The notes below the pieces were generated by a model. That model saw only the letters and a program-made list of their open reading frames with translations. It made no database searches and was not told the origin of the DNA. A stretch of 64,000 bases of DNA, taken from assembly GCF_900117395.1 (NCBI RefSeq), contig NZ_FPEG01000002.1:800445-864444 (forward strand), written 5' to 3'. Of the stretch, positions 1 through 64,000 are shown piece by piece (within the stretch, counting starts at the first letter, position 1; each line of letters begins with the position of its first letter). This stretch comes from Agrococcus sp. Marseille-P2731. Lineage in GTDB: Bacteria > Actinomycetota > Actinomycetes > Actinomycetales > Microbacteriaceae. The position numbers and the translations under genes are program-made.

Positions 1-123
1 TGGAGTGGTGCGAGTCGCACGCTGTTGAGTTCCCAATGCCGGATGCGTCCGGCGCGCTGGCGAGGCCAGCCCACCACGATAGCGCGAGCGCGCGCACCTC
101 GGCAAGCCCTCCCGCCGGTCGAG

Positions 124-1152
124 TCAGCCGAACAGCATCTCCGCCTCGCGGTAGCGGTGGTCGGGCACGCGCTTCAGGTCGCCGAGCGCATCCGCCATCG
201 GCACGCGCACGATGTCGGTGCCGCGCAGCGACACCATCGAGCCCCAGTCCTCCGCGACGATCGCGTCGATCGCGGCGAGGCCGAAGCGCGTCGCGAGCAC
301 GCGGTCCGCACCGCTGGGCGCACCGCCGCGCTGGATGTGCCCGAGCACGGTCGAGCGCGACTCGATGCCCGTGCGCTCCTCGATCATCGGGGCGAGCAGC
401 TCACCGATGCCGCCCAGGCGCGGGCGGTTGAAGGCGTCGAGCCCCTTGTGCGAGTGCGCCTCGTCCATGCCCTCGAGCTTGAAGCCCTCGGACACCACCA
501 CGAGTGGCGCACGACGGCGATCGTAGACCGACTGCACGTACTCGCTGATCCACTCGATCGAGCGTGGCTGCTCGGGGATGAGGGTGACGTGCGCGCCGGT
601 CGCGATGCCCGTGTGCAGCGCGATCCAGCCCACGTGCCGACCCATGACCTCGAGCACCATGCAGCGCATGTGCGAGTCGCCGGTCGTGCGCAGCCGGTCG
701 CCCGCCTCCGTGGCGATCTGCACCGCGGTGTCGAACCCGAAGGTGTAGTCCGTGGCGTCGAGGTCGTTGTCGATCGTCTTCGGCACGCCCACGATCGGGA
801 GTCCGTCGTCGGCCAGCCGGTTCGCCGCGGCGAGGGTGCCCTCGCCGCCGATCGCCATCACCGCGTCGACGCCGAGCCGCGCGAGCGTCTGCTTGACCTT
901 CTCGGCGCCACCGTTGGGCCCGTCGTAGGGGTTGGTGCGGCTGGTGCCGAGGATCGTGCCGCCGATGCGGCTCGTGCCGCGCACGGAGGAGCGGTTGAGG
1001 ACGCGCACATCGCCGTCGACGAGGCCGCGATAGCCATCGCGGATGCCGACGAACTCGAGTCCGTGGTGCACCATGCCGGTGAGCACCGCCGCTCGGATGA
1101 CCGCGTTGAGGCCGGGGCAGTCGCCGCCGGACGTGAGGATGCCGACTCGCAT
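124..1152 (-). CDS. pfkA: 6-phosphofructokinase
   Basis: This 342-residue enzyme phosphorylates fructose 6-phosphate in glycolysis. The N-terminal phosphate-binding loop GGDCPGLNAVIR is at residues 9-20, GGEG at 102-105, the catalytic PKTIDNDL at 124-131 and MGRHVGWIA at 170-178. This is the actinobacterial mixed-type family, which carries PKTIDND like the pyrophosphate enzymes. Glycine rather than aspartate after GGE is usually taken to mean ATP as donor, so I infer an ATP-dependent enzyme. The frame is open far upstream, but the ATG at 1152 follows a clear GGAAGGTGAA ribosome site and begins exactly at the conserved MRVGILTSGGDCPG, so it is chosen. A short hairpin (arms GCTGGC/GCCAGC, 56-70) lies downstream and could be a weak terminator; nothing else is seen in bases 1-123. 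Confidence 0.95.
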   Translation of the reverse strand: MRVGILTSGGDCPGLNAVIRAAVLTGMVHHGLEFVGIRDGYRGLVDGDVRVLNRSSVRGTSRIGGTILGTSRTNPYDGPNGGAEKVKQTLARLGVDAVMAIGGEGTLAAANRLADDGLPIVGVPKTIDNDLDATDYTFGFDTAVQIATEAGDRLRTTGDSHMRCMVLEVMGRHVGWIALHTGIATGAHVTLIPEQPRSIEWISEYVQSVYDRRRAPLVVVSEGFKLEGMDEAHSHKGLDAFNRPRLGGIGELLAPMIEERTGIESRSTVLGHIQRGGAPSGADRVLATRFGLAAIDAIVAEDWGSMVSLRGTDIVRVPMADALGDLKRVPDHRYREAEMLFG

Positions 1153-1247
1153 TTCACCTTCCCACCGAAGGGCCCTGGGTGAACCCTGCCGGCGTGACCA
1201 TCCAAGCGACTGCGCTCCCGTTTGTCGAACGGGGCGGATGCGCGCCG

Positions 1248-1724
1248 CTAGTCGCCGAGCCGGTTGCGCGAGCGCATGGCGCGATCGGCCTCGCGCTTGT
1301 CCTGCCGCTCGCGCAGCGCGTGGCGCTTGTCGTACTCGCGCTTGCCCTTCGCGACCGCCAGCTCGACCTTCGCGCGGCCGTCGGAGAAGTAGAGCGAGAG
1401 CGGCACGAGCGTGTAGCCGCCCTGCGACACCTTGCCCTGCAGCTTCTCGATCTCGTCGCGGTGCAGCAGCAGCTTGCGCTTGCGGCGGGGCGGGTGGTTC
1501 GTCCACGTGCCCTGGCCGTACTCGGGGATGTGCACGGCGTCGAGCCAGGCCTCTCCCCCGTCGATGAAGGCGTAGCCGTCGACGAGCGATGCGCGGCCGG
1601 CCCGCAGCGACTTCACCTCGGTGCCGCGCAGCACGAGGCCCGCCTCGAACCGATCCTCGATCGTGTAGTCGTGGCGCGCCTTGCGGTTCTGCGCCACGAC
1701 CTTGTGACCCTGTTCGCGCGGCAT
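1248..1724 (-). CDS. smpB: SsrA-binding protein SmpB
   Basis: The 158-residue protein binds tmRNA and delivers it to stalled ribosomes for trans-translation. The N-terminal beta-barrel signature is visible ([20 protein letters not shown] then TEVKSLRAG), and the basic C-terminal tail that enters the decoding centre is present ([21 protein letters not shown] region). Length is normal for the family. The ATG follows AGGAG by six bases. It is the last gene of the classic actinobacterial order prfB-ftsE-ftsX-smpB; the ssrA RNA itself is not in this window. Confidence 0.96.
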
Positions 1725-1837
1725 GGGTGGCTCCTGGTGTCGTGTCTGTCGGGCATGGGCCCGGTGTCGGCTGTGGTCGCCCGCAGCGCGGGCAGCCGTT
1801 CAGCCTACCCCAGCGGCGGCCGCCGGAGGCGGGTGCG

Positions 1838-2748
1838 TCAGATCTTCAGGTACCTGCGGATCGCGACCGCTGCCGCGACGCCGGCGAAGAGCACGCCGAT
1901 GGCGATCAGAACGGGCGCGACGACGAGCGCGTCCTCCACCGTCACGATGGCGATGGTCTGCAGCATGGGCGCCACGTAGCCCTGCAGGAAGAAGTGCACG
2001 ACCGCGATCACGGACACGGCAGAGAGCACGGCCCCGAGCAGCGCCGCGACGACGCCCTCGATGATGAACGGCGTCTGGATGAAGCGGTTCGAGGCGCCCA
2101 CGAGCCGCATGATGCCCAGCTCGCGCTTGCGCGAGAACGCCGAGAGCCTGATCGTGGTCGAGATCAGCAGCACCGCCGCCACGAGCATGAGCACAGCGAC
2201 GCCGATCGCGGCGAGGCTCGCGGTGTTCAGCACCTGGAAGATCGGCTCGAGCAGCGCGCGCTGGTCGCGCACCTCGAGCACCCCCGGGAGCGCAGAGGTC
2301 GCCTCCCGGATGAGGTCGGCATCGGTGGGCGCGGAGGGCCGCACCCAGAGGGCCTCGTTCATGGTCTCGGGGCTCGCGAACTCCGCGCTCGCCGTGCCTC
2401 CGAACTGCTCGATGAAGTGCTCGTAGGCCAGCTCTCGGTCCTCGAACTCCACGTGGCTCACGTAGGGCGCGATCGCACCGCTCTCCAAGACATCCCGCAC
2501 CGCCTGCACCTGCTCGCCGGTCGCGGCGGTCTGGGTGCAGGTCTCGGTCGCGTCGACCGGCCCGCAGAAGTAGATGCCGACCTGCGCGCGGTCGTACCAG
2601 AAGCCCTTCATCTGGTTGATCTGCAGCTGCAGCAGGATCGCCGCGCCGACGAAGGAGAGCGAGATGAAGGTGACCAGCACGACCGAGACGACGACCGAGA
2701 GGTTGCGCCGCAGGCCGTTCCAGACCTCCTGCGAGATCAGCTGGAGCC

Positions 2749-2752
<4 letters not shown>
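1838..2752 (-). CDS. ftsX: Cell-division ABC transporter permease FtsX
   Basis: The 304-residue membrane partner of FtsE has the expected plan: a short cytoplasmic N-terminus, a first membrane helix (about residues 20-45), a large extracytoplasmic domain containing two cysteines near residues 64 and 72, then three C-terminal helices (about 175-300). In actinobacteria FtsEX passes ATP-driven conformational change to peptidoglycan hydrolases of the RipC type; the hydrolase is not encoded here. The GTG start overlaps the ftsE stop by four bases (GTGA), so the two are translationally coupled. Confidence 0.95.
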
Positions 2753-3480
<728 letters not shown>

Positions 3481-3562
3481 GACCTGACGAGGCTACGGCG
3501 GCCGGATGCGTTCGGCGCGGCACCGCATCGGCGCGGCGGCGGATGCGCCCCGGCTGCCGGCG

Positions 3563-5008
3563 TCAGCGCGACTGCCACTCGGCGACGCGCCCCGTCGCCT
3601 GCGCGGCGCGCAGGATCCCGAGGTGCATGCGCTCGGCCTGCCCGAAGTAGCTGCGCTCGTAGAGCTCGTGCCGGGCGCCGAAGCCCGTGCCGACCGCATC
3701 CCACAGCTCGCCCATGACCTCGAGGCGCTCCCGCGCATCCGCCCCACCCGAGCCGCGCAGGAGCGGCTCGACGGCCAAGACGTGCTCGGTGCCGAGCGCG
3801 TCCGGCGGCACCGGCAGGTGCGCGAAGGCCGAGGCGAGCATGGTCTGCAGCGTGACGCGCATGCGGCTGTAGGCGTCGGGGCCGTAGCCCGCGAAGGCCA
3901 TCGCCGCCTGCGGCCCGGGCCCGAGCGAGTCGCCGGAGGGCACCGCCTGCTCGATCATGGCGTCGCGCAGCGCAGCGACCGTGTCGCGGTAGGCGATCAG
4001 CTCGCCGAGCGCCGCCTGCACGCCCCGCAGCTCGCTCGTGCCCATGATCTCGGTCGCGCGCACCGCGAGGCCGGCGATGCGCTCGAGCTTCGCCTCGAGC
4101 CGCGTGGTGGCCTGGAAGACGAGGCGCACGTTCCAGCCGACGGCGCCGGTGTTGAAGGCCAGCATCGTCTCGGGGTCGCGGATGAAGACGTCCTCCCAGC
4201 GCACCAGCACGTCGTCGAACACCACGAGCGCGTCGTGCTCGGCGAAGCGGCTGGCGAGCGGCTGGTCGGCGCGCGCGGGCGTGCCGCGCGTGTAGATGCG
4301 GATGCCGGGGGTGCCGACCGGCACGGAGGCCGCGATCGCGAAGTCGCTCGTCTGCACCTCGCCGCCGAAGTGCGAGACGAGCAGGCGCTGCGCGGTGGCG
4401 GCGCCGGTGACGACGGCCTTCGCACCTCGGATCACGACGCCCTCGTCGGTCTCGCGCACGACGTGCAGGAACACATCCGCCACCTCGTCCGGCGGCAGGT
4501 CGCGGTCGACCGGCGGGTTCACGAGCGCCTGGGCGTAGTGCGTGACGTCGCGCTGGTCGCGGGCGTACATGTCGCGCACCTGCTGCTCGAAGCGGCCGAA
4601 GAAGGGCGCGTGCGCGGCCATCGAGCTGACGACGCTCGCCATGAACTCGGGCGTGCGGCCGACCCAGCCGTGGGTGCGGCGCTGCCAGGCGCGGATCGCC
4701 TCGCGCTGCGCCCGCAGGTCGTCGCGAGTGTGGGGCAGCACCCAGAACGGATGCGTGACGCCGGCGCCGTCGGAGGTCGGGACGAGCACGAGTCCGTCGC
4801 CACCGTCGCCGTCGCCCTCGGCGTCGCCCTCGGCGTCGCCGTGCATCGTGTCGTAGAGCGACGCGATCGTGTGCGCGACACCGCGGAGCTCCGGGTGCTC
4901 GGCCACTCGCTCGACCGGCAGCCCGTCGTGGATGACGACGCGGCCGTCGTCGAGGCTCGCGAGGTAGTCGGCGCCGGTCTGCGGGCGACCGTCGTAGGGC
5001 CGAGCCAT
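3563..5008 (-). CDS. 4-hydroxyphenylacetate 3-monooxygenase-type oxygenase (HpaB family)
   Basis: The 481-residue protein resembles HpaB, the large FADH2-using subunit of two-component flavin hydroxylases that act on phenolic substrates. Family hallmarks include the N-terminal TGADYLASLDDGR segment, the substrate/FAD region around FVRET-like VVRETDEGVVIRGAKAVVTG, and FDDVLVRWEDVF, DP near the middle. No flavin reductase partner (HpaC) is encoded nearby, so the natural substrate and reductase are unknown. A low-complexity Gly-Asp-Glu stretch (GDAEGDAEGDGDGGDG, about residues 59-74) is an unusual insertion. The ATG is preceded by AGGAGCAGC, where the Shine-Dalgarno overlaps the TAG stop of prfB, so it is co-transcribed with prfB. 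It interrupts the normal prfB-ftsE order. Confidence 0.82.
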   Translation of the reverse strand: MARPYDGRPQTGADYLASLDDGRVVIHDGLPVERVAEHPELRGVAHTIASLYDTMHGDAEGDAEGDGDGGDGLVLVPTSDGAGVTHPFWVLPHTRDDLRAQREAIRAWQRRTHGWVGRTPEFMASVVSSMAAHAPFFGRFEQQVRDMYARDQRDVTHYAQALVNPPVDRDLPPDEVADVFLHVVRETDEGVVIRGAKAVVTGAATAQRLLVSHFGGEVQTSDFAIAASVPVGTPGIRIYTRGTPARADQPLASRFAEHDALVVFDDVLVRWEDVFIRDPETMLAFNTGAVGWNVRLVFQATTRLEAKLERIAGLAVRATEIMGTSELRGVQAALGELIAYRDTVAALRDAMIEQAVPSGDSLGPGPQAAMAFAGYGPDAYSRMRVTLQTMLASAFAHLPVPPDALGTEHVLAVEPLLRGSGGADARERLEVMGELWDAVGTGFGARHELYERSYFGQAERMHLGILRAAQATGRVAEWQSR

Positions 5009-5015
5009 GCTGCTC

Positions 5016-6134
5016 CTAGTCGTCCGTCTCCTGCTGCTGGCGCTTGCGCCACCGGATGCCAGCGGCGATGAAGCCGTCGAGCTCGCCGTCGAAGACCGCG
5101 GAGGGGTTGTTCTGCTCGTGCAGCGTGCGGAGGTCCTTGACCATCTGGTACGGCGCGAGCACGTAGGAGCGCATCTGGTCGCCCCAGCTGGCGGCGATGT
5201 TGCCGGCGAGCTCCTTCTTGCGGGCCGCCTCCTCCTCGCGCTGCACGAGCATCAGGCGGCTCTGCAGCACGCGCATCGCGGCAGCGCGGTTCTGGATCTG
5301 GCTCTTCTCGTTCTGCATCGAGACGACGATGCCGGTCGGGATGTGCGTGATGCGCACCGCCGAGTCGGTCGTGTTCACGCTCTGGCCGCCGGGGCCGGAC
5401 GAGCGGAAGACGTCGACGCGGATGTCGGTCTCGGGCACCTCGACCTCGTCGACCTGCTCGAACAGCGGCACGACCTCGACCGCTGCGAACGAGGTCTGGC
5501 GCTTGCCGGCCGCGCCGAAGGGGCTCATGCGCACGAGGCGGTGGGTGCCGGCCTCGACCGACATGTTGCCGAAGGCGTAGGGGGCGTTGATCTCGAACGA
5601 GGCCGACTTGATGCCCGCCTCCTCGGCGTAGCTGGTCTCGTAGACGCTCACGGGCATGCTGTGCTGCTCGGCGTAGCGCAGGTACATGCGCAGCAGCATC
5701 TCGGCGAAGTCGGATGCGTCGACACCGCCCGCGCCGGCGCGGATCGTGACGACGGCGGGCAGGGCGTCGAACTCGCCGTCGAGCAGCGTGCGCACCTCGA
5801 GCTCGGAGATGATCCGCTGCAGGCCCTTCAGCTCCTTCTTCGCCTCGTTCTGCGTCGCCTCGTCGCGCTCCTCGTTCGCCATCTCGACGAGCACCTCGAG
5901 GTCGTCGATGCGCTGCTCGGTCTCGATGATGCGACGCAGGTCGGTCTGCGCGTGGCTGAGCTCGCTCGTCACCTTCTGCGCGGCCTCCGGGTCGTCCCAC
6001 AGGTCTGGTGCGCCGGCCGCCTCGGAGAGCCGGTCGATGTCGGCCTGCAGGCGCTCGGCGTCGAGCACCGACTTGATGTCGAAGAACGTGGAGCGCAGCT
6101 CGGCGATGGCGCCGGCGATGTCGAGATCGGCCAT
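5016..6134 (-). CDS. prfB: Peptide chain release factor 2
   Basis: RF2 (372 residues) terminates translation at UGA and UAA. The stop-recognition motif SPF is at residues 204-206 and the catalytic GGQ at 249-251, inside the class I signature [19 protein letters not shown]. The frame is continuous from the start, so the programmed +1 frameshift near codon 26 found in many bacteria is absent, as is common in actinobacteria. A TAGGCT -10 hexamer (6143-6148, minus strand) lies eight bases before the ATG, indicating a leaderless or nearly leaderless transcript. Confidence 0.96.
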
Positions 6135-6142
6135 GATGCCCC

Positions 6143-6184
6143 AGCCTACCGACGCGAGCGCGGTCGGCTCGCAGTGCCTAGGCT
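6143..6184. promoter_or_regulatory. Divergent leaderless promoters of prfB and the MFS gene
   Basis: The 56-base gap between the divergent starts holds two mirrored -10 hexamers: TAGGCT on the minus strand (6143-6148), eight bases before prfB, and TAGGCT on the plus strand (6179-6184), six bases before the GTG of the transporter. No Shine-Dalgarno sequence precedes either start. Both transcripts are therefore predicted to begin at or within a few bases of the start codon. Confidence 0.55.
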
Positions 6185-6190
6185 CGCACT

Positions 6191-7420
6191 GTGAGCGGCA
6201 TCGACCAGTCGGAGCGATTCCCGTGGCGCAGGATCGCGGGCGCCGCCTACGTGCCGACCGCCGCGTTCGCGATCGGCGAGGGCGCGGTCATCCCCTACAT
6301 CCCGCTCATCGCGGGCGATCTGGGCGCGACGCTCGCCGTCGCGGCGATCGTCGCGGCGATGCTGACCGTCGGCCAGCTCGCGGGCGACCTGCCCGGCGGA
6401 TCGGTCGTGGCGCGCTTCGGCGAGCGGCCGACGATGATCGGCGCTGGCCTGCTCGTGCTCGTCTCGCTCGCCATCGCCTACTTCGCCACCACCGTCTGGA
6501 TGCTGGGCGCCGCCATCTTCGTGCTGGGGCTCGGCCACGCCGTCTTCGCGCTCGCGCGGCACGCCTTCATGACCACCTACGTGCCGCTGCGCTACCGGGC
6601 GCGGGCGCTCTCGACGCTCGGCGGCATCTTCCGCATGGGCATGTTCGTCGGGCCGCTCATCGGGTCGGCGGTGCTGGGGCTCGGCTTCGGCGTGAGCGCC
6701 GTCTGGCTCGTCTGCGCGCTCGGCACGATCATCGCGATCGTGGTGCTCATCGTGCTGCCTGATCCCTCGTCGGTCTTCGAGCGCACGCCGCCGACGACGG
6801 GCGTGGTGGAGCTGAAGCAGGAGCGCACCGGCATCTGGAGCGTCGTCCGCCAGCACGCCCGCGTGCTCGCCACGGTCGGCGCCGGCGCCGCGATGCTGGC
6901 GCTCGCGCGGCAGGCGCGCAACGTGCTGCTGCCGCTGTGGGCCATCTCGATCGGGCTCGATGCGGTGACGACGGGTCTCGTGATCGGCGTCGCGGGCGGC
7001 GTCGACTTCGCGCTCTTCTTCATCTCGGGCTGGGTGATGGATCGCTTCGGCCGCCTCTGGAGCGTCGTGCCCTCGCTCGCGCTCATGGCGGCCTCGTTCG
7101 TGACCCTGGCCCTCTCGCACGACGTCGATGCGGCGGTCGGATGGTTCATGGCAGCAGCGCTGCTCATGGCGCTCGGCAACGGGCTCGGCTCCGGCATCCT
7201 CATGACCCTCGGCGCCGACCTGGCCGATCCGCGCAACCCCGCGCCGTTCCTCGGAGCCTGGCGCCTCACGACCGACGCGGGCGGTGCCGCGGCGCCGCTG
7301 CTGATCTCGCTGCTCATCTCGGTCGCGTCGATCGCGTGGGCGGCCGGCGGGCTCGCAGCCCTCTGCATCGCGGGCGCGGCGACGCTGCTGCGCTGGCTGC
7401 CGCGGAAGGCTCGCGATTAG
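6191..7420 (+). CDS. MFS transporter
   Basis: A 409-residue inner-membrane protein with about twelve hydrophobic helices. The cytoplasmic loop between helices 2 and 3 has the major-facilitator pattern [11 protein letters not shown], and a related [10 protein letters not shown] loop occurs in the second half. It looks like the drug/metabolite proton-antiporter branch, but the substrate cannot be read from the sequence. The GTG start is six bases behind a TAGGCT -10 element and has no ribosome site, so the mRNA is probably leaderless. Its stop lies ten bases from the convergent stop of the reductase gene. Confidence 0.85.
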
Positions 7421-7430
7421 CTGCCCGCCG

Positions 7431-8018
7431 TCAGCTGGTCGGCGGCAGTGACGAGGGAGCGATGTACTCCTCCACCGCGACCCCCGAGTCGAAGGTGCGG
7501 GTGCGGTGGAGCGCGAACCTGCGCGGCTCGAAGGCAGTGTCGCCGAACAAGCGGATGCCGGAGCCGAAGACGACCGGATGACGCTTCAGCACGAGCCGGT
7601 CGATCTCCGGCAGGAGCGTGCCCGCGAGCTCGCCGCCGCCGCAGAGCCAGATGTCGAGCCCGTCCTCCTGCTTCAGCCTGCGGACGGTGGCGATGGGATC
7701 GTCGGTGAGCTCGATCGCCGGGTCGACCTCGCGCTGCCTCCGCGTCGCAACGACCTGCCGCAAGTGCGGGTAGGGGCTCCCAATGCCCGCGTCGAGTGCC
7801 GGGATGAGCGTGTTCCACCCCATGAGCACCGTGTCGAAGCGCGTGCGCGGCGGCTCGACCCCGAGTGCCGCATGCGCGTGCGCGGGCAGCGCATCCGCGT
7901 ACTCGCCGAGGACCACGGACTCGTGATCGCCGCCGCCGAGCAGCGCGTCGAAGCCGCCGTCCGGGTCGGCGATGCAGCCGTCGAGACTGACGGCGACGTA
8001 GTAGACGAGCGCTCGCAT
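7431..8018 (-). CDS. Dihydrofolate reductase-family (RibD C-terminal-like) protein
   Basis: A 195-residue NADPH-reductase-fold protein: it opens with MRALVYYVAVSLDGCIADPDG (the typical SLDGxIA motif), has the FDTVLMGWNT segment and a DIWLCGGGELAGTLL nucleotide-binding turn near residue 140. Proteins of this branch (YyaP/YwjB-like) have largely unknown substrates. An in-frame GTG exists at 8033, but it falls inside the operator; the ATG at 8018 has a GGAGAA site six bases upstream and is chosen. The gene is divergent from the TetR gene, with two operator palindromes around its probable -10 (TACACT, 8050-8055 minus), so it is very probably the target of that regulator. Confidence 0.8.
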   Translation of the reverse strand: MRALVYYVAVSLDGCIADPDGGFDALLGGGDHESVVLGEYADALPAHAHAALGVEPPRTRFDTVLMGWNTLIPALDAGIGSPYPHLRQVVATRRQREVDPAIELTDDPIATVRRLKQEDGLDIWLCGGGELAGTLLPEIDRLVLKRHPVVFGSGIRLFGDTAFEPRRFALHRTRTFDSGVAVEEYIAPSSLPPTS

Positions 8019-8031
8019 GGCTTCTCCATTC

Positions 8032-8068
8032 ACGACATCTGTCGTACTCAGTGTACGACAGATGTCGT
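8032..8068. promoter_or_regulatory. Twin palindromic operator for the divergent TetR regulator
   Basis: A perfect inverted repeat with 17-base arms (8031-8047 and 8053-8069) separated by five bases. Each arm is itself a palindrome, ACGACA-N2-TGTCGT (8032-8045 and 8055-8068), giving two 14-bp sites whose centres are 23 bp apart, about two helical turns. They flank the likely -10 of the reductase promoter and lie just upstream of the TAGGCT -10 (8077-8082) of the TetR gene, so binding would shut both promoters. Confidence 0.8.
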
Positions 8069-8088
8069 GATCCCGCTAGGCTGACCCC

Positions 8089-8655
8089 ATGGCTCGAAAC
8101 CTCGAACGCCGCTCCGCGCTCGCCGACGCCGGGATCCGGGTGCTCGCCGAAGCAGGCGCCCGCGGGCTCACGCATCGTGCCGTCGACGCCATGGCTGGCA
8201 CGCCACGCGGCACGGCCTCGAACTACTTCCCTACCCGCAGCGACCTGACATCCGCGCTCGTCGATCGCATCGGCGAGCGACTGGCGCCCGAGCCCGCGTT
8301 CGCGGCCGCGCGTGCCGCGCGGTCGCCCGACCGCGCACTCTTCGTCGAGTACGTGCGCGATGTGGTGCGGCGGCTGACCGACGACCCGCACGTCGCGCTC
8401 GCGCTCTTCGAGCTGCGGCTCGAGGCAGCTCGGCGACCGGCCGTGGCAGCGACGCTCGGCGCCTGGCGGCAGCGAGCGTTCGAGGAGGACGTCGCGTTCA
8501 ACGGCGACGCGGGCCTCCCGGGAGGTCGCACCGAGATCGCCCTGATGCACTTCGCCATCGACGGCATGATGCTCGATCACCTCACCGTGCCGCTGCGCAC
8601 CGGAGTATCGCTCGACGCGGCCATTGACCGGATCGTGGACAGCCTGCTCCCGTGA
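8089..8655 (+). CDS. TetR/AcrR family transcriptional regulator
   Basis: A 188-residue repressor. The N-terminal helix-turn-helix (residues about 8-50) shows the family pattern ADAGIRVLAEAGARGLTHRAVD followed by GTPRGTASNYFPTRSDL. The C-terminal ligand domain (about 60-188) is all helical and cannot be assigned a ligand. Translation starts at an ATG six bases behind a TAGGCT -10 (8077-8082) with no ribosome site, so the message is probably leaderless. The twin palindrome between it and the divergent reductase gene indicates autorepression and control of the neighbour. Confidence 0.9.
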   Translation: MARNLERRSALADAGIRVLAEAGARGLTHRAVDAMAGTPRGTASNYFPTRSDLTSALVDRIGERLAPEPAFAAARAARSPDRALFVEYVRDVVRRLTDDPHVALALFELRLEAARRPAVAATLGAWRQRAFEEDVAFNGDAGLPGGRTEIALMHFAIDGMMLDHLTVPLRTGVSLDAAIDRIVDSLLP

Positions 8656-8724
8656 CCCAGCGGCTCGCGCCTGCCGGCGCGACCAGCGGCCGTGCAACCG
8701 GCTAGCGTGAGCGGGCCGTGCGCG

Positions 8725-8961
8725 TCACTGCTCGTCGCGGCGCAGCTCCTGGCGGGCGGCCAGGTCGTGCGCGATCGAGGTCGCCTCGTCGCGCAGCTCG
8801 TCGTCGTTCAGCTCCCCCGCCTGGATCTGGCCGACCAGCTGCCGGAACGCCGGGTTCTGCATGAGCGCCTTGAGCCCGTCGGCCGCGCGCTCGGGCTCGT
8901 CGGTCGGCAGGCTCGCGGCGACCGCGTCGTAGTCGAAGGATTCCGGATCGATCTCGCTCAT
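8725..8961 (-). CDS. Small acidic hypothetical protein
   Basis: A 78-residue, acidic, helical protein not recognised as a named family. It has no signal peptide or membrane helix; a central AADGLKALMQNPAFRQLVGQ segment could be an amphipathic helix. The ATG lies six bases behind a TACCCT -10 hexamer (8968-8973, minus strand), the leaderless arrangement seen elsewhere in the window, which supports it being a real gene. It is followed by a 69-base gap to the convergent TetR gene. Confidence 0.6.
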   Translation of the reverse strand: MSEIDPESFDYDAVAASLPTDEPERAADGLKALMQNPAFRQLVGQIQAGELNDDELRDEATSIAHDLAARQELRRDEQ

Positions 8962-8995
8962 GCTGCGAGGGTAGCGGCGCGGGCTCGACGACCGG

Positions 8996-9493
8996 TCAGC
9001 GGAAGAACGGGATCGCGATCGGGCAGCGGAACTCGCGCAGCTGTCCCGCGCGCACCAGACCGATGATGCAAATCACCACGTGCGCGAGGTTGACACCGAA
9101 GAGCCACACGCCGAGCACCGTGAGCGCGCTGGCACTGAGCGCCTCCTGCTGCGCCGGCAGCACGTTCGTCAGGAGGCCGAGGGTCACGGCGCCTACGACG
9201 CACAGCACCGTGAGGAGCGCGTACGTCATCCCCCAGTTCGCGGCGTGCCTGCCCTGCGCGCCGACGAGACCCGCCCGCTTGCGCTGGCTCGCGCCGGCGC
9301 CGGCCATGATGACGCCGCCGAGCAGCTGGCCGAGGAACGGGATCGGGATGTAGGCGAGGAACCCGAGCGCCCACGCCCTGCCACCACCGCCCTCCGCCGG
9401 CCGAGGCGGCATGGCGCTCGCCGGTCGCAGCGCGGAGCCGACGGCAGCGCGCCCGGCGTCCGGGTGCATCGCCTGGTGCTCCGTGCTGCTCAC
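8996..9493 (-). CDS. DUF4870 (Tic20-like) membrane protein
   Basis: A 165-residue membrane protein with a proline/glycine-rich cytoplasmic N-terminus and three or four hydrophobic helices: about 43-63, 85-108 and 120-147. The layout LGFLAYIPIPFLGQLLGG, then AANWGMTYALL and a C-terminal helix, fits the DUF4870 family of small integral proteins of unknown function. A GTG start six bases behind TACGCT (9500-9505, minus strand) suggests a leaderless transcript. Confidence 0.65.
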   Translation of the reverse strand: MSSTEHQAMHPDAGRAAVGSALRPASAMPPRPAEGGGGRAWALGFLAYIPIPFLGQLLGGVIMAGAGASQRKRAGLVGAQGRHAANWGMTYALLTVLCVVGAVTLGLLTNVLPAQQEALSASALTVLGVWLFGVNLAHVVICIIGLVRAGQLREFRCPIAIPFFR

Positions 9494-9512
9494 GCTGCGA
9501 GCGTATCGATCG

Positions 9513-9989
9513 TCAGTCGACGAACACGGAACGCGCGGTCGATGTCACGTCGAGGCGGATGCCCTCCGGCAGCAGGAGGGAGACGACCGGTGGCCTCCAG
9601 GCGCTCGACACGGTGACGGTGGCGCTGCGCGCGTCGGCAGCAGCGCCCACCACCTGGATCGCGTCGAGGTCGCTCGCAGCTCGGGCCACCCAGTCGGCGG
9701 CGGCGCGATCCACGGCCGCTTCGGCGAGCTCCGGGGTCGCCGACTGACCGTCGAACCGCACCTGCTCGAGCGCGAATGCCTCCGCCGCCGCGAGCGCCGC
9801 GCCGTCTGCCACGGTGAAGAGTCGACGGCGCTCGATCAGCAGGCTCGTGGCCGCGGTCACCGCGAGGATGAGGGCGAGCGCGAGCGCCGCGAAGCCGATC
9901 GTCAGGACGAGCGTGGAGCCCTGCTCCTCATCCCGCATCCGTCGCCACGACGCGCCCGCGCCTCGGAAGTCTCGCGAACGGGGCTTCAC
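9513..9989 (-). CDS. TadG/TadE-like pseudopilin protein
   Basis: A 158-residue single-pass protein. The N-terminal part carries the pilin-like signature DEEQGSTLVLTIGF followed by a hydrophobic helix (about residues 28-52), then LLIERRRLFTVADGAALAAAEA, typical of the secretion-neighbourhood TadE-like proteins that end actinobacterial Tad loci. The C-terminal part is a small extracytoplasmic domain. Its start overlaps the preceding gene's stop by four bases, so it is the last gene of the pilus operon. Confidence 0.78.
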   Translation of the reverse strand: MKPRSRDFRGAGASWRRMRDEEQGSTLVLTIGFAALALALILAVTAATSLLIERRRLFTVADGAALAAAEAFALEQVRFDGQSATPELAEAAVDRAAADWVARAASDLDAIQVVGAAADARSATVTVSSAWRPPVVSLLLPEGIRLDVTSTARSVFVD

Positions 9990-10477
9990 GGTGCTCCGCC
10001 GAACGCCGAGACCGGCTGCATCGCCGTCGCCGATATCGGCACGCCCAGTCCGACATCGAGGTCCAGGAGCGGTGGGGCGAGCGGTAGCGGCACGGTTGCG
10101 ACGATCTCCACCGTGACGGTGCCTCGTGCTGTCGAGCAGTCGCCGGCGCTCGGCGCGCAGACGACCGACACGGATGCGTCCACTGGATCGATCCCGGCGC
10201 CGGCGAGCGCCACCACGATGGCTCGGTCGGCTGCGGCGAGCCCTGCGTCATGGTCACCGGCCTGCGCGACCGCGCGGGCTGCGTGTCGGGCGCCGCCCTC
10301 GATGCCGAGCACCGCGTGCTGGATCTGCCCCAGCGTGATCACGAGGTAGACGAGCGGCACGAGCAGCAGCACGCCGACGGTCAAGAACTCGAGCGACGCC
10401 GAGCCGCCCTCGTCGCGCAGGCGTGCGACGACGCGGCGTGCGCTGGGCCCGTCATCCGAGCGTCTCGACGGGCGCAT
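9986..10477 (-). CDS. TadE-like minor pseudopilin
   Basis: A 163-residue protein with a basic N-terminus, the cleavage/assembly motif GGSASLEFLTVGVLL (glutamate-5-like residue of pseudopilins) and one membrane helix at about 28-50, followed by an extracytoplasmic domain with two cysteines that could pair. It overlaps the upstream tadE gene by 26 bases and the downstream gene by four, showing tight translational coupling. The role is inferred from TadE/TadF families as a minor structural or assembly factor of the Flp pilus. Confidence 0.78.
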   Translation of the reverse strand: MRPSRRSDDGPSARRVVARLRDEGGSASLEFLTVGVLLLVPLVYLVITLGQIQHAVLGIEGGARHAARAVAQAGDHDAGLAAADRAIVVALAGAGIDPVDASVSVVCAPSAGDCSTARGTVTVEIVATVPLPLAPPLLDLDVGLGVPISATAMQPVSAFGGAP

Positions 10478-10832
10478 GACCGGTCACCTCCAGCGCGCTC
10501 GGCCCGAGCAGCCCGAGCACCGGCAGGGGTGCGAGCACCCGGATCTCGATCGTGTCGAGACCGGCGACGGCGCCCCGGGAAGCAGACACCTGCTGTGCGT
10601 AGTCGGCGCCGACTGCGGTCGTGATCAATGCACGCGTGCGATCGACGCCTGCGGCTGCATCGGCACCGACGAGTGACGCATGCCGCGCACCCTCGGCGGC
10701 AGCGTCGGTCACGGTCGCCCGCACGTGCATCGCGAGCGACAGCTGCAGCACCGACAGCACGAGCACCACGAGGAGCCCGGCCACCATCGTGAACTCCGCG
10801 ACCGCCGAGCCGCGCTCGTCGGCCAGGCGCAT
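10452..10832 (-). CDS. TadE family protein
   Basis: A 126-residue pseudopilin. MRLADERGSAVAEFTMVAGLL is the classical TadE start: a short leader, Gly-Ser-x-x-x-Glu-Phe, and a hydrophobic helix (about 14-36), followed by AAAEGARHAS and a short C-terminal domain. The frame is open further upstream, but the ATG at 10832 overlaps the stop of the DUF4244 gene (ATGA) and places the TadE motif at the N-terminus. It is probably a minor pilin of the Tad apparatus. Confidence 0.85.
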   Translation of the reverse strand: MRLADERGSAVAEFTMVAGLLVVLVLSVLQLSLAMHVRATVTDAAAEGARHASLVGADAAAGVDRTRALITTAVGADYAQQVSASRGAVAGLDTIEIRVLAPLPVLGLLGPSALEVTGHAPVETLG

Positions 10833-11020
10833 CAGAAGCTCGTGACCCGCGCGATCGCCTGCTCGAACACCCCCGTGAGCGCGGGCCCGGCGACCGTCCA
10901 GATGACGATCACGAGTCCCGCCGTCATCAGGGTGACGAGCACCCATCCGGGGACGTCGCCGCGCTCCTCATCCTGGATGCGCCCCACCACGCGAGAGAAC
11001 CGTCTGCTGATCGTTGTCAT
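10832..11020 (-). CDS. DUF4244 Flp-pilin-like small protein
   Basis: A 62-residue protein with a basic N-terminus and the motif RGDVPGWVLVTLMTAGLVIVIW leading into a single hydrophobic helix, the pattern of actinobacterial DUF4244 proteins that occupy the major-pilin (Flp) position in Tad loci. A strong GAAGGAGG ribosome site precedes the ATG at 11020, the best in the operon, which fits a structural subunit needed in many copies. Longer upstream readings of the frame lie inside tadC and are rejected. Confidence 0.85.
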   Translation of the reverse strand: MTTISRRFSRVVGRIQDEERGDVPGWVLVTLMTAGLVIVIWTVAGPALTGVFEQAIARVTSF

Positions 11021-11031
11021 TGCTTCCTCCT

Positions 11032-11967
11032 TCAGAATCCGACTTGCAGGACATGGATGCCGGGCCAGAGCGCGAACGCGACCGTGGTCGGGAGCAGGCC
11101 GAACACCAGCGGCACGAGCATGGAGATCTCCTTGCGACCCGCCGCCTCGAGGAGCGCGCGCTTCGCTGCCTCGCGCGCGTCGAGCGCTTGCGCCTGCAGC
11201 GTCTGCGCGAGCGGCGTGCCGCGCTCGAGCGCCCCGCGCATCTGATCGACGCATCGAGACACCCCCGGATGGTCGAGCTCCTCCGACAGCGCCGCCAGGG
11301 CGCTCGACAGGCTCGAGCCGGCGGCCGCATCCGCCACCACTCCGGCGAGCTCGCGCCCCAACGCGCTCTGGCCCGCGGCACCGACGCGGCGCAGCGCATC
11401 CTGGAGTCCCTCACCCGCCGCGAGGCTGAGCGATACGAATTCGAGGATCGAGGGCAGCTCGCTCGAGATGCGCGCGAGGCGCCGCTTGGCCTGCCGTTGC
11501 ACGAGCCAGTCGACCGCGAACGCGCCGATGGCTGCAGCGAGCGCGCCGAGTGCTGCTGGCAGCGCGACGGGCCCGCCCTGCATCGCCCCGACGACGCCGA
11601 GCGCGGTGCCCGCGGCACCGCAGAGCACGGCCCAGCGCAGCTGGCGCCCGCGGAATGCTCCGACGCTCTCGACAGCCGCCGCCTGGCGCAGTCGACGACG
11701 GATGCCATCCGGTGCTCCGAGCACTGCGTGCACGACGGGCGTGAGGCGGTCACCGACGGGCGAGGCGACGACGCCGACGATGCCGAGCGGATTGATGCGG
11801 CGACGGGCCATCAGGTCGCGAGCGCCGGAGGACACGTCGAGCACGTACGGCGCGACGCGATGCAGCAGCAGCGGTCGACGGAAGAGCGGCACGAGGCTCA
11901 CCAGCATCCACACTCCGAAGCCGAGGGTGGTGCCGAGGATCAGGCTCCAGCCGACCTCGGCGCTCAC
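11032..11967 (-). CDS. Type II/IV secretion system F-family protein TadC
   Basis: A 311-residue inner-membrane platform protein. It has an N-terminal membrane helix, a cytoplasmic GspF-type four-helix domain (about residues 140-260, with ELPSILEFVSLSLAAGEGLQ and the RCVDQMRGALERGTPL stretch) and C-terminal helices. It is paired with the similar tadB product. The GTG start at 11967 overlaps the tadB stop (GTGA); the longer frame upstream is ignored. Confidence 0.82.
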   Translation of the reverse strand: MSAEVGWSLILGTTLGFGVWMLVSLVPLFRRPLLLHRVAPYVLDVSSGARDLMARRRINPLGIVGVVASPVGDRLTPVVHAVLGAPDGIRRRLRQAAAVESVGAFRGRQLRWAVLCGAAGTALGVVGAMQGGPVALPAALGALAAAIGAFAVDWLVQRQAKRRLARISSELPSILEFVSLSLAAGEGLQDALRRVGAAGQSALGRELAGVVADAAAGSSLSSALAALSEELDHPGVSRCVDQMRGALERGTPLAQTLQAQALDAREAAKRALLEAAGRKEISMLVPLVFGLLPTTVAFALWPGIHVLQVGF

Positions 11968-12821
11968 GCGAACCACCGCGCCTCGGTCGGCAGCGCTCCG
12001 ATGCGCAGCATCACGCGATACGCGATCCACGTCACCGCCGCACCCCCGGCGACGAGCGCGAAGCCGCCGGACGAGGTGTACGCCTGGGCGGCTTCTGGCC
12101 GGGTGGAGAGGAGCAGCAGCACGATCCAGGGCGCCACGACGCCCAGCCGAGCTGCGCTCACGATCCAGGTCTGGCGCGCCTCCAGCTCACCGCGGGTCGC
12201 GAGGTCGATGCGGAGGTAGGCCGCGAGCTCGCGCAGCACCGTCGTCATCTCGGTGCCCCCGACCTCGCGCGCCATCCGCAGCGTCTCGATGATGCGGTCG
12301 GCGACCGGGTCGGCGAGCCTCGCCTTCAGCCGATCGAGCGCGTAACCGAACGAGCCCGTCGCGCGGTGGTCAGCTGCGTAGGCGGCGAAGGCCGAGCGCG
12401 TGACGTCGGGACCGGTGTGCTCGAGCTGCGCGACCGCATCCGGCAGCGCCAGTCCGCTGCGCACCGCCGAGACGAGGTGGTCGACCACATCTGGCCACAC
12501 GGCAGCCTGCGCGGAGCGCCGGCGCCTCGCGCGCCAGCGCACGGCGAGCAGCGGCCCGGTGGCGCCAGCCGCGAACGCGGCACCGGCGACCGCGACGACC
12601 GGCGCGAAGGCGAGGGCCAGCCCGGCCGCGAGCGCGCCGACCAGCAGCGACACGAGCGCGAGTGCGAGCGGAGGCACGTCGTCGAGCCCCGCCTGGGTCA
12701 GACGATCGAGCATCTTCGGTCGGAGCCGCGGTTCGGAGGTGCGTGCGCTCCGCGGCCACAGCCACGGGCTCGCGGTGAGCACGAGGCCGAGCCCCAGCGC
12801 CGCACCCAGCAGCCACGTCAC
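11964..12821 (-). CDS. Type II/IV secretion system F-family protein TadB
   Basis: A 285-residue membrane protein with two N-terminal hydrophobic segments (1-20 and about 50-90), a cytoplasmic GspF domain (WPDVVDHLVSAVRSGLALPDA, then MAREVGGTEMTTVLRELA) and two C-terminal helices. It is expected to form the inner-membrane platform with TadC above the TadA ATPase. The GTG start at 12821 overlaps the ATPase stop (GTGA). Confidence 0.84.
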   Translation of the reverse strand: MTWLLGAALGLGLVLTASPWLWPRSARTSEPRLRPKMLDRLTQAGLDDVPPLALALVSLLVGALAAGLALAFAPVVAVAGAAFAAGATGPLLAVRWRARRRRSAQAAVWPDVVDHLVSAVRSGLALPDAVAQLEHTGPDVTRSAFAAYAADHRATGSFGYALDRLKARLADPVADRIIETLRMAREVGGTEMTTVLRELAAYLRIDLATRGELEARQTWIVSAARLGVVAPWIVLLLLSTRPEAAQAYTSSGGFALVAGGAAVTWIAYRVMLRIGALPTEARWFA

Positions 12822-14050
12822 GCGCTGCCCCTCGAGAGCAGCGCGGTCGGATCGATCCCGACCGCCGCGAACTTGGCCGACCGCGCGGGATGCGATCCCG
12901 TGGGTTCGAGCAGTCCGCCACGCAGCGCGAAGAGGCTCGAAGCCTCGATCACACCCGCCGTCGCCTGACCCGTCGGCGCCAGGATCTCGACGACGTGGCG
13001 ATTGCCGCGCGCATCGATCGCCAGGTGCACGACCAGGTCGATGCACTGCGCGACCGTCGGCACCACGAAGCCGACGTCGATGTTGCGGCCCGCGAGCAGC
13101 GGCAGCGTCGTGAGCTTGCTGAGCGCATCGCGCGCTGAGTTCGCGTGGATCGAGCACATGCCGCTCACCCCGCAGTTCAGGGCGACCAGCAGGTCGAGCG
13201 CCTCGGCCTCGCGCACCTCGCCGACCACCAGCCGGTCCGGCCGCATGCGCAACGACTCCTTCACGAGCCGCCGCAGCGAGATCTCTCCCGTGCCCTCGAG
13301 CGAAGGCTGGCGGCACTGGAGCCCCACGATGTCGTCGACCGGAGGATCGAGCTCGAAGGTCTCCTCGACGGTCACGACGCGCTCCCCCGGGCGCACCGCC
13401 GCCAGCAGCGCGTTCAGCATCGTCGTCTTGCCCGCGTGCGTCGGCCCTGAGACCAGGATGTTGCAGCCCGCGAGCACCGCCTGCTTGAGGAAGGCCGCCG
13501 CTTGCTGGCTGAGTGCCCCGCGCTCGACGAGCGCGGTCAAGGACGCCAGCCGACGCGAGAACTTGCGGATGTTCAGGCTGATCGCACCGCGCGCGACGTC
13601 ACCGCTCGCGACGTGCAGGCGCGAGCCGTCCGGCAGCGACGCGTCGACGAACGGAGAGCTGAGATCGACGCGGCGGCCCGTGGTGGAGAGCATCCGCTCG
13701 ACCAGGTCGCGCACCTCGGTCTCGGTGAGTCGGAGCGGCAGCTGCTCGCTCACGCCCCCGCGAGCGCAGAAGACGCGCGAACCCTGATTGACCCAGATCT
13801 CCTCGATGTCGGGATCGTCCAGATAGGGCTGCAGCGGCCCGTAGCCGGACACGGCCGCGAGCACATCGCGCTCAGCCTTCCGCTCGTCCGTCAGCATCGG
13901 CAGGCTGCCACCCAGCGACCGCTCGGCGTAGGCGCGCACCGCATCGCGCACGTAGCGCTCGGCCAGGTCGCCCGACCCTGCCAGATCGATCCCGTCACGA
14001 CGCACCTTCGCCCGCACGCTGGCGGTGATCTCGGCGACGGCTTGCTGCAT
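12818..14050 (-). CDS. Tad/CpaF-type secretion ATPase
   Basis: This hexameric ATPase drives assembly of the Flp pilus or a related secretion system. From the ATG at 14050 it has 410 residues: an N-terminal domain with GPLQPYLDDPDIEEIWVNQG (71-90), Walker A GPTHAGKTT (202-210), the VVTVEETFEL Asp-box equivalent, Walker B (RPDRLVVGEVREAEA) and the SIHANSARDAL His-box. The histidine in Walker A differs from the usual GATGSGKTT. The frame is open to GTG codons at 14098 and 14185, but family alignment favours 14050. The tadZ/cpaE gene that normally precedes it is missing; a divergent cell-wall-binding gene stands there instead. A fragment of a second copy lies at 16111-16227. Confidence 0.9.
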   Translation of the reverse strand: MQQAVAEITASVRAKVRRDGIDLAGSGDLAERYVRDAVRAYAERSLGGSLPMLTDERKAERDVLAAVSGYGPLQPYLDDPDIEEIWVNQGSRVFCARGGVSEQLPLRLTETEVRDLVERMLSTTGRRVDLSSPFVDASLPDGSRLHVASGDVARGAISLNIRKFSRRLASLTALVERGALSQQAAAFLKQAVLAGCNILVSGPTHAGKTTMLNALLAAVRPGERVVTVEETFELDPPVDDIVGLQCRQPSLEGTGEISLRRLVKESLRMRPDRLVVGEVREAEALDLLVALNCGVSGMCSIHANSARDALSKLTTLPLLAGRNIDVGFVVPTVAQCIDLVVHLAIDARGNRHVVEILAPTGQATAGVIEASSLFALRGGLLEPTGSHPARSAKFAAVGIDPTALLSRGSA

Positions 14051-14199
14051 GCGGGCCAGTGAACTCGACCGCTGCGGAGCGTCGCGGAAGTTGTCCACAG
14101 CGCGATCGACGTGCTGCGGCGCGATGACCCACAGACGCGAGGTATGCTCAGCGAAGGCGGTCTCCCCCAGCGCCTCCTCCTTCACCGTGGAAGGCCACC

Positions 14200-15435
14200 A
14201 TGCCTCGCACTCAGACCCGCCCGCGCATCCGCGCCCGCGCGATCGCGATCGCAGCGACAGCGATGCTGCTGGCCGCGCCGCTCGTCACGCTCACCCCCGC
14301 TCCGGCCGCAGAGGCCCACTCGATCAAGAGGATCGCCGGCGCGAATCGCTACGCGACCTCGGTAGCCATGTCGCAGGCGCTCCCCTGGGTGGGCGAAACC
14401 GTCTACCTCGCCTCCGGGGCGAAGTTCCCCGACGCGCTCGCCGCCGGCCCGGTCGCTGCTGCCGAGCAGGCGCACCTGCTGCTCACGACACGGGACGCTG
14501 TCCCGCCCACGGTGATGCAGGAGATCGAGCGGATCTCCCCCGACACCGTGGTGCTTGTCGGGGACCAGCAGTCGATCTCATCGAGCGTCGCACGCGCTAT
14601 CGAGACGGAGATCGGCGCGACCGTCGAGCGAGTCTCCGGCAGCAACCGATTCGAGACCGCGCTCGCGCTGCTCGACCGGGTCGAGGGCCTCGACGAGATC
14701 TGGGTGGTCGCGGGTGGCAAGTTCCCCGACGCCCTGGTCGCGGGATCTGTCGCCGGGCAGTCGAACGGCGGCATCATCCTCGACTGGCGAGGCACCACGC
14801 CCGCCCAGCTCGAGGCATGGCGCCAGCGCGTCGCCCCCTACGTCGAGGGACGGCCTGTGCGCGTCGCCGGCAGCACCGCTTCGGTCTCTGCCGCGACCGT
14901 CGAGGCGCTGCGTCGATCGGGTGCCACCTCGGTCGAGCGCTATGCAGGCAGCGACCGCTACGAGACCGCCGTGCGCATCCACGACGCGTTCAGCAGGACG
15001 GCACCGAACGGGAGGATGCTGCTCACGACCGGTCAGAACTTCCCCGATGCGCTCGGAGGATCGGTGCTCGCGGCTGCCACTGGCCAGCCGCTCTACCTGA
15101 CGCCGACGCGCTGCCACACCCCGACCGCGACGATGCTGCGAGCCGAGCGCGATCAGCGCGGCGTGAGCGTCATCACCGGGCTCGGGGGCAAGCCGTCGCT
15201 CTCCGATCCAGCCCTGCGCTTGGAGAACTGCCCGCCGCCACCGCCTCGCCCGACTCCTCCGCCCCCAGCTCCGAGCATCCCTCCGGGCCCGGCGCCTTCG
15301 AGCTCGGTGAACTGCTCCGACTTCCGGACCCAGCGAGCGGCGCAGCTCTGGTTCGACTACTGGTTCCCGAGGTACGGCGACATCGCGGGCCTCGATCGCG
15401 ACGATGACGGTCGAGCCTGCGAGACCCTTCCCTGA
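14200..15435 (+). CDS. Secreted cell-wall-binding repeat (CWB2) protein with Excalibur domain
   Basis: A 411-residue exported protein. A Sec signal peptide (residues 1-38, cleavage near AEA-H) is followed by three CWB2 modules (about 42-125, 130-215 and 225-315), each with the RxxGxNRYxT start and an KFPDAL/NFPDAL motif, as in clostridial and actinobacterial cell-wall-binding domains. A proline-rich linker leads to a C-terminal Excalibur calcium-binding domain with CSDF and DRDDDGRACE (about 372-411). It should sit non-covalently on the wall. The ATG has GGAAGG seven bases upstream, and a TATGCT -10 is at 14143-14148. It is divergent from the Tad operon; a functional link to the pilus is possible but unproven. 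Confidence 0.92.
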   Translation: MPRTQTRPRIRARAIAIAATAMLLAAPLVTLTPAPAAEAHSIKRIAGANRYATSVAMSQALPWVGETVYLASGAKFPDALAAGPVAAAEQAHLLLTTRDAVPPTVMQEIERISPDTVVLVGDQQSISSSVARAIETEIGATVERVSGSNRFETALALLDRVEGLDEIWVVAGGKFPDALVAGSVAGQSNGGIILDWRGTTPAQLEAWRQRVAPYVEGRPVRVAGSTASVSAATVEALRRSGATSVERYAGSDRYETAVRIHDAFSRTAPNGRMLLTTGQNFPDALGGSVLAAATGQPLYLTPTRCHTPTATMLRAERDQRGVSVITGLGGKPSLSDPALRLENCPPPPPRPTPPPPAPSIPPGPAPSSSVNCSDFRTQRAAQLWFDYWFPRYGDIAGLDRDDDGRACETLP

Positions 15436-15512
15436 TCGCTGCTGCGCACAGGATGCAGCTCGGGCACGACCGCTGCGAAGCAGGCGGGCGTCCCAACAGG
15501 TAGCGTGCCCGC

Positions 15513-15878
15513 ATGACGGTGCAGCGCAGCTTCCCGATCCTCTCGACGCGTGACCTCGACGGGCTCGAGGCGTTCTACGTCGCAGCGTTCGACGCGGAAC
15601 GTGTCTACGCCTTCGAAGCCGACGGGCGCGTGGTCTACGTCGCGCTTACCGTCGGCGCGTCGACGGTGAGCATCGGGGTCGACAACGACCTGCCGGGCGA
15701 TCCGATGGGCGCGGCCCTCTGGATCTACGTCGACGACGCCGACGATGCATACCGCCGCGCGCTCGAGGTGGGAGCCACGAGCGTCGCGGCGCCAGCGCTC
15801 ATGCCGTGGGGTGAGCGAGTTGCGCAGGTGCGGGATCCCGGGGGTTTCCTGCTCTACCTCGGTACGCCGGGCGAGTGA
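15513..15878 (+). CDS. Glyoxalase/VOC superfamily protein
   Basis: A 121-residue single-module vicinal-oxygen-chelate protein. It begins with SFPILSTRDLDGLEAFYVAAF and ends with the typical WGERVAQVRDPGGFLLYLG strand-helix-strand unit. The metal-binding pattern of true glyoxalase I is incomplete, so it could be a bleomycin-resistance-like or binding protein of unknown ligand. The ATG is six bases behind TAGCGT (15501-15506) without a ribosome site, so a leaderless message is likely. Confidence 0.82.
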   Translation: MTVQRSFPILSTRDLDGLEAFYVAAFDAERVYAFEADGRVVYVALTVGASTVSIGVDNDLPGDPMGAALWIYVDDADDAYRRALEVGATSVAAPALMPWGERVAQVRDPGGFLLYLGTPGE

Positions 15879-16017
15879 GCGGAGCCGCGGCAACCCGCGG
15901 CGGGCACGATCCACAGCCTCGCGCGGCGCACGCGCGTCACGGGATGTGCGCGCGGACCGCTGCCATGAAACCTCGAGCAGGCGATCGCCGCCGTCGAGGC
16001 GCACTTGGCGCTGCTCA

Positions 16018-16104
16018 GCCCTCCGCCCGGTGCAGCGTACGCTTCCTGATCCAGCGGTTCGGCTCGCCCACCGCGCCGGAGGTGTTCACGGCGTCGTCGC
16101 CGTG
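16018..16104 (-). pseudogene. Decayed copy of the 3' end of the squalene-cyclase-like gene
   Basis: On the minus strand this stretch reads GDDAVNTSGAVGEPNRWI... ending RAEG, matching the C-terminus of the intact gene at 17221-18150 (GGDAVNDYGAVGEPNRWI... RWAEG). A 32-bp block is identical between 16047-16078 and 17262-17293. There is no start and the remainder of the gene is absent. It is joined directly to a fragment of the pilus ATPase gene. The rest of the 388-base interval 15879-16266 holds no gene that I can recognise. Confidence 0.75.
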
Positions 16105-16110
16105 GTCACA

Positions 16111-16227
16111 TCGAGCGCCGAAGACGCGAGATCCCTGGTTCACCCAGAGCTCTTCGACCTCGGGGTCGTCGAGGAACGGCCGCAGCAGACCGCAGCCCGG
16201 CACGGCGGCGAGCATCTCCTCGGGCAC
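16111..16227 (-). pseudogene. Fragment of a Tad/CpaF ATPase gene
   Basis: The minus-strand translation contains LAAVPGCGLLRPFLDDPEVE followed by ELWVNQGSRVFGAR, close to residues 64-97 of the intact ATPase (LAAVSGYGPLQPYLDDPDIE, EIWVNQGSRVFCAR). It is diverged, so it probably comes from a second paralogue or another strain's allele rather than a recent duplication. Nothing before or after this block of the ATPase is present. It is fused to the cyclase-like fragment on its downstream side. Confidence 0.75.
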
Positions 16228-16266
16228 CGCTCGAGGCCAGTCACGCCGCGGATACCATCGGTGACG

Positions 16267-17190
16267 ATGATCCCCGAGCCCGCTTCCCACGACCGCCGCA
16301 CCGTGGCACTGCCGTGGGGAGACGTGTCCTACCTCGAATGGCAGCCCGGCACCCCGCCATCCGGATCGCCGCGACCCGCAGCGGGGGCGCCGACGGTGCT
16401 GCTGCTGCACGGCGGTGGCCTGGACTCAGCCCTGCTCTCGTGGGGCGGCATCGGCGGAGAGCTCGCGGCTGCCGGCCATCGTGTGATCGCCCCCGATCAC
16501 CCCGGCTACGGGGCCAGCACCAGGGCTCCGTGGCGGGCCTCGCAGGATCGACTCCTGGGCTACGTCGCGGCGCTGATCGATGCGCTCCAGCTCGAGCACT
16601 ACGTCATCGGCGGCCTCTCCCTCGGCGGCGGGCTCGCCATCGGGCATGCGCTCGGCCACCCGCAGCGGGTTGCCGGCCTCATGCTGCTCGGCAGCTACGG
16701 ACTCATGCGCACGATCGTGCCGGGGCGCCTGGCCGCGCCCGTGCAGCTGCTCTCCTGGCTCAGCACCCGCGCTGGCCTGCTCGCGCTCGGGACTCGCGCC
16801 ACACTGCGCAGCCGCGCCTTGCTCGACGCGAGCCTGCGGCCCGTCGTGCGCGACCCCGCGCAGCGCACACCGGAGCTGCTCGACGCCATCCTCGCCGAAG
16901 GCCGCCGGGGCACGGGCATCGAGGTCTTCGCCGAATGGCAGCGGGCAGAGGTGGGGCTGCGCACCCAGACGACCAGGTACAGCGAGCGCGTCGGGGAGCT
17001 GGCGATGCCGGTGCTCATCGTGCACGGCCAGCACGACTCCGGTGTGCCGCTCGCCGCGGCGCGCGCGGCTGCCGACACCATCCCCGACGCGCAGCTGCTC
17101 GTGGTGCCGGAAGCGGGGCACTGGGTGCAGCGCGACCGACCGGACGTCGTCGTGCCGGCGATGCAGCGCTACCTCCGCCGCCTCGCCTGA
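16267..17190 (+). CDS. Alpha/beta-hydrolase fold protein
   Basis: A 307-residue soluble hydrolase with unknown substrate. The oxyanion region LLLHGGGLDSALLSWG is near residue 50, the nucleophile elbow GGLSLGGGLA near 116-125 (serine nucleophile), an acid in VLIVHGQHDSGVPL and the catalytic histidine in EAGHWVQRDRP near the C-terminus. The long open frame upstream covers the gene-fragment region; the ATG at 16267 starts just before the conserved core and lies eight bases from TACCAT (16253-16258). Confidence 0.84.
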   Translation: MIPEPASHDRRTVALPWGDVSYLEWQPGTPPSGSPRPAAGAPTVLLLHGGGLDSALLSWGGIGGELAAAGHRVIAPDHPGYGASTRAPWRASQDRLLGYVAALIDALQLEHYVIGGLSLGGGLAIGHALGHPQRVAGLMLLGSYGLMRTIVPGRLAAPVQLLSWLSTRAGLLALGTRATLRSRALLDASLRPVVRDPAQRTPELLDAILAEGRRGTGIEVFAEWQRAEVGLRTQTTRYSERVGELAMPVLIVHGQHDSGVPLAAARAAADTIPDAQLLVVPEAGHWVQRDRPDVVVPAMQRYLRRLA

Positions 17191-17220
17191 GGGGCGCATC
17201 AGGGCACGCGAGCGCGCTCC

Positions 17221-18150
17221 TCAGCCCTCCGCCCAGCGCAGCACCCGCAGCGCGCGCAGCGTGATCCAGCGGTTCGGCTCGCCCACCGCGCCGTAGTCGT
17301 TCACGGCGTCGCCGCCGTGGATCACGTCGAGGTGCCACGTGCCGTCGTCCTGGCGCTTCGAGCGCACGAGGTCGAGCGCCTCGCGCATCCGCTCGTCGGG
17401 AGCCGCGCCCACGGCGCGGAAGTGCTCGAGCGCCCGCAGCGCGTCGTACTCGTGGCGCGGCGGGAAGGCGAGCTGCACGTAGCTCGGCTTCGGCACCTCG
17501 CCGGTGGTCTTGCGCCGCAGCAGGTGCCGCTCGAGCAGGTAGCCCTCGCCGCTCTCTCGCGCCTCGCGCAGCCGCGGGTCGTCGCGCACGGCCTCGACCG
17601 CCGCGAGCGCCTCGAGCACCGCGATCGTCGTGTCGAACGACGAGCGCACGCTGCCTCGCTCCTGGTCGCAGTTCCAGCCGCCATCGGCCATCCGCTCCCC
17701 CAGCAGCCGCTCGACGACACGCTCGTCGAGCTCGCCGTAGTAGACGGCGTTCGTCACGAGGGCGGCGTTGATGCACGGCTCGACCTCGCCCTCGAAGAAG
17801 GGCTCGTCGTCGTACTCCCAGCGGGTGACGCGCTTGACGTCGGCGACCGCGGCGCGCACCTCGGCATCCGCCGGGTCGGCGCCCAGCAGCCGCAGCTCGG
17901 TCAGCACGTGCGATGTGGAGGTCCAGGGCTGCCCGGGAAGCGTCGGCTGCGTCGTCGGGAAGTGCGCGCCGCCCGCCCACTGCCCGTCTGCACCGCGAGC
18001 GGCCAGCAGCGCAGCGCCCCAGCCCTCGGTCGCGACCTTCGCGCGCTCGCTCGCCACCGCATCCGCCCCATCGTCGAGCAGGTCGGCCATCACCTGCCAG
18101 CGGATCGCCGGGTCGGAGTCGGGCTCGAGCAGCCAGTCGATGACGCGCAT
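17221..18150 (-). CDS. Squalene-cyclase-like alpha/alpha-barrel protein
   Basis: A 309-residue soluble protein built of repeated helix pairs of the terpene-cyclase/prenyltransferase toroid (patterns DGGWNCDQERGS, DGTWHLDVIHGG and GADGQWAGGAHF resemble QW-type motifs). It lacks the DxDD proton-donor motif of genuine squalene-hopene cyclases, so a cyclase activity should not be assumed. Many actinobacteria carry such stand-alone proteins of unknown role. The ATG at 18150 begins the conserved RVIDWLLEPDSDPAIRWQ; no convincing ribosome site was seen. Its 3' end is duplicated at 16018-16104. Confidence 0.7.
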   Translation of the reverse strand: MRVIDWLLEPDSDPAIRWQVMADLLDDGADAVASERAKVATEGWGAALLAARGADGQWAGGAHFPTTQPTLPGQPWTSTSHVLTELRLLGADPADAEVRAAVADVKRVTRWEYDDEPFFEGEVEPCINAALVTNAVYYGELDERVVERLLGERMADGGWNCDQERGSVRSSFDTTIAVLEALAAVEAVRDDPRLREARESGEGYLLERHLLRRKTTGEVPKPSYVQLAFPPRHEYDALRALEHFRAVGAAPDERMREALDLVRSKRQDDGTWHLDVIHGGDAVNDYGAVGEPNRWITLRALRVLRWAEG

Positions 18151-18232
18151 GCAGGCATCATGCACGTCGCCGCCCACATGGCACCAGCCCCTCGCGCGCC
18201 GAGGCGCTGCGAGGGGCTGGCGGGCGACGTGC

Positions 18233-18937
18233 CTAGCGGTACTCGGGGTTGTGGAAGCCGAAGCGACTGCCGTCCTCCCACGCGTTGCGGTCGTTGCCCT
18301 CCTTCGGGATGCCGGCCTGCAGCATCCGCCCGAGATGCAGCAGGTTCCACGCCATGATCGTGATGTTGCGCTTCGTGAAGTCGTTGTCGAAGCCGACGCG
18401 CGAGCCGTCCTCCTGCTCGTCGCCGTAGGAGGGCCCGGGCCCGGCCTCGCCCACCCAGCCGGCGTCGGCCTGCGGCGGGATCGTGTAGCCGATGTGCTGC
18501 AGGGCGTAGATGCCCTCGCGCGCGACGTGCTTCATGCCGTCCTCGTTGCCGCCGACGAGCACGCCGCCGACCTTGCCGTAGACGATCGACTGACCCGCGT
18601 CGTTCAGCTCGCCCGAGTGGGCGTAGAGCCGCTCGATCACGCGGCGGTAGACGCTCGAGCCGTCGCCGAGCCAGATCGGCGTCGCGAGCACCAGGATGTC
18701 CGCGGCGAGCACGCGCTCCCAGAGCGCCGGCCAGGCGTCCTCGCTCGCGCCGTGCTCGGTCATGTCGGGCTGCACCCCCGGCGCGATGGCGTGGTCGACG
18801 GCGCGCACCACCTCGACCTCGACGCCCTGCTGGCGCAGGATGTCGGCGCTCGCCTCGATCAGCAGCTCGGTGTGGCTGTCGCCGGGCGACGGGGTGAGGG
18901 TGCAGTTGATGTAGATGGCTCGGATGGGCTCAGTCAT
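18233..18937 (-). CDS. Flavodoxin-like/NADPH-dependent FMN reductase family protein
   Basis: A 234-residue protein of the NAD(P)H-quinone/FMN reductase fold: AIYINCTLTPSPGDSHT is the FMN-phosphate loop (residues 6-22), ADILVLATPIWLGDGSS the central strand and aromatic/flavin turn, and GKVGGVLVGGNEDG the third flavin contact. It probably reduces flavin or quinone-type substrates. The start at 18937 gives the fold its natural N-terminus. Redox partner unknown. Confidence 0.82.
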   Translation of the reverse strand: MTEPIRAIYINCTLTPSPGDSHTELLIEASADILRQQGVEVEVVRAVDHAIAPGVQPDMTEHGASEDAWPALWERVLAADILVLATPIWLGDGSSVYRRVIERLYAHSGELNDAGQSIVYGKVGGVLVGGNEDGMKHVAREGIYALQHIGYTIPPQADAGWVGEAGPGPSYGDEQEDGSRVGFDNDFTKRNITIMAWNLLHLGRMLQAGIPKEGNDRNAWEDGSRFGFHNPEYR

Positions 18938-19002
18938 GTCCCTCACGCTGGCACGGCGGGCTGTGCGGCACCATGGAGGACCCGGCACGCGACCTCGGCG
19001 CG

Positions 19003-19863
19003 TCAGCGCTCGAGCGCAGCGATCAGCGCGCGCAGGCGGGCGGCGAACCGCGCGGCCGCCTCGGGGTCGCGCGGCAGGAAGCCCTGCCCCGTCTTGGCCC
19101 CCAGCTCGCCGCGGGCGACGCGGTCGCGCAGCATGGCGGGCGCGGCGGATGCGTCGCCGAGGCTCGGGAAGACGCCGTCGGTCACGCTCGCCCAGACGTC
19201 GAGCCCGCCGAGATCCATGATCTCGAACGGGCCGGCGAGCGCCCAGCGCGGGCCGAGCCCCGCGGTCACGGCCAGGTCGACCTGCTCAGGGGTCGCGACG
19301 CCGAGCTCCACGAGGTGCATCGCCTCGCGGTAGAGCGCCGCCTGCAGCCGGTTGGCGATGAAGCCCTCGACCTGCTGCGCGAGCGGCACCGCGGTCTTGC
19401 CGCAGCCCTCGAGCAGCCGAACTACCCGATCGACGCTCTCCTGGGGCGTCGCGGGCCCCGGCACGACCTCGACGAGCGGCACGGTGTCCGCCGGGTTGAA
19501 GAAGTGGGCGATCACGAGGCGCGCGGGCTCGCGCATCCCCGCCGCGAGCGCGTCGGGCGCGATCGACGAGGTGTTCGAGGCGATGATCGCGGTCGCGTTG
19601 GCCGCCTCGACGCGCGCGATGAGCTCGCGCTTGAGCTCGAGCCGCTCGGGCGCCGCCTCGAGCACGATGGTCGCGCCCGCGACCGCATCCTCGACGCTGT
19701 CGTGCGCGGACGCGCCGGCCGACGCGGCAGCGGCGGCCGCGGCCTGGGCGCGCACGTCGAACACGCGCACGCGGTGGCCGGCGGCGCCGAAGACGCGCGC
19801 GATGCCTGCACCCATGACGCCCGCGCCGAGCACCGCGATCGTCTCCGTCGTCGCTGCTGCCAT
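19003..19863 (-). CDS. 3-hydroxyacyl-CoA dehydrogenase family protein
   Basis: A 286-residue NAD-dependent dehydrogenase of the FadB/3-hydroxybutyryl-CoA type. The Rossmann loop VLGAGVMGAGIA lies at about residues 12-22, the catalytic histidine in LVIAHFFNPADTVPLVEVV near residue 138, and the C-terminal helical domain contains GFIANRLQAALYREAMHLVE. It acts in fatty-acid or butyrate-type oxidation, or on related hydroxy acids. ATG 19863 has GGGAGGG upstream. It follows the SDR gene by 21 bases and is likely co-transcribed. Confidence 0.88.
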   Translation of the reverse strand: MAAATTETIAVLGAGVMGAGIARVFGAAGHRVRVFDVRAQAAAAAAASAGASAHDSVEDAVAGATIVLEAAPERLELKRELIARVEAANATAIIASNTSSIAPDALAAGMREPARLVIAHFFNPADTVPLVEVVPGPATPQESVDRVVRLLEGCGKTAVPLAQQVEGFIANRLQAALYREAMHLVELGVATPEQVDLAVTAGLGPRWALAGPFEIMDLGGLDVWASVTDGVFPSLGDASAAPAMLRDRVARGELGAKTGQGFLPRDPEAAARFAARLRALIAALER

Positions 19864-19884
19864 CGCGCCGCCCTCCCGCATCCG

Positions 19885-20637
19885 TCAGCTCGTGCGGCCG
19901 CCGAGGCCGAAGGAGGCGGCCACGCGGTCAGGGATGAACGGGATGATCGGGGCGGCCAGGCGGTAGCGCCAGTCGGCGATGACCACCGCGCGCCGCGTGC
20001 GCAGGCCGCGGAGCCCGTCGCGGACGACGCTGGACGCATCCGCCCACCCCGCCCGCGGCACGCTCGTGGGGGCCACGCCCATGCGCTCGTGGAACTCGGT
20101 GGCCACGAAGCCCGGCAGCAGCGCGGTGACGACGACGCCGTCGGAGCGGTACTGCGCAGCGAGCGACCGCGACAGCGCGATGACGTGCGCCTTCGCCGCC
20201 GAGTAGGTGCCGCTCGGCAGCCGCCCAGCGAGGCTCGCGACGTTCAGGATGCCGCCGCGGCCGCGCTCGCGCATGCCCGGCAGCGCTGCGTGCGCCAGGC
20301 GGGTCGGCACCCACGCGAGCAGCTCGTGCATGCGCCGCTCGTCGGCGATGGCGGATGCGTGGAAGGGCTCGGCGACGGCGAACCCGGCGTTGTTGACGAG
20401 CACGTCGACCGGCCGCGCGGCATCCGCCAGGCGCTCCGCGACCAGCTCGAGGCCATCCTCGGTGGTGAGATCGGCCGGCAGCACCTCGATCGCGACCGGC
20501 AGCGTCGCCGCCAGCGCCTCGAGCCGCTCGGCGTCGCGCGCGACCAGCACGAGCGAGAACCCGTCGGCGGCGAGCCGCCTGGCGAACTCGGCTCCGAGCC
20601 CCGCCGAGGCACCGGTGATCAGCGCGCGCATCTGCAT
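19885..20637 (-). CDS. Short-chain dehydrogenase/reductase
   Basis: A 250-residue classical-type SDR: the cofactor motif TGASAGLGAEFA (TGxxxGxG) is at residues 9-20, NNAG near 85-88, and the active-site serine, YSAAK (tyrosine/lysine) near 148-152. The preference is probably NADP(H). The substrate is not evident. The start may be ATG 20637 or the in-frame ATG 20631. It is paired with a hydroxyacyl-CoA dehydrogenase, which hints at a lipid or acyl-chain substrate (inference). Confidence 0.88.
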   Translation of the reverse strand: MQMRALITGASAGLGAEFARRLAADGFSLVLVARDAERLEALAATLPVAIEVLPADLTTEDGLELVAERLADAARPVDVLVNNAGFAVAEPFHASAIADERRMHELLAWVPTRLAHAALPGMRERGRGGILNVASLAGRLPSGTYSAAKAHVIALSRSLAAQYRSDGVVVTALLPGFVATEFHERMGVAPTSVPRAGWADASSVVRDGLRGLRTRRAVVIADWRYRLAAPIIPFIPDRVAASFGLGGRTS

Positions 20638-20683
20638 GCCGCAAGCCTGGCAGACCCTGCGCATCCGCGTGGGTCGCCGCCGG

Positions 20684-20689
20684 TATCCT
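20684..20689 (+). promoter_or_regulatory. -10 element of tRNA-Leu
   Basis: TATCCT ends eleven bases before the mature tRNA 5' end, a normal distance for a tRNA promoter. No convincing -35 hexamer was seen at 17 bases. Confidence 0.5.
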
Positions 20690-20700
20690 GATCGCACCAC

Positions 20701-20783
20701 GCGGGAGTGGTGGAATTGGCAGACACGCAAGGTTTAGGTCCTTGTGCCCTCGTGGCGTAGGGGTTCAAGTCCCCTCTCCCGCA
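20701..20783 (+). tRNA. tRNA-Leu (anticodon UAG)
   Basis: A class II tRNA with a 7-bp acceptor stem (GCGGGAG with CTCCCGC), D-arm TGGCAGAC region, anticodon stem CAAGG/CCTTG with loop TTTAGGT (anticodon TAG at 20735-20737), a long variable arm and a TpsiC arm GGGTTCAAGTCCC. The discriminator is A and CCA is not encoded, so it must be added after transcription. Confidence 0.97.
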
Positions 20784-20812
20784 CTCGACGCACTATGCGA
20801 AGGAGCACGCGC

Positions 20813-21535
20813 GTGCATCCGCTGCCATCAGAGTTCCTCATCGACATCGAGGGCCTCATCACCGGCGCGGGCGCCTGGGCGCTCGTCGTCGTCTGCGCGA
20901 TCGTCTTCATCGAGACGGGCCTGCTGGTCGGCTTCCTGCTGCCGGGCGACACGCTCCTCGTGATCGCCGGCGTGCTCTCCTTCACCGGCGTCATCCATCA
21001 GCCGATCTGGCTCGTGATGCTCTGCATCGCGGTGTGCGCGATCGCCGGCGACCAGCTGGGCTACTACATCGGCAAGAAGGCCGGGCCGCCGATCTTCCAA
21101 CGACGATCGTCCGGGCTCTTCTCGCATCGCACCATCGAGCGCACCAACCGCTTCTTCGTGCGCTACGGCGCCGCTGCCGTCATCATCGCCCGCTTCATCG
21201 GCATCGTGCGCACCTTCATGCCCGTCGCCGCCGGCGTGGGGCGCATGCCGTGGCCGCTGTTCTTCCGCCTCGACATCATCGGCGGGGTGCTGTGGGGCGC
21301 CGGGCTGCCGCTGCTGGGCTGGGGCGTCGCGCACATCCCCGGCGTCGCCGAGGTCGTCACCGAGTACATCGACCTCGTGCTCATCGGCGTCGTCGTCATC
21401 GCCGTGATCTTCATCGTCGTGCACGCGATCCAGTCGCGCCGAGAGGTCGAGCGCGAGATCCGCGACGGCTCGTCGGACAACCAGGTGCAGACGCTCGACC
21501 TCTCCGGCTCGAACGACGTCGGTCTCGAGCGCTGA
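20813..21535 (+). CDS. DedA family membrane protein
   Basis: A 240-residue integral protein of the DedA/SNARE-associated family, now linked to phospholipid flipping and polyprenyl-phosphate recycling. Signature regions are FIETGLLVGFLLPGDTLL (about 38-55), GDQLGYYIGKKAGPP (about 88-102), a re-entrant loop with RFIGIVRTFMPVAAGVGRM and GVLWGAGLPLLGW. Four to five hydrophobic helices are visible and the C-terminal tail is charged. The GTG at 20813 has AAGGAG seven bases before it; upstream in-frame ATGs lie within the tRNA. Gene starts 29 bases after the tRNA. Confidence 0.9.
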   Translation: MHPLPSEFLIDIEGLITGAGAWALVVVCAIVFIETGLLVGFLLPGDTLLVIAGVLSFTGVIHQPIWLVMLCIAVCAIAGDQLGYYIGKKAGPPIFQRRSSGLFSHRTIERTNRFFVRYGAAAVIIARFIGIVRTFMPVAAGVGRMPWPLFFRLDIIGGVLWGAGLPLLGWGVAHIPGVAEVVTEYIDLVLIGVVVIAVIFIVVHAIQSRREVEREIRDGSSDNQVQTLDLSGSNDVGLER

Positions 21536-21580
21536 GCAGGGCGCTCCGCGGTCAGCGGCGAAGCGGGGCCGCCGCCGCGC

Positions 21581-22234
21581 TCAGGCGCTCAGCCAGATCG
21601 ACCGCGCGACCTCGGGGCCGAGGTCGACCGTGCCCCGCGCGGTCTCGACCTGAATCGAGCCCGAGTAGGGCTTCTGGCCCAGCACCGTGAGCGTGGCGTC
21701 GAGCGCGACCCCCTCCTCGGCGAGGAAGCGCAGCATGGCCGGATCGTCGTCGGCGATGCGCACCACGGTGCCCGCATGGCCGAGCTCCGCGGCCGCCAGC
21801 AGCACCGCATCCGGCCGCACCACCGTGCCGTCGACCGTCGGGATGGGGTCTCCGTGCGGATCGCGCACCGGGTCGCCGAGCGAGCGGGCGATCGAGTCGA
21901 GCAGCCGATCGCTCATCGCGTGCTCGAGGATCTCGGCCTCGTCGTGCACCTCGTCCCACTCGTAGCCGTGTCGCTCGACGAGCCAGGTCTCGACGACGCG
22001 GTGGCGCCGCACCTGCCGCAGCGCGAGCGCCGCGCCCTCGCGCGTGAGCTCGATCGCGCCGTAGGGGCGGTGGTGCACGAGGCCGGCGGCCGCCAGCTTC
22101 TTCACCATCTCGGTGACGGTCGAGTTCGCGAGCCCGAGGCGCGCGGCGAGCTGCGAGGGCGTCACCGGCTCCGGCTGCCACTCGGTGTGGTGGTAGATGG
22201 CCTTGACGTAGTCCTCAGCCGCTGTGGACTGCAT
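21581..22234 (-). CDS. mntR: DtxR/MntR-type metal-dependent regulator
   Basis: A 217-residue repressor. The N-terminal winged helix (residues 1-65: AEDYVKAIYHHTEW, SQLAARLGLANSTVTEMVKKLA) and the metal-binding/dimerisation domain (66-145 with RHRVVETWLVERHGYEWDEV, HDEAEILEHAMSDRL carrying Asp/Glu/His ligands) match DtxR/IdeR/MntR proteins; a C-terminal FeoA/SH3-like domain ends at 217. Its start overlaps the permease gene by 20 bases, making it the last gene of the metal-importer operon. The metal is inferred as manganese (or iron/zinc) from the importer; the operator at 24871-24886 is its likely target. Confidence 0.88.
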   Translation of the reverse strand: MQSTAAEDYVKAIYHHTEWQPEPVTPSQLAARLGLANSTVTEMVKKLAAAGLVHHRPYGAIELTREGAALALRQVRRHRVVETWLVERHGYEWDEVHDEAEILEHAMSDRLLDSIARSLGDPVRDPHGDPIPTVDGTVVRPDAVLLAAAELGHAGTVVRIADDDPAMLRFLAEEGVALDATLTVLGQKPYSGSIQVETARGTVDLGPEVARSIWLSA

Positions 22235-23087
22235 GTCGCCTCGCTCTCGCCCACCGCATCACGAGGCCCCGACGGGGCCCGAAGAGCAACGCTAGCCCGA
22301 ACGCGAGCCCCTGCGTCAGCACCACCGCGCCGCCGGGCGAGATGTCGAGCCAGAAGGCCGCCATCAGGCCCACGAGCGACGCGACGACCGTGACTCCCAC
22401 CGACCAGGCGAGCAGCGCATCCCACCGCACCGCGATGAGCGAGGCCGTCGCACCGGGGATCACGAGCATCGCGACCACCAGGATGATGCCGACCGCTTGC
22501 AGCGCCGTCACGACCGTGAGCGCGAGCGCCCCCAGCAGCACGGCGTGCAGGATGCGCGGGCGCAGCCCGATCGCGTGCGCGTGCCCCGCGTCGAAGGCGA
22601 CGAGGGTCAGGTCGCGCCGCAGGATCAGGAGCGTCGCGCAGACGATGCCGCCGACGATGAGCACCTGCGCGATGTCGAGGTCGCTGACGCCGAGCACGTT
22701 GCCGAACAGGATGTGCTGCAGATCGGTGTCGGATGGGGTCACCGAGATGATCACGAGGCCGAGCGCGAAGAGGGTGGTGAAGACCACGCCGATCGCCGCA
22801 TCCGCCTTGATCCTGGTGGCGGCGCGGACCCCGCCGATGAGTGCGACGGCGCCGATGCCGAACACCGCGGCGCCGATCGCGAAGGGCAGGCCGAGGATGT
22901 AGGCGAGGGCGACGCCCGGGAGCACCGCGTGCGAGACCGCGTCGCCCATGAGCGACCAGCCCATCTGCACGAGCCAGGTCGACAGCAGCGCGCACGCGAC
23001 GGACGCTACGAGCGTGACGAGCATCGCGCGCTGCATGAAGGCGTAGGTGAAGGGCGCGAGGATCGCGTCCAGGAGGCTCGCGTCCAT
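22215..23087 (-). CDS. Metal ABC transporter permease (ABC-3 family)
   Basis: A 290-residue inner-membrane protein with eight or nine hydrophobic helices and the family motif around MGWSLMGDAVSHAVLPGVALAY (about residues 43-65), including the conserved SHAVLPG loop that contacts the ATPase. It forms the channel of a Mn/Zn/Fe importer. Its ATG overlaps the stop of the ATPase gene (ATGA), and its tail overlaps the regulator gene. Confidence 0.92.
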   Translation of the reverse strand: MDASLLDAILAPFTYAFMQRAMLVTLVASVACALLSTWLVQMGWSLMGDAVSHAVLPGVALAYILGLPFAIGAAVFGIGAVALIGGVRAATRIKADAAIGVVFTTLFALGLVIISVTPSDTDLQHILFGNVLGVSDLDIAQVLIVGGIVCATLLILRRDLTLVAFDAGHAHAIGLRPRILHAVLLGALALTVVTALQAVGIILVVAMLVIPGATASLIAVRWDALLAWSVGVTVVASLVGLMAAFWLDISPGGAVVLTQGLAFGLALLFGPRRGLVMRWARARRHAVHSG

Positions 23088-23938
23088 CAGCGCTCGTGCT
23101 CCTCGGGGCCAGGCTCCACCCGATGCATCTCGGACTGGCCCAGGTCGGCCCGACCCGGCCGGCCGCCGCCGAATGCCTCGGCGATGCGCTCGGGTGTCAG
23201 CGTCTCGGCGGGCGGCCCGTGGTGCAGCAGCCGGCCGCGCTGCAGCAGCAGCACGCGATCGACGAGCTCCGCGACGCCGGACAGGTCGTGGTGCACGATG
23301 ACGACGCTGCGCCCACGATCGCGCAGGCCACGCAGGACCTCACCGATCGCCGCCTCGCTCGTGCGGTCGACGCCCGCGAAGGGCTCGTCGAGCAGCATGA
23401 GCTGCGCATCCTGCGCGATGGCTCGTGCCACGAAGGCGCGCTTCCGCTGCCCGCCGGAGAGCTCGCCGATCTGGCGGTCGGCGAGGTGCTCGAGGCCGAG
23501 CAGCGCGATCGCCTCCTCGACCGCCTCGCGGTCCGGCTTCCGCGCGATGCGCAGCACGCCCATCCGCCCGTACCTGCCGGTCGTCACGACATCCCGCACC
23601 GTCACCGGGAACTCCCAGTCCACGGCCTCCGCCTGCGGCACCGATGCCACGAGCCCCGCGCGCCGGGCCTTGCCGGGGGTGCGTCCGAGGATCCGCACGG
23701 TCCCCTCGTGCGGCACGCGCTCGAGCACGGCCGACAGCATCGACGACTTGCCGGAGCCGTTGACGCCCACGAGCCCGGTGATCTCACCGGCGCGGATGCG
23801 CACGGTCACGCCCGAGAGCGCGCGCACCTCGCCATAGCGGACCCCGAGGCCCTCGGTGACGATCGCGTCGTGCGCGACCGTGTCGCGCATCCGCTCGCCG
23901 CCGTCTGCGCGCCCGCCCGTGCTCCTGCGATCGTTCAT
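23087..23938 (-). CDS. Metal ABC transporter ATP-binding protein
   Basis: A 283-residue ABC ATPase with Walker A GVNGSGKSS (about 62-70), signature LSGGQRKRAF (about 160), Walker B LMLLDEPFAGVD and H-loop VIVHHD. It energises the permease encoded downstream. The start at 23938 overlaps the stop of the substrate-binding gene; an internal ATG at 23890 is an alternative because the first 16 residues are not conserved. Confidence 0.92.
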   Translation of the reverse strand: MNDRRSTGGRADGGERMRDTVAHDAIVTEGLGVRYGEVRALSGVTVRIRAGEITGLVGVNGSGKSSMLSAVLERVPHEGTVRILGRTPGKARRAGLVASVPQAEAVDWEFPVTVRDVVTTGRYGRMGVLRIARKPDREAVEEAIALLGLEHLADRQIGELSGGQRKRAFVARAIAQDAQLMLLDEPFAGVDRTSEAAIGEVLRGLRDRGRSVVIVHHDLSGVAELVDRVLLLQRGRLLHHGPPAETLTPERIAEAFGGGRPGRADLGQSEMHRVEPGPEEHER

Positions 23939-24878
23939 CGCCGCAGCCCCTCCAGGATGAGGTCGATGTCGTGCTGGATGAGCGCGAGGTAGGTCGGCGC
24001 CGGGCCGTCGGGCGGCGAGAGCGAGTCGACGTGCAGCCCGCCGTCGAAGCGCACACCGGCGGTGCGGGCGATCTGCTCCTGGGTGCCCGGATGGGTGGTG
24101 GACTCGCAGAAGACGGTCGGCACCCCGGTGCGCTCGACGACGGCGGCCACCTCGGCGATCGCTTGCGGCGTGCCCTGGCCGCCCGCGTTCACCGGCCAGA
24201 GGCTCGCCTCGGTCAGACCGGCGTCCCGCGCGAGGTAGCTGAAGGCGCCCTCGCACGTCACGAGCACCCGGTGCTCGGGCGGCAGCGCCGCGACGCCCTG
24301 CCGCAGCCGCTCGCGCTGGCGCTCGAGCTCGGCCGTCACCGCCGCGGCGTTCGCGTCCACCGCGGCGCGCTGCTGCGGCACGAGGTCGCCGATGGCGACG
24401 CGGAGCGCCTCGACGTAGCGCGCGCCCTCGACGGGCGACACCCAGGCGTGCGCGTTCGGGCTGCCGGCGTAGTGGCCGGTGTCGATCGCGATCGGGTCGG
24501 CGCTGTCGCTGAGCACGACGTGCGGCGCATCGGCGCGCTCGACGAGCGTCAGCAGCCAGTCGTCGATGCCCATGCCGTTGGTCACGACCAGGTCGGCGCC
24601 CTCGGTGCGCACGAGGTCGCCAGGTGTGGGCTCGTAGTCGTGCACCTCGACGCCCACGCGCGTGAGCGACTCGACGCGCGCTGCGTCACCGGCCACCGCT
24701 CGGGCGAGGTCGGCGATCACGGTGAAGGTGGCGAGCACGAGGGGGCGGTCGTCGCCGACCTCCGGCACGTCCCCGGCGGCTGAGCCGCTCGGAGCGCACC
24801 CGGCGACGGTCGCGAGCGCACCCGCGCACAGAGCGCTCATGAGCACTCTTCGCCATCCCGCACGACCGTCTTTCGGCA
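23935..24878 (-). CDS. Metal ABC transporter substrate-binding lipoprotein
   Basis: A 314-residue cluster A-I binding protein (ZnuA/MntA/PsaA type). A lipoprotein signal has the basic MPKDGRAGWRR start, a hydrophobic core and lipobox VAGC (residues about 24-27). Metal ligands are expected at the histidine of VEVHDYEPTPGD, HAWVSPVEG, a glutamate/histidine in the second lobe and a C-terminal aspartate. The histidine-rich loop of zinc-specific ZnuA is missing, which favours manganese. The ATG at 24878 sits inside the operator palindrome; an in-frame upstream ATG at 24897 and a downstream one (MSALCAG, with GAAGAG upstream) are alternatives. Confidence 0.9.
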
Positions 24879-24886
24879 TACCGAAA
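24871..24886. promoter_or_regulatory. Palindromic operator over the start of the metal importer operon
   Basis: TTTCGG-N4-CCGAAA, a perfect 16-bp palindrome, covers the ATG at 24878. On the minus strand CACGAT lies six bases before that ATG and could be a -10 of a leaderless transcript, which would put the operator on the transcription start. The co-transcribed DtxR/MntR-type protein is the obvious candidate repressor. Confidence 0.6.
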
Positions 24887-24966
24887 TCGTGCCACATCCG
24901 AGCCGAGCACGCCAGCCCATCGGCGCCGCGCTGCGCGAGCTCGCCCAGCCGGAGGCCGAGCCGGCG

Positions 24967-25584
24967 TCAGCTCGCCTGGATCCGCTCCGCGAGCGCGGTG
25001 AACGCGATGCGGCGGTGGCTCAGCGCGTCCTTCTCCTCCGCCGTCAGCTCTCCCGCGGCCCTGCCCCCGCCGTCGTGCGGCACGAAGATCGGGTCGTAGC
25101 CGAACCCGCCCTCGCCGCGCGGCGCATCCGCGACCTCGCCCTGCCACTCGCCGCGCACGACGATCTCGCCGGCGCTGTCGACCCATGCTGCCGCGCACAC
25201 GAAGCGGGCGGTGCGATCCTGACCGTCGCCGAGGTTCGTCAGCAGCAGCTCGAGGTTGTCGCGGTCGTCGCGCGTGCCCGCGTAGCGCGCGGAGTGGATG
25301 CCGGGGGCGCCGCCGAGCGCATCGACCTCGATGCCCGAGTCGTCGGCGAGCGCCGGCAGCCCGGTGCGTTGATGCGCCGCCCGCGCCTTGATGAGGGCGT
25401 TCGCCTCGAAGGTGTCGCCGTCCTCGACCGCCTCCGGCCCGTCGTCGGGCACCAGCTCGACGCCCGGCAGCAGCGGCGCGAGGATGCGCCCGAGCTCCTC
25501 GACCTTGTGCGGGTTGTGCGTGGCGACGACGACCTGCAGTCCTCCCCCGACGAGCTCGAGCCCCGTCGATCCCGTCACGCTCAT
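24967..25584 (-). CDS. rdgB: XTP/dITP diphosphatase (RdgB/HAM1)
   Basis: A 205-residue nucleotide-pool sanitising enzyme that hydrolyses dITP and XTP to monophosphates. Hallmarks are [14 protein letters not shown] (residues about 16-29), the acidic metal/phosphate motifs [11 protein letters not shown] and [17 protein letters not shown], and FGYDPIF near residue 165 and SHRRIAF at the C-terminus. The ATG overlaps the rph stop by four bases (ATGA). Confidence 0.95.
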
Positions 25585-26336
25585 GCGGCGCCTCCCAGCA
25601 CCTCGCGCTGGATCTCCGTGAGCCGGGCGGTGCCGGCGAGCGCGATGTCGAGCATCGCGTCGAGCTCCGCGCGGTCGAACGGCGCGGCCTCGGCGGTGCC
25701 CTGCACCTCGACGAGCAGCCCGCGGCCCGTCGCGACCACGTTCATGTCCGTCTCCGCCCTGACGTCCTCGGTGTAGGCGAGATCGAGCATGGGCGCCCCG
25801 TCGACGATGCCGACCGAGACGGCGGCGATCGAGTCGAGCAGCGGCTTCGCGCTCTTCGCCACGCGCCCGGCGGCCTGCGCCCACGCGATGGCGTCCGCGA
25901 GCGCCACCCAGGCGCCCGTGATCGCGGCGGTGCGGGTGCCGCCGTCGGCCTGCAGCACGTCGCAGTCGACCGCGATCGACAGCTCGCCGAGGGCCCGCAT
26001 GTCGACCCCTGCGCGCAGGCTGCGGCCGATGAGCCGCGAGATCTCGTGGGTGCGGCCGCCGACCTTGCCGCGCACGCTCTCGCGATCCATCCGCTCGTTG
26101 GTCGAGCGCGGCAGCATCGAGTACTCCGCGGTCACCCATCCCTTGCCCTTGCCGGACATCCAGCGGGGCACGGTGGGCATGACGGATGCGGTGCACAGCA
26201 CCCGCGTGCGGCCGAAGGTGACGAGCGCGCTGCCCTCGGCCTGCTCGCTCCATCCGCGCTCGATGCTGACCTCGCGCAGCTGATCGAGGTGCCTGCCGTC
26301 CTTGCGCGTGCCGCCGGTCGCGACGGTGCTGTCCAT
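25581..26336 (-). CDS. rph: Ribonuclease PH
   Basis: A 251-residue phosphorolytic 3'-5' exoribonuclease that trims tRNA 3' ends. Landmarks are [34 protein letters not shown] (RxxxxR phosphate region), [35 protein letters not shown] (catalytic aspartates) and [11 protein letters not shown] 26336 is used; a GTG two codons earlier (26342) is better spaced from the GAAGGAGG site and may be the real start. It is part of the murI-rph-rdgB operon. Confidence 0.95.
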
Positions 26337-26353
26337 GCCCACTGGGGCCTCCT

Positions 26354-27190
26354 TCAATCGATGCGACCGGGCAGCTGGATGACGCCGGTCTGCGTGAACT
26401 CCACGTGCGTGACCTCTGGCCCGAGGAACCGCCGCGCGAGGCGCAGGAAGGGCTCCTGGGCCTCGGTCGTCGCCTCGAAGGCGTAGGTCGGCGTGGCATC
26501 GGGCCGCGCGAGCATGCCGCGATCGCTGAGGATGCGATAGACGTCGGCCGCGGTCTCCTCGGCGCTCGAGACGAGCCGCACGTCGGGCCCGGCGACGTAG
26601 CCGATCGCGCCGGCCAGCAGCGGGTAGTGCGTGCAGCCGAGCACGAGGGTGTCGGGACCCTCGGCGAGGAGCGGCGCGAGGTAGTCGCGTGCGGCCTCGA
26701 GCACCTCGTCCCCGGTCGTGACGCCCGACTCGACGAACTCGACGAAGCGCGGTGCGGCGGCGGCGGCGACGTGCGGCACGCCCGCGTCGGCGAAGGCGCG
26801 CTGGTAGGCGCCCGAGCCGATGGTGCCCGCGGTGCCGATGACGCCGATGCGCCCCGACCGGCTCTGCGCGACGGCCGCGCGCACGGCGGGGTGGATGACC
26901 TCGATCACGGGGATCCCCATGCCGAGCTCGTAGCGCTCCCGCGCGATGTCGAAGGTGGCGGCCGAGGCCGTGTTGCACGCGATCACGAGCATCTTCACGC
27001 CCTGGGCGACGAGCGTGTCGAGCACGTCGAGCGCGAGGTGGCGCACGACGGGCTGCTCGCGCGGGCCGTACGGGCCGTTGGCGGTGTCGCCGATGTAGGT
27101 GATCGACTCGGCCGGCAGCTGGTCGATGATCGCCCTGGCCACGGTGAGCCCGCCGACGCCGCTGTCGAAGACTCCGATCGGGCGCTGCAC
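26354..27190 (-). CDS. murI: Glutamate racemase
   Basis: A 278-residue cofactor-independent racemase that supplies D-glutamate for peptidoglycan. The two catalytic cysteines are in VIACNTASA (Cys72) and LGCTHYPLL (Cys186), and the N-terminal motif [13 protein letters not shown] is intact. The GTG at 27190 stands seven bases behind a TAGGCT -10 (27198-27203, minus strand) with no ribosome site, which decides the start and predicts a leaderless operon mRNA covering murI, rph and rdgB. Confidence 0.95.
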
Positions 27191-27310
27191 GTCGGCCAGC
27201 CTAGTCGCGCGCCGCTCGACCTCGCCGACCGAGCCGCGCTGTGCGCCCCGCGCCCCGTTGTCAGTTCCTCCGGGTATCGTCTGCTCCACGGCGACCGGGA
27301 GGAGCCACGC

Positions 27311-28123
27311 GTGATCGAGTTCGATTCCGTGCGCAAGGAGTACCCCGACGGCACCCTCGCCGTCGCCGACTTCAGCATGCAGGTGCCATCGCACCGCGTC
27401 GTCGCCCTCGTCGGCTCGTCCGGCTGCGGGAAGACGACGCTGCTGCGCATGGTGAACCGCATGGTCGAGCCCACGAGCGGCACGGTCAGCATCGACGGCG
27501 TCGACGTGCGCTCGATGGATCGCGTCAAGCTGCGCCGCTCGATCGGCTACGTGCTGCAGGCCGGGGGCCTGCTCCCCCACCGCACCGTCGCCGACAACGT
27601 CGCGACGGTGCCGATGCTCGAGGGCATGCGGCGCCGCGAGGCTCGCGCGGCTGCGCTCGGCCTGCTCGAGCGCGTCGGGCTCGACGTCGCACTGGCCGAC
27701 CGCTACCCCGGTCAGCTCTCCGGCGGCCAGCAGCAGCGCGTCGGCGTGGCGCGCGCGCTCGCCGCCGATCCGAACATCCTCTTGATGGATGAGCCGTTCG
27801 GTGCGGTCGATCCCATCGTCCGCGACCAGCTGCAGGCCGAGATGCGCACGCTGCAGGCCGACATCGGCAAGACCATCCTGTTCATCACGCACGACATCGA
27901 CGAGGCGTTCACCCTCGGCGACGAGGTCGTCGTGCTGCGTGCCGGCGCCGAGATCGCGCAGCGCGGCACGCCCGCCGAGATCCTCGCGGCTCCCGCGGAC
28001 GACTTCGTCGCGAGCTTCGTGGGCGCCGAGACGGCCCGCCGCACGCTCCGCATCCGCACCGTGAACGGGCGCGAGGTCGTCGTCGACGGCGACGACCGGC
28101 CCACGGGCGTGCTCGAGTCGTGA
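27311..28123 (+). CDS. Osmoprotectant ABC transporter ATP-binding protein
   Basis: A 270-residue ABC ATPase of the ProV/OpuCA family with Walker [10 protein letters not shown] (residues 35-43), signature [15 protein letters not shown], Walker [14 protein letters not shown] and H-loop [10 protein letters not shown]. The C-terminal CBS-domain pair of OpuCA, which senses ionic strength, is missing, so gating by salt must work differently. GTG start with GGAGG nine bases upstream. First gene of a four-gene importer. Confidence 0.9.
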
Positions 28124-28136
28124 TGGGTGCCGCTCG

Positions 28137-28781
28137 GTGAACTGGCTGAGCCAGAACCTGCACATCGTCTGGCAGCTGCTGGGCGATCACCTGCTGCTGT
28201 CGATCCCGCCGATCCTGCTGAGCTTCGCCATCTCGGTGCCGCTCGGGCGCCTCGCCGCCGGCAGCCCGCGCTGGCGCACGCCGTTGCTGACGAGCACCGG
28301 ACTGCTCTACGCCATCCCCGCACTGTCGCTCTTCATCATCATCCCGCCGATCTTCGGCTTCTCACTGCGCTCGCCCGCCACCATGATCACCGCGCTCACC
28401 ATCTACGGCTGCGCGCTCCTCGTGCGGGGCGCGGCGGATGCGTTCCTGTCGGTGCCCGCAGACGTCAGGCTCGCGGCCGTCGCCTCGGGGCACTCGCGCT
28501 GGGCGCTCTTCTGGCGGGTGGAGCTGCCGCTGGCCGGTCCCGTCCTGCTGTCGGCGCTGCGGGTCGTGATCGTCTCGACCGTGAGCCTCGTCACCGTGGG
28601 GGCGATCATCGGCATCTCGAGCCTCGGCACGCTCTTCACCGATGGCTTCCAGCGCGGCATCGACGCCTCCATCGTCACCGGCATCGTGCTGACGGTGGTG
28701 GTCGCGCTCGTGCTGGACGCGCTGTGCGTGCTCGCCGCGCGCATGCTCATGCCGTGGCGCAAGGTGGTGACTCGCGCGTGA
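28137..28781 (+). CDS. Osmoprotectant ABC transporter permease 1
   Basis: A 214-residue permease with five or six helices and the EAA-like coupling loop [23 protein letters not shown] (about residues 100-122). It is of the OpuCB/ProW branch, which handles glycine betaine, choline or related quaternary amines. GTG start 13 bases after the ATPase gene. Its stop overlaps the start of permease 2 (GTGA). Confidence 0.9.
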
Positions 28782-29476
28782 ACCTCTTCTTCGACGCGAT
28801 CCAGTGGATCCTCGACCCCGCCAACTGGCAGGGTCCCGGCAACAACGGGCAGCGCATCCTCGAGCACCTCGGCTTCTCGGGCTCCGTGCTGCTCGCGGCC
28901 GCGGTCATCGGCATCCCGATCGGCGCGCTCATCGGCCACACGGGCAAGGGCCGCGGTCTCGTCGTCGCCATCTCCGGCGGAGCGCGGGCACTGCCGACGC
29001 TCGGCCTGTTGACGATCTTCGGGCTGGCGCTCGGCATCGGTCTCGAGGCGCCGTTCCTGGCACTGCTGATCCTCGCCCTGCCCCCTGTGCTGGCAGGCGC
29101 CTATGCCGGCGTCGAGTCCGTCGACCGCGCGACCGTCGGCGCCGCCAGGGCGATCGGCCTCACGGAGCGCCAGATCTTGACCGGCGTCGAGCTGCCGCTC
29201 GCTGCCCCCGTCATCATCGGCGGGCTGCGGTCCGCGGCGCTGCAGGTCGTCTCGACCGCGACGCTCGCCGCCTACATCTCGAACACCGGCATCGGTCGCC
29301 CTCTCCTCGCGGGCCTCAAGACGCAGGACTACCCGATGATGCTCGGGGCGTCCATCATGGTCGCACTGCTCTCGCTCGTGGTCGAGCTCCTGTTCCTCAT
29401 CGTCCAATCCGCGGCTGCGCGCCGCGCCGAACCCCATCGCGCACCATCGGGTGCGACAGAGAGGATCACGACATGA
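28778..29476 (+). CDS. Osmoprotectant ABC transporter permease 2
   Basis: A 232-residue permease of the OpuCD type, with the coupling loop ESVDRATVGAARAIGLTERQI (about 110-130) and six hydrophobic segments. Two different permeases imply a heterodimeric channel. Start and stop overlap the neighbours by four bases (GTGA and ATGA). Confidence 0.9.
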   Translation: MNLFFDAIQWILDPANWQGPGNNGQRILEHLGFSGSVLLAAAVIGIPIGALIGHTGKGRGLVVAISGGARALPTLGLLTIFGLALGIGLEAPFLALLILALPPVLAGAYAGVESVDRATVGAARAIGLTERQILTGVELPLAAPVIIGGLRSAALQVVSTATLAAYISNTGIGRPLLAGLKTQDYPMMLGASIMVALLSLVVELLFLIVQSAAARRAEPHRAPSGATERITT

Positions 29477-30411
29477 ACCACCGCATCCGAAGGGCCGGGC
29501 TCTCGATCGCCGCGCTCGGCGCCGCCGGCACGCTGATGGTCGGCTGCGCGAGCGCCGACCCGCTCGAGGAGTCGGGCGAGGCGGCCACCCCGGAGACCAG
29601 CGGCACGAGCACCTCGCTCGTCGTCGGCTCGCAGGACTACTACTCGAACGAGATCATCGCCGAGCTCTACGCGCAGGCGCTCGAGGCCGACGGCGTCGAG
29701 GTGGAGCGTGAGCTGCGCATCGGCCAGCGCGAGGTCTACATGCCCGAGATCGAGTCGGGCTCGATCGACGTGTTCCCCGAATACACCGGCCCGCTGCTGC
29801 AGTACTGGATGGACGAGCCCGCCGAGCGCACGGCCGATGAGGTGTTCGCCGCGCTGACCGAGGCGGCGCCCGAGGGCCTCCGTGTGCTCGACCAGGCCGA
29901 GGCCAGCGACCAGGACTCCTACGTTGTCACCCGTGCCTTCGCCGAGGAGCACGACCTCACCACCGTCGCCGACCTCGCGAACGTCGAGGAGCCGCTGACG
30001 ATGGGCGCGAACTCCGAGGCCGAGACTCGCCCGAACGGCCCGACGGGCCTCGCCGAGGTCTACGGCATCGAAGTCGGCTTCACGCCGATCGAGGACGGCG
30101 GCGGCCCGCTCACCATCCAGGCGCTGGAGTCGGGCGACATCCAGCTCGCCATCGTCTACACCGCCGACCCGACGATCGCGCAGAACGACCTGGTCGTGCT
30201 CGAGGACACCGAGGGACTCTTCCTCGCCTCGAACGTCGTCCCGGTCGTGAGCGACCGCGTCGACGAGGCCGCGCAGGCGACGATCGACGAGGTGAGCGCG
30301 GCGCTCACCGCCGATGTGCTCATCGACCTCAACCGCCGCAGCGTCGAGGAGCAGTCGCCGGCCGCCGACATCGCTGCAGCCTGGCTCGAGGAGCAGGGCC
30401 TGCTCGGCTGA
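29473..30411 (+). CDS. Osmoprotectant ABC transporter substrate-binding lipoprotein
   Basis: A 312-residue OpuAC/OpuCC-like lipoprotein: a signal peptide with lipobox MVGC (cysteine about residue 25), then a type II periplasmic-binding fold starting at VVGSQDYYSNEIIAELYAQAL with IDVFPEYTGPLLQYW, the ligand pocket. Quaternary-amine binding is inferred from the family. Its stop codon is directly adjacent to the stop of the convergent acetyltransferase gene. Confidence 0.92.
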   Translation: MNHRIRRAGLSIAALGAAGTLMVGCASADPLEESGEAATPETSGTSTSLVVGSQDYYSNEIIAELYAQALEADGVEVERELRIGQREVYMPEIESGSIDVFPEYTGPLLQYWMDEPAERTADEVFAALTEAAPEGLRVLDQAEASDQDSYVVTRAFAEEHDLTTVADLANVEEPLTMGANSEAETRPNGPTGLAEVYGIEVGFTPIEDGGGPLTIQALESGDIQLAIVYTADPTIAQNDLVVLEDTEGLFLASNVVPVVSDRVDEAAQATIDEVSAALTADVLIDLNRRSVEEQSPAADIAAAWLEEQGLLG

Positions 30412-30951
30412 TCAGTCGCGCAGCATCCGATGCATCGGGATGTTGCCCCATGTCGGGCCCGTCTCGACCTGCTCGTCCAGGTGACGGAAGCCGCGCCGCT
30501 CGTAGAAGCGAGCGGCGCGGTCGTTCCCGTCGATAAGCCACAGGTAGTGCGGGCGCACGTCGACGACGGCGTCGTAGAGCACGGCACCGAGACCCGTGCC
30601 GTGCATGTCGGCATGGACGTAGAGCCGGTCGAGCTCGCGCTCCGCGGGCGCCGGCACGAAGCCGAGCGAGACCTCCCATGCCGCGGGCGCAGTGCTCGCC
30701 GAGGCCACGCCGACGATCCGCTCGCCCTGCCACGCGATCCTGCGCACCGCGTCTCCCGGCTCGGCGAAGGCGCGCGCGAGCCCCACGACGTTCGCCTGCG
30801 CGAGCCCGGTCAGCGCGAAGTCGCGCGGCAGCTGACCCGCATAGGTGCGCTGCTGCTCCTCCACCAGGAACATCGCCCACGCGGGCGCATCGTTCGGCGT
30901 CGGCGCGCGCAGCTCGACGCCGTCGGGCAGGGTCCTCATCTGGTGCAGCAC
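30412..30951 (-). CDS. GNAT family N-acetyltransferase
   Basis: A 179-residue acetyl-CoA-dependent acyltransferase. The pantetheine-binding segment LDRLYVHADMHGTGLGAVLYDA (Q/RxxGxG/A-type motif HGTGLG) is near residue 120, followed by LWLIDGNDRAARFYERRGF, the typical end of the fold. Substrate unknown. The GTG at 30951 is six bases behind TAGCGT (30958-30963, minus strand), so it is preferred to the ATG four codons later. Confidence 0.85.
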   Translation of the reverse strand: MLHQMRTLPDGVELRAPTPNDAPAWAMFLVEEQQRTYAGQLPRDFALTGLAQANVVGLARAFAEPGDAVRRIAWQGERIVGVASASTAPAAWEVSLGFVPAPAERELDRLYVHADMHGTGLGAVLYDAVVDVRPHYLWLIDGNDRAARFYERRGFRHLDEQVETGPTWGNIPMHRMLRD

Positions 30952-31030
30952 CCGACCACGCTACCGGCGCTCTCGGCCTGCGGCCGAGCTGGCACCACCT
31001 CGCGCAGGCCGTCGTCATAGGCTGGCGATC

Positions 31031-32335
31031 GTGACCGACACCGCGCTCATGACCGACCGCTACGAGCTGACGATGATCGATGCCGCGCTGCGCAGCGGCA
31101 CGGCGTTCCGGCCCTCCGTCTTCGAGGTGTTCGCCAGGCGCCTCCCCGGTGCTCGCCGCTACGGCGTCGTCGCCGGCACCGGCCGGTTCCTCGAGCGCCT
31201 CGCCGACTTCCGCTTCCGCGACCCCGAGCTGCGCTACTTGCGCGAGAAGCGCGTCGTCTCGGCAGAGCTCATCGACTGGCTCGCCGACTACCGCTTCTCC
31301 GGGGACATCCGCGGCTATGCCGAGGGCGAGCTCTACTTCCCCGGCTCTCCCCTGCTCGTGATCGAGGGCTCCTTCGCCGAGGCGGTCGTGCTCGAGACCG
31401 TCGCGCTCTCGGTGCTGAACTACGACTCCGCCGTCGCCAACGCCGCGACCCGCATGGCGCGTGCCGCCAAGGGGCGCCCGATCGCCGAGATGGGCTCGCG
31501 GCGCGCCAACGAGGAGGCCGCGATCGCCGCCGCTCGCGCTGCCTACATCGCCGGCTTCTCCGCCACCTCGAACCTCGCAGCCGGCGCTCGCTGGGGCATC
31601 CCGACGATGGGCACCGCCGCACACTCCTTCACGCTGCTGCACGACTCCGAGGCCCAGGCGTTCCAGGCGCAGATCGACGTGCTGGGCGTGGGCACGACGC
31701 TGCTGGTGGACACCTACGACATCGAGCAGGGCATCCGCACCGCCGTCGAGGTCGCGGGCACCGGGCTCGGCGGCATCCGGCTCGACTCCGGCGATCTCGC
31801 CGAGGTGGCGGGCGAGGCGCGAGCGCTGCTCGACTCGCTCGGCGCGACCGAGACACGGATCACCGTCACGAGCGACCTCGACGAGTACGCCATCGCGGGT
31901 CTCCAGGCCAGCCCCGTGGACGCGTACGGCGTCGGCACGAGCGTCGTGACCGGATCCGGAGCGCCCGCGGCAGGCATGGTCTACAAGCTCGTGGCGCGGC
32001 AGGGCGACGACGGCGGATGGGTCGGGGTCGAGAAGCGCTCGGAGGACAAGGCCTCGAAGGGCGGCGAGAAGGTCGCCGTGCGCACGCTGCGCGACGGCGT
32101 CGCCGTCGAGGAGACCGTGCTGCTCGGCGACGGCGTCGCCCCCGCGGAAGCGCTGGAGCGCGGGCGCGCGCTGCAGGTCCAGCTCGTCACCGGTGGCGAG
32201 ATCGACGAGCGCTGGTCGGGCGCGACGGGCGTCGAAGCTGCCCGTGCGAGGCATGCGGCCTCCGTCGAGGAGCTGCCGGCGGATGCGCATCGCCTGGCCC
32301 GCGGCGAGCCAGCCATCCCCACCGCCTTCCGCTGA
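31031..32335 (+). CDS. pncB: Nicotinate phosphoribosyltransferase
   Basis: A 434-residue enzyme that converts nicotinate and PRPP to nicotinate mononucleotide in NAD salvage. It has the N-terminal LMTDRYELTM hallmark, the catalytic-histidine region GTAAHSFTLLHDSE (about 195-210), the substrate region IRLDSGDLAEVAGEAR and GVGTSVVTGSGAPA (phosphate loop). The GTG is seven bases behind TAGGCT (31018-31023), a leaderless arrangement. Divergent from the acetyltransferase gene. Confidence 0.95.
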   Translation: MTDTALMTDRYELTMIDAALRSGTAFRPSVFEVFARRLPGARRYGVVAGTGRFLERLADFRFRDPELRYLREKRVVSAELIDWLADYRFSGDIRGYAEGELYFPGSPLLVIEGSFAEAVVLETVALSVLNYDSAVANAATRMARAAKGRPIAEMGSRRANEEAAIAAARAAYIAGFSATSNLAAGARWGIPTMGTAAHSFTLLHDSEAQAFQAQIDVLGVGTTLLVDTYDIEQGIRTAVEVAGTGLGGIRLDSGDLAEVAGEARALLDSLGATETRITVTSDLDEYAIAGLQASPVDAYGVGTSVVTGSGAPAAGMVYKLVARQGDDGGWVGVEKRSEDKASKGGEKVAVRTLRDGVAVEETVLLGDGVAPAEALERGRALQVQLVTGGEIDERWSGATGVEAARARHAASVEELPADAHRLARGEPAIPTAFR

Positions 32336-32363
32336 GCCGCCGGTGGCCGGCGCACCGGCTTGA

Positions 32364-32654
32364 CTAGTCGGTGCGGAGCTTCTCGTAGATTGCCTTGCAG
32401 GAGGGGCAGATCGGGAACTTCTCGGGGTCGCGCCCCGGCGTCCACTTCTTGCCGCAGAGCGCGCGCACCGGCTTGCCGGAGAGCGCCGACTGCAGGATTT
32501 TCTCCTTCTGCACGTAGTGCGAGAAGCGATCGTGGTCGCCGTCCTCCACGGACTCCTCGTTGAGGAGCTTCTCGAGCTCGCGGTCGAGCACATCGGTGCC
32601 GCCGCCGGCGCCGATCGTTCCCGGTCCTGCCGTGTCAGGTCCTGTCGTCGTCAT
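32364..32654 (-). CDS. DUF3039 small zinc-ribbon-like protein
   Basis: A 96-residue actinobacterial protein. Its C-terminal half has the conserved HYVQKEKILQSALSGKPVRA then LCGKKWTPGRDPEKFPICPSC, in which one cysteine plus a CPSC pair and the histidine could bind a metal. The N-terminus is low in complexity. The family commonly lies beside pncB; its function is unknown. It is convergent with pncB, 28 bases from its stop. Confidence 0.85.
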   Translation of the reverse strand: MTTTGPDTAGPGTIGAGGGTDVLDRELEKLLNEESVEDGDHDRFSHYVQKEKILQSALSGKPVRALCGKKWTPGRDPEKFPICPSCKAIYEKLRTD

Positions 32655-32769
32655 GGCTCCATGATCCCACGTCGGTCGCGCGCGCGCTCAGCGCGCTCCC
32701 GGGCTGGGTGCGCGAGGATGCTCCTCGGTGCCGCTGGGGGGCGTGCACCTCGATTGCAAGGGGGAACCG

Positions 32770-33636
32770 ATGGGTGAGATCGAACCGAACGAGGATCTCG
32801 GCTGGATGATGAAGTCGCTCGAGGGCATCCTCGGCGTGCAGCGGCCGCTCGTCATCAACCACCTGCGCTCGCTGCGCCGCAAGCATCCCGAGCTCACGCC
32901 CGCGCAGGTCATCGCGCGCCTCGAGAAGCAGTACCTCACGGCCGTCTCGACCGGCGGTGCCGCGGTCGGCGCGACCGCGGTGGCGCCGGGCATCGGCACC
33001 GCGGCCGCGCTCGGGCTCACCGTTGCCGAGACCGTCGGCTTCCTCGAGGCCAGCGCCTTCTTCGGCCAGGCCATCACCGAGGTGCACGGCATCGCGATCG
33101 AGGATGAGGAGCGCGCGAAGGCCCTCGTCATGGGTCTCATGCTGGGCGCGGGCGGGCAGTCGCTCGTGAAGCGCGCAGCCGAGCAGGCGCTCGGCCGGGG
33201 CGGCGTGCCGGGCAACGCCTACTGGGGCCAGCTCGTGACCTCGGCGATGCCGGCCGGGGCGATGGGCCAGGTCGTGGACTTCCTGCGGCGCGCGTTCCTG
33301 CGGCGCATGGCGCGCAACACCGGCGCCTCGATGCTCGGCCGCGCGATGCCGTTCGGCATCGGAGCCGTCATCGGCGGCGTCGGCAACAACATCCTCGGCC
33401 GCCAGGTCGTGAAGGCCGCCCGCGAAGCCTTCGGCCCCGCGCCGCTCGCCTTCGACGGAAACCTCGCACCTCGCATCAAGGAGGTGCGGCCGAGCCTCGG
33501 CGAGCGCATCAACCAGGCCCGCCAGATCGAGCGCGACGGGCTCGGCGGCGGCCTGCGGCGGCTGCGGGAGCGCGGCTCCGCGAAGGACGCGGCGGCCGGC
33601 GACGACCAGTCGCCGCAGGGCCCGCAGGCCGGCTGA
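32770..33636 (+). CDS. Hypothetical protein, weakly EcsC-like
   Basis: A 288-residue protein. Residues about 56-95 form a glycine/alanine-rich hydrophobic stretch (AVGATAVAPGIGTAAALGLT) followed by an acidic IAIEDEERAKALVMGLMLGAG, which resembles EcsC-family proteins; further amphipathic segments follow, and the C-terminal 50 residues are polar and probably disordered. No catalytic motif is seen. ATG 32770 is preceded by AAGGGGGAA; an upstream in-frame GTG at 32728 is less likely. Confidence 0.6.
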   Translation: MGEIEPNEDLGWMMKSLEGILGVQRPLVINHLRSLRRKHPELTPAQVIARLEKQYLTAVSTGGAAVGATAVAPGIGTAAALGLTVAETVGFLEASAFFGQAITEVHGIAIEDEERAKALVMGLMLGAGGQSLVKRAAEQALGRGGVPGNAYWGQLVTSAMPAGAMGQVVDFLRRAFLRRMARNTGASMLGRAMPFGIGAVIGGVGNNILGRQVVKAAREAFGPAPLAFDGNLAPRIKEVRPSLGERINQARQIERDGLGGGLRRLRERGSAKDAAAGDDQSPQGPQAG

Positions 33637-33666
33637 GTCGCCGCCGCCAGAGCCGCCCATCACGAC

Positions 33667-33705
33667 AGGACCGCCCGGGCTGACCTCGTCAGCCCGGGCG
33701 GTCCT
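33667..33705. terminator. Bidirectional terminator hairpin
   Basis: A perfect 18-bp inverted repeat (33667-33684 and 33688-33705) with a three-base loop CTC, centred between the convergent EcsC-like and HtrA genes. No T-run follows on either strand, as is usual for high-GC actinobacterial terminators. Confidence 0.85.
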
Positions 33706-33741
33706 TCGCGGCGCAGCTGCGCCGCCTCACGCGGATCGAGC

Positions 33742-35238
33742 TCAGGTCAGCTCGCCGAGCGTCACCTGCACCTCGGACTCCTGGCCGTCGCGCAGGTAGG
33801 TCACCGCGACCTCGCTGCCGGCGGCGTGCGCCCGCACCTGCGCGGTCGCGTCGATCGCGCCGGTGACCGACTGCCCGTCGATGCTCGTGATGACATCGCC
33901 CGACCGCAAGCCTGCCTCCGCTGCCGCACCGCCGTCGCTCAGCTCCTGCACCTGCGCGCCGACGTTGCCGACGGAGGCGTCGGTCACGTCGCTGACGGTG
34001 GCGCCCAGCAGACCGTGCGTCGCCTCACCGGTCGAGATGATCTCGTCGACCACGCGCTGCACGAGGCTCGCCTCGACGGCGAAGCCGATGCCGATCGAGC
34101 CGCCCGTCTCGGCATCCGACGAGCCCATGCTCGCGATCGCGACGTTCACCCCGAGCAGCTGCCCTGAGGCGTTCAGCAGCGCGCCGCCCGAGTTGCCGGG
34201 GTTGATCGACGCATCCGTCTGCACCACCGGGATGGAGATCTCCTCCTGCGCGGCCTGGGCGCCGTTCTCCTGCCAGAAGCCGAAGGGCGACTGCTCGCTC
34301 TGCTGCTCGTCCTCCCCCTCGGGCGCGGCGCTCGAAGCGATGCGGAGGCCGCGGTCGACCGCAGAGACGATGCCGTCGGTCACCGAGTTGGACAGGCCGA
34401 GCGGTGCGCCGATCGCGATCGCCGTCTCACCCACCCGCACGTCGTCGCTCGAGGCGAAGGTGACGACGGGCAGATCGGCGTCCACCTTGATGACAGCGAG
34501 GTCGACCACCGGGTCGGTGCCGACGATCTCGGCCGCCAGCAGGCGCCCGTCGCTCGTCTCGACCGTGATCGTCGCATCCGCGGTCTGGCCGGAGAGCGTG
34601 ACGACGTGGTTGTTGGTGACGATGTAGCCGTCGGCAGCGATCGCGACCCCCGACCCCTCACCCGATCCGGCGCGCGAGACGGCCTGCACGGTGACGACGG
34701 ATGGGCCGGCAGCGGCCGCGACGTCGGCGACCGTCCCCGAGTCGGAGACCGCCTCGCTCGCCTGGCCGCCGGCCTCCGGCGCCGCCTGTGTCTGCGGCTG
34801 CTGCTGGCTGCCGGCGAGCGCGCCCCCGCCGAAGCCTGCTGCTCCCCCCAGGAGAGCGGCCGCGACGAGCGACCCGGCGACGATCCCGGTGCGACGGCGC
34901 GGGCGCTCGGCGGCGCTGGGAGCGCTCGCCGCCGCGGATCCCTGCGCGGAGGGCGGGCCGTAGCTCGGCGCGCTCGCGAAGGTGCCGCCGTTCGAGTACA
35001 TCGGCGCGTATGCCTGCGTGGCGGCATCGCGCTGCGGCTGCGGCTCGGCGTGCTCCTCAGCCTGCGGCTGCGGCTGCGGCTGCGTCGGCCACGGAGCGGG
35101 CGCCTGCCACCGCTGCCACTGCTCGCCGGTCGGTCCCTGGCCCTGCGGCACCTGCTGGTCGTGCCCGGGCTGCTGGGCCGGCTGCTGCTGACCTCTGGGC
35201 GCCATCGGATTGGGCACGTGATCGTACGGGTTCGTCAT
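33742..35238 (-). CDS. HtrA/DegP-like membrane-anchored serine protease
   Basis: A 498-residue envelope protease. A long Gln/Pro-rich cytoplasmic N-terminus (1-115) precedes one membrane helix (about 118-140), a trypsin-like domain with His211 (VTNNHVV), Asp246 (DPVVDLAVI) and Ser350 (NPGNSGGAL), and a C-terminal PDZ domain (about 400-498). A Glu/Gln-rich insertion (about 305-335) interrupts the protease domain. It probably handles misfolded envelope proteins. ATG 35238 with AGAGG upstream is chosen over an in-frame start nine codons earlier. Confidence 0.93.
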   Translation of the reverse strand: MTNPYDHVPNPMAPRGQQQPAQQPGHDQQVPQGQGPTGEQWQRWQAPAPWPTQPQPQPQAEEHAEPQPQRDAATQAYAPMYSNGGTFASAPSYGPPSAQGSAAASAPSAAERPRRRTGIVAGSLVAAALLGGAAGFGGGALAGSQQQPQTQAAPEAGGQASEAVSDSGTVADVAAAAGPSVVTVQAVSRAGSGEGSGVAIAADGYIVTNNHVVTLSGQTADATITVETSDGRLLAAEIVGTDPVVDLAVIKVDADLPVVTFASSDDVRVGETAIAIGAPLGLSNSVTDGIVSAVDRGLRIASSAAPEGEDEQQSEQSPFGFWQENGAQAAQEEISIPVVQTDASINPGNSGGALLNASGQLLGVNVAIASMGSSDAETGGSIGIGFAVEASLVQRVVDEIISTGEATHGLLGATVSDVTDASVGNVGAQVQELSDGGAAAEAGLRSGDVITSIDGQSVTGAIDATAQVRAHAAGSEVAVTYLRDGQESEVQVTLGELT

Positions 35239-35330
35239 GACCTCTACGGTGTCACCCGAATCCATGCGATTCCTACGTGATCGCGATGTCGGCCGTTCGG
35301 AACCTGTGGGAACCGGGTAGCGTCGGGATC

Positions 35331-36572
35331 ATGGAGCAGTCACCCTGGCAGCGAGCCGCCGCGGGTGCGGGACTGCTCGGTGCCGATGGTCGGCTGGCGC
35401 CGACGATCTTCGCCGAGATGACCGCCCTCGCCACCAAGACGGGAGCCCTCAACCTCGGTCAGGGCTTCCCGGACGAGGACGGCCCGCGCGCCGTGCTCGA
35501 TGCGGCGAAGCACGCGATCGACCACGGCCGCAATCAGTACGGTCCGGGCAGGGGCGCCCCCGAGCTGATCGACGCGATCATCGAGCACCAGCGCCGGTTC
35601 TACGGCATCGGCCTCGGCCGCAGCGACGTGCTCGTCACCGCCGGAGCCACCGAGGGCCTGGCCGCCACGCTGCTGGCCTACCTGCAGCCCGGCGACGAGG
35701 TCATCGTCTTCGAGCCCTACTACGACGCCTACGCGGCGATCGTCGCCCTCGCCGGCGGCGTACTCGTGCCCGTCCCGCTCGCCGCGCCGGACTTCCAACC
35801 CGACATCGAGCGGTTGCAGCGCGCCGCGACGCCGCGCACGAAGATGCTGATCGTCAACTCGCCGCACAACCCCACCGGCTCGGTCTTCACCGAGGAGACC
35901 ATGCGGCACATCATCCGGGTCGCAGAGCGCCGCGACGCGATCATCGTGACCGACGAGGTCTACGAGCACCTCGTCTACGACGACCAGCACGTGCCGCTCG
36001 CCTCCTTCAGCGCGGCGCGCGAGCGACTCGTCTCCATCTCGTCGGCCGGCAAGACCTTCTCGGTCACCGGGTGGAAGATCGGGTGGGTGATGTCGACCCC
36101 CGAGCGCATCGCGCAGATCAGCGCCGTCAAGCAGTACCTCACGTTCGTCAACGGCGCGCCCTTCCAGCCCGCCGTAGCCGCAGGACTCCGGCTGCCCGAC
36201 GAGCACTACGACACGATCGTCGCCTCCTTCGCCCGCAAGCGCGACATCCTCACCCGCGGGCTGCGCAACGCGGGCTTCGCCGTCCACGACGCCAACGCCG
36301 GCTACTTCGTGCTCGCCGACGCGGCGCCGCTGGGCATCGACGACGCGACCGCGCTCTCGCGGCGGCTGCCGGAGCTCGTCGGCGTCGTCGGCGTGCCGCT
36401 CTCGGCCTTCGCGCGTCCCTCGCGGCGCGACCTGCGCTCGACCATGCGCTTCGCCTTTTGCAAGTCCGACGACATGCTCCGCGACGCCTCAGAGCGCCTC
36501 GCGGGGCTCAGGGGCGCCGAGCTGCAGCACACGGCCCAGGAAGCCGGCCGCGCGTCGGCCACGATCGCGTGA
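35331..36572 (+). CDS. PLP-dependent aminotransferase class I/II
   Basis: A 413-residue fold type I aminotransferase. The N-terminal LNLGQGFPDEDGP, NSPHNPTGSVFT, DEVYEHLVYD and the lysine-bearing SISSAGKTFSVTGWKIGW match the kynurenine/methionine/glutamine transaminase branch (YbdL- and GTK-like) and also some DapC-annotated proteins. The adjacent nitrilase suggests a glutamine transaminase with omega-amidase pairing (inference). The ATG is seven bases behind TAGCGT (35318-35323). It ends one base from the convergent nitrilase stop. Confidence 0.9.
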   Translation: MEQSPWQRAAAGAGLLGADGRLAPTIFAEMTALATKTGALNLGQGFPDEDGPRAVLDAAKHAIDHGRNQYGPGRGAPELIDAIIEHQRRFYGIGLGRSDVLVTAGATEGLAATLLAYLQPGDEVIVFEPYYDAYAAIVALAGGVLVPVPLAAPDFQPDIERLQRAATPRTKMLIVNSPHNPTGSVFTEETMRHIIRVAERRDAIIVTDEVYEHLVYDDQHVPLASFSAARERLVSISSAGKTFSVTGWKIGWVMSTPERIAQISAVKQYLTFVNGAPFQPAVAAGLRLPDEHYDTIVASFARKRDILTRGLRNAGFAVHDANAGYFVLADAAPLGIDDATALSRRLPELVGVVGVPLSAFARPSRRDLRSTMRFAFCKSDDMLRDASERLAGLRGAELQHTAQEAGRASATIA

Positions 36573-36573
36573 G

Positions 36574-37386
36574 TCAGCTGACGCGGTAGCGCCTGTTCGC
36601 GAGCGAGGGGTTGCGCAGCCGCGTCCGCTCGATCGCACCGGGGTCGATGGGCGCGATGGCGATGCCCTCCTCGTCGCCGAGCGCGGCGAGCGGGACGCCC
36701 ATCGGGTCGACGATGAGCGAGCAGCCGACACCCAGCGGTGGCGCCTGATCCGCCGCGACGACGTGCACGGTCGACTCGATCGCGCGCGCCGTGACGAGCG
36801 TCGTCCAGTGGCGCTCCTTCTGCGGGCCGCGCACCCACTCCGCAGGCACGACGATGAGGTCGGCCCCCGCATCCACGAGCCGCCTCGTCATCTCGGGGAA
36901 GCGCAGGTCGTAGCAGGTCTGGATGCCGATGCGGGTGCCGAACGCGTCCACGACCGGGCTCTGCGCCGGGTCGCCGGCCGTCAGCCAGTCCGACTCGCTC
37001 GAGCCGAAGGCGTCGTAGAGGTGGACCTTGCGGTAGGCGATGCGGATGCCCTGGTCGTCGACCGCGACGACGGTGTTCGAGACGCCCGCGTCGAGACGCT
37101 CCACGAGGCCCGCGATCACCAGCGCGCCGTGCGCGGTCGCGCGCTCCTGCAGCATCGCCACGAAGGGCCCGTCGAGCGGCTCAGCGACGGCCGGCGCGGT
37201 CGCCGCGAGGTCGCTCGAGCAGTGCTGCGAGTACTCCGGCAGCACGATGAGCCGCGCACCGCGCGCAGCCGCCCGGTCGATCCAGCTCGCTGCCTGCTCC
37301 CGGTTCTCCTCCGGGTCTGCGCCCGGCGCCCACTGCACTGCAGCAGCCAGGAGCACAGCCGTCCCCACCGCATCCGACGCACCCAT
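36574..37386 (-). CDS. Carbon-nitrogen hydrolase (nitrilase superfamily, possible omega-amidase)
   Basis: A 270-residue amidase. The catalytic triad is complete: Glu51 (VLPEYSQ), Lys120 (YRKVHLYDAF) and Cys158 (TCYDLRFPE). The YRKxHLxD and CYDLRFPE forms are typical of the Nit1/Nit2 branch, which includes omega-amidase and deaminated-glutathione amidase. The function is inferred from this and from the aminotransferase next door. Start at 37386. Confidence 0.88.
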   Translation of the reverse strand: MGASDAVGTAVLLAAAVQWAPGADPEENREQAASWIDRAAARGARLIVLPEYSQHCSSDLAATAPAVAEPLDGPFVAMLQERATAHGALVIAGLVERLDAGVSNTVVAVDDQGIRIAYRKVHLYDAFGSSESDWLTAGDPAQSPVVDAFGTRIGIQTCYDLRFPEMTRRLVDAGADLIVVPAEWVRGPQKERHWTTLVTARAIESTVHVVAADQAPPLGVGCSLIVDPMGVPLAALGDEEGIAIAPIDPGAIERTRLRNPSLANRRYRVS

Positions 37387-37426
37387 GGGGCCAACCCTAC
37401 GGGCTGCCCCAGCCTCTGGGCGCTCG

Positions 37427-38836
37427 CTAGCCCTGCATGTCCTCGAGCTCCATGCCCTTCGTCTCCGGCACCTTCCACAGCACGAAGAAGAACGACAGGG
37501 CGGCGAAGAAGGTGTAGAAGCCGTAGGCGAAGGTGAGCCCGATGTCGGCCATCGCCGGGAACGTGGTCGAGATCGCGAAGTTGGCCACCCACTGCGCCGC
37601 GGCTGCCACCGCGAGCGCCGATGCGCGGATGCGGTTGGGGAACATCTCGCCCAGCAGCACCCAGACGAGCGGGCCCCACGTGGCGCCGAAGAAGACCACG
37701 AACAGGTTGGCGCCCAGCAGCGCGACGATCGACCAGGGCGGGCCGAGCTCCACCGACTGCGAGCCGTCGGCACCCGTGGCCAGCTCGCCGAAGGAGAACG
37801 CCAGCGCCATGGCGCCGAGCGCGAGCGTCATGCCGACCGAGCCCACGAGCAGCATCTTGCGGCGTCCGACGCGGTCGACGAGCATGATCGCCACGATCGT
37901 CGTCGCGATGTTGATGACGGAGGTGATCACGCTCGTCAGGAGCGCTGTGGACTCGTCGAAGCCGACCGAGCGCCACAGCGTCGTCGAGTAGTAGAAGATC
38001 ACGTTGATGCCGACGAACTGCTGGAACACCGACAGCAGGATGCCGACCCAGACGATCGGTCGGAGGCCGAAGGAGCTGCCGCGCAGGTCAGCCATCGACT
38101 CGCGGTCCTCCCGCTCGAGCGAGACCCGGATCTGCTCGATCTTCAGGTTGACGTCGGTCTCCCCCGTGAAGTCCAGCAGCACCTGCGAGGCCTTGTCGTA
38201 CTCGCCGCGCGCGACGAGGAAGCGCGGCGACTCCGGCAGTCGCAGCGCCATCACTCCGTAGACGATCGCGGGCACCGCCTCGGCCATGAACATCCAGCGC
38301 CACGCCTGCATGTCGAACCAGAGGATCTCCGCGGAGCCGCCCGCGATCTGGGCGAGCCAGGCGTTCGACAGCAGCGCGGTGAAGATGCCGCTCACGATCG
38401 CGAGCTGCTGCAGCGAGCCGAGCCGGCCGCGGACGCGAGCCGGTGAGACCTCGGCGATGTAGGCGGGAGCGATCACGCTGGCGGCGCCCACGCCGAAGCC
38501 GCCGACGACGCGCCACGCGATGAGGTCCCAGACCCCGAAGGCGAGGCCGGAGCCGATCGCCGAGACGAGGAAGAGCACGGCGGCGGCGACCATCACCGGG
38601 ATGCGCCCGTAGCGGTTGGCCGCGGTGCCCGCGAACCAGGCGCCGATCGCGCAGCCGATCAGCGCGGACGAGACGCTGAAACCGGTCAACCCCGTCTCGA
38701 GCGCGAACTCCCCGGCGAGGGCGTTGACGGCGCCGTTGATGACGGCGGTGTCGAAGCCGAACAGGAATCCGCCGAGCGCCGCGGCGATGGCGATGCCGAT
38801 CACCCGGCCCTGCAGGCGGTTGTAGCTCTCGGTCAT
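37427..38836 (-). CDS. Sugar porter (MFS) transporter
   Basis: A 469-residue proton symporter-type sugar transporter with twelve helices. Family motifs: GFLFGFDTAVINGAV in helix 1, NRYGRIPVM loop, RVVGGFGVGAASVIAPAYIAE, LPESPRFLVARG (PESPR), QQFVGINVIFYY (sugar-binding QQ) and VPETKG near the C-terminus. The actual sugar is not evident. GAAGGAG precedes the ATG at 38836 by five bases. Confidence 0.93.
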   Translation of the reverse strand: MTESYNRLQGRVIGIAIAAALGGFLFGFDTAVINGAVNALAGEFALETGLTGFSVSSALIGCAIGAWFAGTAANRYGRIPVMVAAAVLFLVSAIGSGLAFGVWDLIAWRVVGGFGVGAASVIAPAYIAEVSPARVRGRLGSLQQLAIVSGIFTALLSNAWLAQIAGGSAEILWFDMQAWRWMFMAEAVPAIVYGVMALRLPESPRFLVARGEYDKASQVLLDFTGETDVNLKIEQIRVSLEREDRESMADLRGSSFGLRPIVWVGILLSVFQQFVGINVIFYYSTTLWRSVGFDESTALLTSVITSVINIATTIVAIMLVDRVGRRKMLLVGSVGMTLALGAMALAFSFGELATGADGSQSVELGPPWSIVALLGANLFVVFFGATWGPLVWVLLGEMFPNRIRASALAVAAAAQWVANFAISTTFPAMADIGLTFAYGFYTFFAALSFFFVLWKVPETKGMELEDMQG

Positions 38837-38931
38837 GTGCGCTCCTTCGGGCATCCGGGACGCCACTCTGGCACACCAGGGTGGTGCGGGGCACGGCGCA
38901 CTGTCAGGATCGGAGCGACGAAGGGAGCAGG

Positions 38932-39237
38932 ATGCTCGTCGCATTCTCCGTAGCACCGGCGACAGCCGGACCCGACGGCTCGGTGCACGATGCCGTCGCC
39001 GCAGCCGTGCAGGTGGTCCGCGAGAGCGGGCTGCCGCATCGCACCGATGCCATGTTCACGACCATCGAGGGCGAGTGGGACGCGGTGTTCGACGTCGTGC
39101 GCCGCGCGACCGACGCGGTGCTGGCGCACTCGCCGCGCGCTTCCCTCGTCATCAAGGCCGACATCCGGCCCGGATGGACAGACGAGCTCGACGGCAAGGT
39201 CGTCAGGCTCGAACGAGCCCTGGAGGGGGACGCATGA
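38932..39237 (+). CDS. Thiamine-binding (MTH1187/YkoF-like) protein
   Basis: A 101-residue ferredoxin-fold protein. It shows MLVAFSVAPATAG, SGLPHRTDAMFTTIEGEWD and VLAHSPRASLVIKADIRPG, the pattern of MTH1187-family thiamine-binding proteins, which form tetramers and may help uptake or buffering of thiamine. The ATG follows AAGGGAGCAGG. It overlaps the AIM24 gene by four bases (ATGA), so the two are co-translated. Confidence 0.82.
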   Translation: MLVAFSVAPATAGPDGSVHDAVAAAVQVVRESGLPHRTDAMFTTIEGEWDAVFDVVRRATDAVLAHSPRASLVIKADIRPGWTDELDGKVVRLERALEGDA

Positions 39238-39920
39238 GATCAGAGCTGTTCGCTGAGGCGAATCAGGAGCGCCAGTCGACCGAGCGCTGGGTGAAGCAGT
39301 CGAGCAAGATGCTCCGCATCAACGTCTCCGGCGGTCGCGACGTGCTCTCCGCCAAGGGTGCGATGGTCGCCTATCAGGGACAGATCGAGTTCCAGCACGA
39401 GGGCGCCGGCGCCGGCCGCATGCTGAAGAAGCTCGTCACGGGCGAGGGCACGTCCCTGATGCGGATGCGCGGTGAGGGCGAGGTGTTCGTCGCGCGCGAC
39501 GCGGCGAACGTGTTCACCGTGCAACTCGAGGAGGAGGGGCTGTCGGTCAACGGGAAGAACCTGCTCGCCTTCGACCCCGAGCTGCAGTGGGACATCAAGA
39601 TGCTGCGCAGCGGCAACATCATGGCCGGCGGGCTCTTCAACGTCGAGGTCGGGGGCACCGGCACGGTCGGCATCTCGTGCGAGGGGCAGCCGCTGCTGCT
39701 CGACTGCTCGCGGCAGCCGACCTTCGTCGACCCGAACGCGGCCGTGTGCTGGTCGTCGAGCCTCAGCCCCTCGGTCGTGAACAGCATGAACATGCGCTCG
39801 ATGCTGCGCGGCGGCTCCGGCGAGGCGTTCCAGCTCGCGTTCCACGGCCCGGGCTTCGTGGTGGTGCAGCCCAGCGAGGGCCGCCCGGAGCTGTCGGGCG
39901 CGAACGGCGGCAGCCGGTAG
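39234..39920 (+). CDS. AIM24 family protein
   Basis: A 228-residue all-beta protein of the AIM24/TIM-barrel-like DUF124 family: MLRINVSGGRDVLSAKGAMV, LMRMRGEGEVFVAR and LFNVEVGGTGTVGISCEGQP are characteristic. Bacterial members have no settled biochemical role; the yeast homologue is mitochondrial. Translationally coupled to the thiamine-binding protein and followed by a strong hairpin. Confidence 0.82.
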   Translation: MRSELFAEANQERQSTERWVKQSSKMLRINVSGGRDVLSAKGAMVAYQGQIEFQHEGAGAGRMLKKLVTGEGTSLMRMRGEGEVFVARDAANVFTVQLEEEGLSVNGKNLLAFDPELQWDIKMLRSGNIMAGGLFNVEVGGTGTVGISCEGQPLLLDCSRQPTFVDPNAAVCWSSSLSPSVVNSMNMRSMLRGGSGEAFQLAFHGPGFVVVQPSEGRPELSGANGGSR

Positions 39921-39950
39921 GCCCGCCTCCGGCCTGCTTGGCCGGAGATG

Positions 39951-39982
39951 CAGAAGAGGCGCCCTCTCGGGCGCCTCTTCTG
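39951..39982 (+). terminator. Terminator hairpin after AIM24
   Basis: A 14-bp perfect stem (CAGAAGAGGCGCCC with its complement) and a TCTC loop, 30 bases after the AIM24 stop. It also lies just beyond the 3' end of the oppositely oriented initiator tRNA and may terminate both transcripts. Confidence 0.8.
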
Positions 39983-40007
39983 TGTGCCGCAGTTCGCGGA
40001 CTTCTTG

Positions 40008-40081
40008 TTGCGGGGACAGGATTTGAACCTGCGACCTCCGGGTTATGAGCCCGGCGAGCTACCGAGCTGCTCCACCCCGCG
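40008..40081 (-). tRNA. Initiator tRNA-fMet (anticodon CAU)
   Basis: 74 bases without CCA. The acceptor stem begins CGCGGGG and ends CCCCGCA, giving the C1-A72 mismatch of initiators. The anticodon stem has the three G-C pairs (CCGGG with CCCGG) and loop CTCATAA, anticodon at 40045-40047. The TpsiC arm is CAGGTTCAAATCCTG. CCA is not encoded. Confidence 0.97.
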
Positions 40082-40093
40082 GCACAAGAAGAG

Positions 40094-40122
40094 ACGTTAC
40101 CAGTCCTCGCGCCGCGGGGCAA
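40094..40122 (-). promoter_or_regulatory. Promoter of the initiator tRNA
   Basis: TTGCCC (40117-40122) and TAACGT (40094-40099) on the minus strand are separated by 17 bases, with the tRNA beginning 12 bases downstream. It sits directly behind the stop codon of the UPF0182 gene, so the tRNA can be transcribed independently. Confidence 0.65.
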
Positions 40123-40127
40123 ATCCG

Positions 40128-43103
40128 CTAGGGCGCCGTGGTCTCCTGCGGCTCCTCAGAGGCCTCCGGAGCGGCAGGATCCTCGGGTGCCGGGGTCTCG
40201 CCCGTCTCCCCCTGGATCTGCGCGGAGAGCTCGAGCGCCTCGGCGAGCGCCGCCGTGAGCCGCTCGTCGGCCTCCGCCGCCGCGACCAGGTCGTTCTCGG
40301 CGTACGCGGCCTGGCGCTCCTGGAGCGCCGCGCCAGCGGCCTCCACCGCGGCGTCGAGCTGCGCCTGCAGGCTGCCCTCGGGCGCGGGCTCCTCGCCGGG
40401 CTCCTCGCCCTCCTCGCCAGGAGCGGCGGGGTCGACGCCCGAGTCGCCCGCCTCCGCGCCGGAGTCGCCGCCGAAGAGCGCGTCGAGCGCTTCGTCCAGG
40501 GTGTCCTCGAAGGCGATGTCGTCACCGAAGGCCACGAGGATCTTGCGGAGCACCGGGAACGATGTCGCACCCGTGGACTGCAGGTAGACCGGCTGCACGT
40601 AGAGCAGGCCGCCGCCGACCGGCAGCGTCAGGAGGTTGCCGTTGATGACCTCGGAAGCGCCCTGGCGCAGCAGGTTGAGCTGCTGCGAGACCGCGTCGTC
40701 GGTGTCGAAGGTGTTCTGCACCTGACCCGGCCCCGGGATCGATCTGTCCTTCGGCAGCATCTGCAGCGTCAGCTGCCCATAGCTGTCCGCGACCTCGCCA
40801 GCGGTGCCGCCGGCGTCGGCGTTGACCGACAGGTAGCCGTAGAGCACGTTGCGGCCGTCCCTCGGGATGAAGGTCGAGTACAGCGTGAACGCCGGGTCCT
40901 GCCCGTCGACCGACATGGTGAGGTAGAACGGCGGCTGCAGCGGAGACGTCGTCTCCGCGGAGCCCTCGGTCGGGTCGTTCGGCGTCGCCCACTGGTCGTC
41001 GCCCGAGAAGAAGGTCCCCGGGTTCGTCACGTGGTAGTCGCCGAGGATCGAGCGCTGCAGCTTGAACATGTCGGCCGGGTAGCGCACGTGGCTCATGAGC
41101 TCGCCCGACATCTCGCTGATCGGCCTGATCGTGCCGGGGTAGATCTCGTTCCACGCCTGCAGGATCGGGTCCTCCGCATCCCACGCGTAGAGCGTGACGG
41201 AGCCGTCGTAGGCGTTCACGACCGCCTTGACGGAGTTGCGCACGTAGTTGATGACGTCGCCGATGGGCGGCGTCTGGTTGGTCGAGTCTGCGATCGCCTG
41301 CTGCACCGAGCGGTGCGACGAGTAGGGGTAGCTCGACGCGGTCGTCATGCCGTCGACGATCCAGACGAGCTCCTCGTCCACGATCGCCGGGTAGGTGTCG
41401 CTGTCGAGCGTCAGCCACGGCGCGACCTCTGCCACGCGCTGGAGCGGGTCGCGGTCGTAGAGGATCTGGGACTCGTCGGTGACGGCATCCGAGAGCACGA
41501 TCTGCTCGGACTGGAACTTCAGCGCGTAGACGAGCCGGTTGAAGATGTTGTCGAGCCTCGGCCCGCCCTCGCCCGCGAAGGTGGTCTCGGCGTTGCCGCT
41601 CCCCTCCTCGCTCGAGCGCGGGTAGTCGAGCTCGAGGTTGCCGGGCGCGCCGACGATCGAGTAGTCGGGCATCGACTCGCCGAAGTAGACGCGCGGCTCG
41701 TAGTCGCCGAGGGCACCCGTGGTCGGGATGCCTGCCTGCATGAAGACCGGCTGCCCCTCGGGCCCGCGCTGGTTGCCGTAGGCCGCCACGACGCCGTAGC
41801 CGTGCGTGTAGACGATGTGGCGGTTGTACCAGCTGTCCTCGTCCAGGCCGGAGAGGTCGAGCTCGCGCACCGCGATGACCGTGTCCTGCGTCTGCCCGTC
41901 GATCTCGTAGCGGTCGACGTCGAGCTGGTCGCGGAAGCCGTAGTACTGGCGGTACTCCTGCAGGTTCGCGAACGCGTCCGTGACGAGCGCGGGGTCGATG
42001 ATGCGGATGTTCGCGGTCGTCTCCGCGTCCTCCCGCAGCGCTCCGGGCTCAGCGTCCGTGCGCGCATCCGACGCCGTCTCGACCATCTCGTCGACGCCCC
42101 ACGCGGAGCGGGTGGCGTCGATGTTGCGCTGGATGTACTCGGCCTCAAGGGTCCTGGCGCTCGGGTCGACGTTGAAGCGCTGCATGATCGCCGGGTAGGC
42201 GACGCCGACGACGAGCGAGGCCGCGATCAGCAGGCCGGTGCCGACGATCGCGATGCGCCAGCGGCCGATGATCGCCGTGACGATGAAGAAGAGCGCGACG
42301 ACGCCCGCGATGCCGGCGAGGATCTGCGCGCCGGGGATCGCGGCGTTGACCTCGGTCCAGCCGGCGCCGGTCGCCAGGAAGCCCTGCGACGTCTGCGCGA
42401 GCGAGGCGTACTGGCCGAGCCAGATCGAGACGCCGAGCACGAGCATGTAGAGCGCGCCGATGACGGCGAGCTGGATGCGCGCGGAGCGCGAGATGCGCAC
42501 CTCGCGGCCCGTCACGCGGATGGCGCCGTAGAGGTAGGCGGTCGCGAGGGTCGCGGCGCCGCAGATGAAGAGCACTGCGAGCGCGAAGCCGACGATCTGC
42601 TGGTAGAAGGGCAGCTCGAAGATGTAGAAGCCCACGTCGAGGCCGAACTGCGGGTCGACCTCACCGAACGGGCGGCGGTGCAGCCACAGCTGCGCGGTCT
42701 CCCACTGCGAGGCGGCTGCGACGCCCGAGAAGAGGCCGAGAGCGACGGGCGCAGCCCACATGACGAGCTTGCGCAGCGGCTCGACGAGCTCCTGGTAGCG
42801 GTCGAGCTGCGAGTTGAGCTGGGCGTAGACCGGGCGCGAGCGGAAGGCGATCTGCACCGCGAGCGCGAGCGGCACGGCCATCGCGACGAAGCCGATCGCG
42901 AACATCGTGGCGATCGACAGCCAGCGCGTCTGGAGCACCTGCACGAAGCCCAGCTGGTCGAACCAGAGGACATCGGCATAGAAGCCCGAGAACAGCACGA
43001 AGGCGCCGATGATGGCGGCCACGATCAGGACGGTGATCAGCAGCGGCGACGGCCGCTGCCTCCCGGTGGTCGCTGCGGTGGGTCGTTCGGCGTTGGCAGA
43101 CAC
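40128..43103 (-). CDS. UPF0182 family large membrane protein
   Basis: A 991-residue integral protein. The first about 330 residues hold seven hydrophobic helices; residues about 330-880 form a large extracytoplasmic domain; the last 110 residues are acidic, Glu/Ala/Pro-rich and probably disordered, with QLDAAVEAAGAALQERQAAY as a possible coiled coil. It is the actinobacterial UPF0182 family (Rv3193c-like), whose function is unknown. The start is a GTG (43103) with GGAG about ten bases upstream. Confidence 0.92.
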   Translation of the reverse strand: MSANAERPTAATTGRQRPSPLLITVLIVAAIIGAFVLFSGFYADVLWFDQLGFVQVLQTRWLSIATMFAIGFVAMAVPLALAVQIAFRSRPVYAQLNSQLDRYQELVEPLRKLVMWAAPVALGLFSGVAAASQWETAQLWLHRRPFGEVDPQFGLDVGFYIFELPFYQQIVGFALAVLFICGAATLATAYLYGAIRVTGREVRISRSARIQLAVIGALYMLVLGVSIWLGQYASLAQTSQGFLATGAGWTEVNAAIPGAQILAGIAGVVALFFIVTAIIGRWRIAIVGTGLLIAASLVVGVAYPAIMQRFNVDPSARTLEAEYIQRNIDATRSAWGVDEMVETASDARTDAEPGALREDAETTANIRIIDPALVTDAFANLQEYRQYYGFRDQLDVDRYEIDGQTQDTVIAVRELDLSGLDEDSWYNRHIVYTHGYGVVAAYGNQRGPEGQPVFMQAGIPTTGALGDYEPRVYFGESMPDYSIVGAPGNLELDYPRSSEEGSGNAETTFAGEGGPRLDNIFNRLVYALKFQSEQIVLSDAVTDESQILYDRDPLQRVAEVAPWLTLDSDTYPAIVDEELVWIVDGMTTASSYPYSSHRSVQQAIADSTNQTPPIGDVINYVRNSVKAVVNAYDGSVTLYAWDAEDPILQAWNEIYPGTIRPISEMSGELMSHVRYPADMFKLQRSILGDYHVTNPGTFFSGDDQWATPNDPTEGSAETTSPLQPPFYLTMSVDGQDPAFTLYSTFIPRDGRNVLYGYLSVNADAGGTAGEVADSYGQLTLQMLPKDRSIPGPGQVQNTFDTDDAVSQQLNLLRQGASEVINGNLLTLPVGGGLLYVQPVYLQSTGATSFPVLRKILVAFGDDIAFEDTLDEALDALFGGDSGAEAGDSGVDPAAPGEEGEEPGEEPAPEGSLQAQLDAAVEAAGAALQERQAAYAENDLVAAAEADERLTAALAEALELSAQIQGETGETPAPEDPAAPEASEEPQETTAP

Positions 43104-43156
43104 GTCGTAGGGCTCCAGAGCTCAGTGTGGCGGTCGGCCCATCGTATCTGCCGAGG

Positions 43157-44293
43157 CTATGAGTCTTCGCCGCTGCCGCAGGTGGGCAGACCGGAGGTGT
43201 CCTCGTTCATCGCCACCGTCTCGATCGCCGTGATCGCGTCGTCGAGCGTGTCGACCGCGAACACCGTCAGCCCCGCAGGGATGCGGCCGCTGACCTCGCC
43301 GCAGTTCTCCACCGGCGCGAGGAAGTGCGTCGCGCCGGCCTCGACCGCCCCGTGCAGCTTCTGCACGATGCCGCCGATGGGGCCGACGTCACCGAGCGCC
43401 GAGATCGTGCCGGTTCCGGCCCAGCTCGTGCCGGCGGTCATGGCTCCAGGGGTCAGCTCGTCGACGATGCCGAGCGCGAACATCATGCCGGCGCTGGGGC
43501 CGCCGACGTTCGGCAGCTGGATGTCGACCTCGAAGGGGAAGGTGAACTCGTTCGAGGGGTAGATGCCGACGAGGCGCTGGTCGCCCTCGACGAGCGGCGT
43601 CACCTCGACCGTCATCGGCTCGCCGTCGCGCTCGATGTCGAAGGTCGACGGCCCGTCGACCGAGGCGATGGCCTCCCGGATCGAGAAGACGTCGTAGGCG
43701 GCCTGCCCGTTGACGCGCAGGATGCGGTCGTCCTCCTCCAGGATGCCGACGGCGGGCGCATCGGGGATCACCCCGGCGACGCGCACGTCGCTCACGACCT
43801 CGTGGCCCTCGTGCAGCAGCGCTGCCGCGACGGCTGCCTGCTGCGAGTTCTGCATCTCGATGCGGCCCGCCTCGTTCGAGTCCTCGACAGAGACGTCGTC
43901 GGGGAACGCCGAGTCCATCGGGATGATCGCGTCGGCCGGGTCGAGGTAGGCCTGCGCGACGTCGATCCAGCGCAGCGGGCGCTGCGGGTTGCCGTACCAG
44001 GCGATCGTGAGCAGGTGGAGCTCGCCCTCCGTGGGGAAGGTCTCCGCGCCCTCGATCGAGATCAGCGGTCCCGCATCGGTCGTGCCGAGCGTGTCGTAGG
44101 TCGGCCCCGGCACCTCGACGACGTAGGGCGAGGGCACGAACGCGAGCGCGAGCGAGGCGAGCGCCGTGGCCGTGAGCGCGCCCCAGCCGGCACGGCGGAG
44201 TCGCCGCGGCCGGACATCCGGGAAGCGCCGGTGTGGCGGGTGTTCGCGGACGGCGGAGGGCGGGATGGACGGATTCCCGGCTGGTGAAGACAT
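43157..44293 (-). CDS. PDZ domain-containing Lon-like protease (YlbL type)
   Basis: A 378-residue membrane-anchored protease: an N-terminal helix (about 36-55), a PDZ domain (about 160-240, AGVIPDAPAVGILEEDDRIL) and a C-terminal Lon S16 proteolytic domain with the Ser267-Lys312 dyad (GGPSAGMMFALG and IVQKLHGA). It lacks the AAA+ module of classical Lon. Rv3194c is the M. tuberculosis counterpart by position. A TACGCT -10 (44303-44308, minus strand) is nine bases upstream of the start. Confidence 0.92.
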   Translation of the reverse strand: MSSPAGNPSIPPSAVREHPPHRRFPDVRPRRLRRAGWGALTATALASLALAFVPSPYVVEVPGPTYDTLGTTDAGPLISIEGAETFPTEGELHLLTIAWYGNPQRPLRWIDVAQAYLDPADAIIPMDSAFPDDVSVEDSNEAGRIEMQNSQQAAVAAALLHEGHEVVSDVRVAGVIPDAPAVGILEEDDRILRVNGQAAYDVFSIREAIASVDGPSTFDIERDGEPMTVEVTPLVEGDQRLVGIYPSNEFTFPFEVDIQLPNVGGPSAGMMFALGIVDELTPGAMTAGTSWAGTGTISALGDVGPIGGIVQKLHGAVEAGATHFLAPVENCGEVSGRIPAGLTVFAVDTLDDAITAIETVAMNEDTSGLPTCGSGEDS

Positions 44294-44301
44294 GCTGCGG
44301 A

Positions 44302-44308
44302 TAGCGTA
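44302..44308. promoter_or_regulatory. Overlapping divergent -10 elements
   Basis: The seven bases TAGCGTA give TAGCGT on the plus strand (44302-44307), six bases before the DUF2342 start, and TACGCT on the minus strand (44303-44308), nine bases before the Lon-like protease start. Only 20 bases separate the two start codons, so both promoters share one -10 region. Confidence 0.55.
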
Positions 44309-44313
44309 GTCGC

Positions 44314-45702
44314 ATGCCTGAGGACTCCGAAGATCGGCGCCCCGAGGACGAGCTGCGCGAGATGCTGCAGCAGTTCCTCTCCGGTGATGGCCCCATCGAC
44401 CCATCCCGCCTCGCGGGAGCCGCCGGGATGCCCTCCGACCCGGCCCAGCTGCAGGCCCTGATGGCGCAGCTGCAGGCCGCGCTCGCGCGCAGCGAGGACG
44501 GCATCGACTGGTCGGCCGCAGCGCGGCAGGCGGGTGCTGTCGTGCAGCGCGACCCCGGTTCGGTGACGACGGCCGAGCGCGATGCCGTCCAGCAGGCGGC
44601 TGACCTCGCCGCCATGTGGCTCAGCGAGACGACCGAGATCGGCGCGGCGACACCCATCACCATGATGTCGCGGCAGCAGTGGGTCGACGCGACCCTGCCC
44701 GTCTGGCAGGAGATGAGCGAGCCGGTCGCCAGCAGCATCGCGGACGCGCTCACCCGGGCCATGCAGGAGCACGCTCCTGAGGAGGCGCAGGCCATGCTCG
44801 CCGGCGCCGAGAAGATCCTCCGGAACGTCGGCGGCACGATGTTCGCGATGCAGCTCGGCAACGTCGTCGGTCAGCTGGCGGGCGAGACGGTCGCCGGCGG
44901 CGACTTCGGCTTCCCGCTGCTCGAGAGCACCGCGGCGCTGCTGCCGGTGAACCTGCGCTCTGTGGCGGAGGGGCTCGAGATCCCCGACGACCAGGTGCGC
45001 ATCTGGATGGCTGCGCGCGAACTCGCCCACGCCCGGCTCTTCCACCACGCGCGCTGGCTGCGCCTGCACGTGCTCTCCGCGGTGCGCGAGTACGCCGAGG
45101 GCATCAGCATCGACGTCGAGCGCCTCGAGGAGCTCGCGGAGTCCTTCGACCCGACGAACCCCGACGAGCTGCGCGAGGCGCTCTCGAGCGGTGCGCTCAT
45201 CCCGCCGAAGACGCAGGAGCAGCTCGAGGCGTTGGCCCGGCTCGAGACGACGATCGCCCTCATCGACGGGTGGGTCGACGCCGTCACGGAGGCGGCGACC
45301 GCCCGCCTGCCGAAGCGCGATGCGATCGCCGAGTCGGTGCGCCGCAAGCGCGCCACCGGCGGTCCGGCGGAGAAGGCCTTCGGCACGCTCGTCGGTCTCG
45401 AGATCCGGCCTCGACGCCTGCGCGAGGCGGCGGCGTTCTGGCGCACGGTCACGGATGCGGTGGGCGCCGAGGTGCGCGACTCTCTGTGGGACCAGCCCGA
45501 CCTGATGCCGGGCTCGGACGACATCGACGACCCGTCGCGCGTCATCGCGCGGCTGCAGGGTGCGGGAGAGCTGGACGAGATGGACCTCGCCCTGCAGGAG
45601 CTGCTCGACGACGCCGAGCGCGAGTCGGGCGAGGGCGGCACCGCCGCGGGCGACGCAGAGGACCAAGGCTCCTCCGACGACGACGACCCGAAGCCCGTCT
45701 AG
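44314..45702 (+). CDS. DUF2342 zinc-metalloprotease-like protein
   Basis: A 462-residue protein of the DUF2342 / F420-associated zincin-like family (Rv3195-like). The metal-site helix reads MAARELAHARLFHHARWLRLH (about residues 228-248), where the first histidine of HExxH is replaced by arginine; the family shows REAAH at this place, so catalysis is uncertain. N- and C-terminal ends are polar and acidic. Leaderless ATG six bases after TAGCGT. Divergent from the Lon-like gene. Confidence 0.82.
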   Translation: MPEDSEDRRPEDELREMLQQFLSGDGPIDPSRLAGAAGMPSDPAQLQALMAQLQAALARSEDGIDWSAAARQAGAVVQRDPGSVTTAERDAVQQAADLAAMWLSETTEIGAATPITMMSRQQWVDATLPVWQEMSEPVASSIADALTRAMQEHAPEEAQAMLAGAEKILRNVGGTMFAMQLGNVVGQLAGETVAGGDFGFPLLESTAALLPVNLRSVAEGLEIPDDQVRIWMAARELAHARLFHHARWLRLHVLSAVREYAEGISIDVERLEELAESFDPTNPDELREALSSGALIPPKTQEQLEALARLETTIALIDGWVDAVTEAATARLPKRDAIAESVRRKRATGGPAEKAFGTLVGLEIRPRRLREAAAFWRTVTDAVGAEVRDSLWDQPDLMPGSDDIDDPSRVIARLQGAGELDEMDLALQELLDDAERESGEGGTAAGDAEDQGSSDDDDPKPV

Positions 45703-45775
45703 CGCCGACCCGAGGAAGGCCGCAGGCTGTGGAGAGCCGGCGACGCGCTCGGCGGGGATGGCGCACCATGCGCCC

Positions 45776-46507
45776 ATGCTCCGACTCGATCCGCACCTCG
45801 CCGTCTTCCGCTCCTCCCCCGACCGCATCGCGATCGGCGCGCAGGAGCGCATCGCCGACCTCGACGCCGACGCTCCGAACCTGCGCGCGATCGCCGCGCT
45901 GACGCGCGGCGTGCTGCCGCGCGAGCTGGCGCAGCTGATCGGCGAGGAGCAGGCGCAGGCGCTGCTCGCGACGATCGACGCGGCCGTGGTCGACGAGCAG
46001 CCGCGCCTCCCCGTCGTGGTGCGCGGGCGCATCCGACTCGCCGAGCAGCTGCACCGCAGCGTGCGCGACGCCGGCCACCGCGCCGGCGAGGACGTCGTGC
46101 TGCCGGTGGCGCCCTGGCGACTGCCGGTCGGCGAGGTCGAGCGGCTGCTCGTGTCCGGGGCCGCGCACCTGCCGGTCGTCGTCGGCGACGCGTGGCTGCA
46201 GATCGGCCCCTACGTGCCTGCGGGCGGCGGATGCGCGCGCTGCGCGATCACGGGGGACGACACGCTGCTGCCTGCCCACCTCACCCCGGAGGCGAGCCCG
46301 GTCGCCGCTGCGCAGGCGGTGGCGACGGTGCTGGGCGCGCTGCGCCGCGCGAGCGAGGGTGCGCTGCCCGCGGGCTGGGGCGCGCGCATCCGGCAGCGCG
46401 ACGGCGCGGTCAGCGCCCTCCGGCGGCGCCGGCCGTGCTCGCACCTCGGCGACCCCCGCCTGCCCGAGGCGGAGCGATCTCGGCCAGGAACCGCGATGGC
46501 TGCCTGA
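45776..46507 (+). CDS. Cyclodehydratase/E1-like orphan (Rv3196-like)
   Basis: A 243-residue protein. The segment VSGAAHLPVVVGDAWLQIGP then YVPAGGGCARCAI (residues about 125-160) resembles the region of TOMM/YcaO-associated E1-like proteins that binds precursor leader peptides (GPxVxPGxxxCxRC). No YcaO partner or precursor peptide is seen nearby. It holds the position of Rv3196 in the conserved block. The first methionine may be 45776 or 45758. Its last 98 bases overlap the convergent uvrD2 gene, and the arginine/proline-rich C-terminal 45 residues look like a non-conserved extension. Confidence 0.6.
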   Translation: MLRLDPHLAVFRSSPDRIAIGAQERIADLDADAPNLRAIAALTRGVLPRELAQLIGEEQAQALLATIDAAVVDEQPRLPVVVRGRIRLAEQLHRSVRDAGHRAGEDVVLPVAPWRLPVGEVERLLVSGAAHLPVVVGDAWLQIGPYVPAGGGCARCAITGDDTLLPAHLTPEASPVAAAQAVATVLGALRRASEGALPAGWGARIRQRDGAVSALRRRRPCSHLGDPRLPEAERSRPGTAMAA

Positions 46508-48185
46508 GCTGGTGGCCGGAGCCCTTGGCCCAGGAGAACGACAGCGTGCGCTGCGCTCGCGTGATCGCGACGTAGAGCAGTCGGCGCTCCTCGTCGATCT
46601 CGGCGAGCGTCGTGGCGTGCGAGATGGGCAGCAGCCCCTCGGCGAGCCCGCACACGTGCACGTGCCGCCACTCGAGGCCCTTCGCCGCGTGGATGGTGGC
46701 GATCGTCACTGCCGAGACGGAGGGCTCGTGCTCGGTCTGCGCGCGGCGCTGCAGGTCACGGGCGAACGCCGGCAGGTCGGTGCCGCCCACCTCCTCGGCG
46801 AGCGTGACGAGCGCGTGCAGCGCATCCCACTGCGCGCGCTCCTCGCCGTGTGTCTCTGGCGGCTGGGCGCGGTAGCCGAGCCCCATCACGATGTCGGTGA
46901 CGGCCTGGAACACGGGGCGATCGTCTGCGGGCGCGCTGCGCAGCATCATCACTGCCCGCTTGACCACCGGGATCTCGAAGAACCGCTGCGAGCCTCGCAC
47001 CGTCGACGACAGGCCGACGCTCGCGAGCGCCTGCTCGATGAGTCCCGACTGCGCGTGGAAGCGGATGAGCACGGCGATCTCGCCCGCGTCCGCACCGGCA
47101 TCCACCTGGGCCCGGCACGCGGCGGCGATCGCGGCCGCCTCTGCGGAGTCGTTGGCATGCACACCGAGGCTCGGCTCGCGGCCCGCCTCGCCGGAGGCTG
47201 CGGAGAGCGTGAGGGCGTCGCGACCGCGCATGAGCCGGTTCGCGCAGCCGACCACCGCGGCGGTCGACCGGTAGGAGCGCTCGAGGCGCACGACCTCGGC
47301 ATCGGGGTGGTCGTGGACGAAGCGGCTCAGGCTCGCCGCGTCGGCGCCCGCGAAGGAGTAGATCGTCTGGCTCGGGTCACCGACGACGCAGATGTCGCGG
47401 CGGTCGCCCAGCCAGGCGGCGAGCACGCGCTGCTGCATCGGCGAGACGTCCTGATACTCGTCGACCGTGAAGTGGCGATAGCGCGAGCGCACCTCGTCGG
47501 CGACCACGGGCTCGCGCTCGATCATGCCCGCCGTGGCGAGCAGCACGTCCTCGAAGTCGATCTGGCGACGCTCGTCCTTCACCCGCTCGTAGGCCATGTG
47601 CAGGTCGATCATGGCCTCCGGCGCGATGCCGGTGGGCAGTGGGCGGATGCGCGCCTGCACCGCGTAGTCCTCGATGGTCATCGCCTGCGACTTGCGCCAC
47701 TCGACCTCGCCCGCGGCGTCGCGCAGCTGCGCGGTGGGCAGCCGCAGCCGCAGCTGCGCGGCGGCATCGGCCAGCGTCGAGGCCTTCTGCGGCAGCAGGG
47801 CCGGCATGCGCGAACCCGTGATGCGCGGCCAGAAGTGCGAGAGCTGCGCGAGCGCTGCAGCGTGGAAGGTGCGGGCCTGGACCCCGCCGGCGCCGAGGCG
47901 CGCGAGCCGCGTGCGCATCTCCCCCGCCGCCCGGGCGGTGAAGGTGAGCGCGAGCGAGGCGTGCTCCGCCTGCTCGCCGGTGGCGACCGCGTAGGCGATC
48001 CGGTGCGTGATCGCTCGCGTCTTTCCCGTTCCCGCGCCAGCGAGGATCGCCACCGGGCCGCCGAGCGTCGTCGCGGCCAGTCGCTGCTGCTCGTCCAAAC
48101 CCGCGAGGATGCGGTCGGCGTCGGTGACCTCGCCGGCCGGGAGCTCCGCTGCCGGCGCGGCATCGGACGGCACGGCCTCGCTCAC
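46410..48185 (-). CDS. uvrD2: UvrD2-type superfamily 1 DNA helicase
   Basis: A 591-residue 3'-5' helicase. Walker A is AGAGTGKT (49-56), motif Ia FTARAAGEM, Walker B VDEYQDVSPMQ, motif III GDPSQTIYSFAGA, motif IV RLERSYRST, motif V TIHAAKGLEW and motif VI YVAITRAQRTL, so the motor is complete. M. tuberculosis UvrD2 is longer, with HRDC and cysteine motifs; these are missing here, the protein ending soon after motif VI. GTG 48185 overlaps the nudC stop (GTGA). The 3' end overlaps the orphan gene on the other strand by 98 bases. Confidence 0.9.
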   Translation of the reverse strand: MSEAVPSDAAPAAELPAGEVTDADRILAGLDEQQRLAATTLGGPVAILAGAGTGKTRAITHRIAYAVATGEQAEHASLALTFTARAAGEMRTRLARLGAGGVQARTFHAAALAQLSHFWPRITGSRMPALLPQKASTLADAAAQLRLRLPTAQLRDAAGEVEWRKSQAMTIEDYAVQARIRPLPTGIAPEAMIDLHMAYERVKDERRQIDFEDVLLATAGMIEREPVVADEVRSRYRHFTVDEYQDVSPMQQRVLAAWLGDRRDICVVGDPSQTIYSFAGADAASLSRFVHDHPDAEVVRLERSYRSTAAVVGCANRLMRGRDALTLSAASGEAGREPSLGVHANDSAEAAAIAAACRAQVDAGADAGEIAVLIRFHAQSGLIEQALASVGLSSTVRGSQRFFEIPVVKRAVMMLRSAPADDRPVFQAVTDIVMGLGYRAQPPETHGEERAQWDALHALVTLAEEVGGTDLPAFARDLQRRAQTEHEPSVSAVTIATIHAAKGLEWRHVHVCGLAEGLLPISHATTLAEIDEERRLLYVAITRAQRTLSFSWAKGSGHQLRQPSRFLAEIAPPRAGGGRRGASTAGAAGGR

Positions 48186-49156
48186 CGGTCGAGCCACGCC
48201 TCGATGATCCACGAGGCGATCGAGGTGCGACCCGGCAGCTGCACGGCACCGGAGCGCAGCTCGTCGCGCGTGAACCACCGCACGTCGAGGATCTCGACGC
48301 CGTCCGGCACGAACGTCTCGGGGTCGGGCGCAGTGCACTCGAAGCCGATCATGAGGCTGCGCGGGAAGGGCCACGGCTGCGAGCCGAGGTAGCGCGGCGC
48401 GACGACGCGCAGCCCCGTCTCCTCGTGCACCTCGCGAACGACGGCTGCCTCGAGCGACTCCCCCGGGTCGACGAAGCCCGCGATGAGCGAGTAGCGGCCC
48501 TCGGGCCACGCGGCGTTGTGCCCGAGCAGGATCCGCTCGTCGGCGGCATCGTGGATCGCGACGATGACCGCCGGGTCGGTGCGCGGGAAGTGCGGCGACC
48601 CGCTCGCCGAGCGGCGCACCCAGCCCGACTCCTCGAACGCCGTCGGCAGGCCGTCGACCGGGCTGTGCGCGCTCTCGCGCTGCCAGACGCCGAGCGCCAC
48701 CGCCTGCACGAGCACGCCCGCGTCCGCATCATCGAGGTCGGCGCCGACCTCGCGCAGCGAGCGCCACTCGGCGCCCTCGACCTCGAAGGGCTCGGCGACG
48801 AGCTGGCTGAGGATCACCGCCCCTGGCTCCCCCTCGCCCGCGGGAGCGAGGCGGCCCAGCCAGCTCGGCGGGACGGGCGGCTGCACCGGCGCGGCATCCG
48901 GCGGCAGCTCACCGGGAGCGAAGCGCACGAGGCGGCCGTCGCGCACGGGCGCGCGATCGCCGGCGATGACGATGATGCGCGTCGACGCCGTGGCGAGCGC
49001 GCGGTCGACGGCGTCGGGCAGGATGCGCGAGACGTGGTCTCGGTCGAGCCCCGACCGTGCGAGCGGGGGCACGATGCCGGGCGCCCATGCGCCGACCGCC
49101 TCCGACTGCGTCGATCGAGCTGCGGGGCCCTCGGGGCCGCCTGTAGTGCTGGGCAC
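48182..49156 (-). CDS. nudC: NAD(H) diphosphatase NudC-like Nudix hydrolase
   Basis: A 324-residue Nudix enzyme. The Nudix box GFVDPGESLEAAVVREVHEE and the NudC-specific SQPWPFPRSLM motif about 20 residues downstream mark it as NAD(H) pyrophosphatase, possibly also a deNADding enzyme. FPRTDPAVIVAI begins the Nudix fold. The four-cysteine zinc ribbon that normally stands just before it is absent: residues about 170-195 contain no cysteine. GGAGG precedes the GTG at 49156. Next to uvrD2 as in Rv3198c-Rv3199c. Confidence 0.88.
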   Translation of the reverse strand: MPSTTGGPEGPAARSTQSEAVGAWAPGIVPPLARSGLDRDHVSRILPDAVDRALATASTRIIVIAGDRAPVRDGRLVRFAPGELPPDAAPVQPPVPPSWLGRLAPAGEGEPGAVILSQLVAEPFEVEGAEWRSLREVGADLDDADAGVLVQAVALGVWQRESAHSPVDGLPTAFEESGWVRRSASGSPHFPRTDPAVIVAIHDAADERILLGHNAAWPEGRYSLIAGFVDPGESLEAAVVREVHEETGLRVVAPRYLGSQPWPFPRSLMIGFECTAPDPETFVPDGVEILDVRWFTRDELRSGAVQLPGRTSIASWIIEAWLDR

Positions 49157-49214
49157 GTCACCTCCGTCGCGTGGCGCGGCCCCACTGCGGCGAGTGCGGC
49201 CTAGCCTGGCATCC

Positions 49215-50330
49215 ATGAGCTCGAACCCCTTCACTCTAGCCGCGCTCGCCACCACCGCCGTGCCCGGCCTCGACGTCGTCGGCGCGACGGAGGATGGCTC
49301 CGACGAGCACCGCTCTGTCGTCGCGGCACGGCTCGCGGACGGCTCGACCGTGCAGGTCATCCTGCCGCGATCGGTCACGGCGCTGCGCAGCGAGCAGGCC
49401 CACGAGCGCGCGCTCGCGGCACTCACCCTCGCCACCCGCTCGCGCCTGCCGTTCGAGGTGCCGACCGTGCTCGGCACGACGGATGCGGGGAAGTCGTCGC
49501 TCTCGGTCCTCACGCGCCTCGGCGGCACCGTCATGCGGCTCACTGACGTCTCCCCAGCGAAGCCCGGGCTCGCCGAGAGCGTCGGCCGTGCGATCGCCGC
49601 GCTCCACGAGCTGCCCACCTCCGTCGCCTCCGATGCCGGGCTCCCCCACGAGAGCGCGCAGGCACTGCGTGCGCGCCTGCTCGACACCTTCGACCGCGCG
49701 GCGGCGACCGGCTCGGTGCCGACCCCGCTGCTCGAGCGCTGGGAGGCGGCGCTGGGCGACGATCAGCTCTGGCAGTTCAAGCCCGCGCTCGTGCACGGCG
49801 ACCTGCAGGCTCCCGCGTTCCGCATCGAGGACGCCGAGGTGGTCGGCATCGACGGCTGGCACGCGCTCGCCGTGGGCGACCCGGCGCGCGACCTCGCGTT
49901 CCTGCTCGGCTCGAGCGAGTTCGGCAGCGTCGACGCCGCCTTCGACGCGCACGCGGCCGCACGCGGCATCGGCGATCGCCAGGTGCGCCAGCGCGCGATG
50001 CTGCACGCGGAGCTGGACATCGCGCGCTGGCTGCTGCACGGCGCTGACCGCGGTGACGCCGCCATCGTCGAGGATGCGAAGGGGATGCTCGCGGGGCTGG
50101 TCGCACGCGTCGACAGCGACCCGGGTGCCGCGATCGCGCCGCAGCGACTCGAGACGATGGATCTGACCGGCGTGCAGGCCTACCTCGGGGACACCGCGGA
50201 GGCTCCTCGGTCGCAGCGGAGCACCGACGTCGTCGAGCACCACGACGTGGCGCCCGAGCGCGACACGGCAGACGCCGCCGCCGAGCAGCTGCAGGACCGG
50301 GACAGCGACGGGGCCGCACCGCAGCGCTGA
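49215..50330 (+). CDS. Aminoglycoside-phosphotransferase-fold protein, degenerate
   Basis: A 371-residue protein of the APH/macrolide kinase-like fold. The Brenner motif region reads LVHGDLQAPAFRI: histidine and aspartate are kept but the metal-binding asparagine is alanine; the DFG-like segment is VVGIDGWHALAVGDPARDLAF. It may therefore bind nucleotides without phosphorylating. No resistance role should be assumed. The ATG is seven bases behind TAGCCT (49202-49207). The last 40 residues are charged. Ends four bases from the adnB stop. Confidence 0.75.
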   Translation: MSSNPFTLAALATTAVPGLDVVGATEDGSDEHRSVVAARLADGSTVQVILPRSVTALRSEQAHERALAALTLATRSRLPFEVPTVLGTTDAGKSSLSVLTRLGGTVMRLTDVSPAKPGLAESVGRAIAALHELPTSVASDAGLPHESAQALRARLLDTFDRAAATGSVPTPLLERWEAALGDDQLWQFKPALVHGDLQAPAFRIEDAEVVGIDGWHALAVGDPARDLAFLLGSSEFGSVDAAFDAHAAARGIGDRQVRQRAMLHAELDIARWLLHGADRGDAAIVEDAKGMLAGLVARVDSDPGAAIAPQRLETMDLTGVQAYLGDTAEAPRSQRSTDVVEHHDVAPERDTADAAAEQLQDRDSDGAAPQR

Positions 50331-50334
50331 CGGC

Positions 50335-53300
50335 TCAGCGCATCGCCGAGGCCTCGGCCACCGCCTGCTGCGCTCGCAACCACCGCGCCTCGAGCTCGGC
50401 GAGCGACTCGATGCGCGTCGGCCTGATGATGCGATCGTGCTCGACGAAGTAGAGCTCTGCGTCGACCAGCTCGGGATCGAGCCCCGCGTGCGCGGCGTAG
50501 GCGGCGCGATACAGCGCGAGCTGCAGCTGGCGCGCCTCGAGGTCTGCGTCCCCGCTCGGCAACCGGCCGGTCTTCCAGTCGACCACGGTGGCTCGGTCCC
50601 CGTCACGGTAGACGGCATCGATCTTGCAGACCACGGTCGTGCCGGCGAGCGGCAGGTGGATCTCGATCTCCGTCTCCGCGGGCTCCCTGTCGCCGTACGG
50701 GGAGGCGAGGAACGTGCGCTTCAGCCGCTCGAGGCGCTCCGCGTCGATGCCGACGAGCTCCTCGTCCAGCGCTTCGTCGTCGACCGCGTCGCCGAGCCCG
50801 ATGCCGCCGTCGCGGCGCTCGACCCAGCCGTGGAACAGCGTGCCCAGCCGCGTCGCAGCGAAGGGCTGCTGCGGCATCGGCCGCGCGATCTGCTGCGCCA
50901 CGGCCACCGGATCCGCCGCCCAGTCCTTGAACCCGGATGCGGCGATGCGGCTCGGCAGCGCGAGGCCCGTGCCGATGCGGTCGGCCAGCAGCAGGTCGAT
51001 CGCGTCGTCCCAGGGCGAAGCCGCCTCCGAGTCGGCTCCGGCCACGAGTGCCGCGGCGAGCTCGACGCGGTCGCGGCGAGCGCCGAGCGGATCGACGGGC
51101 CAGGTGACGGTCGCGGTGCGCGCGCCGAGCGGGTTCTCGGTGCCCTTCTCCGGCGGAGCGAGCAGCTCGACCTCGCGAGCGCGCGCCGCCTGCTCGAGCA
51201 GGCGCTTGGGCTTCGCCGCGCCCTTGGCGCTGCCGTACCACTGCGCCGCAGACAGCCACAGCGCCTCCTTGGCGCGCGTGACCGCCACGTAGGAGAGGCG
51301 GTCGCCCTCGGCCTCCTGGTGTGCCAGCAGCTCGCCGATGTACTGCTCGCGCGCCCTCGCGTACGAGGTCTTGGTGCGGTGGCCCTGCCACTCGAGCGAG
51401 GCGAGCAGCCCGGCGTCGCCGCGCAGCGGGTAGGGCAGTCGAGCCCAGTCGAGCCAGCCCAGCGGTGTGCTCTCCGCCTTGCCCTCCGCGAGCCGCGGCA
51501 ACGCGACGAGATCCCACTCCAGGCCCTTCGCGGCGTGCATGGTCATGACCACCACCACGCCCGGCGCCTGCTGCGGCTGCGGGGCCTCGGGCCCGCGGCC
51601 GTCGTCGAGCACCTCGAGGTAGCTGAGGAAGGCCTCGAGCGTGCCGCGCTCATCTGCCGCGGCGAAGGCCTGCACCTCGCGCGCGAAGGCGTCGAGCGCA
51701 TCGTGCGTGCCAGTCTGCTTCGCCGCGAGCTCGATGTCGAGGCGCAGCGCCTGCTCGACCGTGCGCACGAGCTCCGGCAGCGGCATGCCCGCCCGCCCGC
51801 GCAGCGCGCGCAGCATTGAGCCGGCCTCCTGCAGCCGCGCCAGCCCTGCCTCCGTGGCGCCGTCCAGTCGACGCTCATCGACGACCGCGTCGAGCGCATC
51901 GACGATCGACGCGCTCGCCTCGGCCGCGACCGCGCCGCGATCCGCCCTGCGCTGCTCGTCGCTCAGCCCGCGCCGCACGATGGCCTGCGCATGCCGCTGG
52001 AGCGCCGCGAGATCGGCGACGCCGACGCGCCAGCGGCTGCCCGCCAGCAGGCGCACGAGGCTCGAACCCTCCTCCGGCCTGCCGAGCACGCGCAGCGCCG
52101 CGATCAGGTCGACCACCTCCGGCTCGTCGAGCAGCCCGCCACCCCCTGAGCGCGTCACCGCGATGCCCTCGGCCTGCAGCGCCTGCGCGATCTCGACGCC
52201 CGCGGCGTGGGAGCGCACCAGCACCGCAGCGCTCTTCGTGCCGCGCCCCTCGCCGGTGCCGTGCGCTCGGAACCACGCGGCGAGCCCGCGGGCCTCGTCC
52301 TCGACGGTCTCGACGTGGCGCACCTCGACCTCGCCCGGCCCGGCGCCCTCGCGCGGCTGCAGCGGGTCGACCGGCACGCCCGGCTGCAGCGGGAGGCCGC
52401 GCGCGATCGCGTGCGCGACGTCGAGCACGGCGACGTCGTTGCGCCAGCTGGTCGACAGGGAGAGCGTCTGCCGCACCTCGAGGCCGTCGGCGAAGAGCTT
52501 CAGGGTGCCGGCGCTCGCGCCGCGGAAGCCGTAGATCGCCTGGTTCGGGTCGCCCACCGCCATGACGGGCGTGCCGTGGAAGAGCCGCTGCAGCAGCTGG
52601 AGCTGGAGCACCGAGGTGTCCTGGAACTCGTCGAGCAGCACGTGGCGGTGCCGCGCCCGCAGCTCGTCGACCGCGGCCGGGTGCGCCTCGATCGCGTCGA
52701 GCGCGAGCCGCACCTGGTCGCTGAACTGCACGGTGCCGAGCCGGCGCTTCTCGCGGTCGAAGGCGTCCACGAGGTCGAGCAGCGGGTCGAGCGCGCCGAC
52801 GCGCTCCACGTCGCTGAGCAGCGCCTTGCGGAGCTCGGCGGAGAGCTTCTCCCCCTCGTCGGCGTTGCGGAGCGCCCCGAGCGCGCCGAAGCCGTCGGCG
52901 TACTGCCTCCGACGCACGTCGTCGGTCGACACGTGGTGGTCGCCGAGCTCGCCGGCGAGCTGCATCACGCGTCGCGCGATCGTGTCGGCCGCCCCCAGCC
53001 TCGCGAGCCTGAGGTCGTCGGATGCGCGCGCCATGCGCATGGCGAGCAGGAACGCTGCAGCATCGGTGAGCACCTCGGACTCGGGATCGCGCCCGATCAG
53101 CAGCGCCCACTCGCGGAACAGCGCGCTGGCGAAGGAGTTGTAGGTCTGCACGAGCGGCAGCCGATGCTCGGCGCCCTCGGGCACGAGCCCGGCCCGGTGC
53201 AGGTGCTCGAGCTGCTTCCGGAGCCGGTCGCTCAGCTCGCGCGCCGCCTTGCGGGTGAAGGTCAGCCCGAGGATCTCGTCGGGCAGGGCCTTGCCGTTGG

Positions 53301-53478
53301 CGACGAGCCACAGCACGCGCTGCGCCATCGTGTGCGTCTTGCCGCTGCCGGCTCCGGCGACGACGAGCACCGGCTCGTCGGCCGCCTCGATCACCGCGAT
53401 CTGCTCGGGCGTCGGCGGCAGGGGAACACCGCCGCGCGCCTCGGCGAGGGCCGTCTCGATCTCGATCGCGGTGGTCAC
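50335..53478 (-). CDS. adnB: AdnB-like helicase-nuclease (Rv3201c-type)
   Basis: A 1047-residue subunit of the actinobacterial double-strand-break resection machine AdnAB. It has a UvrD-like motor with Walker A AGAGSGKT (41-48), GLTFTRKAARELSDRL, LLDEFQDTSVLQ, GDPNQAIYGFRGA, MTMHAAKGLEWDLV and YVAVTRAKEALW, and a C-terminal RecB-type nuclease with GTLFHGW (His), KIDAVY (Asp), VVDWKTGR (Asp-x-Lys) and QLQLALYR (Gln). Intact in all motifs. Its start overlaps adnA by four bases, so the two subunits are co-translated. Confidence 0.93.
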   Translation of the reverse strand: MTTAIEIETALAEARGGVPLPPTPEQIAVIEAADEPVLVVAGAGSGKTHTMAQRVLWLVANGKALPDEILGLTFTRKAARELSDRLRKQLEHLHRAGLVPEGAEHRLPLVQTYNSFASALFREWALLIGRDPESEVLTDAAAFLLAMRMARASDDLRLARLGAADTIARRVMQLAGELGDHHVSTDDVRRRQYADGFGALGALRNADEGEKLSAELRKALLSDVERVGALDPLLDLVDAFDREKRRLGTVQFSDQVRLALDAIEAHPAAVDELRARHRHVLLDEFQDTSVLQLQLLQRLFHGTPVMAVGDPNQAIYGFRGASAGTLKLFADGLEVRQTLSLSTSWRNDVAVLDVAHAIARGLPLQPGVPVDPLQPREGAGPGEVEVRHVETVEDEARGLAAWFRAHGTGEGRGTKSAAVLVRSHAAGVEIAQALQAEGIAVTRSGGGGLLDEPEVVDLIAALRVLGRPEEGSSLVRLLAGSRWRVGVADLAALQRHAQAIVRRGLSDEQRRADRGAVAAEASASIVDALDAVVDERRLDGATEAGLARLQEAGSMLRALRGRAGMPLPELVRTVEQALRLDIELAAKQTGTHDALDAFAREVQAFAAADERGTLEAFLSYLEVLDDGRGPEAPQPQQAPGVVVVMTMHAAKGLEWDLVALPRLAEGKAESTPLGWLDWARLPYPLRGDAGLLASLEWQGHRTKTSYARAREQYIGELLAHQEAEGDRLSYVAVTRAKEALWLSAAQWYGSAKGAAKPKRLLEQAARAREVELLAPPEKGTENPLGARTATVTWPVDPLGARRDRVELAAALVAGADSEAASPWDDAIDLLLADRIGTGLALPSRIAASGFKDWAADPVAVAQQIARPMPQQPFAATRLGTLFHGWVERRDGGIGLGDAVDDEALDEELVGIDAERLERLKRTFLASPYGDREPAETEIEIHLPLAGTTVVCKIDAVYRDGDRATVVDWKTGRLPSGDADLEARQLQLALYRAAYAAHAGLDPELVDAELYFVEHDRIIRPTRIESLAELEARWLRAQQAVAEASAMR

Positions 53479-56400
53479 TCGGTCACCTCCGGGATGACGT
53501 GGATGCGGCAGCTGCCGTAGGAGAAGCGGTTGGTGCAGTGCACGGCGGGCTGCGCGGAGAAGCTCGCGCCACCCATCGTGTCGACGGCCGTGCGCAGGTG
53601 CTCGCGGAACGCATCCGCGACCTCGTCGTAGGGGTCGGAGTCGACCCGCTTGTCCTTCCGCGAGAGCTTCGGCATGAGCAGCCGCGCCTGCGTTGGCGCG
53701 CCCTCGGCGATGCCCTCGATCGCGCCCAGCGCCACCGCGAGCTGATAGGCGCGCAGCTGCAGGTTGCCGAGCTCGGGGACGACCTTCGGCATCGACTTGC
53801 CGGTCTTGAGGTCGACGATGCGCACCCGGCCGTCGGGGTGGCGCTCGAGCCAGTCGATCGAGCCCGAGAGGGTCGCGCCGTCGAGGTCGACCGAGAAGCG
53901 CGCCTCGCGGTCACCCTGCTCGATCACCCACCCCTCGCCGCGCAGCACCTGGAAGTAGTCGGCCAGTGCCGCGGTCATCGGCGCCACCTCCTCCCGCTGC
54001 CGCGCAGCCTCCCAGCTCGACTCGTGCGCGAGCTCGGGGAAGCGAGCGTCGATGGCGGACTCGAGCGCGGCAGGATCGGTCGAATCGGCGCGCTCGACGG
54101 CGTCGTGCACGATCGTGCCGAACGCCGCCGCCCTGCTGCCCGTGCCGCCGGCGAGGCGGCCGATGATCCACGACACCTCGCAGTCCGAGAGGGTCTGCAG
54201 CGCTGACGGGCTGACGCGCACCGGTTCGTGCGCGTCGAGCCGCTCGACGCTCGTCAGTGGGGCGAGGCCCGCCCACTCCTCCGGCGCCGCCCCCGGCACG
54301 CCCCGCTCGGCGAGCCGGCGCAGCGCGGCCGCGGCGGCTGCTGCCGCCGTGGGCTCCTGCGCGGTCACGACGCGACGGCGCAGGTGGCCCACGAGCGACC
54401 GCAGCGAGTGCCAGCCATCGGTGAAGGGGGGCACCGGCTCGAGCCCGGCGACGAACGGGGAGCGCTGCTCGTCCTCGTTCTCGACGGCCGTCAGCACCAC
54501 CGAGCGCCGCGCGGTCGCGACCGCCTTGACGAACATCCGCAGCTCGTCGTGCAGCACGGCGGTGCGAGCGTCGTCGGTCTCGTCGCCCGTCAAGCGGTTC
54601 GCGCCCAGCAGGGAGCCGCGCAGGCGCAGGTTCGGCCACACGCCGTCCTGCAGCCCGGCGACGATGACGGTGTCGAGCTCGCGCCCGACGAACTGCCCCG
54701 GGGTGCCGATCGCGACCCGCGCGCCCTCGGCCCTCGCGGCGAGCGAGTCGTCGTCGACGCTCGAGGCGAGCCAGGCGTCGACGAAGCCGCCCGTGTCGAC
54801 GTCGGGGCGGCGCTCGATGAGCCGCGCCACCTGGTCGAACAGCGCCACGACGGCATCGAGCCTGCGGTTCGCCAGCGCGCGCTCCGCCCCCGCGCCGCCG
54901 AGCGCGGCCGATCGCCAGGACTCGGCGACACCGGCGGCATCCCACACTGCCCACAGCACCTGGTCGACGGATGCCGGGGTCTCGCCGCCCGCGAGCTGCC
55001 TCGCGCGCTCGATCATGCGCGCGAGGCGCCGCGCGGCGGCCACGGCGGCGCGCGCACCGGCGAGCCCCTCGAACCGCTGCGGCTGCTCGAGCGCCTCGCG
55101 CACCAGCTCGGCACCGGGCACGTGGACCTCGCCGCCTCCCGCGATGACGCTGTGCCGCAGCGCGCGCTTCAGTCGGCGCACCGCGAGCGCGTCCTGCCCC
55201 AGCAGATCGCTGCGCAGCAGCTGCTCGGCGAGGGCAGCGGTGAGCGGCACCCGATCGGCCGCCACGGCGAGCACCTGCACGAGCGCGTCGACCACGCCGA
55301 CCTCGCGCAGCCGGGTAGGACCGCCAGCCGCGACGGGCACGTCGAGCGACGCCAGCAGCGACGCGAGCTCGGAGGCGGCGCGACCGGTGCGGGCGATGAT
55401 CGCCATCTCGTCGTGGCGCACGCCGCGCGCGCGGCGCTCGTGGATCACCCGGGCGATCTGGCGCGCCTGCTCGTCGACGGAAGGGGCGATCCGCAGCTCG
55501 ACGGCGTCGCCCGCGGGGCCCGCCGGCGCCGCCCCGCGCTGGTCGCCGGCACGCGCGGTGCCGATGCGCTCGGCGGAGGACTCGGCGAGCGCGCGGATCG
55601 CCGTGCCGTGCCGGTGGTCGCGCGTGAGGCGGAGGCGATGCCCGGGCTGCGCGGCGAAGCCCAGTCGTTGCGGCAGCGCCCCGAGCAGCGCCGGATCGGC
55701 CCCGCGGAACCCGCCGGTGGTCGTGTCGGGATCGCCGAACGCCACGACGCTCGCGCCCCGCGCGCGCAGCGCCTCGAGGACCACGACCGCGCCCTCCGTG
55801 AGCTCCTGCGCGTCGTCGACGAGCACGAGCGTCGGCAGCTGCACGGTCGTCACCGCGATCTCGGCGGCCGCGCGGCGCAGCAGCGAGGCCGCCGTCACCG
55901 CCTCTGCACCGCGCCGCTCGAGCCGCTGCAGCCGGTCGAACTCGGCTATGAAGGTGCCGGCTGCGACCCACTCCTGCACGCCGCGGCTCTCGCCCTCTCG
56001 CGCCAGCGCCTCCGCCCCCATGCCGCGCTCGGCGGCAGCGGCCATCAGCTCGCGCAGCTCTGCCCGGAAGCCGGCCTGCTCGCGCACCTCGAGCCCCAGG
56101 TGCTCGGGCCAGGCCGGGCCGCTCGACTCCCCCGCCTCGGCGTCGTCGGCGTGCCCGGCGAGCATCGCGGCGATGATGCGATCCTGCTCGGCGCCCGAGA
56201 GCAGCTGCGGCGCCGACCGGCCCTCGGCGAGCGCTGCGGCGGTGAGGACCGCGTGCGCGAAGGACGGCATCGAGCGGGCGAGCGGACCGGGGGTGACGAT
56301 CGCCGTGCGGTGCGCCAGGCGGTCGCGCAGCGCTGTCGCCGCCTGGCGCGAGCCCGCCACGACGAGCAGCGCTGCCGGTGGCAGCCCAGCGCCGAGGCGC

Positions 56401-56531
56401 GCCGCCGCGAGCTCGACGAGCGTCGCCGTCTTGCCGGTGCCCGCCGCCCCGATGACGATGGCGGAGGCGGTCTCCGGCAGGGCGAGCACGGCGCGCTGCG
56501 AGGCGTCGAGGGTCACGGTCTGATCGGTCAC
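53475..56531 (-). CDS. adnA: AdnA-like helicase-nuclease (Rv3202c-type)
   Basis: A 1018-residue partner of AdnB. Walker A GAAGTGKT is at residues 28-35; Walker B reads LVLVDDAQEL with Asp in place of the catalytic Glu, a sign of a weaker motor. The C-terminal nuclease keeps the histidine (GTIVHDAVE), SIDWLE, IVDLKTGK and QLRAYQLA motifs. Cysteines in LSDCEVSW and HCTNRFSYGSC could hold an iron-sulphur cluster as in AddB. The GTG is six bases behind TACCGT (56538-56543, minus strand), so adnAB is probably a leaderless operon. Confidence 0.92.
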   Translation of the reverse strand: MTDQTVTLDASQRAVLALPETASAIVIGAAGTGKTATLVELAAARLGAGLPPAALLVVAGSRQAATALRDRLAHRTAIVTPGPLARSMPSFAHAVLTAAALAEGRSAPQLLSGAEQDRIIAAMLAGHADDAEAGESSGPAWPEHLGLEVREQAGFRAELRELMAAAAERGMGAEALAREGESRGVQEWVAAGTFIAEFDRLQRLERRGAEAVTAASLLRRAAAEIAVTTVQLPTLVLVDDAQELTEGAVVVLEALRARGASVVAFGDPDTTTGGFRGADPALLGALPQRLGFAAQPGHRLRLTRDHRHGTAIRALAESSAERIGTARAGDQRGAAPAGPAGDAVELRIAPSVDEQARQIARVIHERRARGVRHDEMAIIARTGRAASELASLLASLDVPVAAGGPTRLREVGVVDALVQVLAVAADRVPLTAALAEQLLRSDLLGQDALAVRRLKRALRHSVIAGGGEVHVPGAELVREALEQPQRFEGLAGARAAVAAARRLARMIERARQLAGGETPASVDQVLWAVWDAAGVAESWRSAALGGAGAERALANRRLDAVVALFDQVARLIERRPDVDTGGFVDAWLASSVDDDSLAARAEGARVAIGTPGQFVGRELDTVIVAGLQDGVWPNLRLRGSLLGANRLTGDETDDARTAVLHDELRMFVKAVATARRSVVLTAVENEDEQRSPFVAGLEPVPPFTDGWHSLRSLVGHLRRRVVTAQEPTAAAAAAAALRRLAERGVPGAAPEEWAGLAPLTSVERLDAHEPVRVSPSALQTLSDCEVSWIIGRLAGGTGSRAAAFGTIVHDAVERADSTDPAALESAIDARFPELAHESSWEAARQREEVAPMTAALADYFQVLRGEGWVIEQGDREARFSVDLDGATLSGSIDWLERHPDGRVRIVDLKTGKSMPKVVPELGNLQLRAYQLAVALGAIEGIAEGAPTQARLLMPKLSRKDKRVDSDPYDEVADAFREHLRTAVDTMGGASFSAQPAVHCTNRFSYGSCRIHVIPEVTE

Positions 56532-56537
56532 AGCGCC

Positions 56538-56614
56538 ACGGTATCGACGGCCGCCGACATCCGCGTTCGCCGGGCGCGCAACGGCGCGTCAGCCCGCATC
56601 CGTGTCGCTATCCT
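56538..56614. promoter_or_regulatory. Divergent promoters of adnAB and the DUF3107 gene
   Basis: TACCGT (56538-56543, minus strand) is six bases before the adnA start; TATCCT (56609-56614, plus strand) is seven bases before the DUF3107 start. An AGGAG lies between the second hexamer and the ATG but would be lost if transcription begins at the usual distance. Confidence 0.5.
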
Positions 56615-56621
56615 CAGGAGC

Positions 56622-56840
56622 ATGGACATCCGCATCGGCATCAAGGACTCTGCGCGCGAGATCGCGTTCGACTCGGCACAGGCTGCCAAGGAGATCGAGG
56701 ACACCGTGATCGCTGCCCTCGATTCCGGGCACCTCGTGCTCGACGACGCCAAGGGCCGTCGCTACATCGTGCCGAGCACGGGCATCGCCTACGTCGAGAT
56801 CGGCAGCGAGTCGACGCGCAAGATCGGCTTCGTGGCCTGA
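56622..56840 (+). CDS. DUF3107 small protein (TB9.4-like)
   Basis: A 72-residue protein with MDIRIGIKDSAREIAFDSAQ and IPSTGIAYVEIGSES-type VPSTGIAYVEIG, matching DUF3107 (Rv3208A/TB9.4). The role is unknown; members occur beside DNA-repair or DEAD-helicase genes across actinobacteria. Its last base overlaps the next ATG (TGATG). Confidence 0.88.
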   Translation: MDIRIGIKDSAREIAFDSAQAAKEIEDTVIAALDSGHLVLDDAKGRRYIVPSTGIAYVEIGSESTRKIGFVA

Positions 56841-57145
56841 TGCTCCCCATCCTCGTGCTGGTGCCCATGGTGATGGGCGCGGCGATCGGGCTGCTGGCCC
56901 GCTACCTGCTGCCGGGGCGCCAGTGGGTGGGTCTCTTCCTCAACCCGCTCGCAGCCGCTGCGGCCGCGGGCGTGGTGTGGACGATCGGCGCCGCCATGGG
57001 CGCAGGTGCGGACAACGGCTGGCTGTGGCTCGCCAGCCTCGTCGCGGCGCTCGCCGTGAGCGTCGTGCTGCCGCGGGTGCTGCCTGCACGCCGGGAGCGG
57101 GCAGACGCCGAGTACCTCGCGCAGCTGCGCGCCACCAAGGCCTGA
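56840..57145 (+). CDS. Small three-helix membrane protein
   Basis: A 101-residue hydrophobic protein with helices at about 2-22, 31-53 and 60-80 and a charged tail (PARRERADAEYLAQLRATKA). Not recognised as a named family. It starts at the last base of the DUF3107 gene, so the two are one operon. It ends 60 bases before the convergent ferritin-like gene. Confidence 0.7.
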   Translation: MLPILVLVPMVMGAAIGLLARYLLPGRQWVGLFLNPLAAAAAAGVVWTIGAAMGAGADNGWLWLASLVAALAVSVVLPRVLPARRERADAEYLAQLRATKA

Positions 57146-57205
57146 GTCCTCGCCGGACCGAGGTCCGCGCAGCGGCCCGCCGGCCGACGCTCAGGCGGCG
57201 GTCGC

Positions 57206-57931
57206 TCAGGCGGTCAGCCCCAGCTCGTCCATGCGGCGCGTGTGCGAGGCGACGATGTCGTTGAACGCCGGTTCCAGCCGCTTCTGGCTCGGCACCGCGC
57301 GACCGGTCTCGTCGAGCCCGTTGACCGCGAGGTACATCTGCAAGAGGGTGTCGCCGACCAGCCGGCGCCCCCACACGGCCATGCGGTCGGAGAGCCGCGG
57401 CGTCGCATCGATGGCCTCGCGCAGCAGGCGCACGAGGTGCGGATGCGCGCTCTCCCCGCGCAGCGCCCGCAGCATCGCGTCCTGATCCTGCTCCGGCAGA
57501 CCCGGCACGATCGCGACGAAGAAGTCCTCGAGCAGGCCGGAGGCGACGTGGATCGCCAGCAGCTGCTCGTACCAGTCGGCGCCCTCGATCGCGCTGGAGA
57601 ACTGGTGGATCGACTCGACGAAGGGGCGGATCGCCTCCTCGGGGTCGACGCCCTCTCCCTCGAGGATGCGCGCGAAGGCGCTCGCGCGGCTCGCGTGCAT
57701 CCGCACGACCTCGGCGAGCTCGGTGCGCGCGGCGAGCGTCGGCGCCTGGTCGAGCACGCGGCCCGACTTCACGACCAGCTCGAGCTCGAGCCCGAGGGCC
57801 TGGCCGACGAAGGGCACGAGCGCAGGGCGCACGTCCGAGAGCAGCACGCGGTCGCCGACGACCGGCACCCGGTGCTGCCGGAGGAGCTGGCGCGTCACGT
57901 CGCGCGGCGTCCGATCGAACCACTTCACCAC
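57206..57931 (-). CDS. Ferritin-like-fold protein (Rv3210c-like)
   Basis: A 241-residue all-helical protein with the actinobacterial ferritin-like domain: IEGADWYEQLLAIHVASGLLEDFF (about 113-136) carries Glu/His residues that could bind iron, and a second Glu/His set is less clear. In other genomes it neighbours the DEAD-box helicase, as here. The function is unknown. The GTG is seven bases behind TAGACT (57939-57944, minus strand). Confidence 0.78.
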   Translation of the reverse strand: MVKWFDRTPRDVTRQLLRQHRVPVVGDRVLLSDVRPALVPFVGQALGLELELVVKSGRVLDQAPTLAARTELAEVVRMHASRASAFARILEGEGVDPEEAIRPFVESIHQFSSAIEGADWYEQLLAIHVASGLLEDFFVAIVPGLPEQDQDAMLRALRGESAHPHLVRLLREAIDATPRLSDRMAVWGRRLVGDTLLQMYLAVNGLDETGRAVPSQKRLEPAFNDIVASHTRRMDELGLTA

Positions 57932-58017
57932 GGGAAGGAGTCTAGGGGCGGTTCGGAACCCGCCGACGCATGCCGCCGCTAGGATTGCCGGAGCATACGA
58001 ACAGGTGGAACACTCCC

Positions 58018-59547
58018 TTGACTTTCCAAGATCTCAGCATCGACGCCGACATGGTCCAGGCACTCGCCGACCGCGGCATCCTCGAGCCCTTCCCCATCCA
58101 GCAGCAGACGATCCCGCTCGCGCTGTCCGGACAGGACATCATCGGCCAGGCGAAGACCGGCACCGGCAAGACCTTCGCCTTCGGCCTCCCCCTCTCGCAG
58201 CGGCTGGGCGAGACGCCCGCGCCGGGCGTGCAGGCGCTCATCGTCGTGCCGACGCGCGAGCTCGCCGTGCAGGTGACCGAGGACATGGAGATCATCACCT
58301 CCAACCGTCCGACCACGGTCGTCTCCATCTACGGCGGCAAGGCCTACGAGGGCCAGATCGACCAGCTGAAGGCTGGCGCCCAGATCGTGGTCGGCACGCC
58401 CGGCCGCCTCCTGGACCTCGTGCAGCAGCGCATCCTCGACCTCTCGAACGTCAAGGAGATGGTGCTCGACGAGGCAGACCGCATGCTCGACCTGGGCTTC
58501 CTGCCCGACGTCGAGAAGCTGTTCTCGAAGGTGCCGGCCGTGCGCCACACGATGCTGTTCTCGGCCACGATGCCCGACGCCATCGTCGGCCTCGCCCGCC
58601 GCTTCATGTCGCGCCCGCTCCACATCCGTGCCGCCGGCGTCGACGAGACGATCGCGCAGGCCAACATCGAGCACATCGTCTACCGGGCCCACGCACTCGA
58701 CAAGGACGAGGTCGTCTCGCGCATCCTGCAGGCGGAGGGCCGCGGCAAGACCGTCGTCTTCACGCGCACGAAGCGCGCCGCCTCACGCCTCACCGAGGAG
58801 CTCATCGACCGCGGCTTCCAGGCCGCTGCCGTGCACGGCGACATGAGCCAGGAGGCTCGCGAGCGCGCCATGGCGCAGTTCAAGGCCGGCAAGAAGGATG
58901 TGCTCGTCGCCACGGACGTCGCCGCGCGCGGCATCGACGTCGACGACGTGTCGCACGTCATCAACCACACGATCCCAGAGGACGAGAAGGCCTACCTGCA
59001 CCGCGTCGGCCGCACCGGCCGCGCCGGCCGCACGGGCATCGCCGTGACCTTCGTCGACTGGGACGACCTGCACAAGTGGGCGCTCATCGATCGCGCGCTG
59101 GAGTTCAACAAGCCCGAGCCGGTCGAGACCTACTCGTCGAGCCCGCACCTCTACTCCGACCTCAACATCCCGCAGGGGGTGAAGGGCCGGCTCACGACGA
59201 CGCCGCCCCACAAGGAGGCCAAGCGCGAGGGCGTCGCACCTCGCTCCCGGGGTGGCGAGCGCGGCGGTCGCGGCAGCGAGCGCGCCGGTGAGCGCGCCGG
59301 TGAGCGCGGCAGCGAGCGCACTGATGAGCGCAGCACCGAGGGCGCCGAGGGCCAGCGGCGTCGGCGCCGCGGTGGCCGCGGGCGCTCCGGCGGCGACAGC
59401 GGGGCGGATGCTTCGCAGCAGCCCGAGGGCCGCGGCACGCACGACGGTGGTGGGGTCGAGCACCACGACGGCAACGCAGCTCCGCAGCGGCGGCGTCGGC
59501 GTCGTCGCACCGGTGGCGGCGGGGCCGCGCAGGCCCCCCAGAACTGA
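58018..59547 (+). CDS. DEAD-box RNA helicase
   Basis: A 509-residue helicase with all motifs: Q motif FPIQQQTIP, AKTGTGKT (45-52), PTRELA, GG, TPGR, DEAD (151-154), SAT, VFTRTK, ARGID and HRVGRTGRAGR. Its C-terminal 140 residues are Arg/Gly-rich (RhlE/CsdA-like RNA-binding tail) with repeats such as SERAGERAGERG. A TTG start at 58018 is preferred because AGGTGG lies nine bases upstream and a TAGGAT -10 is at 57980-57985; an earlier in-frame ATG (57970) would lie before that promoter. Probably in ribosome assembly or mRNA decay. Confidence 0.92.
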   Translation: MTFQDLSIDADMVQALADRGILEPFPIQQQTIPLALSGQDIIGQAKTGTGKTFAFGLPLSQRLGETPAPGVQALIVVPTRELAVQVTEDMEIITSNRPTTVVSIYGGKAYEGQIDQLKAGAQIVVGTPGRLLDLVQQRILDLSNVKEMVLDEADRMLDLGFLPDVEKLFSKVPAVRHTMLFSATMPDAIVGLARRFMSRPLHIRAAGVDETIAQANIEHIVYRAHALDKDEVVSRILQAEGRGKTVVFTRTKRAASRLTEELIDRGFQAAAVHGDMSQEARERAMAQFKAGKKDVLVATDVAARGIDVDDVSHVINHTIPEDEKAYLHRVGRTGRAGRTGIAVTFVDWDDLHKWALIDRALEFNKPEPVETYSSSPHLYSDLNIPQGVKGRLTTTPPHKEAKREGVAPRSRGGERGGRGSERAGERAGERGSERTDERSTEGAEGQRRRRRGGRGRSGGDSGADASQQPEGRGTHDGGGVEHHDGNAAPQRRRRRRRTGGGGAAQAPQN

Positions 59548-60903
59548 CGCGCTCCGTCCCCGGCAGTGCTCGGTGAACGGCCGCTCCGCATGCGCGGGGC
59601 GGCCGTTCGCCTTGGCGGCCTCGCGGAGCGCGCGACGCGCTCCGCGCCCGAGCGGCGCCCCGCGTTCGCGTGGCGCCTCCCGTGCTCGAGCGGCGCCTCC
59701 CGCGCTCGAGCGGCGCCTTGCGTGCTCGAGTGGCGCCTTGCGTGCTTGAGTGGCGCCTCCCGCATGTGAGTGGCGCATTGCATCGCTGAGTGGCGCCTCG
59801 CGCATGTGAGTGGCGCCTTGCGTGCTTGAGTGGCGCCTCCCGCATGTGAGTGGCGCCTTGCGTGCTTGAGTGGCGCCTCCCGCATGTGAGTGGCGCCTCC
59901 TACCCTGGACGCCGGAGGGGGAGCGCGCGGCGCCCGGCGCGCCCGTCGGGCGGCCGCACACCGCGGACGCGCTGGTCTCGCCCGGCATGGCCGCCGACCG
60001 ACGGGCCGCGAGGCCGGGCACCGCGACACCGTCGGTGGTGTGCTCCCCCAGCACGTTCGGCTTGCCGAGCCCGTGGTAGTCGCTCGAGCCGGTGACGAGG
60101 AGTCCCAGCCGCTCGGCGTCGCGGAGCAGCTGCGCCCGGTCAGCGTCGTCGTTGTCGCGGTGCCAGACCTCGACCCCGCCGAGGCCGGCGGCCGCGAGGT
60201 CGCCGAGCGCGGCCAGGTGCATGACGGGCCGCCCGCGCGCACCCGGGTGCGCGAGCACCGAGACGCCGCCGGCGTCGTGGATGATCCTGATCGCCTCCTC
60301 GGGCGCCGGCGCCCGGTGCGGCTGGTAGTAGCCGCCCTGCCAGTGCAGGATGCCGTCGAACGCGGCCGATCGGTCGGCGACGATGCCGAGCGAGACGAGC
60401 GCGTCTGCGATGTGCGGCCGCCCGATGGTCGCGCCGGGCGCCGAGTGCTCCTCGACGTGCTGCCAGGTGAGCGGGTAGTCGCGACCGATGGCGTGCACCA
60501 TGCGCTCGGCCCGCGTCACCCGCTCGGTGCGGATGCGCTCGCGCTCACCCATGAACGCCGCCGACTCTGGGTCGAGCAGGTAGCCCAGCACGTGCACGCT
60601 GGCCGGCCCGATCTGCGAGGAGAACTCGACACCGGGCAGCAGCGCGATGCCGACCTCGCGCGCCGCGTCGCTCGCCTCAGCCCAGCCCGAGACGGTGTCG
60701 TGGTCGGTGAGCGCGACGACGCCCAGCCCGGCCGCGGCCGCCGCGCGCACGACGTCGGCCGGCGCATCCGTGCCGTCTGACTCGCGCGAGTGCGCATGCA
60801 GATCGGCGGCGCCCGCGGCCGACCAGTCGAACGCCGCCGCAGCAGCCCACGCCGCCGCCGAACCGGGCGCCGCTGCTGCCTCAGGCACCCGATCTCGTTC
60901 CAT
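58783..60903 (-). CDS. PHP domain phosphoesterase with abnormal run-on 3' end
   Basis: Residues about 34-285 form a TrpH/YciV-like PHP domain (DLHAHSRESDG, VALTDHDTVSGW, LPGVEFSS, SVLAHPGARGRP, TGSSDYHG), expected to be a metal-dependent phosphoesterase or 5'-3' exonuclease on short RNA or nucleotides. Conservation ends at VLGEHTTDG (about 60045), where relatives soon stop. Here the frame has no stop and runs through the 20-bp array and the antisense of the DEAD helicase to 58783 (706 codons). The part below about 59900 is unlikely to be selected coding sequence. A TAG in another frame at 59900-59902 just before the array suggests a lost stop or a one-base indel. Leaderless ATG six bases behind TAGGCT (60910-60915). 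Confidence 0.7.
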   Translation of the reverse strand: MERDRVPEAAAAPGSAAAWAAAAAFDWSAAGAADLHAHSRESDGTDAPADVVRAAAAAGLGVVALTDHDTVSGWAEASDAAREVGIALLPGVEFSSQIGPASVHVLGYLLDPESAAFMGERERIRTERVTRAERMVHAIGRDYPLTWQHVEEHSAPGATIGRPHIADALVSLGIVADRSAAFDGILHWQGGYYQPHRAPAPEEAIRIIHDAGGVSVLAHPGARGRPVMHLAALGDLAAAGLGGVEVWHRDNDDADRAQLLRDAERLGLLVTGSSDYHGLGKPNVLGEHTTDGVAVPGLAARRSAAMPGETSASAVCGRPTGAPGAARSPSGVQGRRRHSHAGGATQARKAPLTCGRRHSSTQGATHMREAPLSDAMRHSHAGGATQARKAPLEHARRRSSAGGAARAREAPRERGAPLGRGARRALREAAKANGRPAHAERPFTEHCRGRSASVLGGLRGPAATGATTPTPPLRSCVAVVVLDPTTVVRAAALGLLRSIRPAVAAGAPAATAAPTPLALGALGAALISALAAALTGALTGALAAATAALATPGARCDALALGLLVGRRRREPALHPLRDVEVGVEVRARRVGLDRLGLVELQRAIDERPLVQVVPVDEGHGDARAAGAAGAADAVQVGLLVLWDRVVDDVRHVVDVDAARGDVRGDEHILLAGLELRHGALASLLAHVAVHGSGLEAAVDELLGEA
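59575..59608 (+). terminator. Terminator hairpin after the DEAD-box helicase
   Basis: A 10-bp perfect stem GAACGGCCGC with GCGGCCGTTC, extended by an inner CCGC/GCGG pairing, begins 28 bases after the helicase stop. There is no T-run. Confidence 0.7.
59650..59900. repeat. Array of thirteen 20-bp tandem repeats
   Basis: Units begin at 59650, 59668, 59688 and then every 20 bases to 59888 (the first unit is 18 bases, the last only partly conserved). The core is GAG(T/C)GGCGCCT; the other nine bases alternate between TGCGTGCTT and CCCGCATGT types, giving a 40-bp higher-order period at the right end. Left-hand units are more diverged (GAGC, GCGT). No spacers are present. On the plus strand each junction carries TGA and, since 20 is not a multiple of three, stops fall in all three frames; on the minus strand all frames are open. 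It fills the gap between the convergent helicase and PHP genes. Confidence 0.93.
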
Positions 60904-60909
60904 AGCGCC

Positions 60910-60982
60910 AGCCTACGCGCGGCGACCGACGGCCGCCGCGCGCCGGTGCGCAGAGCCCGCGCATGGCAGCATCGCCTACGCT
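60910..60982. promoter_or_regulatory. Divergent leaderless promoters of the PHP and EEP genes
   Basis: TAGGCT (60910-60915, minus strand) is six bases before the PHP ATG and TACGCT (60977-60982, plus strand) six bases before the GTG of the endonuclease/exonuclease/phosphatase gene. Neither start has a ribosome site. Confidence 0.55.
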
Positions 60983-60988
60983 CGCATC

Positions 60989-62011
60989 GTGCTCGCGATC
61001 CTCGGCTGGCTGCTCGCCATCGTCATCGCCGCGTGCCTGGCGCTCGCGGCGTGGCCGCAGGCGCTCGGCCTCGAGCAGGCGCCCGTGATCGCGCAGGTCG
61101 TCTCGATGCGCATCGGCGTCGTCGGCATCGCGCTCGTGCTCCTGCTGCTGTTCCTGTGCTTCGTCGGCTGGCGACGGGTGCGCCCCTTCGTGCTGGGCGT
61201 GGTCTCGCTGCTGATCGTCTTCGCGCTCGTCTCCACGGGCATCCACGTCTCGCGCGGGCTGGACGCGTCGCAGTCGGTCGACGGCTCGGGCGACGACCTC
61301 GTCGTGCTCACGTGGAACACCCTCGGCGACGAGCCGGGCGTCGACGAGATCGCCCGCATCATCGACGAGACGGGGGCGGATGCGGTGATGCTGCCCGAGA
61401 CGACCCTCACGACGGGCGTCGCGGTCGCCGAGCTGCTGCGAGCGGCGGACAAGCGCTTCTGGGTGCTCACCAACGGCTACTCCCCCGCCTACGGCGCGCT
61501 CAACACCACGCTGCTCGTCTCCGCCGAGCTCGGCCGCTACACCGCCGACCAGGAGGTGGGCGGCACCCGCACCCTGCCGACGGTGGTCGCCCGCCCGCAG
61601 GACGGTGACGGACCGGTGTTCGTCTCGACGCATCCCGTCGCGCCGGTGCCGCAGCAGATGCGCAACTGGCGCGCCGACCTCGAGTTCGTCGCTGGGCTCT
61701 GCGACGGCTCCGACTCCGTGATCATGGGCGGCGACTTCAACTCGACCGTCGATCACTGGTGGGCGCACCGCGCAGCGCTCGCGGACGGCACCATGGGCGA
61801 CCTCGGCGTGTGCCGGGACGCGGCATCGGCGGTCGGCGCGGGCGCGGTCGGCACGTGGCCGACCTGGGCGCCGCCGTGGCTGGGGGCCAACATCGACCAC
61901 GTCGTCGCGACCTCCGACTGGACGCCCGTCTCCGCCCGCGTGCTGACGGGCCTCGACGACTCGGGCACCGATCACCGCCCGGTCGTCGTGCAGCTGCGCC
62001 GCACCGGCTGA
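60989..62011 (+). CDS. Endonuclease/exonuclease/phosphatase family membrane protein
   Basis: A 340-residue protein. Three N-terminal membrane helices (about 2-25, 36-58 and 64-82) anchor an extracytoplasmic EEP domain with TWNTLGDE (metal-binding Asn), MLPETTLT (catalytic Glu), GGDFNSTVDH (Asp/Asn) and GTDHRPVVVQL (Asp-His). It could act on extracellular nucleic acid, phosphoinositides or other phosphodiesters. The GTG start is leaderless. Confidence 0.86.
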   Translation: MLAILGWLLAIVIAACLALAAWPQALGLEQAPVIAQVVSMRIGVVGIALVLLLLFLCFVGWRRVRPFVLGVVSLLIVFALVSTGIHVSRGLDASQSVDGSGDDLVVLTWNTLGDEPGVDEIARIIDETGADAVMLPETTLTTGVAVAELLRAADKRFWVLTNGYSPAYGALNTTLLVSAELGRYTADQEVGGTRTLPTVVARPQDGDGPVFVSTHPVAPVPQQMRNWRADLEFVAGLCDGSDSVIMGGDFNSTVDHWWAHRAALADGTMGDLGVCRDAASAVGAGAVGTWPTWAPPWLGANIDHVVATSDWTPVSARVLTGLDDSGTDHRPVVVQLRRTG

Positions 62012-62039
62012 GCCCGCCACGAGCATCAGCGCCCGGGCG

Positions 62040-62786
62040 TCAGGGGCGAGGGGCGGCGAGGTCGTCGCGGTCGGAGGGCGCGGGCACCAGCTCGTCGATC
62101 GCGGCCAGCACGGCGCGCGCGGCCTCCCGCGTCGCGAGCGGGCGGAAGTGACCGTTCGCGCGCAGCCGCACACCGGTGACGCCCTCGGGGATCTGGTTCT
62201 CGGGGATGTGCGGGTCGATGCCCGGCAGGATCACGCGGATGCGCAGGTCGGCGCCGCGCTCCGCCGCGAGCGCGAGCAGCCGCTCGTCGGTCGGGTCGAA
62301 CTCGCGGATGGCCGGCACCCGCAGCAGCAGCCTCGCCCGGCTCGAGCCCGCGAAGGGCGTCGCGAGCGCGATCAGCCCGGCAGGCTGCGGCGTGGTCGGC
62401 TCCACCGCGCGGTCGATGAGCAGCCGCTTGCCGGAGAGCCCGCCCTTGGAGTGCCCGACGAGCACGACCTGCGCGTGCGGATGCGCGGCGGCGACCCGGT
62501 CGAGCGCGGCACCCACGATCACCGCCGCCTCGCGCACGGGCACCGTGTGCCGGTCGAGCTCCGGCAGGAAGTGCACGGCGTGACCGGCCGCCACCAGGTG
62601 CCGAGCGAGCGGCTCCATGAACGGCCAGCGCTCGATGACGCCGGGGATGAGCACGACGTGGACCCGAGCGCCCGGCATGCCCCGCAGGCGCGGCGGGCGC
62701 GGGTCGAGCGTCGACCGCACGTGCATGCGCGCGGCGAAGGCGTAGTCGCGCGCCCAGACGGCGACCTCCCGCGGCGTGATGCTCAT
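62040..62786 (-). CDS. Lipase-like alpha/beta hydrolase
   Basis: A 248-residue serine hydrolase. VVLIPGVIERWPFMEPLARHL is the oxyanion region, GHSKGG (about 133-138) the nucleophile elbow, an aspartate in the LPGIDPHIPENQ region and a histidine in ANGHFRPL complete a plausible triad. The LIPGVxE pattern resembles triacylglycerol lipase/PGAP1-like proteins. ATG 62786 overlaps the stop of the upstream hydrolase (ATGA), so the pair is co-translated. Confidence 0.82.
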   Translation of the reverse strand: MSITPREVAVWARDYAFAARMHVRSTLDPRPPRLRGMPGARVHVVLIPGVIERWPFMEPLARHLVAAGHAVHFLPELDRHTVPVREAAVIVGAALDRVAAAHPHAQVVLVGHSKGGLSGKRLLIDRAVEPTTPQPAGLIALATPFAGSSRARLLLRVPAIREFDPTDERLLALAAERGADLRIRVILPGIDPHIPENQIPEGVTGVRLRANGHFRPLATREAARAVLAAIDELVPAPSDRDDLAAPRP

Positions 62787-63577
62787 CCGACGAACTCCTC
62801 GAGGATGGCGGCCAGGCGGTCGGCGCCCGTGACGATCGATTCGTGCCCACAGTCCTCGATGGTGCGCAGCGCCCCGTCGGGCAGCGCATCCACCACCTCG
62901 TGCGCCCAGTCCGGTGGGCAGACGCGATCCTGATCGCCGCGGATCACGAGCGCCGGCTGCACGATGTGCGGCAGCGGGGTCCGGAGGTCGTGCTCGAGCA
63001 TCGTGCGCAGCTTGCGGAGGTACCAGCGCGGGCCTGCCCGCAGGTAGAGCCGCGCTCCCACGGCGATGACGATCGGGGGGTCGTTCCTGAGGTCCTGCAC
63101 CATGCGCAGCCCCTGCTGCCACGCAGAGCGCTCGGCCGGGTTCACGGTCGGGGACACGAACGCGACGCGCTCGACGAGCGCGGGATGCCGCGCAGCGACC
63201 TCGGCGACGATCTGCGCGCCCATCGAGTGGCCGACGAGGATCGCCGGCGTCTGCACGAGGGATGCGAGCGCCGCGGCCACGAGGTCGGCGAGCTCCACCA
63301 TCGGCAGCGAGGTGGCCGGTTCGGGTGACTGCCCGAAGCCGGGCAGGTCGAGCGCGACGACGTCGAACGATCGCGACAGCTGCGCCCGCAGCATGCCGAA
63401 GGACTGCTGCCCCATACCGAGCCCGTGCACGAGCACCACCGTCGGCGCTCCCGCCCTGGCCCAGCGGTGGAGCAGCACGACGTGATCGCCCTCGACGTGT
63501 GCCGCGACGCTCGCCCCCGACGCTGCATCGGTCGCGGCGCGCCACTCGGCGAAGGTCGGCCGCGGCGCTGTTCTCAT
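62783..63577 (-). CDS. Alpha/beta-hydrolase fold protein
   Basis: A 264-residue hydrolase with VVLVHGLGMGQQSF (oxyanion loop), LDLPGFGQSP, nucleophile elbow VGHSMGAQI (serine about 133), acid in GDQDRVCPP and histidine in EDCGHESIV. It resembles haloalkane-dehalogenase/epoxide-hydrolase-type or lipase-like enzymes; substrate unknown. The ATG is six bases behind TACCCT (63584-63589, minus strand). Confidence 0.85.
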   Translation of the reverse strand: MRTAPRPTFAEWRAATDAASGASVAAHVEGDHVVLLHRWARAGAPTVVLVHGLGMGQQSFGMLRAQLSRSFDVVALDLPGFGQSPEPATSLPMVELADLVAAALASLVQTPAILVGHSMGAQIVAEVAARHPALVERVAFVSPTVNPAERSAWQQGLRMVQDLRNDPPIVIAVGARLYLRAGPRWYLRKLRTMLEHDLRTPLPHIVQPALVIRGDQDRVCPPDWAHEVVDALPDGALRTIEDCGHESIVTGADRLAAILEEFVG

Positions 63578-63636
63578 CCCTCCAGGGTAGGACGGCGTGC
63601 CTGCGAACCCGCTCCCCCGGCCCTCATCCGCAGGGC

Positions 63637-64000
63637 TCACGGCGCCGGGTGCGCGTCCGCATCGGGCAGCTCCCGCATGGCCCAGAACGGCCCGATCACA
63701 ACGCAGAGCGCCGACAGCAGCTGCCCGACCGCGGCGATCCACATCGTCGGCACGACGCCGAGCCAGGTGCCGAGCACGCCCGCGAGCAGCGCCGCGATCG
63801 GCATGACGCCCCAGACGCAGAACCGCACGGATGCGTTCATGCGGCCGAGGAGGCGCGGCGGCGTGATGCGCTGCCGGAAGGTGACCTGGGTGATGTTGTA
63901 GAGGAGCACGGTGAAGCTGCCGATGAAGCCCTGCACGACGAGCAGCGGGAAGGCGACGGCCGGAAAGGTCGCGGCGAGCGGCAGCATGCAGGCCACCGCG
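63637..64000 (-). CDS. MFS transporter, 3' part only
   Basis: The C-terminal about 120 residues of a membrane transporter, continuing beyond the right edge of the window. Helices include PLLVVQGFIGSFTVLLYNI and VWGVMPIAALLAGVLGTWLG, with TFRQRITPPRLLGRMNASVRF between them, a loop typical of the macrolide-efflux (MefA-like) MFS branch. Start and full length are not visible. Confidence 0.8.
   Translation of the reverse strand, partial: AVACMLPLAATFPAVAFPLLVVQGFIGSFTVLLYNITQVTFRQRITPPRLLGRMNASVRFCVWGVMPIAALLAGVLGTWLGVVPTMWIAAVGQLLSALCVVIGPFWAMRELPDADAHPAP

Follow-up and report, generated by a model that had tools for sequence, protein, structure and literature searches.

Why should thirteen copies of a 20-bp unit stand head-to-tail where two convergent genes of an Agrococcus genome end? 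The array lies in the 64,000-nucleotide stretch of DNA that was analyzed (the window), and the explanation that we favor, at a probability of about 0.6, is that it belongs, as an arm of one element, to a REPIN-like system of dispersed repeats whose partner would be a nuclease of the AbiEi-DUF559 type and whose arms have, in Agrococcus, grown into arrays.

The array and its setting

The locus comprises the following features:

57970..59547, + strand: DEAD-box helicase gene, upstream of the array (from the list of open reading frames; product named from its sequence)
59575..59608, + strand: GC-rich hairpin GAACGGCCG .. CGGCCGTTC, between the helicase stop codon and the array (found by eye)
59650..59907, + strand: array in which 13 units of 20 bp make up a single arm of a facing-pair element (from TRF and a listing of units)
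59904..60010, + strand: copy, in inverted orientation, of segment 60361-60467 within the PHP gene, 88 of 107 bases being equal (orthologous loci compared)
60011..60903, - strand: PHP-domain gene, convergent with the helicase gene (from the list of open reading frames and homologs)

An earlier note, made from the sequence of the window, had counted thirteen units, and all thirteen starts can be mapped (59650, 59668, 59688 and so on to 59888). Each unit is GAGYGGCGCC followed by ten variable bases. The exact 20-bp spacing that the note described holds for 11 steps and fails for the first, which is 18 bp; its core, GAG(T/C)GGCGCCT, is exact in 10 of the 13 units, but the GGCGCC palindrome at its heart is not conserved over the family to which the array belongs. 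TRF finds a period of 20 over 59666-59900 and a period of 40 (4.3 copies, 92% matches) over 59728-59898, where the right-hand part alternates two variants: the two alternating halves and the greater regularity of the right side had been correctly read. With at most one mismatch allowed, GAGTGGCGCCT matches 12 times in the window, always within the array and in register (shuffles average 4.31 matches; 12 matches anywhere were reached in 1 of 100). The units adjoin one another without the unique spacers of a CRISPR, which the note had rightly set aside, and Rfam yields three matches over 55000-64000, every one of them below its family's gathering score.

The proposal that the GGCGCC cores lie on one face of the helix does not survive simple arithmetic: at 10.5 bp per turn, 20 bp make 1.9 turns, each core is turned by -34 degrees relative to the one before it (-411 degrees after all 12 steps), and the cores therefore do not all share a face. 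Neither is helical phasing a conserved feature, the period being 21 bp at a locus (L236) of G007, a genome on a deep Agrococcus branch.

The helicase (+) and PHP (-) genes do converge on the array, as had been noted, but the gap between them is imperfect: the minus-strand PHP frame does not close until 58783, having crossed the array and run against the helicase gene, so that it measures 709 aa in the window and ~290-310 aa in most homologs. In orthologous loci, the place of segment 59904-60010 is taken by the last part of the PHP gene together with a minus-strand arm that faces the array. Judging from this alignment, the native end of the gene and the usual right-hand arm seem to have been replaced, in this one genome, by a small inverted duplication; apparently the PHP frame runs on through the array because its native end was replaced. 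The inward-facing partner array is absent from the window's copy, and for that reason could not be seen by the author of the earlier note. Unit numbers at the orthologous helicase-PHP gap vary (12, 3+4, 6+10, 8+6, 3+11). The hairpin at 59575-59608 is also found in relatives that have no array at the same place (L146, L147, L151).

A dispersed family of facing arrays

Is the array a local accident? The two-unit pattern, at one mismatch or less, has 116 matches in the window's own genome (G000) against 2 for the reversed pattern. These matches form at least 11 loci, 8 of the 11 with two facing arrays and three (the window's, L143 and the first of L144) with one. A search of 84,980 species genomes with an exact pair pattern brought up 45 stretches, every one of them titled Agrococcus. 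With a sequence model of four units, arrays are detected in 19 of 24 Agrococcus genomes and in 17 of the 19 that are of high quality (its matches in G007, G008 and G014 are weak), and a scan of Microbacteriaceae finds them in 10 of 398 genomes, nine being Agrococcus and one belonging to another genus. The search for further copies that the earlier note had recommended thus returns at least 11 loci in the genome, biased to convergent gaps; a local slippage accident, which would have had no other genomic copy, can be discarded. Slippage could explain the turnover of units within an array but not the existence of a family. Among the options that had been listed, "a mobile or self-spreading intergenic repeat" fits best, given the number of loci, the genus-wide family and the convergent-gap bias.

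The family has a recognizable profile: within the unit, hardly any change is seen at positions 1-3 and 5-6, the bases at 7-9 vary jointly, and 17-20 are variable. Positions 7-10 read TCAC, CCAC, CCGC or CGAC in other species, whose arrays carry the cores GAGCGGTCAC (G004 and G009), GAGTGGCCGC (G015), GAGTGGCCAC (G001) and GAGTGGCGAC (G019); GGCGCC is thus one core among several, and its palindrome no hallmark of the family. The core triplet is common to the loci of a species and differs between species. Whole-genome counts of CGC-type/TCA-type pairs, which are free of the bias introduced by core-specific fetching, are 116/0 in G000, 3/59 in G004 and 5/40 in G009, and both types occur in G010 (48/29), G016 (31/79) and G018 (69/28). 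Core identity is 0.72 between the loci of one genome as against 0.51 between orthologous arms of different genomes, in a comparison of 132 of 134 arrays whose sample is biased by the core-specific patterns with which loci were fetched. Units inside one array are alike (core 0.84, tail 0.68); the identity of tails is 0.45 between the two arms of one cluster and 0.50 between arrays of different loci.

Some irregular members deserve mention in their own right. The 21-bp-period array of G007 (L236:1501-1592) has the core GAGTGGTCAC. In G072, from another genus, a 20-bp array, GAGGGGGCCACTCAGGGACC, adjoins a REP-like-looking stretch of TTCGACAAGCTCAGGG (L250).

The orientation of arms was scored in 83 de-duplicated clusters from the fetched Agrococcus loci, a set that includes orthologous loci and whose members are accordingly not independent. 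Both orientations are present in 44 clusters, and in 44/44 the arms face inward, as inverted doublets, the arrangement typical of the REP/REPIN class. Both neighboring genes could be called for 71 of the 83 (12 being unclassifiable): convergent gaps number 43, codirectional ones 24 and divergent ones 4, as compared with 30, 109 and 37, respectively, among 176 other gene pairs of the window's own genome. (A technical note: genes were called by means of a simple codon model for which the window served as training set; this caller makes errors in L103 and L176 at the nuclease locus and misses the window's PHP gene, so that the window is scored as codirectional although by hand it is convergent.) In many clusters the arms begin shortly after stop codons.

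Two ideas about the unit itself were tried and dropped: 1) a hairpin within it (positions 3-6 with 13-16), the paired fraction being equal to expectation at all four pairs, with no covariation; 2) a Rho-dependent terminator, the unit containing ~36% C and ~37% G (summed by hand) and hence no excess of C.

Nuclease genes flanked by facing repeats

At one conserved Agrococcus locus a gene is located between the two array arms. The predicted fold of its product joins an AbiEi-type part, the fold found in the AbiE type IV toxin-antitoxin system, to a Vsr/homing-endonuclease part (Vsr/I-Bth0305I), and E189, D221, E232, H238 and D247 are invariant across 20 homologs. On fold model and active-site residues, the protein is predicted to be a nuclease of the Vsr/homing-endonuclease kind. 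Unlike in the Vsr and EDxHD homing endonucleases, the nuclease part is here joined to an AbiEi-type part. Of 120 Microbacteriaceae genomes, 87 have members of the AbiEi-DUF559 family, and a single genome can have as many as 12 matches. Five of its proteins were put to annotation tools: NCBIfam places no family above cut-off for any of them, and PADLOC calls AbiEi for one. No AbiEii-like nucleotidyltransferase gene was recognized by eye among the neighbors of the window genome's own nuclease gene, which lies at G000:C2:448522-449400. The Y1 transposase of RAYTs (PF01797) was found in 0 of 24 Agrococcus genomes by a search that, as a control, found it in 5 of 14 known genomes.

Gene and arrays can be parted. 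In G004 the nuclease gene at the conserved locus is broken though the arrays are retained, which shows that arrays can persist without it; G020, a 65% complete genome, has a 54% homolog of the nuclease, and no array was found in it. Co-occurrence of gene and array over species is confounded by descent. Homologs with interrupted frames are seen at L287 (G004), L305 (G113) and G000:C1:1267257-1268048, and beside another homolog, in G014 (L285), a GACTGGCCACGAACGGCACC-like 20-mer is repeated seven-fold.

The gaps around Agrococcus nuclease homologs carry facing repeats whose motif often differs from gene to gene. To score the association, 350 bp on the left of a gene were compared with 350 bp on its right, and the best ungapped match was taken, with a threshold of 18. 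That score is reached at 15/16 loci of the orthologous group, 11/14 other Agrococcus homologs and 13/28 homologs of other genera (the loci returned for the best family matches), the remaining 15/28 falling below it. Ten of 207 control genes also reach 18; seven of them are apparently homologs themselves, as they come from stretches that had been fetched on account of a homolog, and the other three are window 16396-17190, L128 and L332:3099-3740. In a second set from other genera, 25/40 homologs reach the threshold (15/40 fall below) versus 1/478 control genes (Fisher p 3.9e-31); the 40 loci were chosen down the best-match list rather than at random and come partly from the same genomes as the 28, and the controls are from G085, G030 and G006, one homolog having been removed. 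Inverted repeats with a score of at least 13 are found in both flanks at 30/82 loci versus 1/150 controls, and in either flank at 65/82 versus 22/150, these controls being uncleared of homologs; the strong ones mostly span ~55-67 bp. The motif also differs among the homologs of a single genome, as is seen at five loci of G085 and three of G030. A tracking of protein identity by motif likeness was rejected: rho is 0.08, dominated by shared neighborhoods, and there is none beyond these. As for the control gene in the window (16396-17190), its flanks have a direct repeat of ~59 bases in common (score 47).

Do the motifs of these genes also travel alone? Motifs from 10 nuclease loci were sought in 400-kb samples of G085, G030 and G006. 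Six of the ten occur as solo facing pairs away from the gene, at 10 places, with a motif-to-motif span of 49-57 bp; the motifs of L304, L409, L424 and L331 have no solo copy in these samples. Seven of the 10 places lie between convergent genes (binomial p 3e-4 against 30/176), and in convergent gaps the pairs stand 20-95 bp after stop codons. Single matches number 39 for true motifs and 10 for reversed ones; pairing was checked on the true matches. In G006 the S20-holA gap, a site of GAGYGG arrays in other species, contains four facing pairs of the GGTACCGAA family, copies of which also flank a G006 nuclease homolog on both sides; the family that occupies a given gap can therefore differ from species to species. 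In the same gap of G002 (L204), another repeated motif, around GACGGATCGTCC, is seen where other species carry arrays.

So many repeats just beyond stop codons bring termination to mind, and the arrays might be terminators or roadblocks, tandem sites or hairpins that are kept by selection on the host and halt transcripts in convergent gaps, with the nuclease connection being secondary. The convergent bias of the clusters, arms that begin close after stop codons and the like placement of solo pairs in other genera all speak for this. It nevertheless seems unlikely to us: the helicase gene is already followed by a separate hairpin, which persists in relatives without the array, the unit contains no covarying hairpin, four clusters sit in divergent gaps, and a terminator role gives no reason to expect that nuclease genes should have a shared pair on either side. 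That hosts make some use of arrays, for example as terminators, is possible alongside a repeat-and-nuclease system.

Known systems and a proposed mechanism

The nearest counterpart is the REP/REPIN-RAYT system. In PMC3116915 and PMC3733652, REPs are described as short intergenic inverted doublets of several kinds per genome, each kind clustering beside its own enzyme gene, with a preference for convergent and unidirectional gaps and occasional tandem arrays. The Agrococcus and Microbacteriaceae repeats likewise are facing doublets in gaps, of several kinds, with an enzyme gene of their own kind and with tandem arrays. The differences are equally plain: the arms lack a GTAG tag and have the unit profile GAGYGG..., each Agrococcus arm is a direct array of 20-bp units, and the enzyme gene that is flanked by its own repeat kind encodes no RAYT but an AbiEi-type fold with a Vsr/homing-endonuclease-type fold, no Y1 transposase having been found in the 24 Agrococcus genomes. 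The CGTC-tagged REPs (PMC3733652) also do without a dedicated RAYT, but the Agrococcus unit has no CGTC tag and here a candidate enzyme can be named. The TAACTGA repeats of Beggiatoaceae are similarly abundant short intergenic direct repeats of one bacterial group, but their unit is 7 bp rather than 20 bp, with a post-transcriptional role proposed in PMC4679880.

The partner protein directs attention to AbiE. AbiEi reportedly binds a pair of inverted repeats, up to 23 bp in length and 3 bp apart (PMC3985639): two facing repeats similar in size to the pairs considered here, and close to them in geometry. The AbiEi-type fold is in common; unlike AbiE, the protein has a fused nuclease part, the pairs stand on both sides of its gene, and no AbiEii-like gene was recognized adjoining the window genome's own copy. 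An AbiEi/nuclease-fold gene between such arrays, and homologs flanked by facing repeats, make the "protein-binding array" of the earlier note plausible.

Might the repeats then be operators? The partner would be an AbiEi-type regulator, its flanking pairs its own control sites and the solo pairs a regulon or decoys, with the nuclease part serving, for example, in defense. The AbiEi-type fold and the binding of AbiEi to inverted repeats at its own promoter (PMC3985639) would suit such a scheme, which we consider quite improbable because the pairs occupy both sides of the gene, and most arrays and solo pairs lie not upstream of genes but where the 3' ends of convergent genes meet. Least probable are neutral minisatellites born of replication slippage and chance recombination with no partner enzyme, which would account for the likeness of units within an array and for variable unit numbers at the helicase-PHP gap, but not for 44/44 facing clusters, convergent bias, species-wide cores and nuclease-gene flanks.

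A REPIN-like system with a nuclease partner might work as follows. The basic Microbacteriaceae element is a facing pair of ~20-bp arms, ~50-67 bp in its whole span, placed in gene gaps, often between convergent genes and also, with a gene-specific motif, on both sides of AbiEi-DUF559 genes. The N-terminal AbiEi-type part would recognize and bind the units of the arms; the nuclease part would cut or nick the facing repeats; repair of the break would copy units, and make them uniform, both inside a locus and from one locus to another. One such family has, in Agrococcus, arms that have expanded into arrays of 20-bp units dispersed over many loci. What the analysis itself establishes is the association of repeats with nuclease genes; that these repeats are bound, cut and spread is inferred. 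Recognition by the N-terminal part and cutting by the nuclease are proposed because the arrangement mirrors RAYT/REPIN and because AbiEi binds similar inverted repeats. A more ambitious version, to which we would give even odds, is that AbiEi-Vsr-type nucleases, several per genome, each maintain and spread their own ~57-bp facing pairs between convergent genes (facing arrays of 20-bp units in Agrococcus), as a non-homologous counterpart of RAYT-REPIN in which protein and repeat co-evolve species-wide.

If an unrelated nuclease family is indeed tied to such repeats, then repeat-plus-enzyme systems arose more than once; an uncharacterized family that most of the 120 Microbacteriaceae genomes (87) possess would acquire a testable role, and many natural repeat-enzyme pairs would become available for studying the evolution of DNA recognition. 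In the open-access literature, outside which most subscription papers lie, no paper was found among the matches listed on AbiEi-DUF559 genes with flanking or dispersed repeats; the same literature yielded none on DUF559 and AbiEi together, and none on intergenic tandem repeats in Agrococcus.

One small regularity of the flanking arms may be added. At the 82 loci they often start with CGA or CGAG: GAG falls within the first 6 bases of 52/190 arms, as compared with 14 for an inner stretch of the same length. CGA/CGAG at the outer ends of arms is possibly a shared tag.
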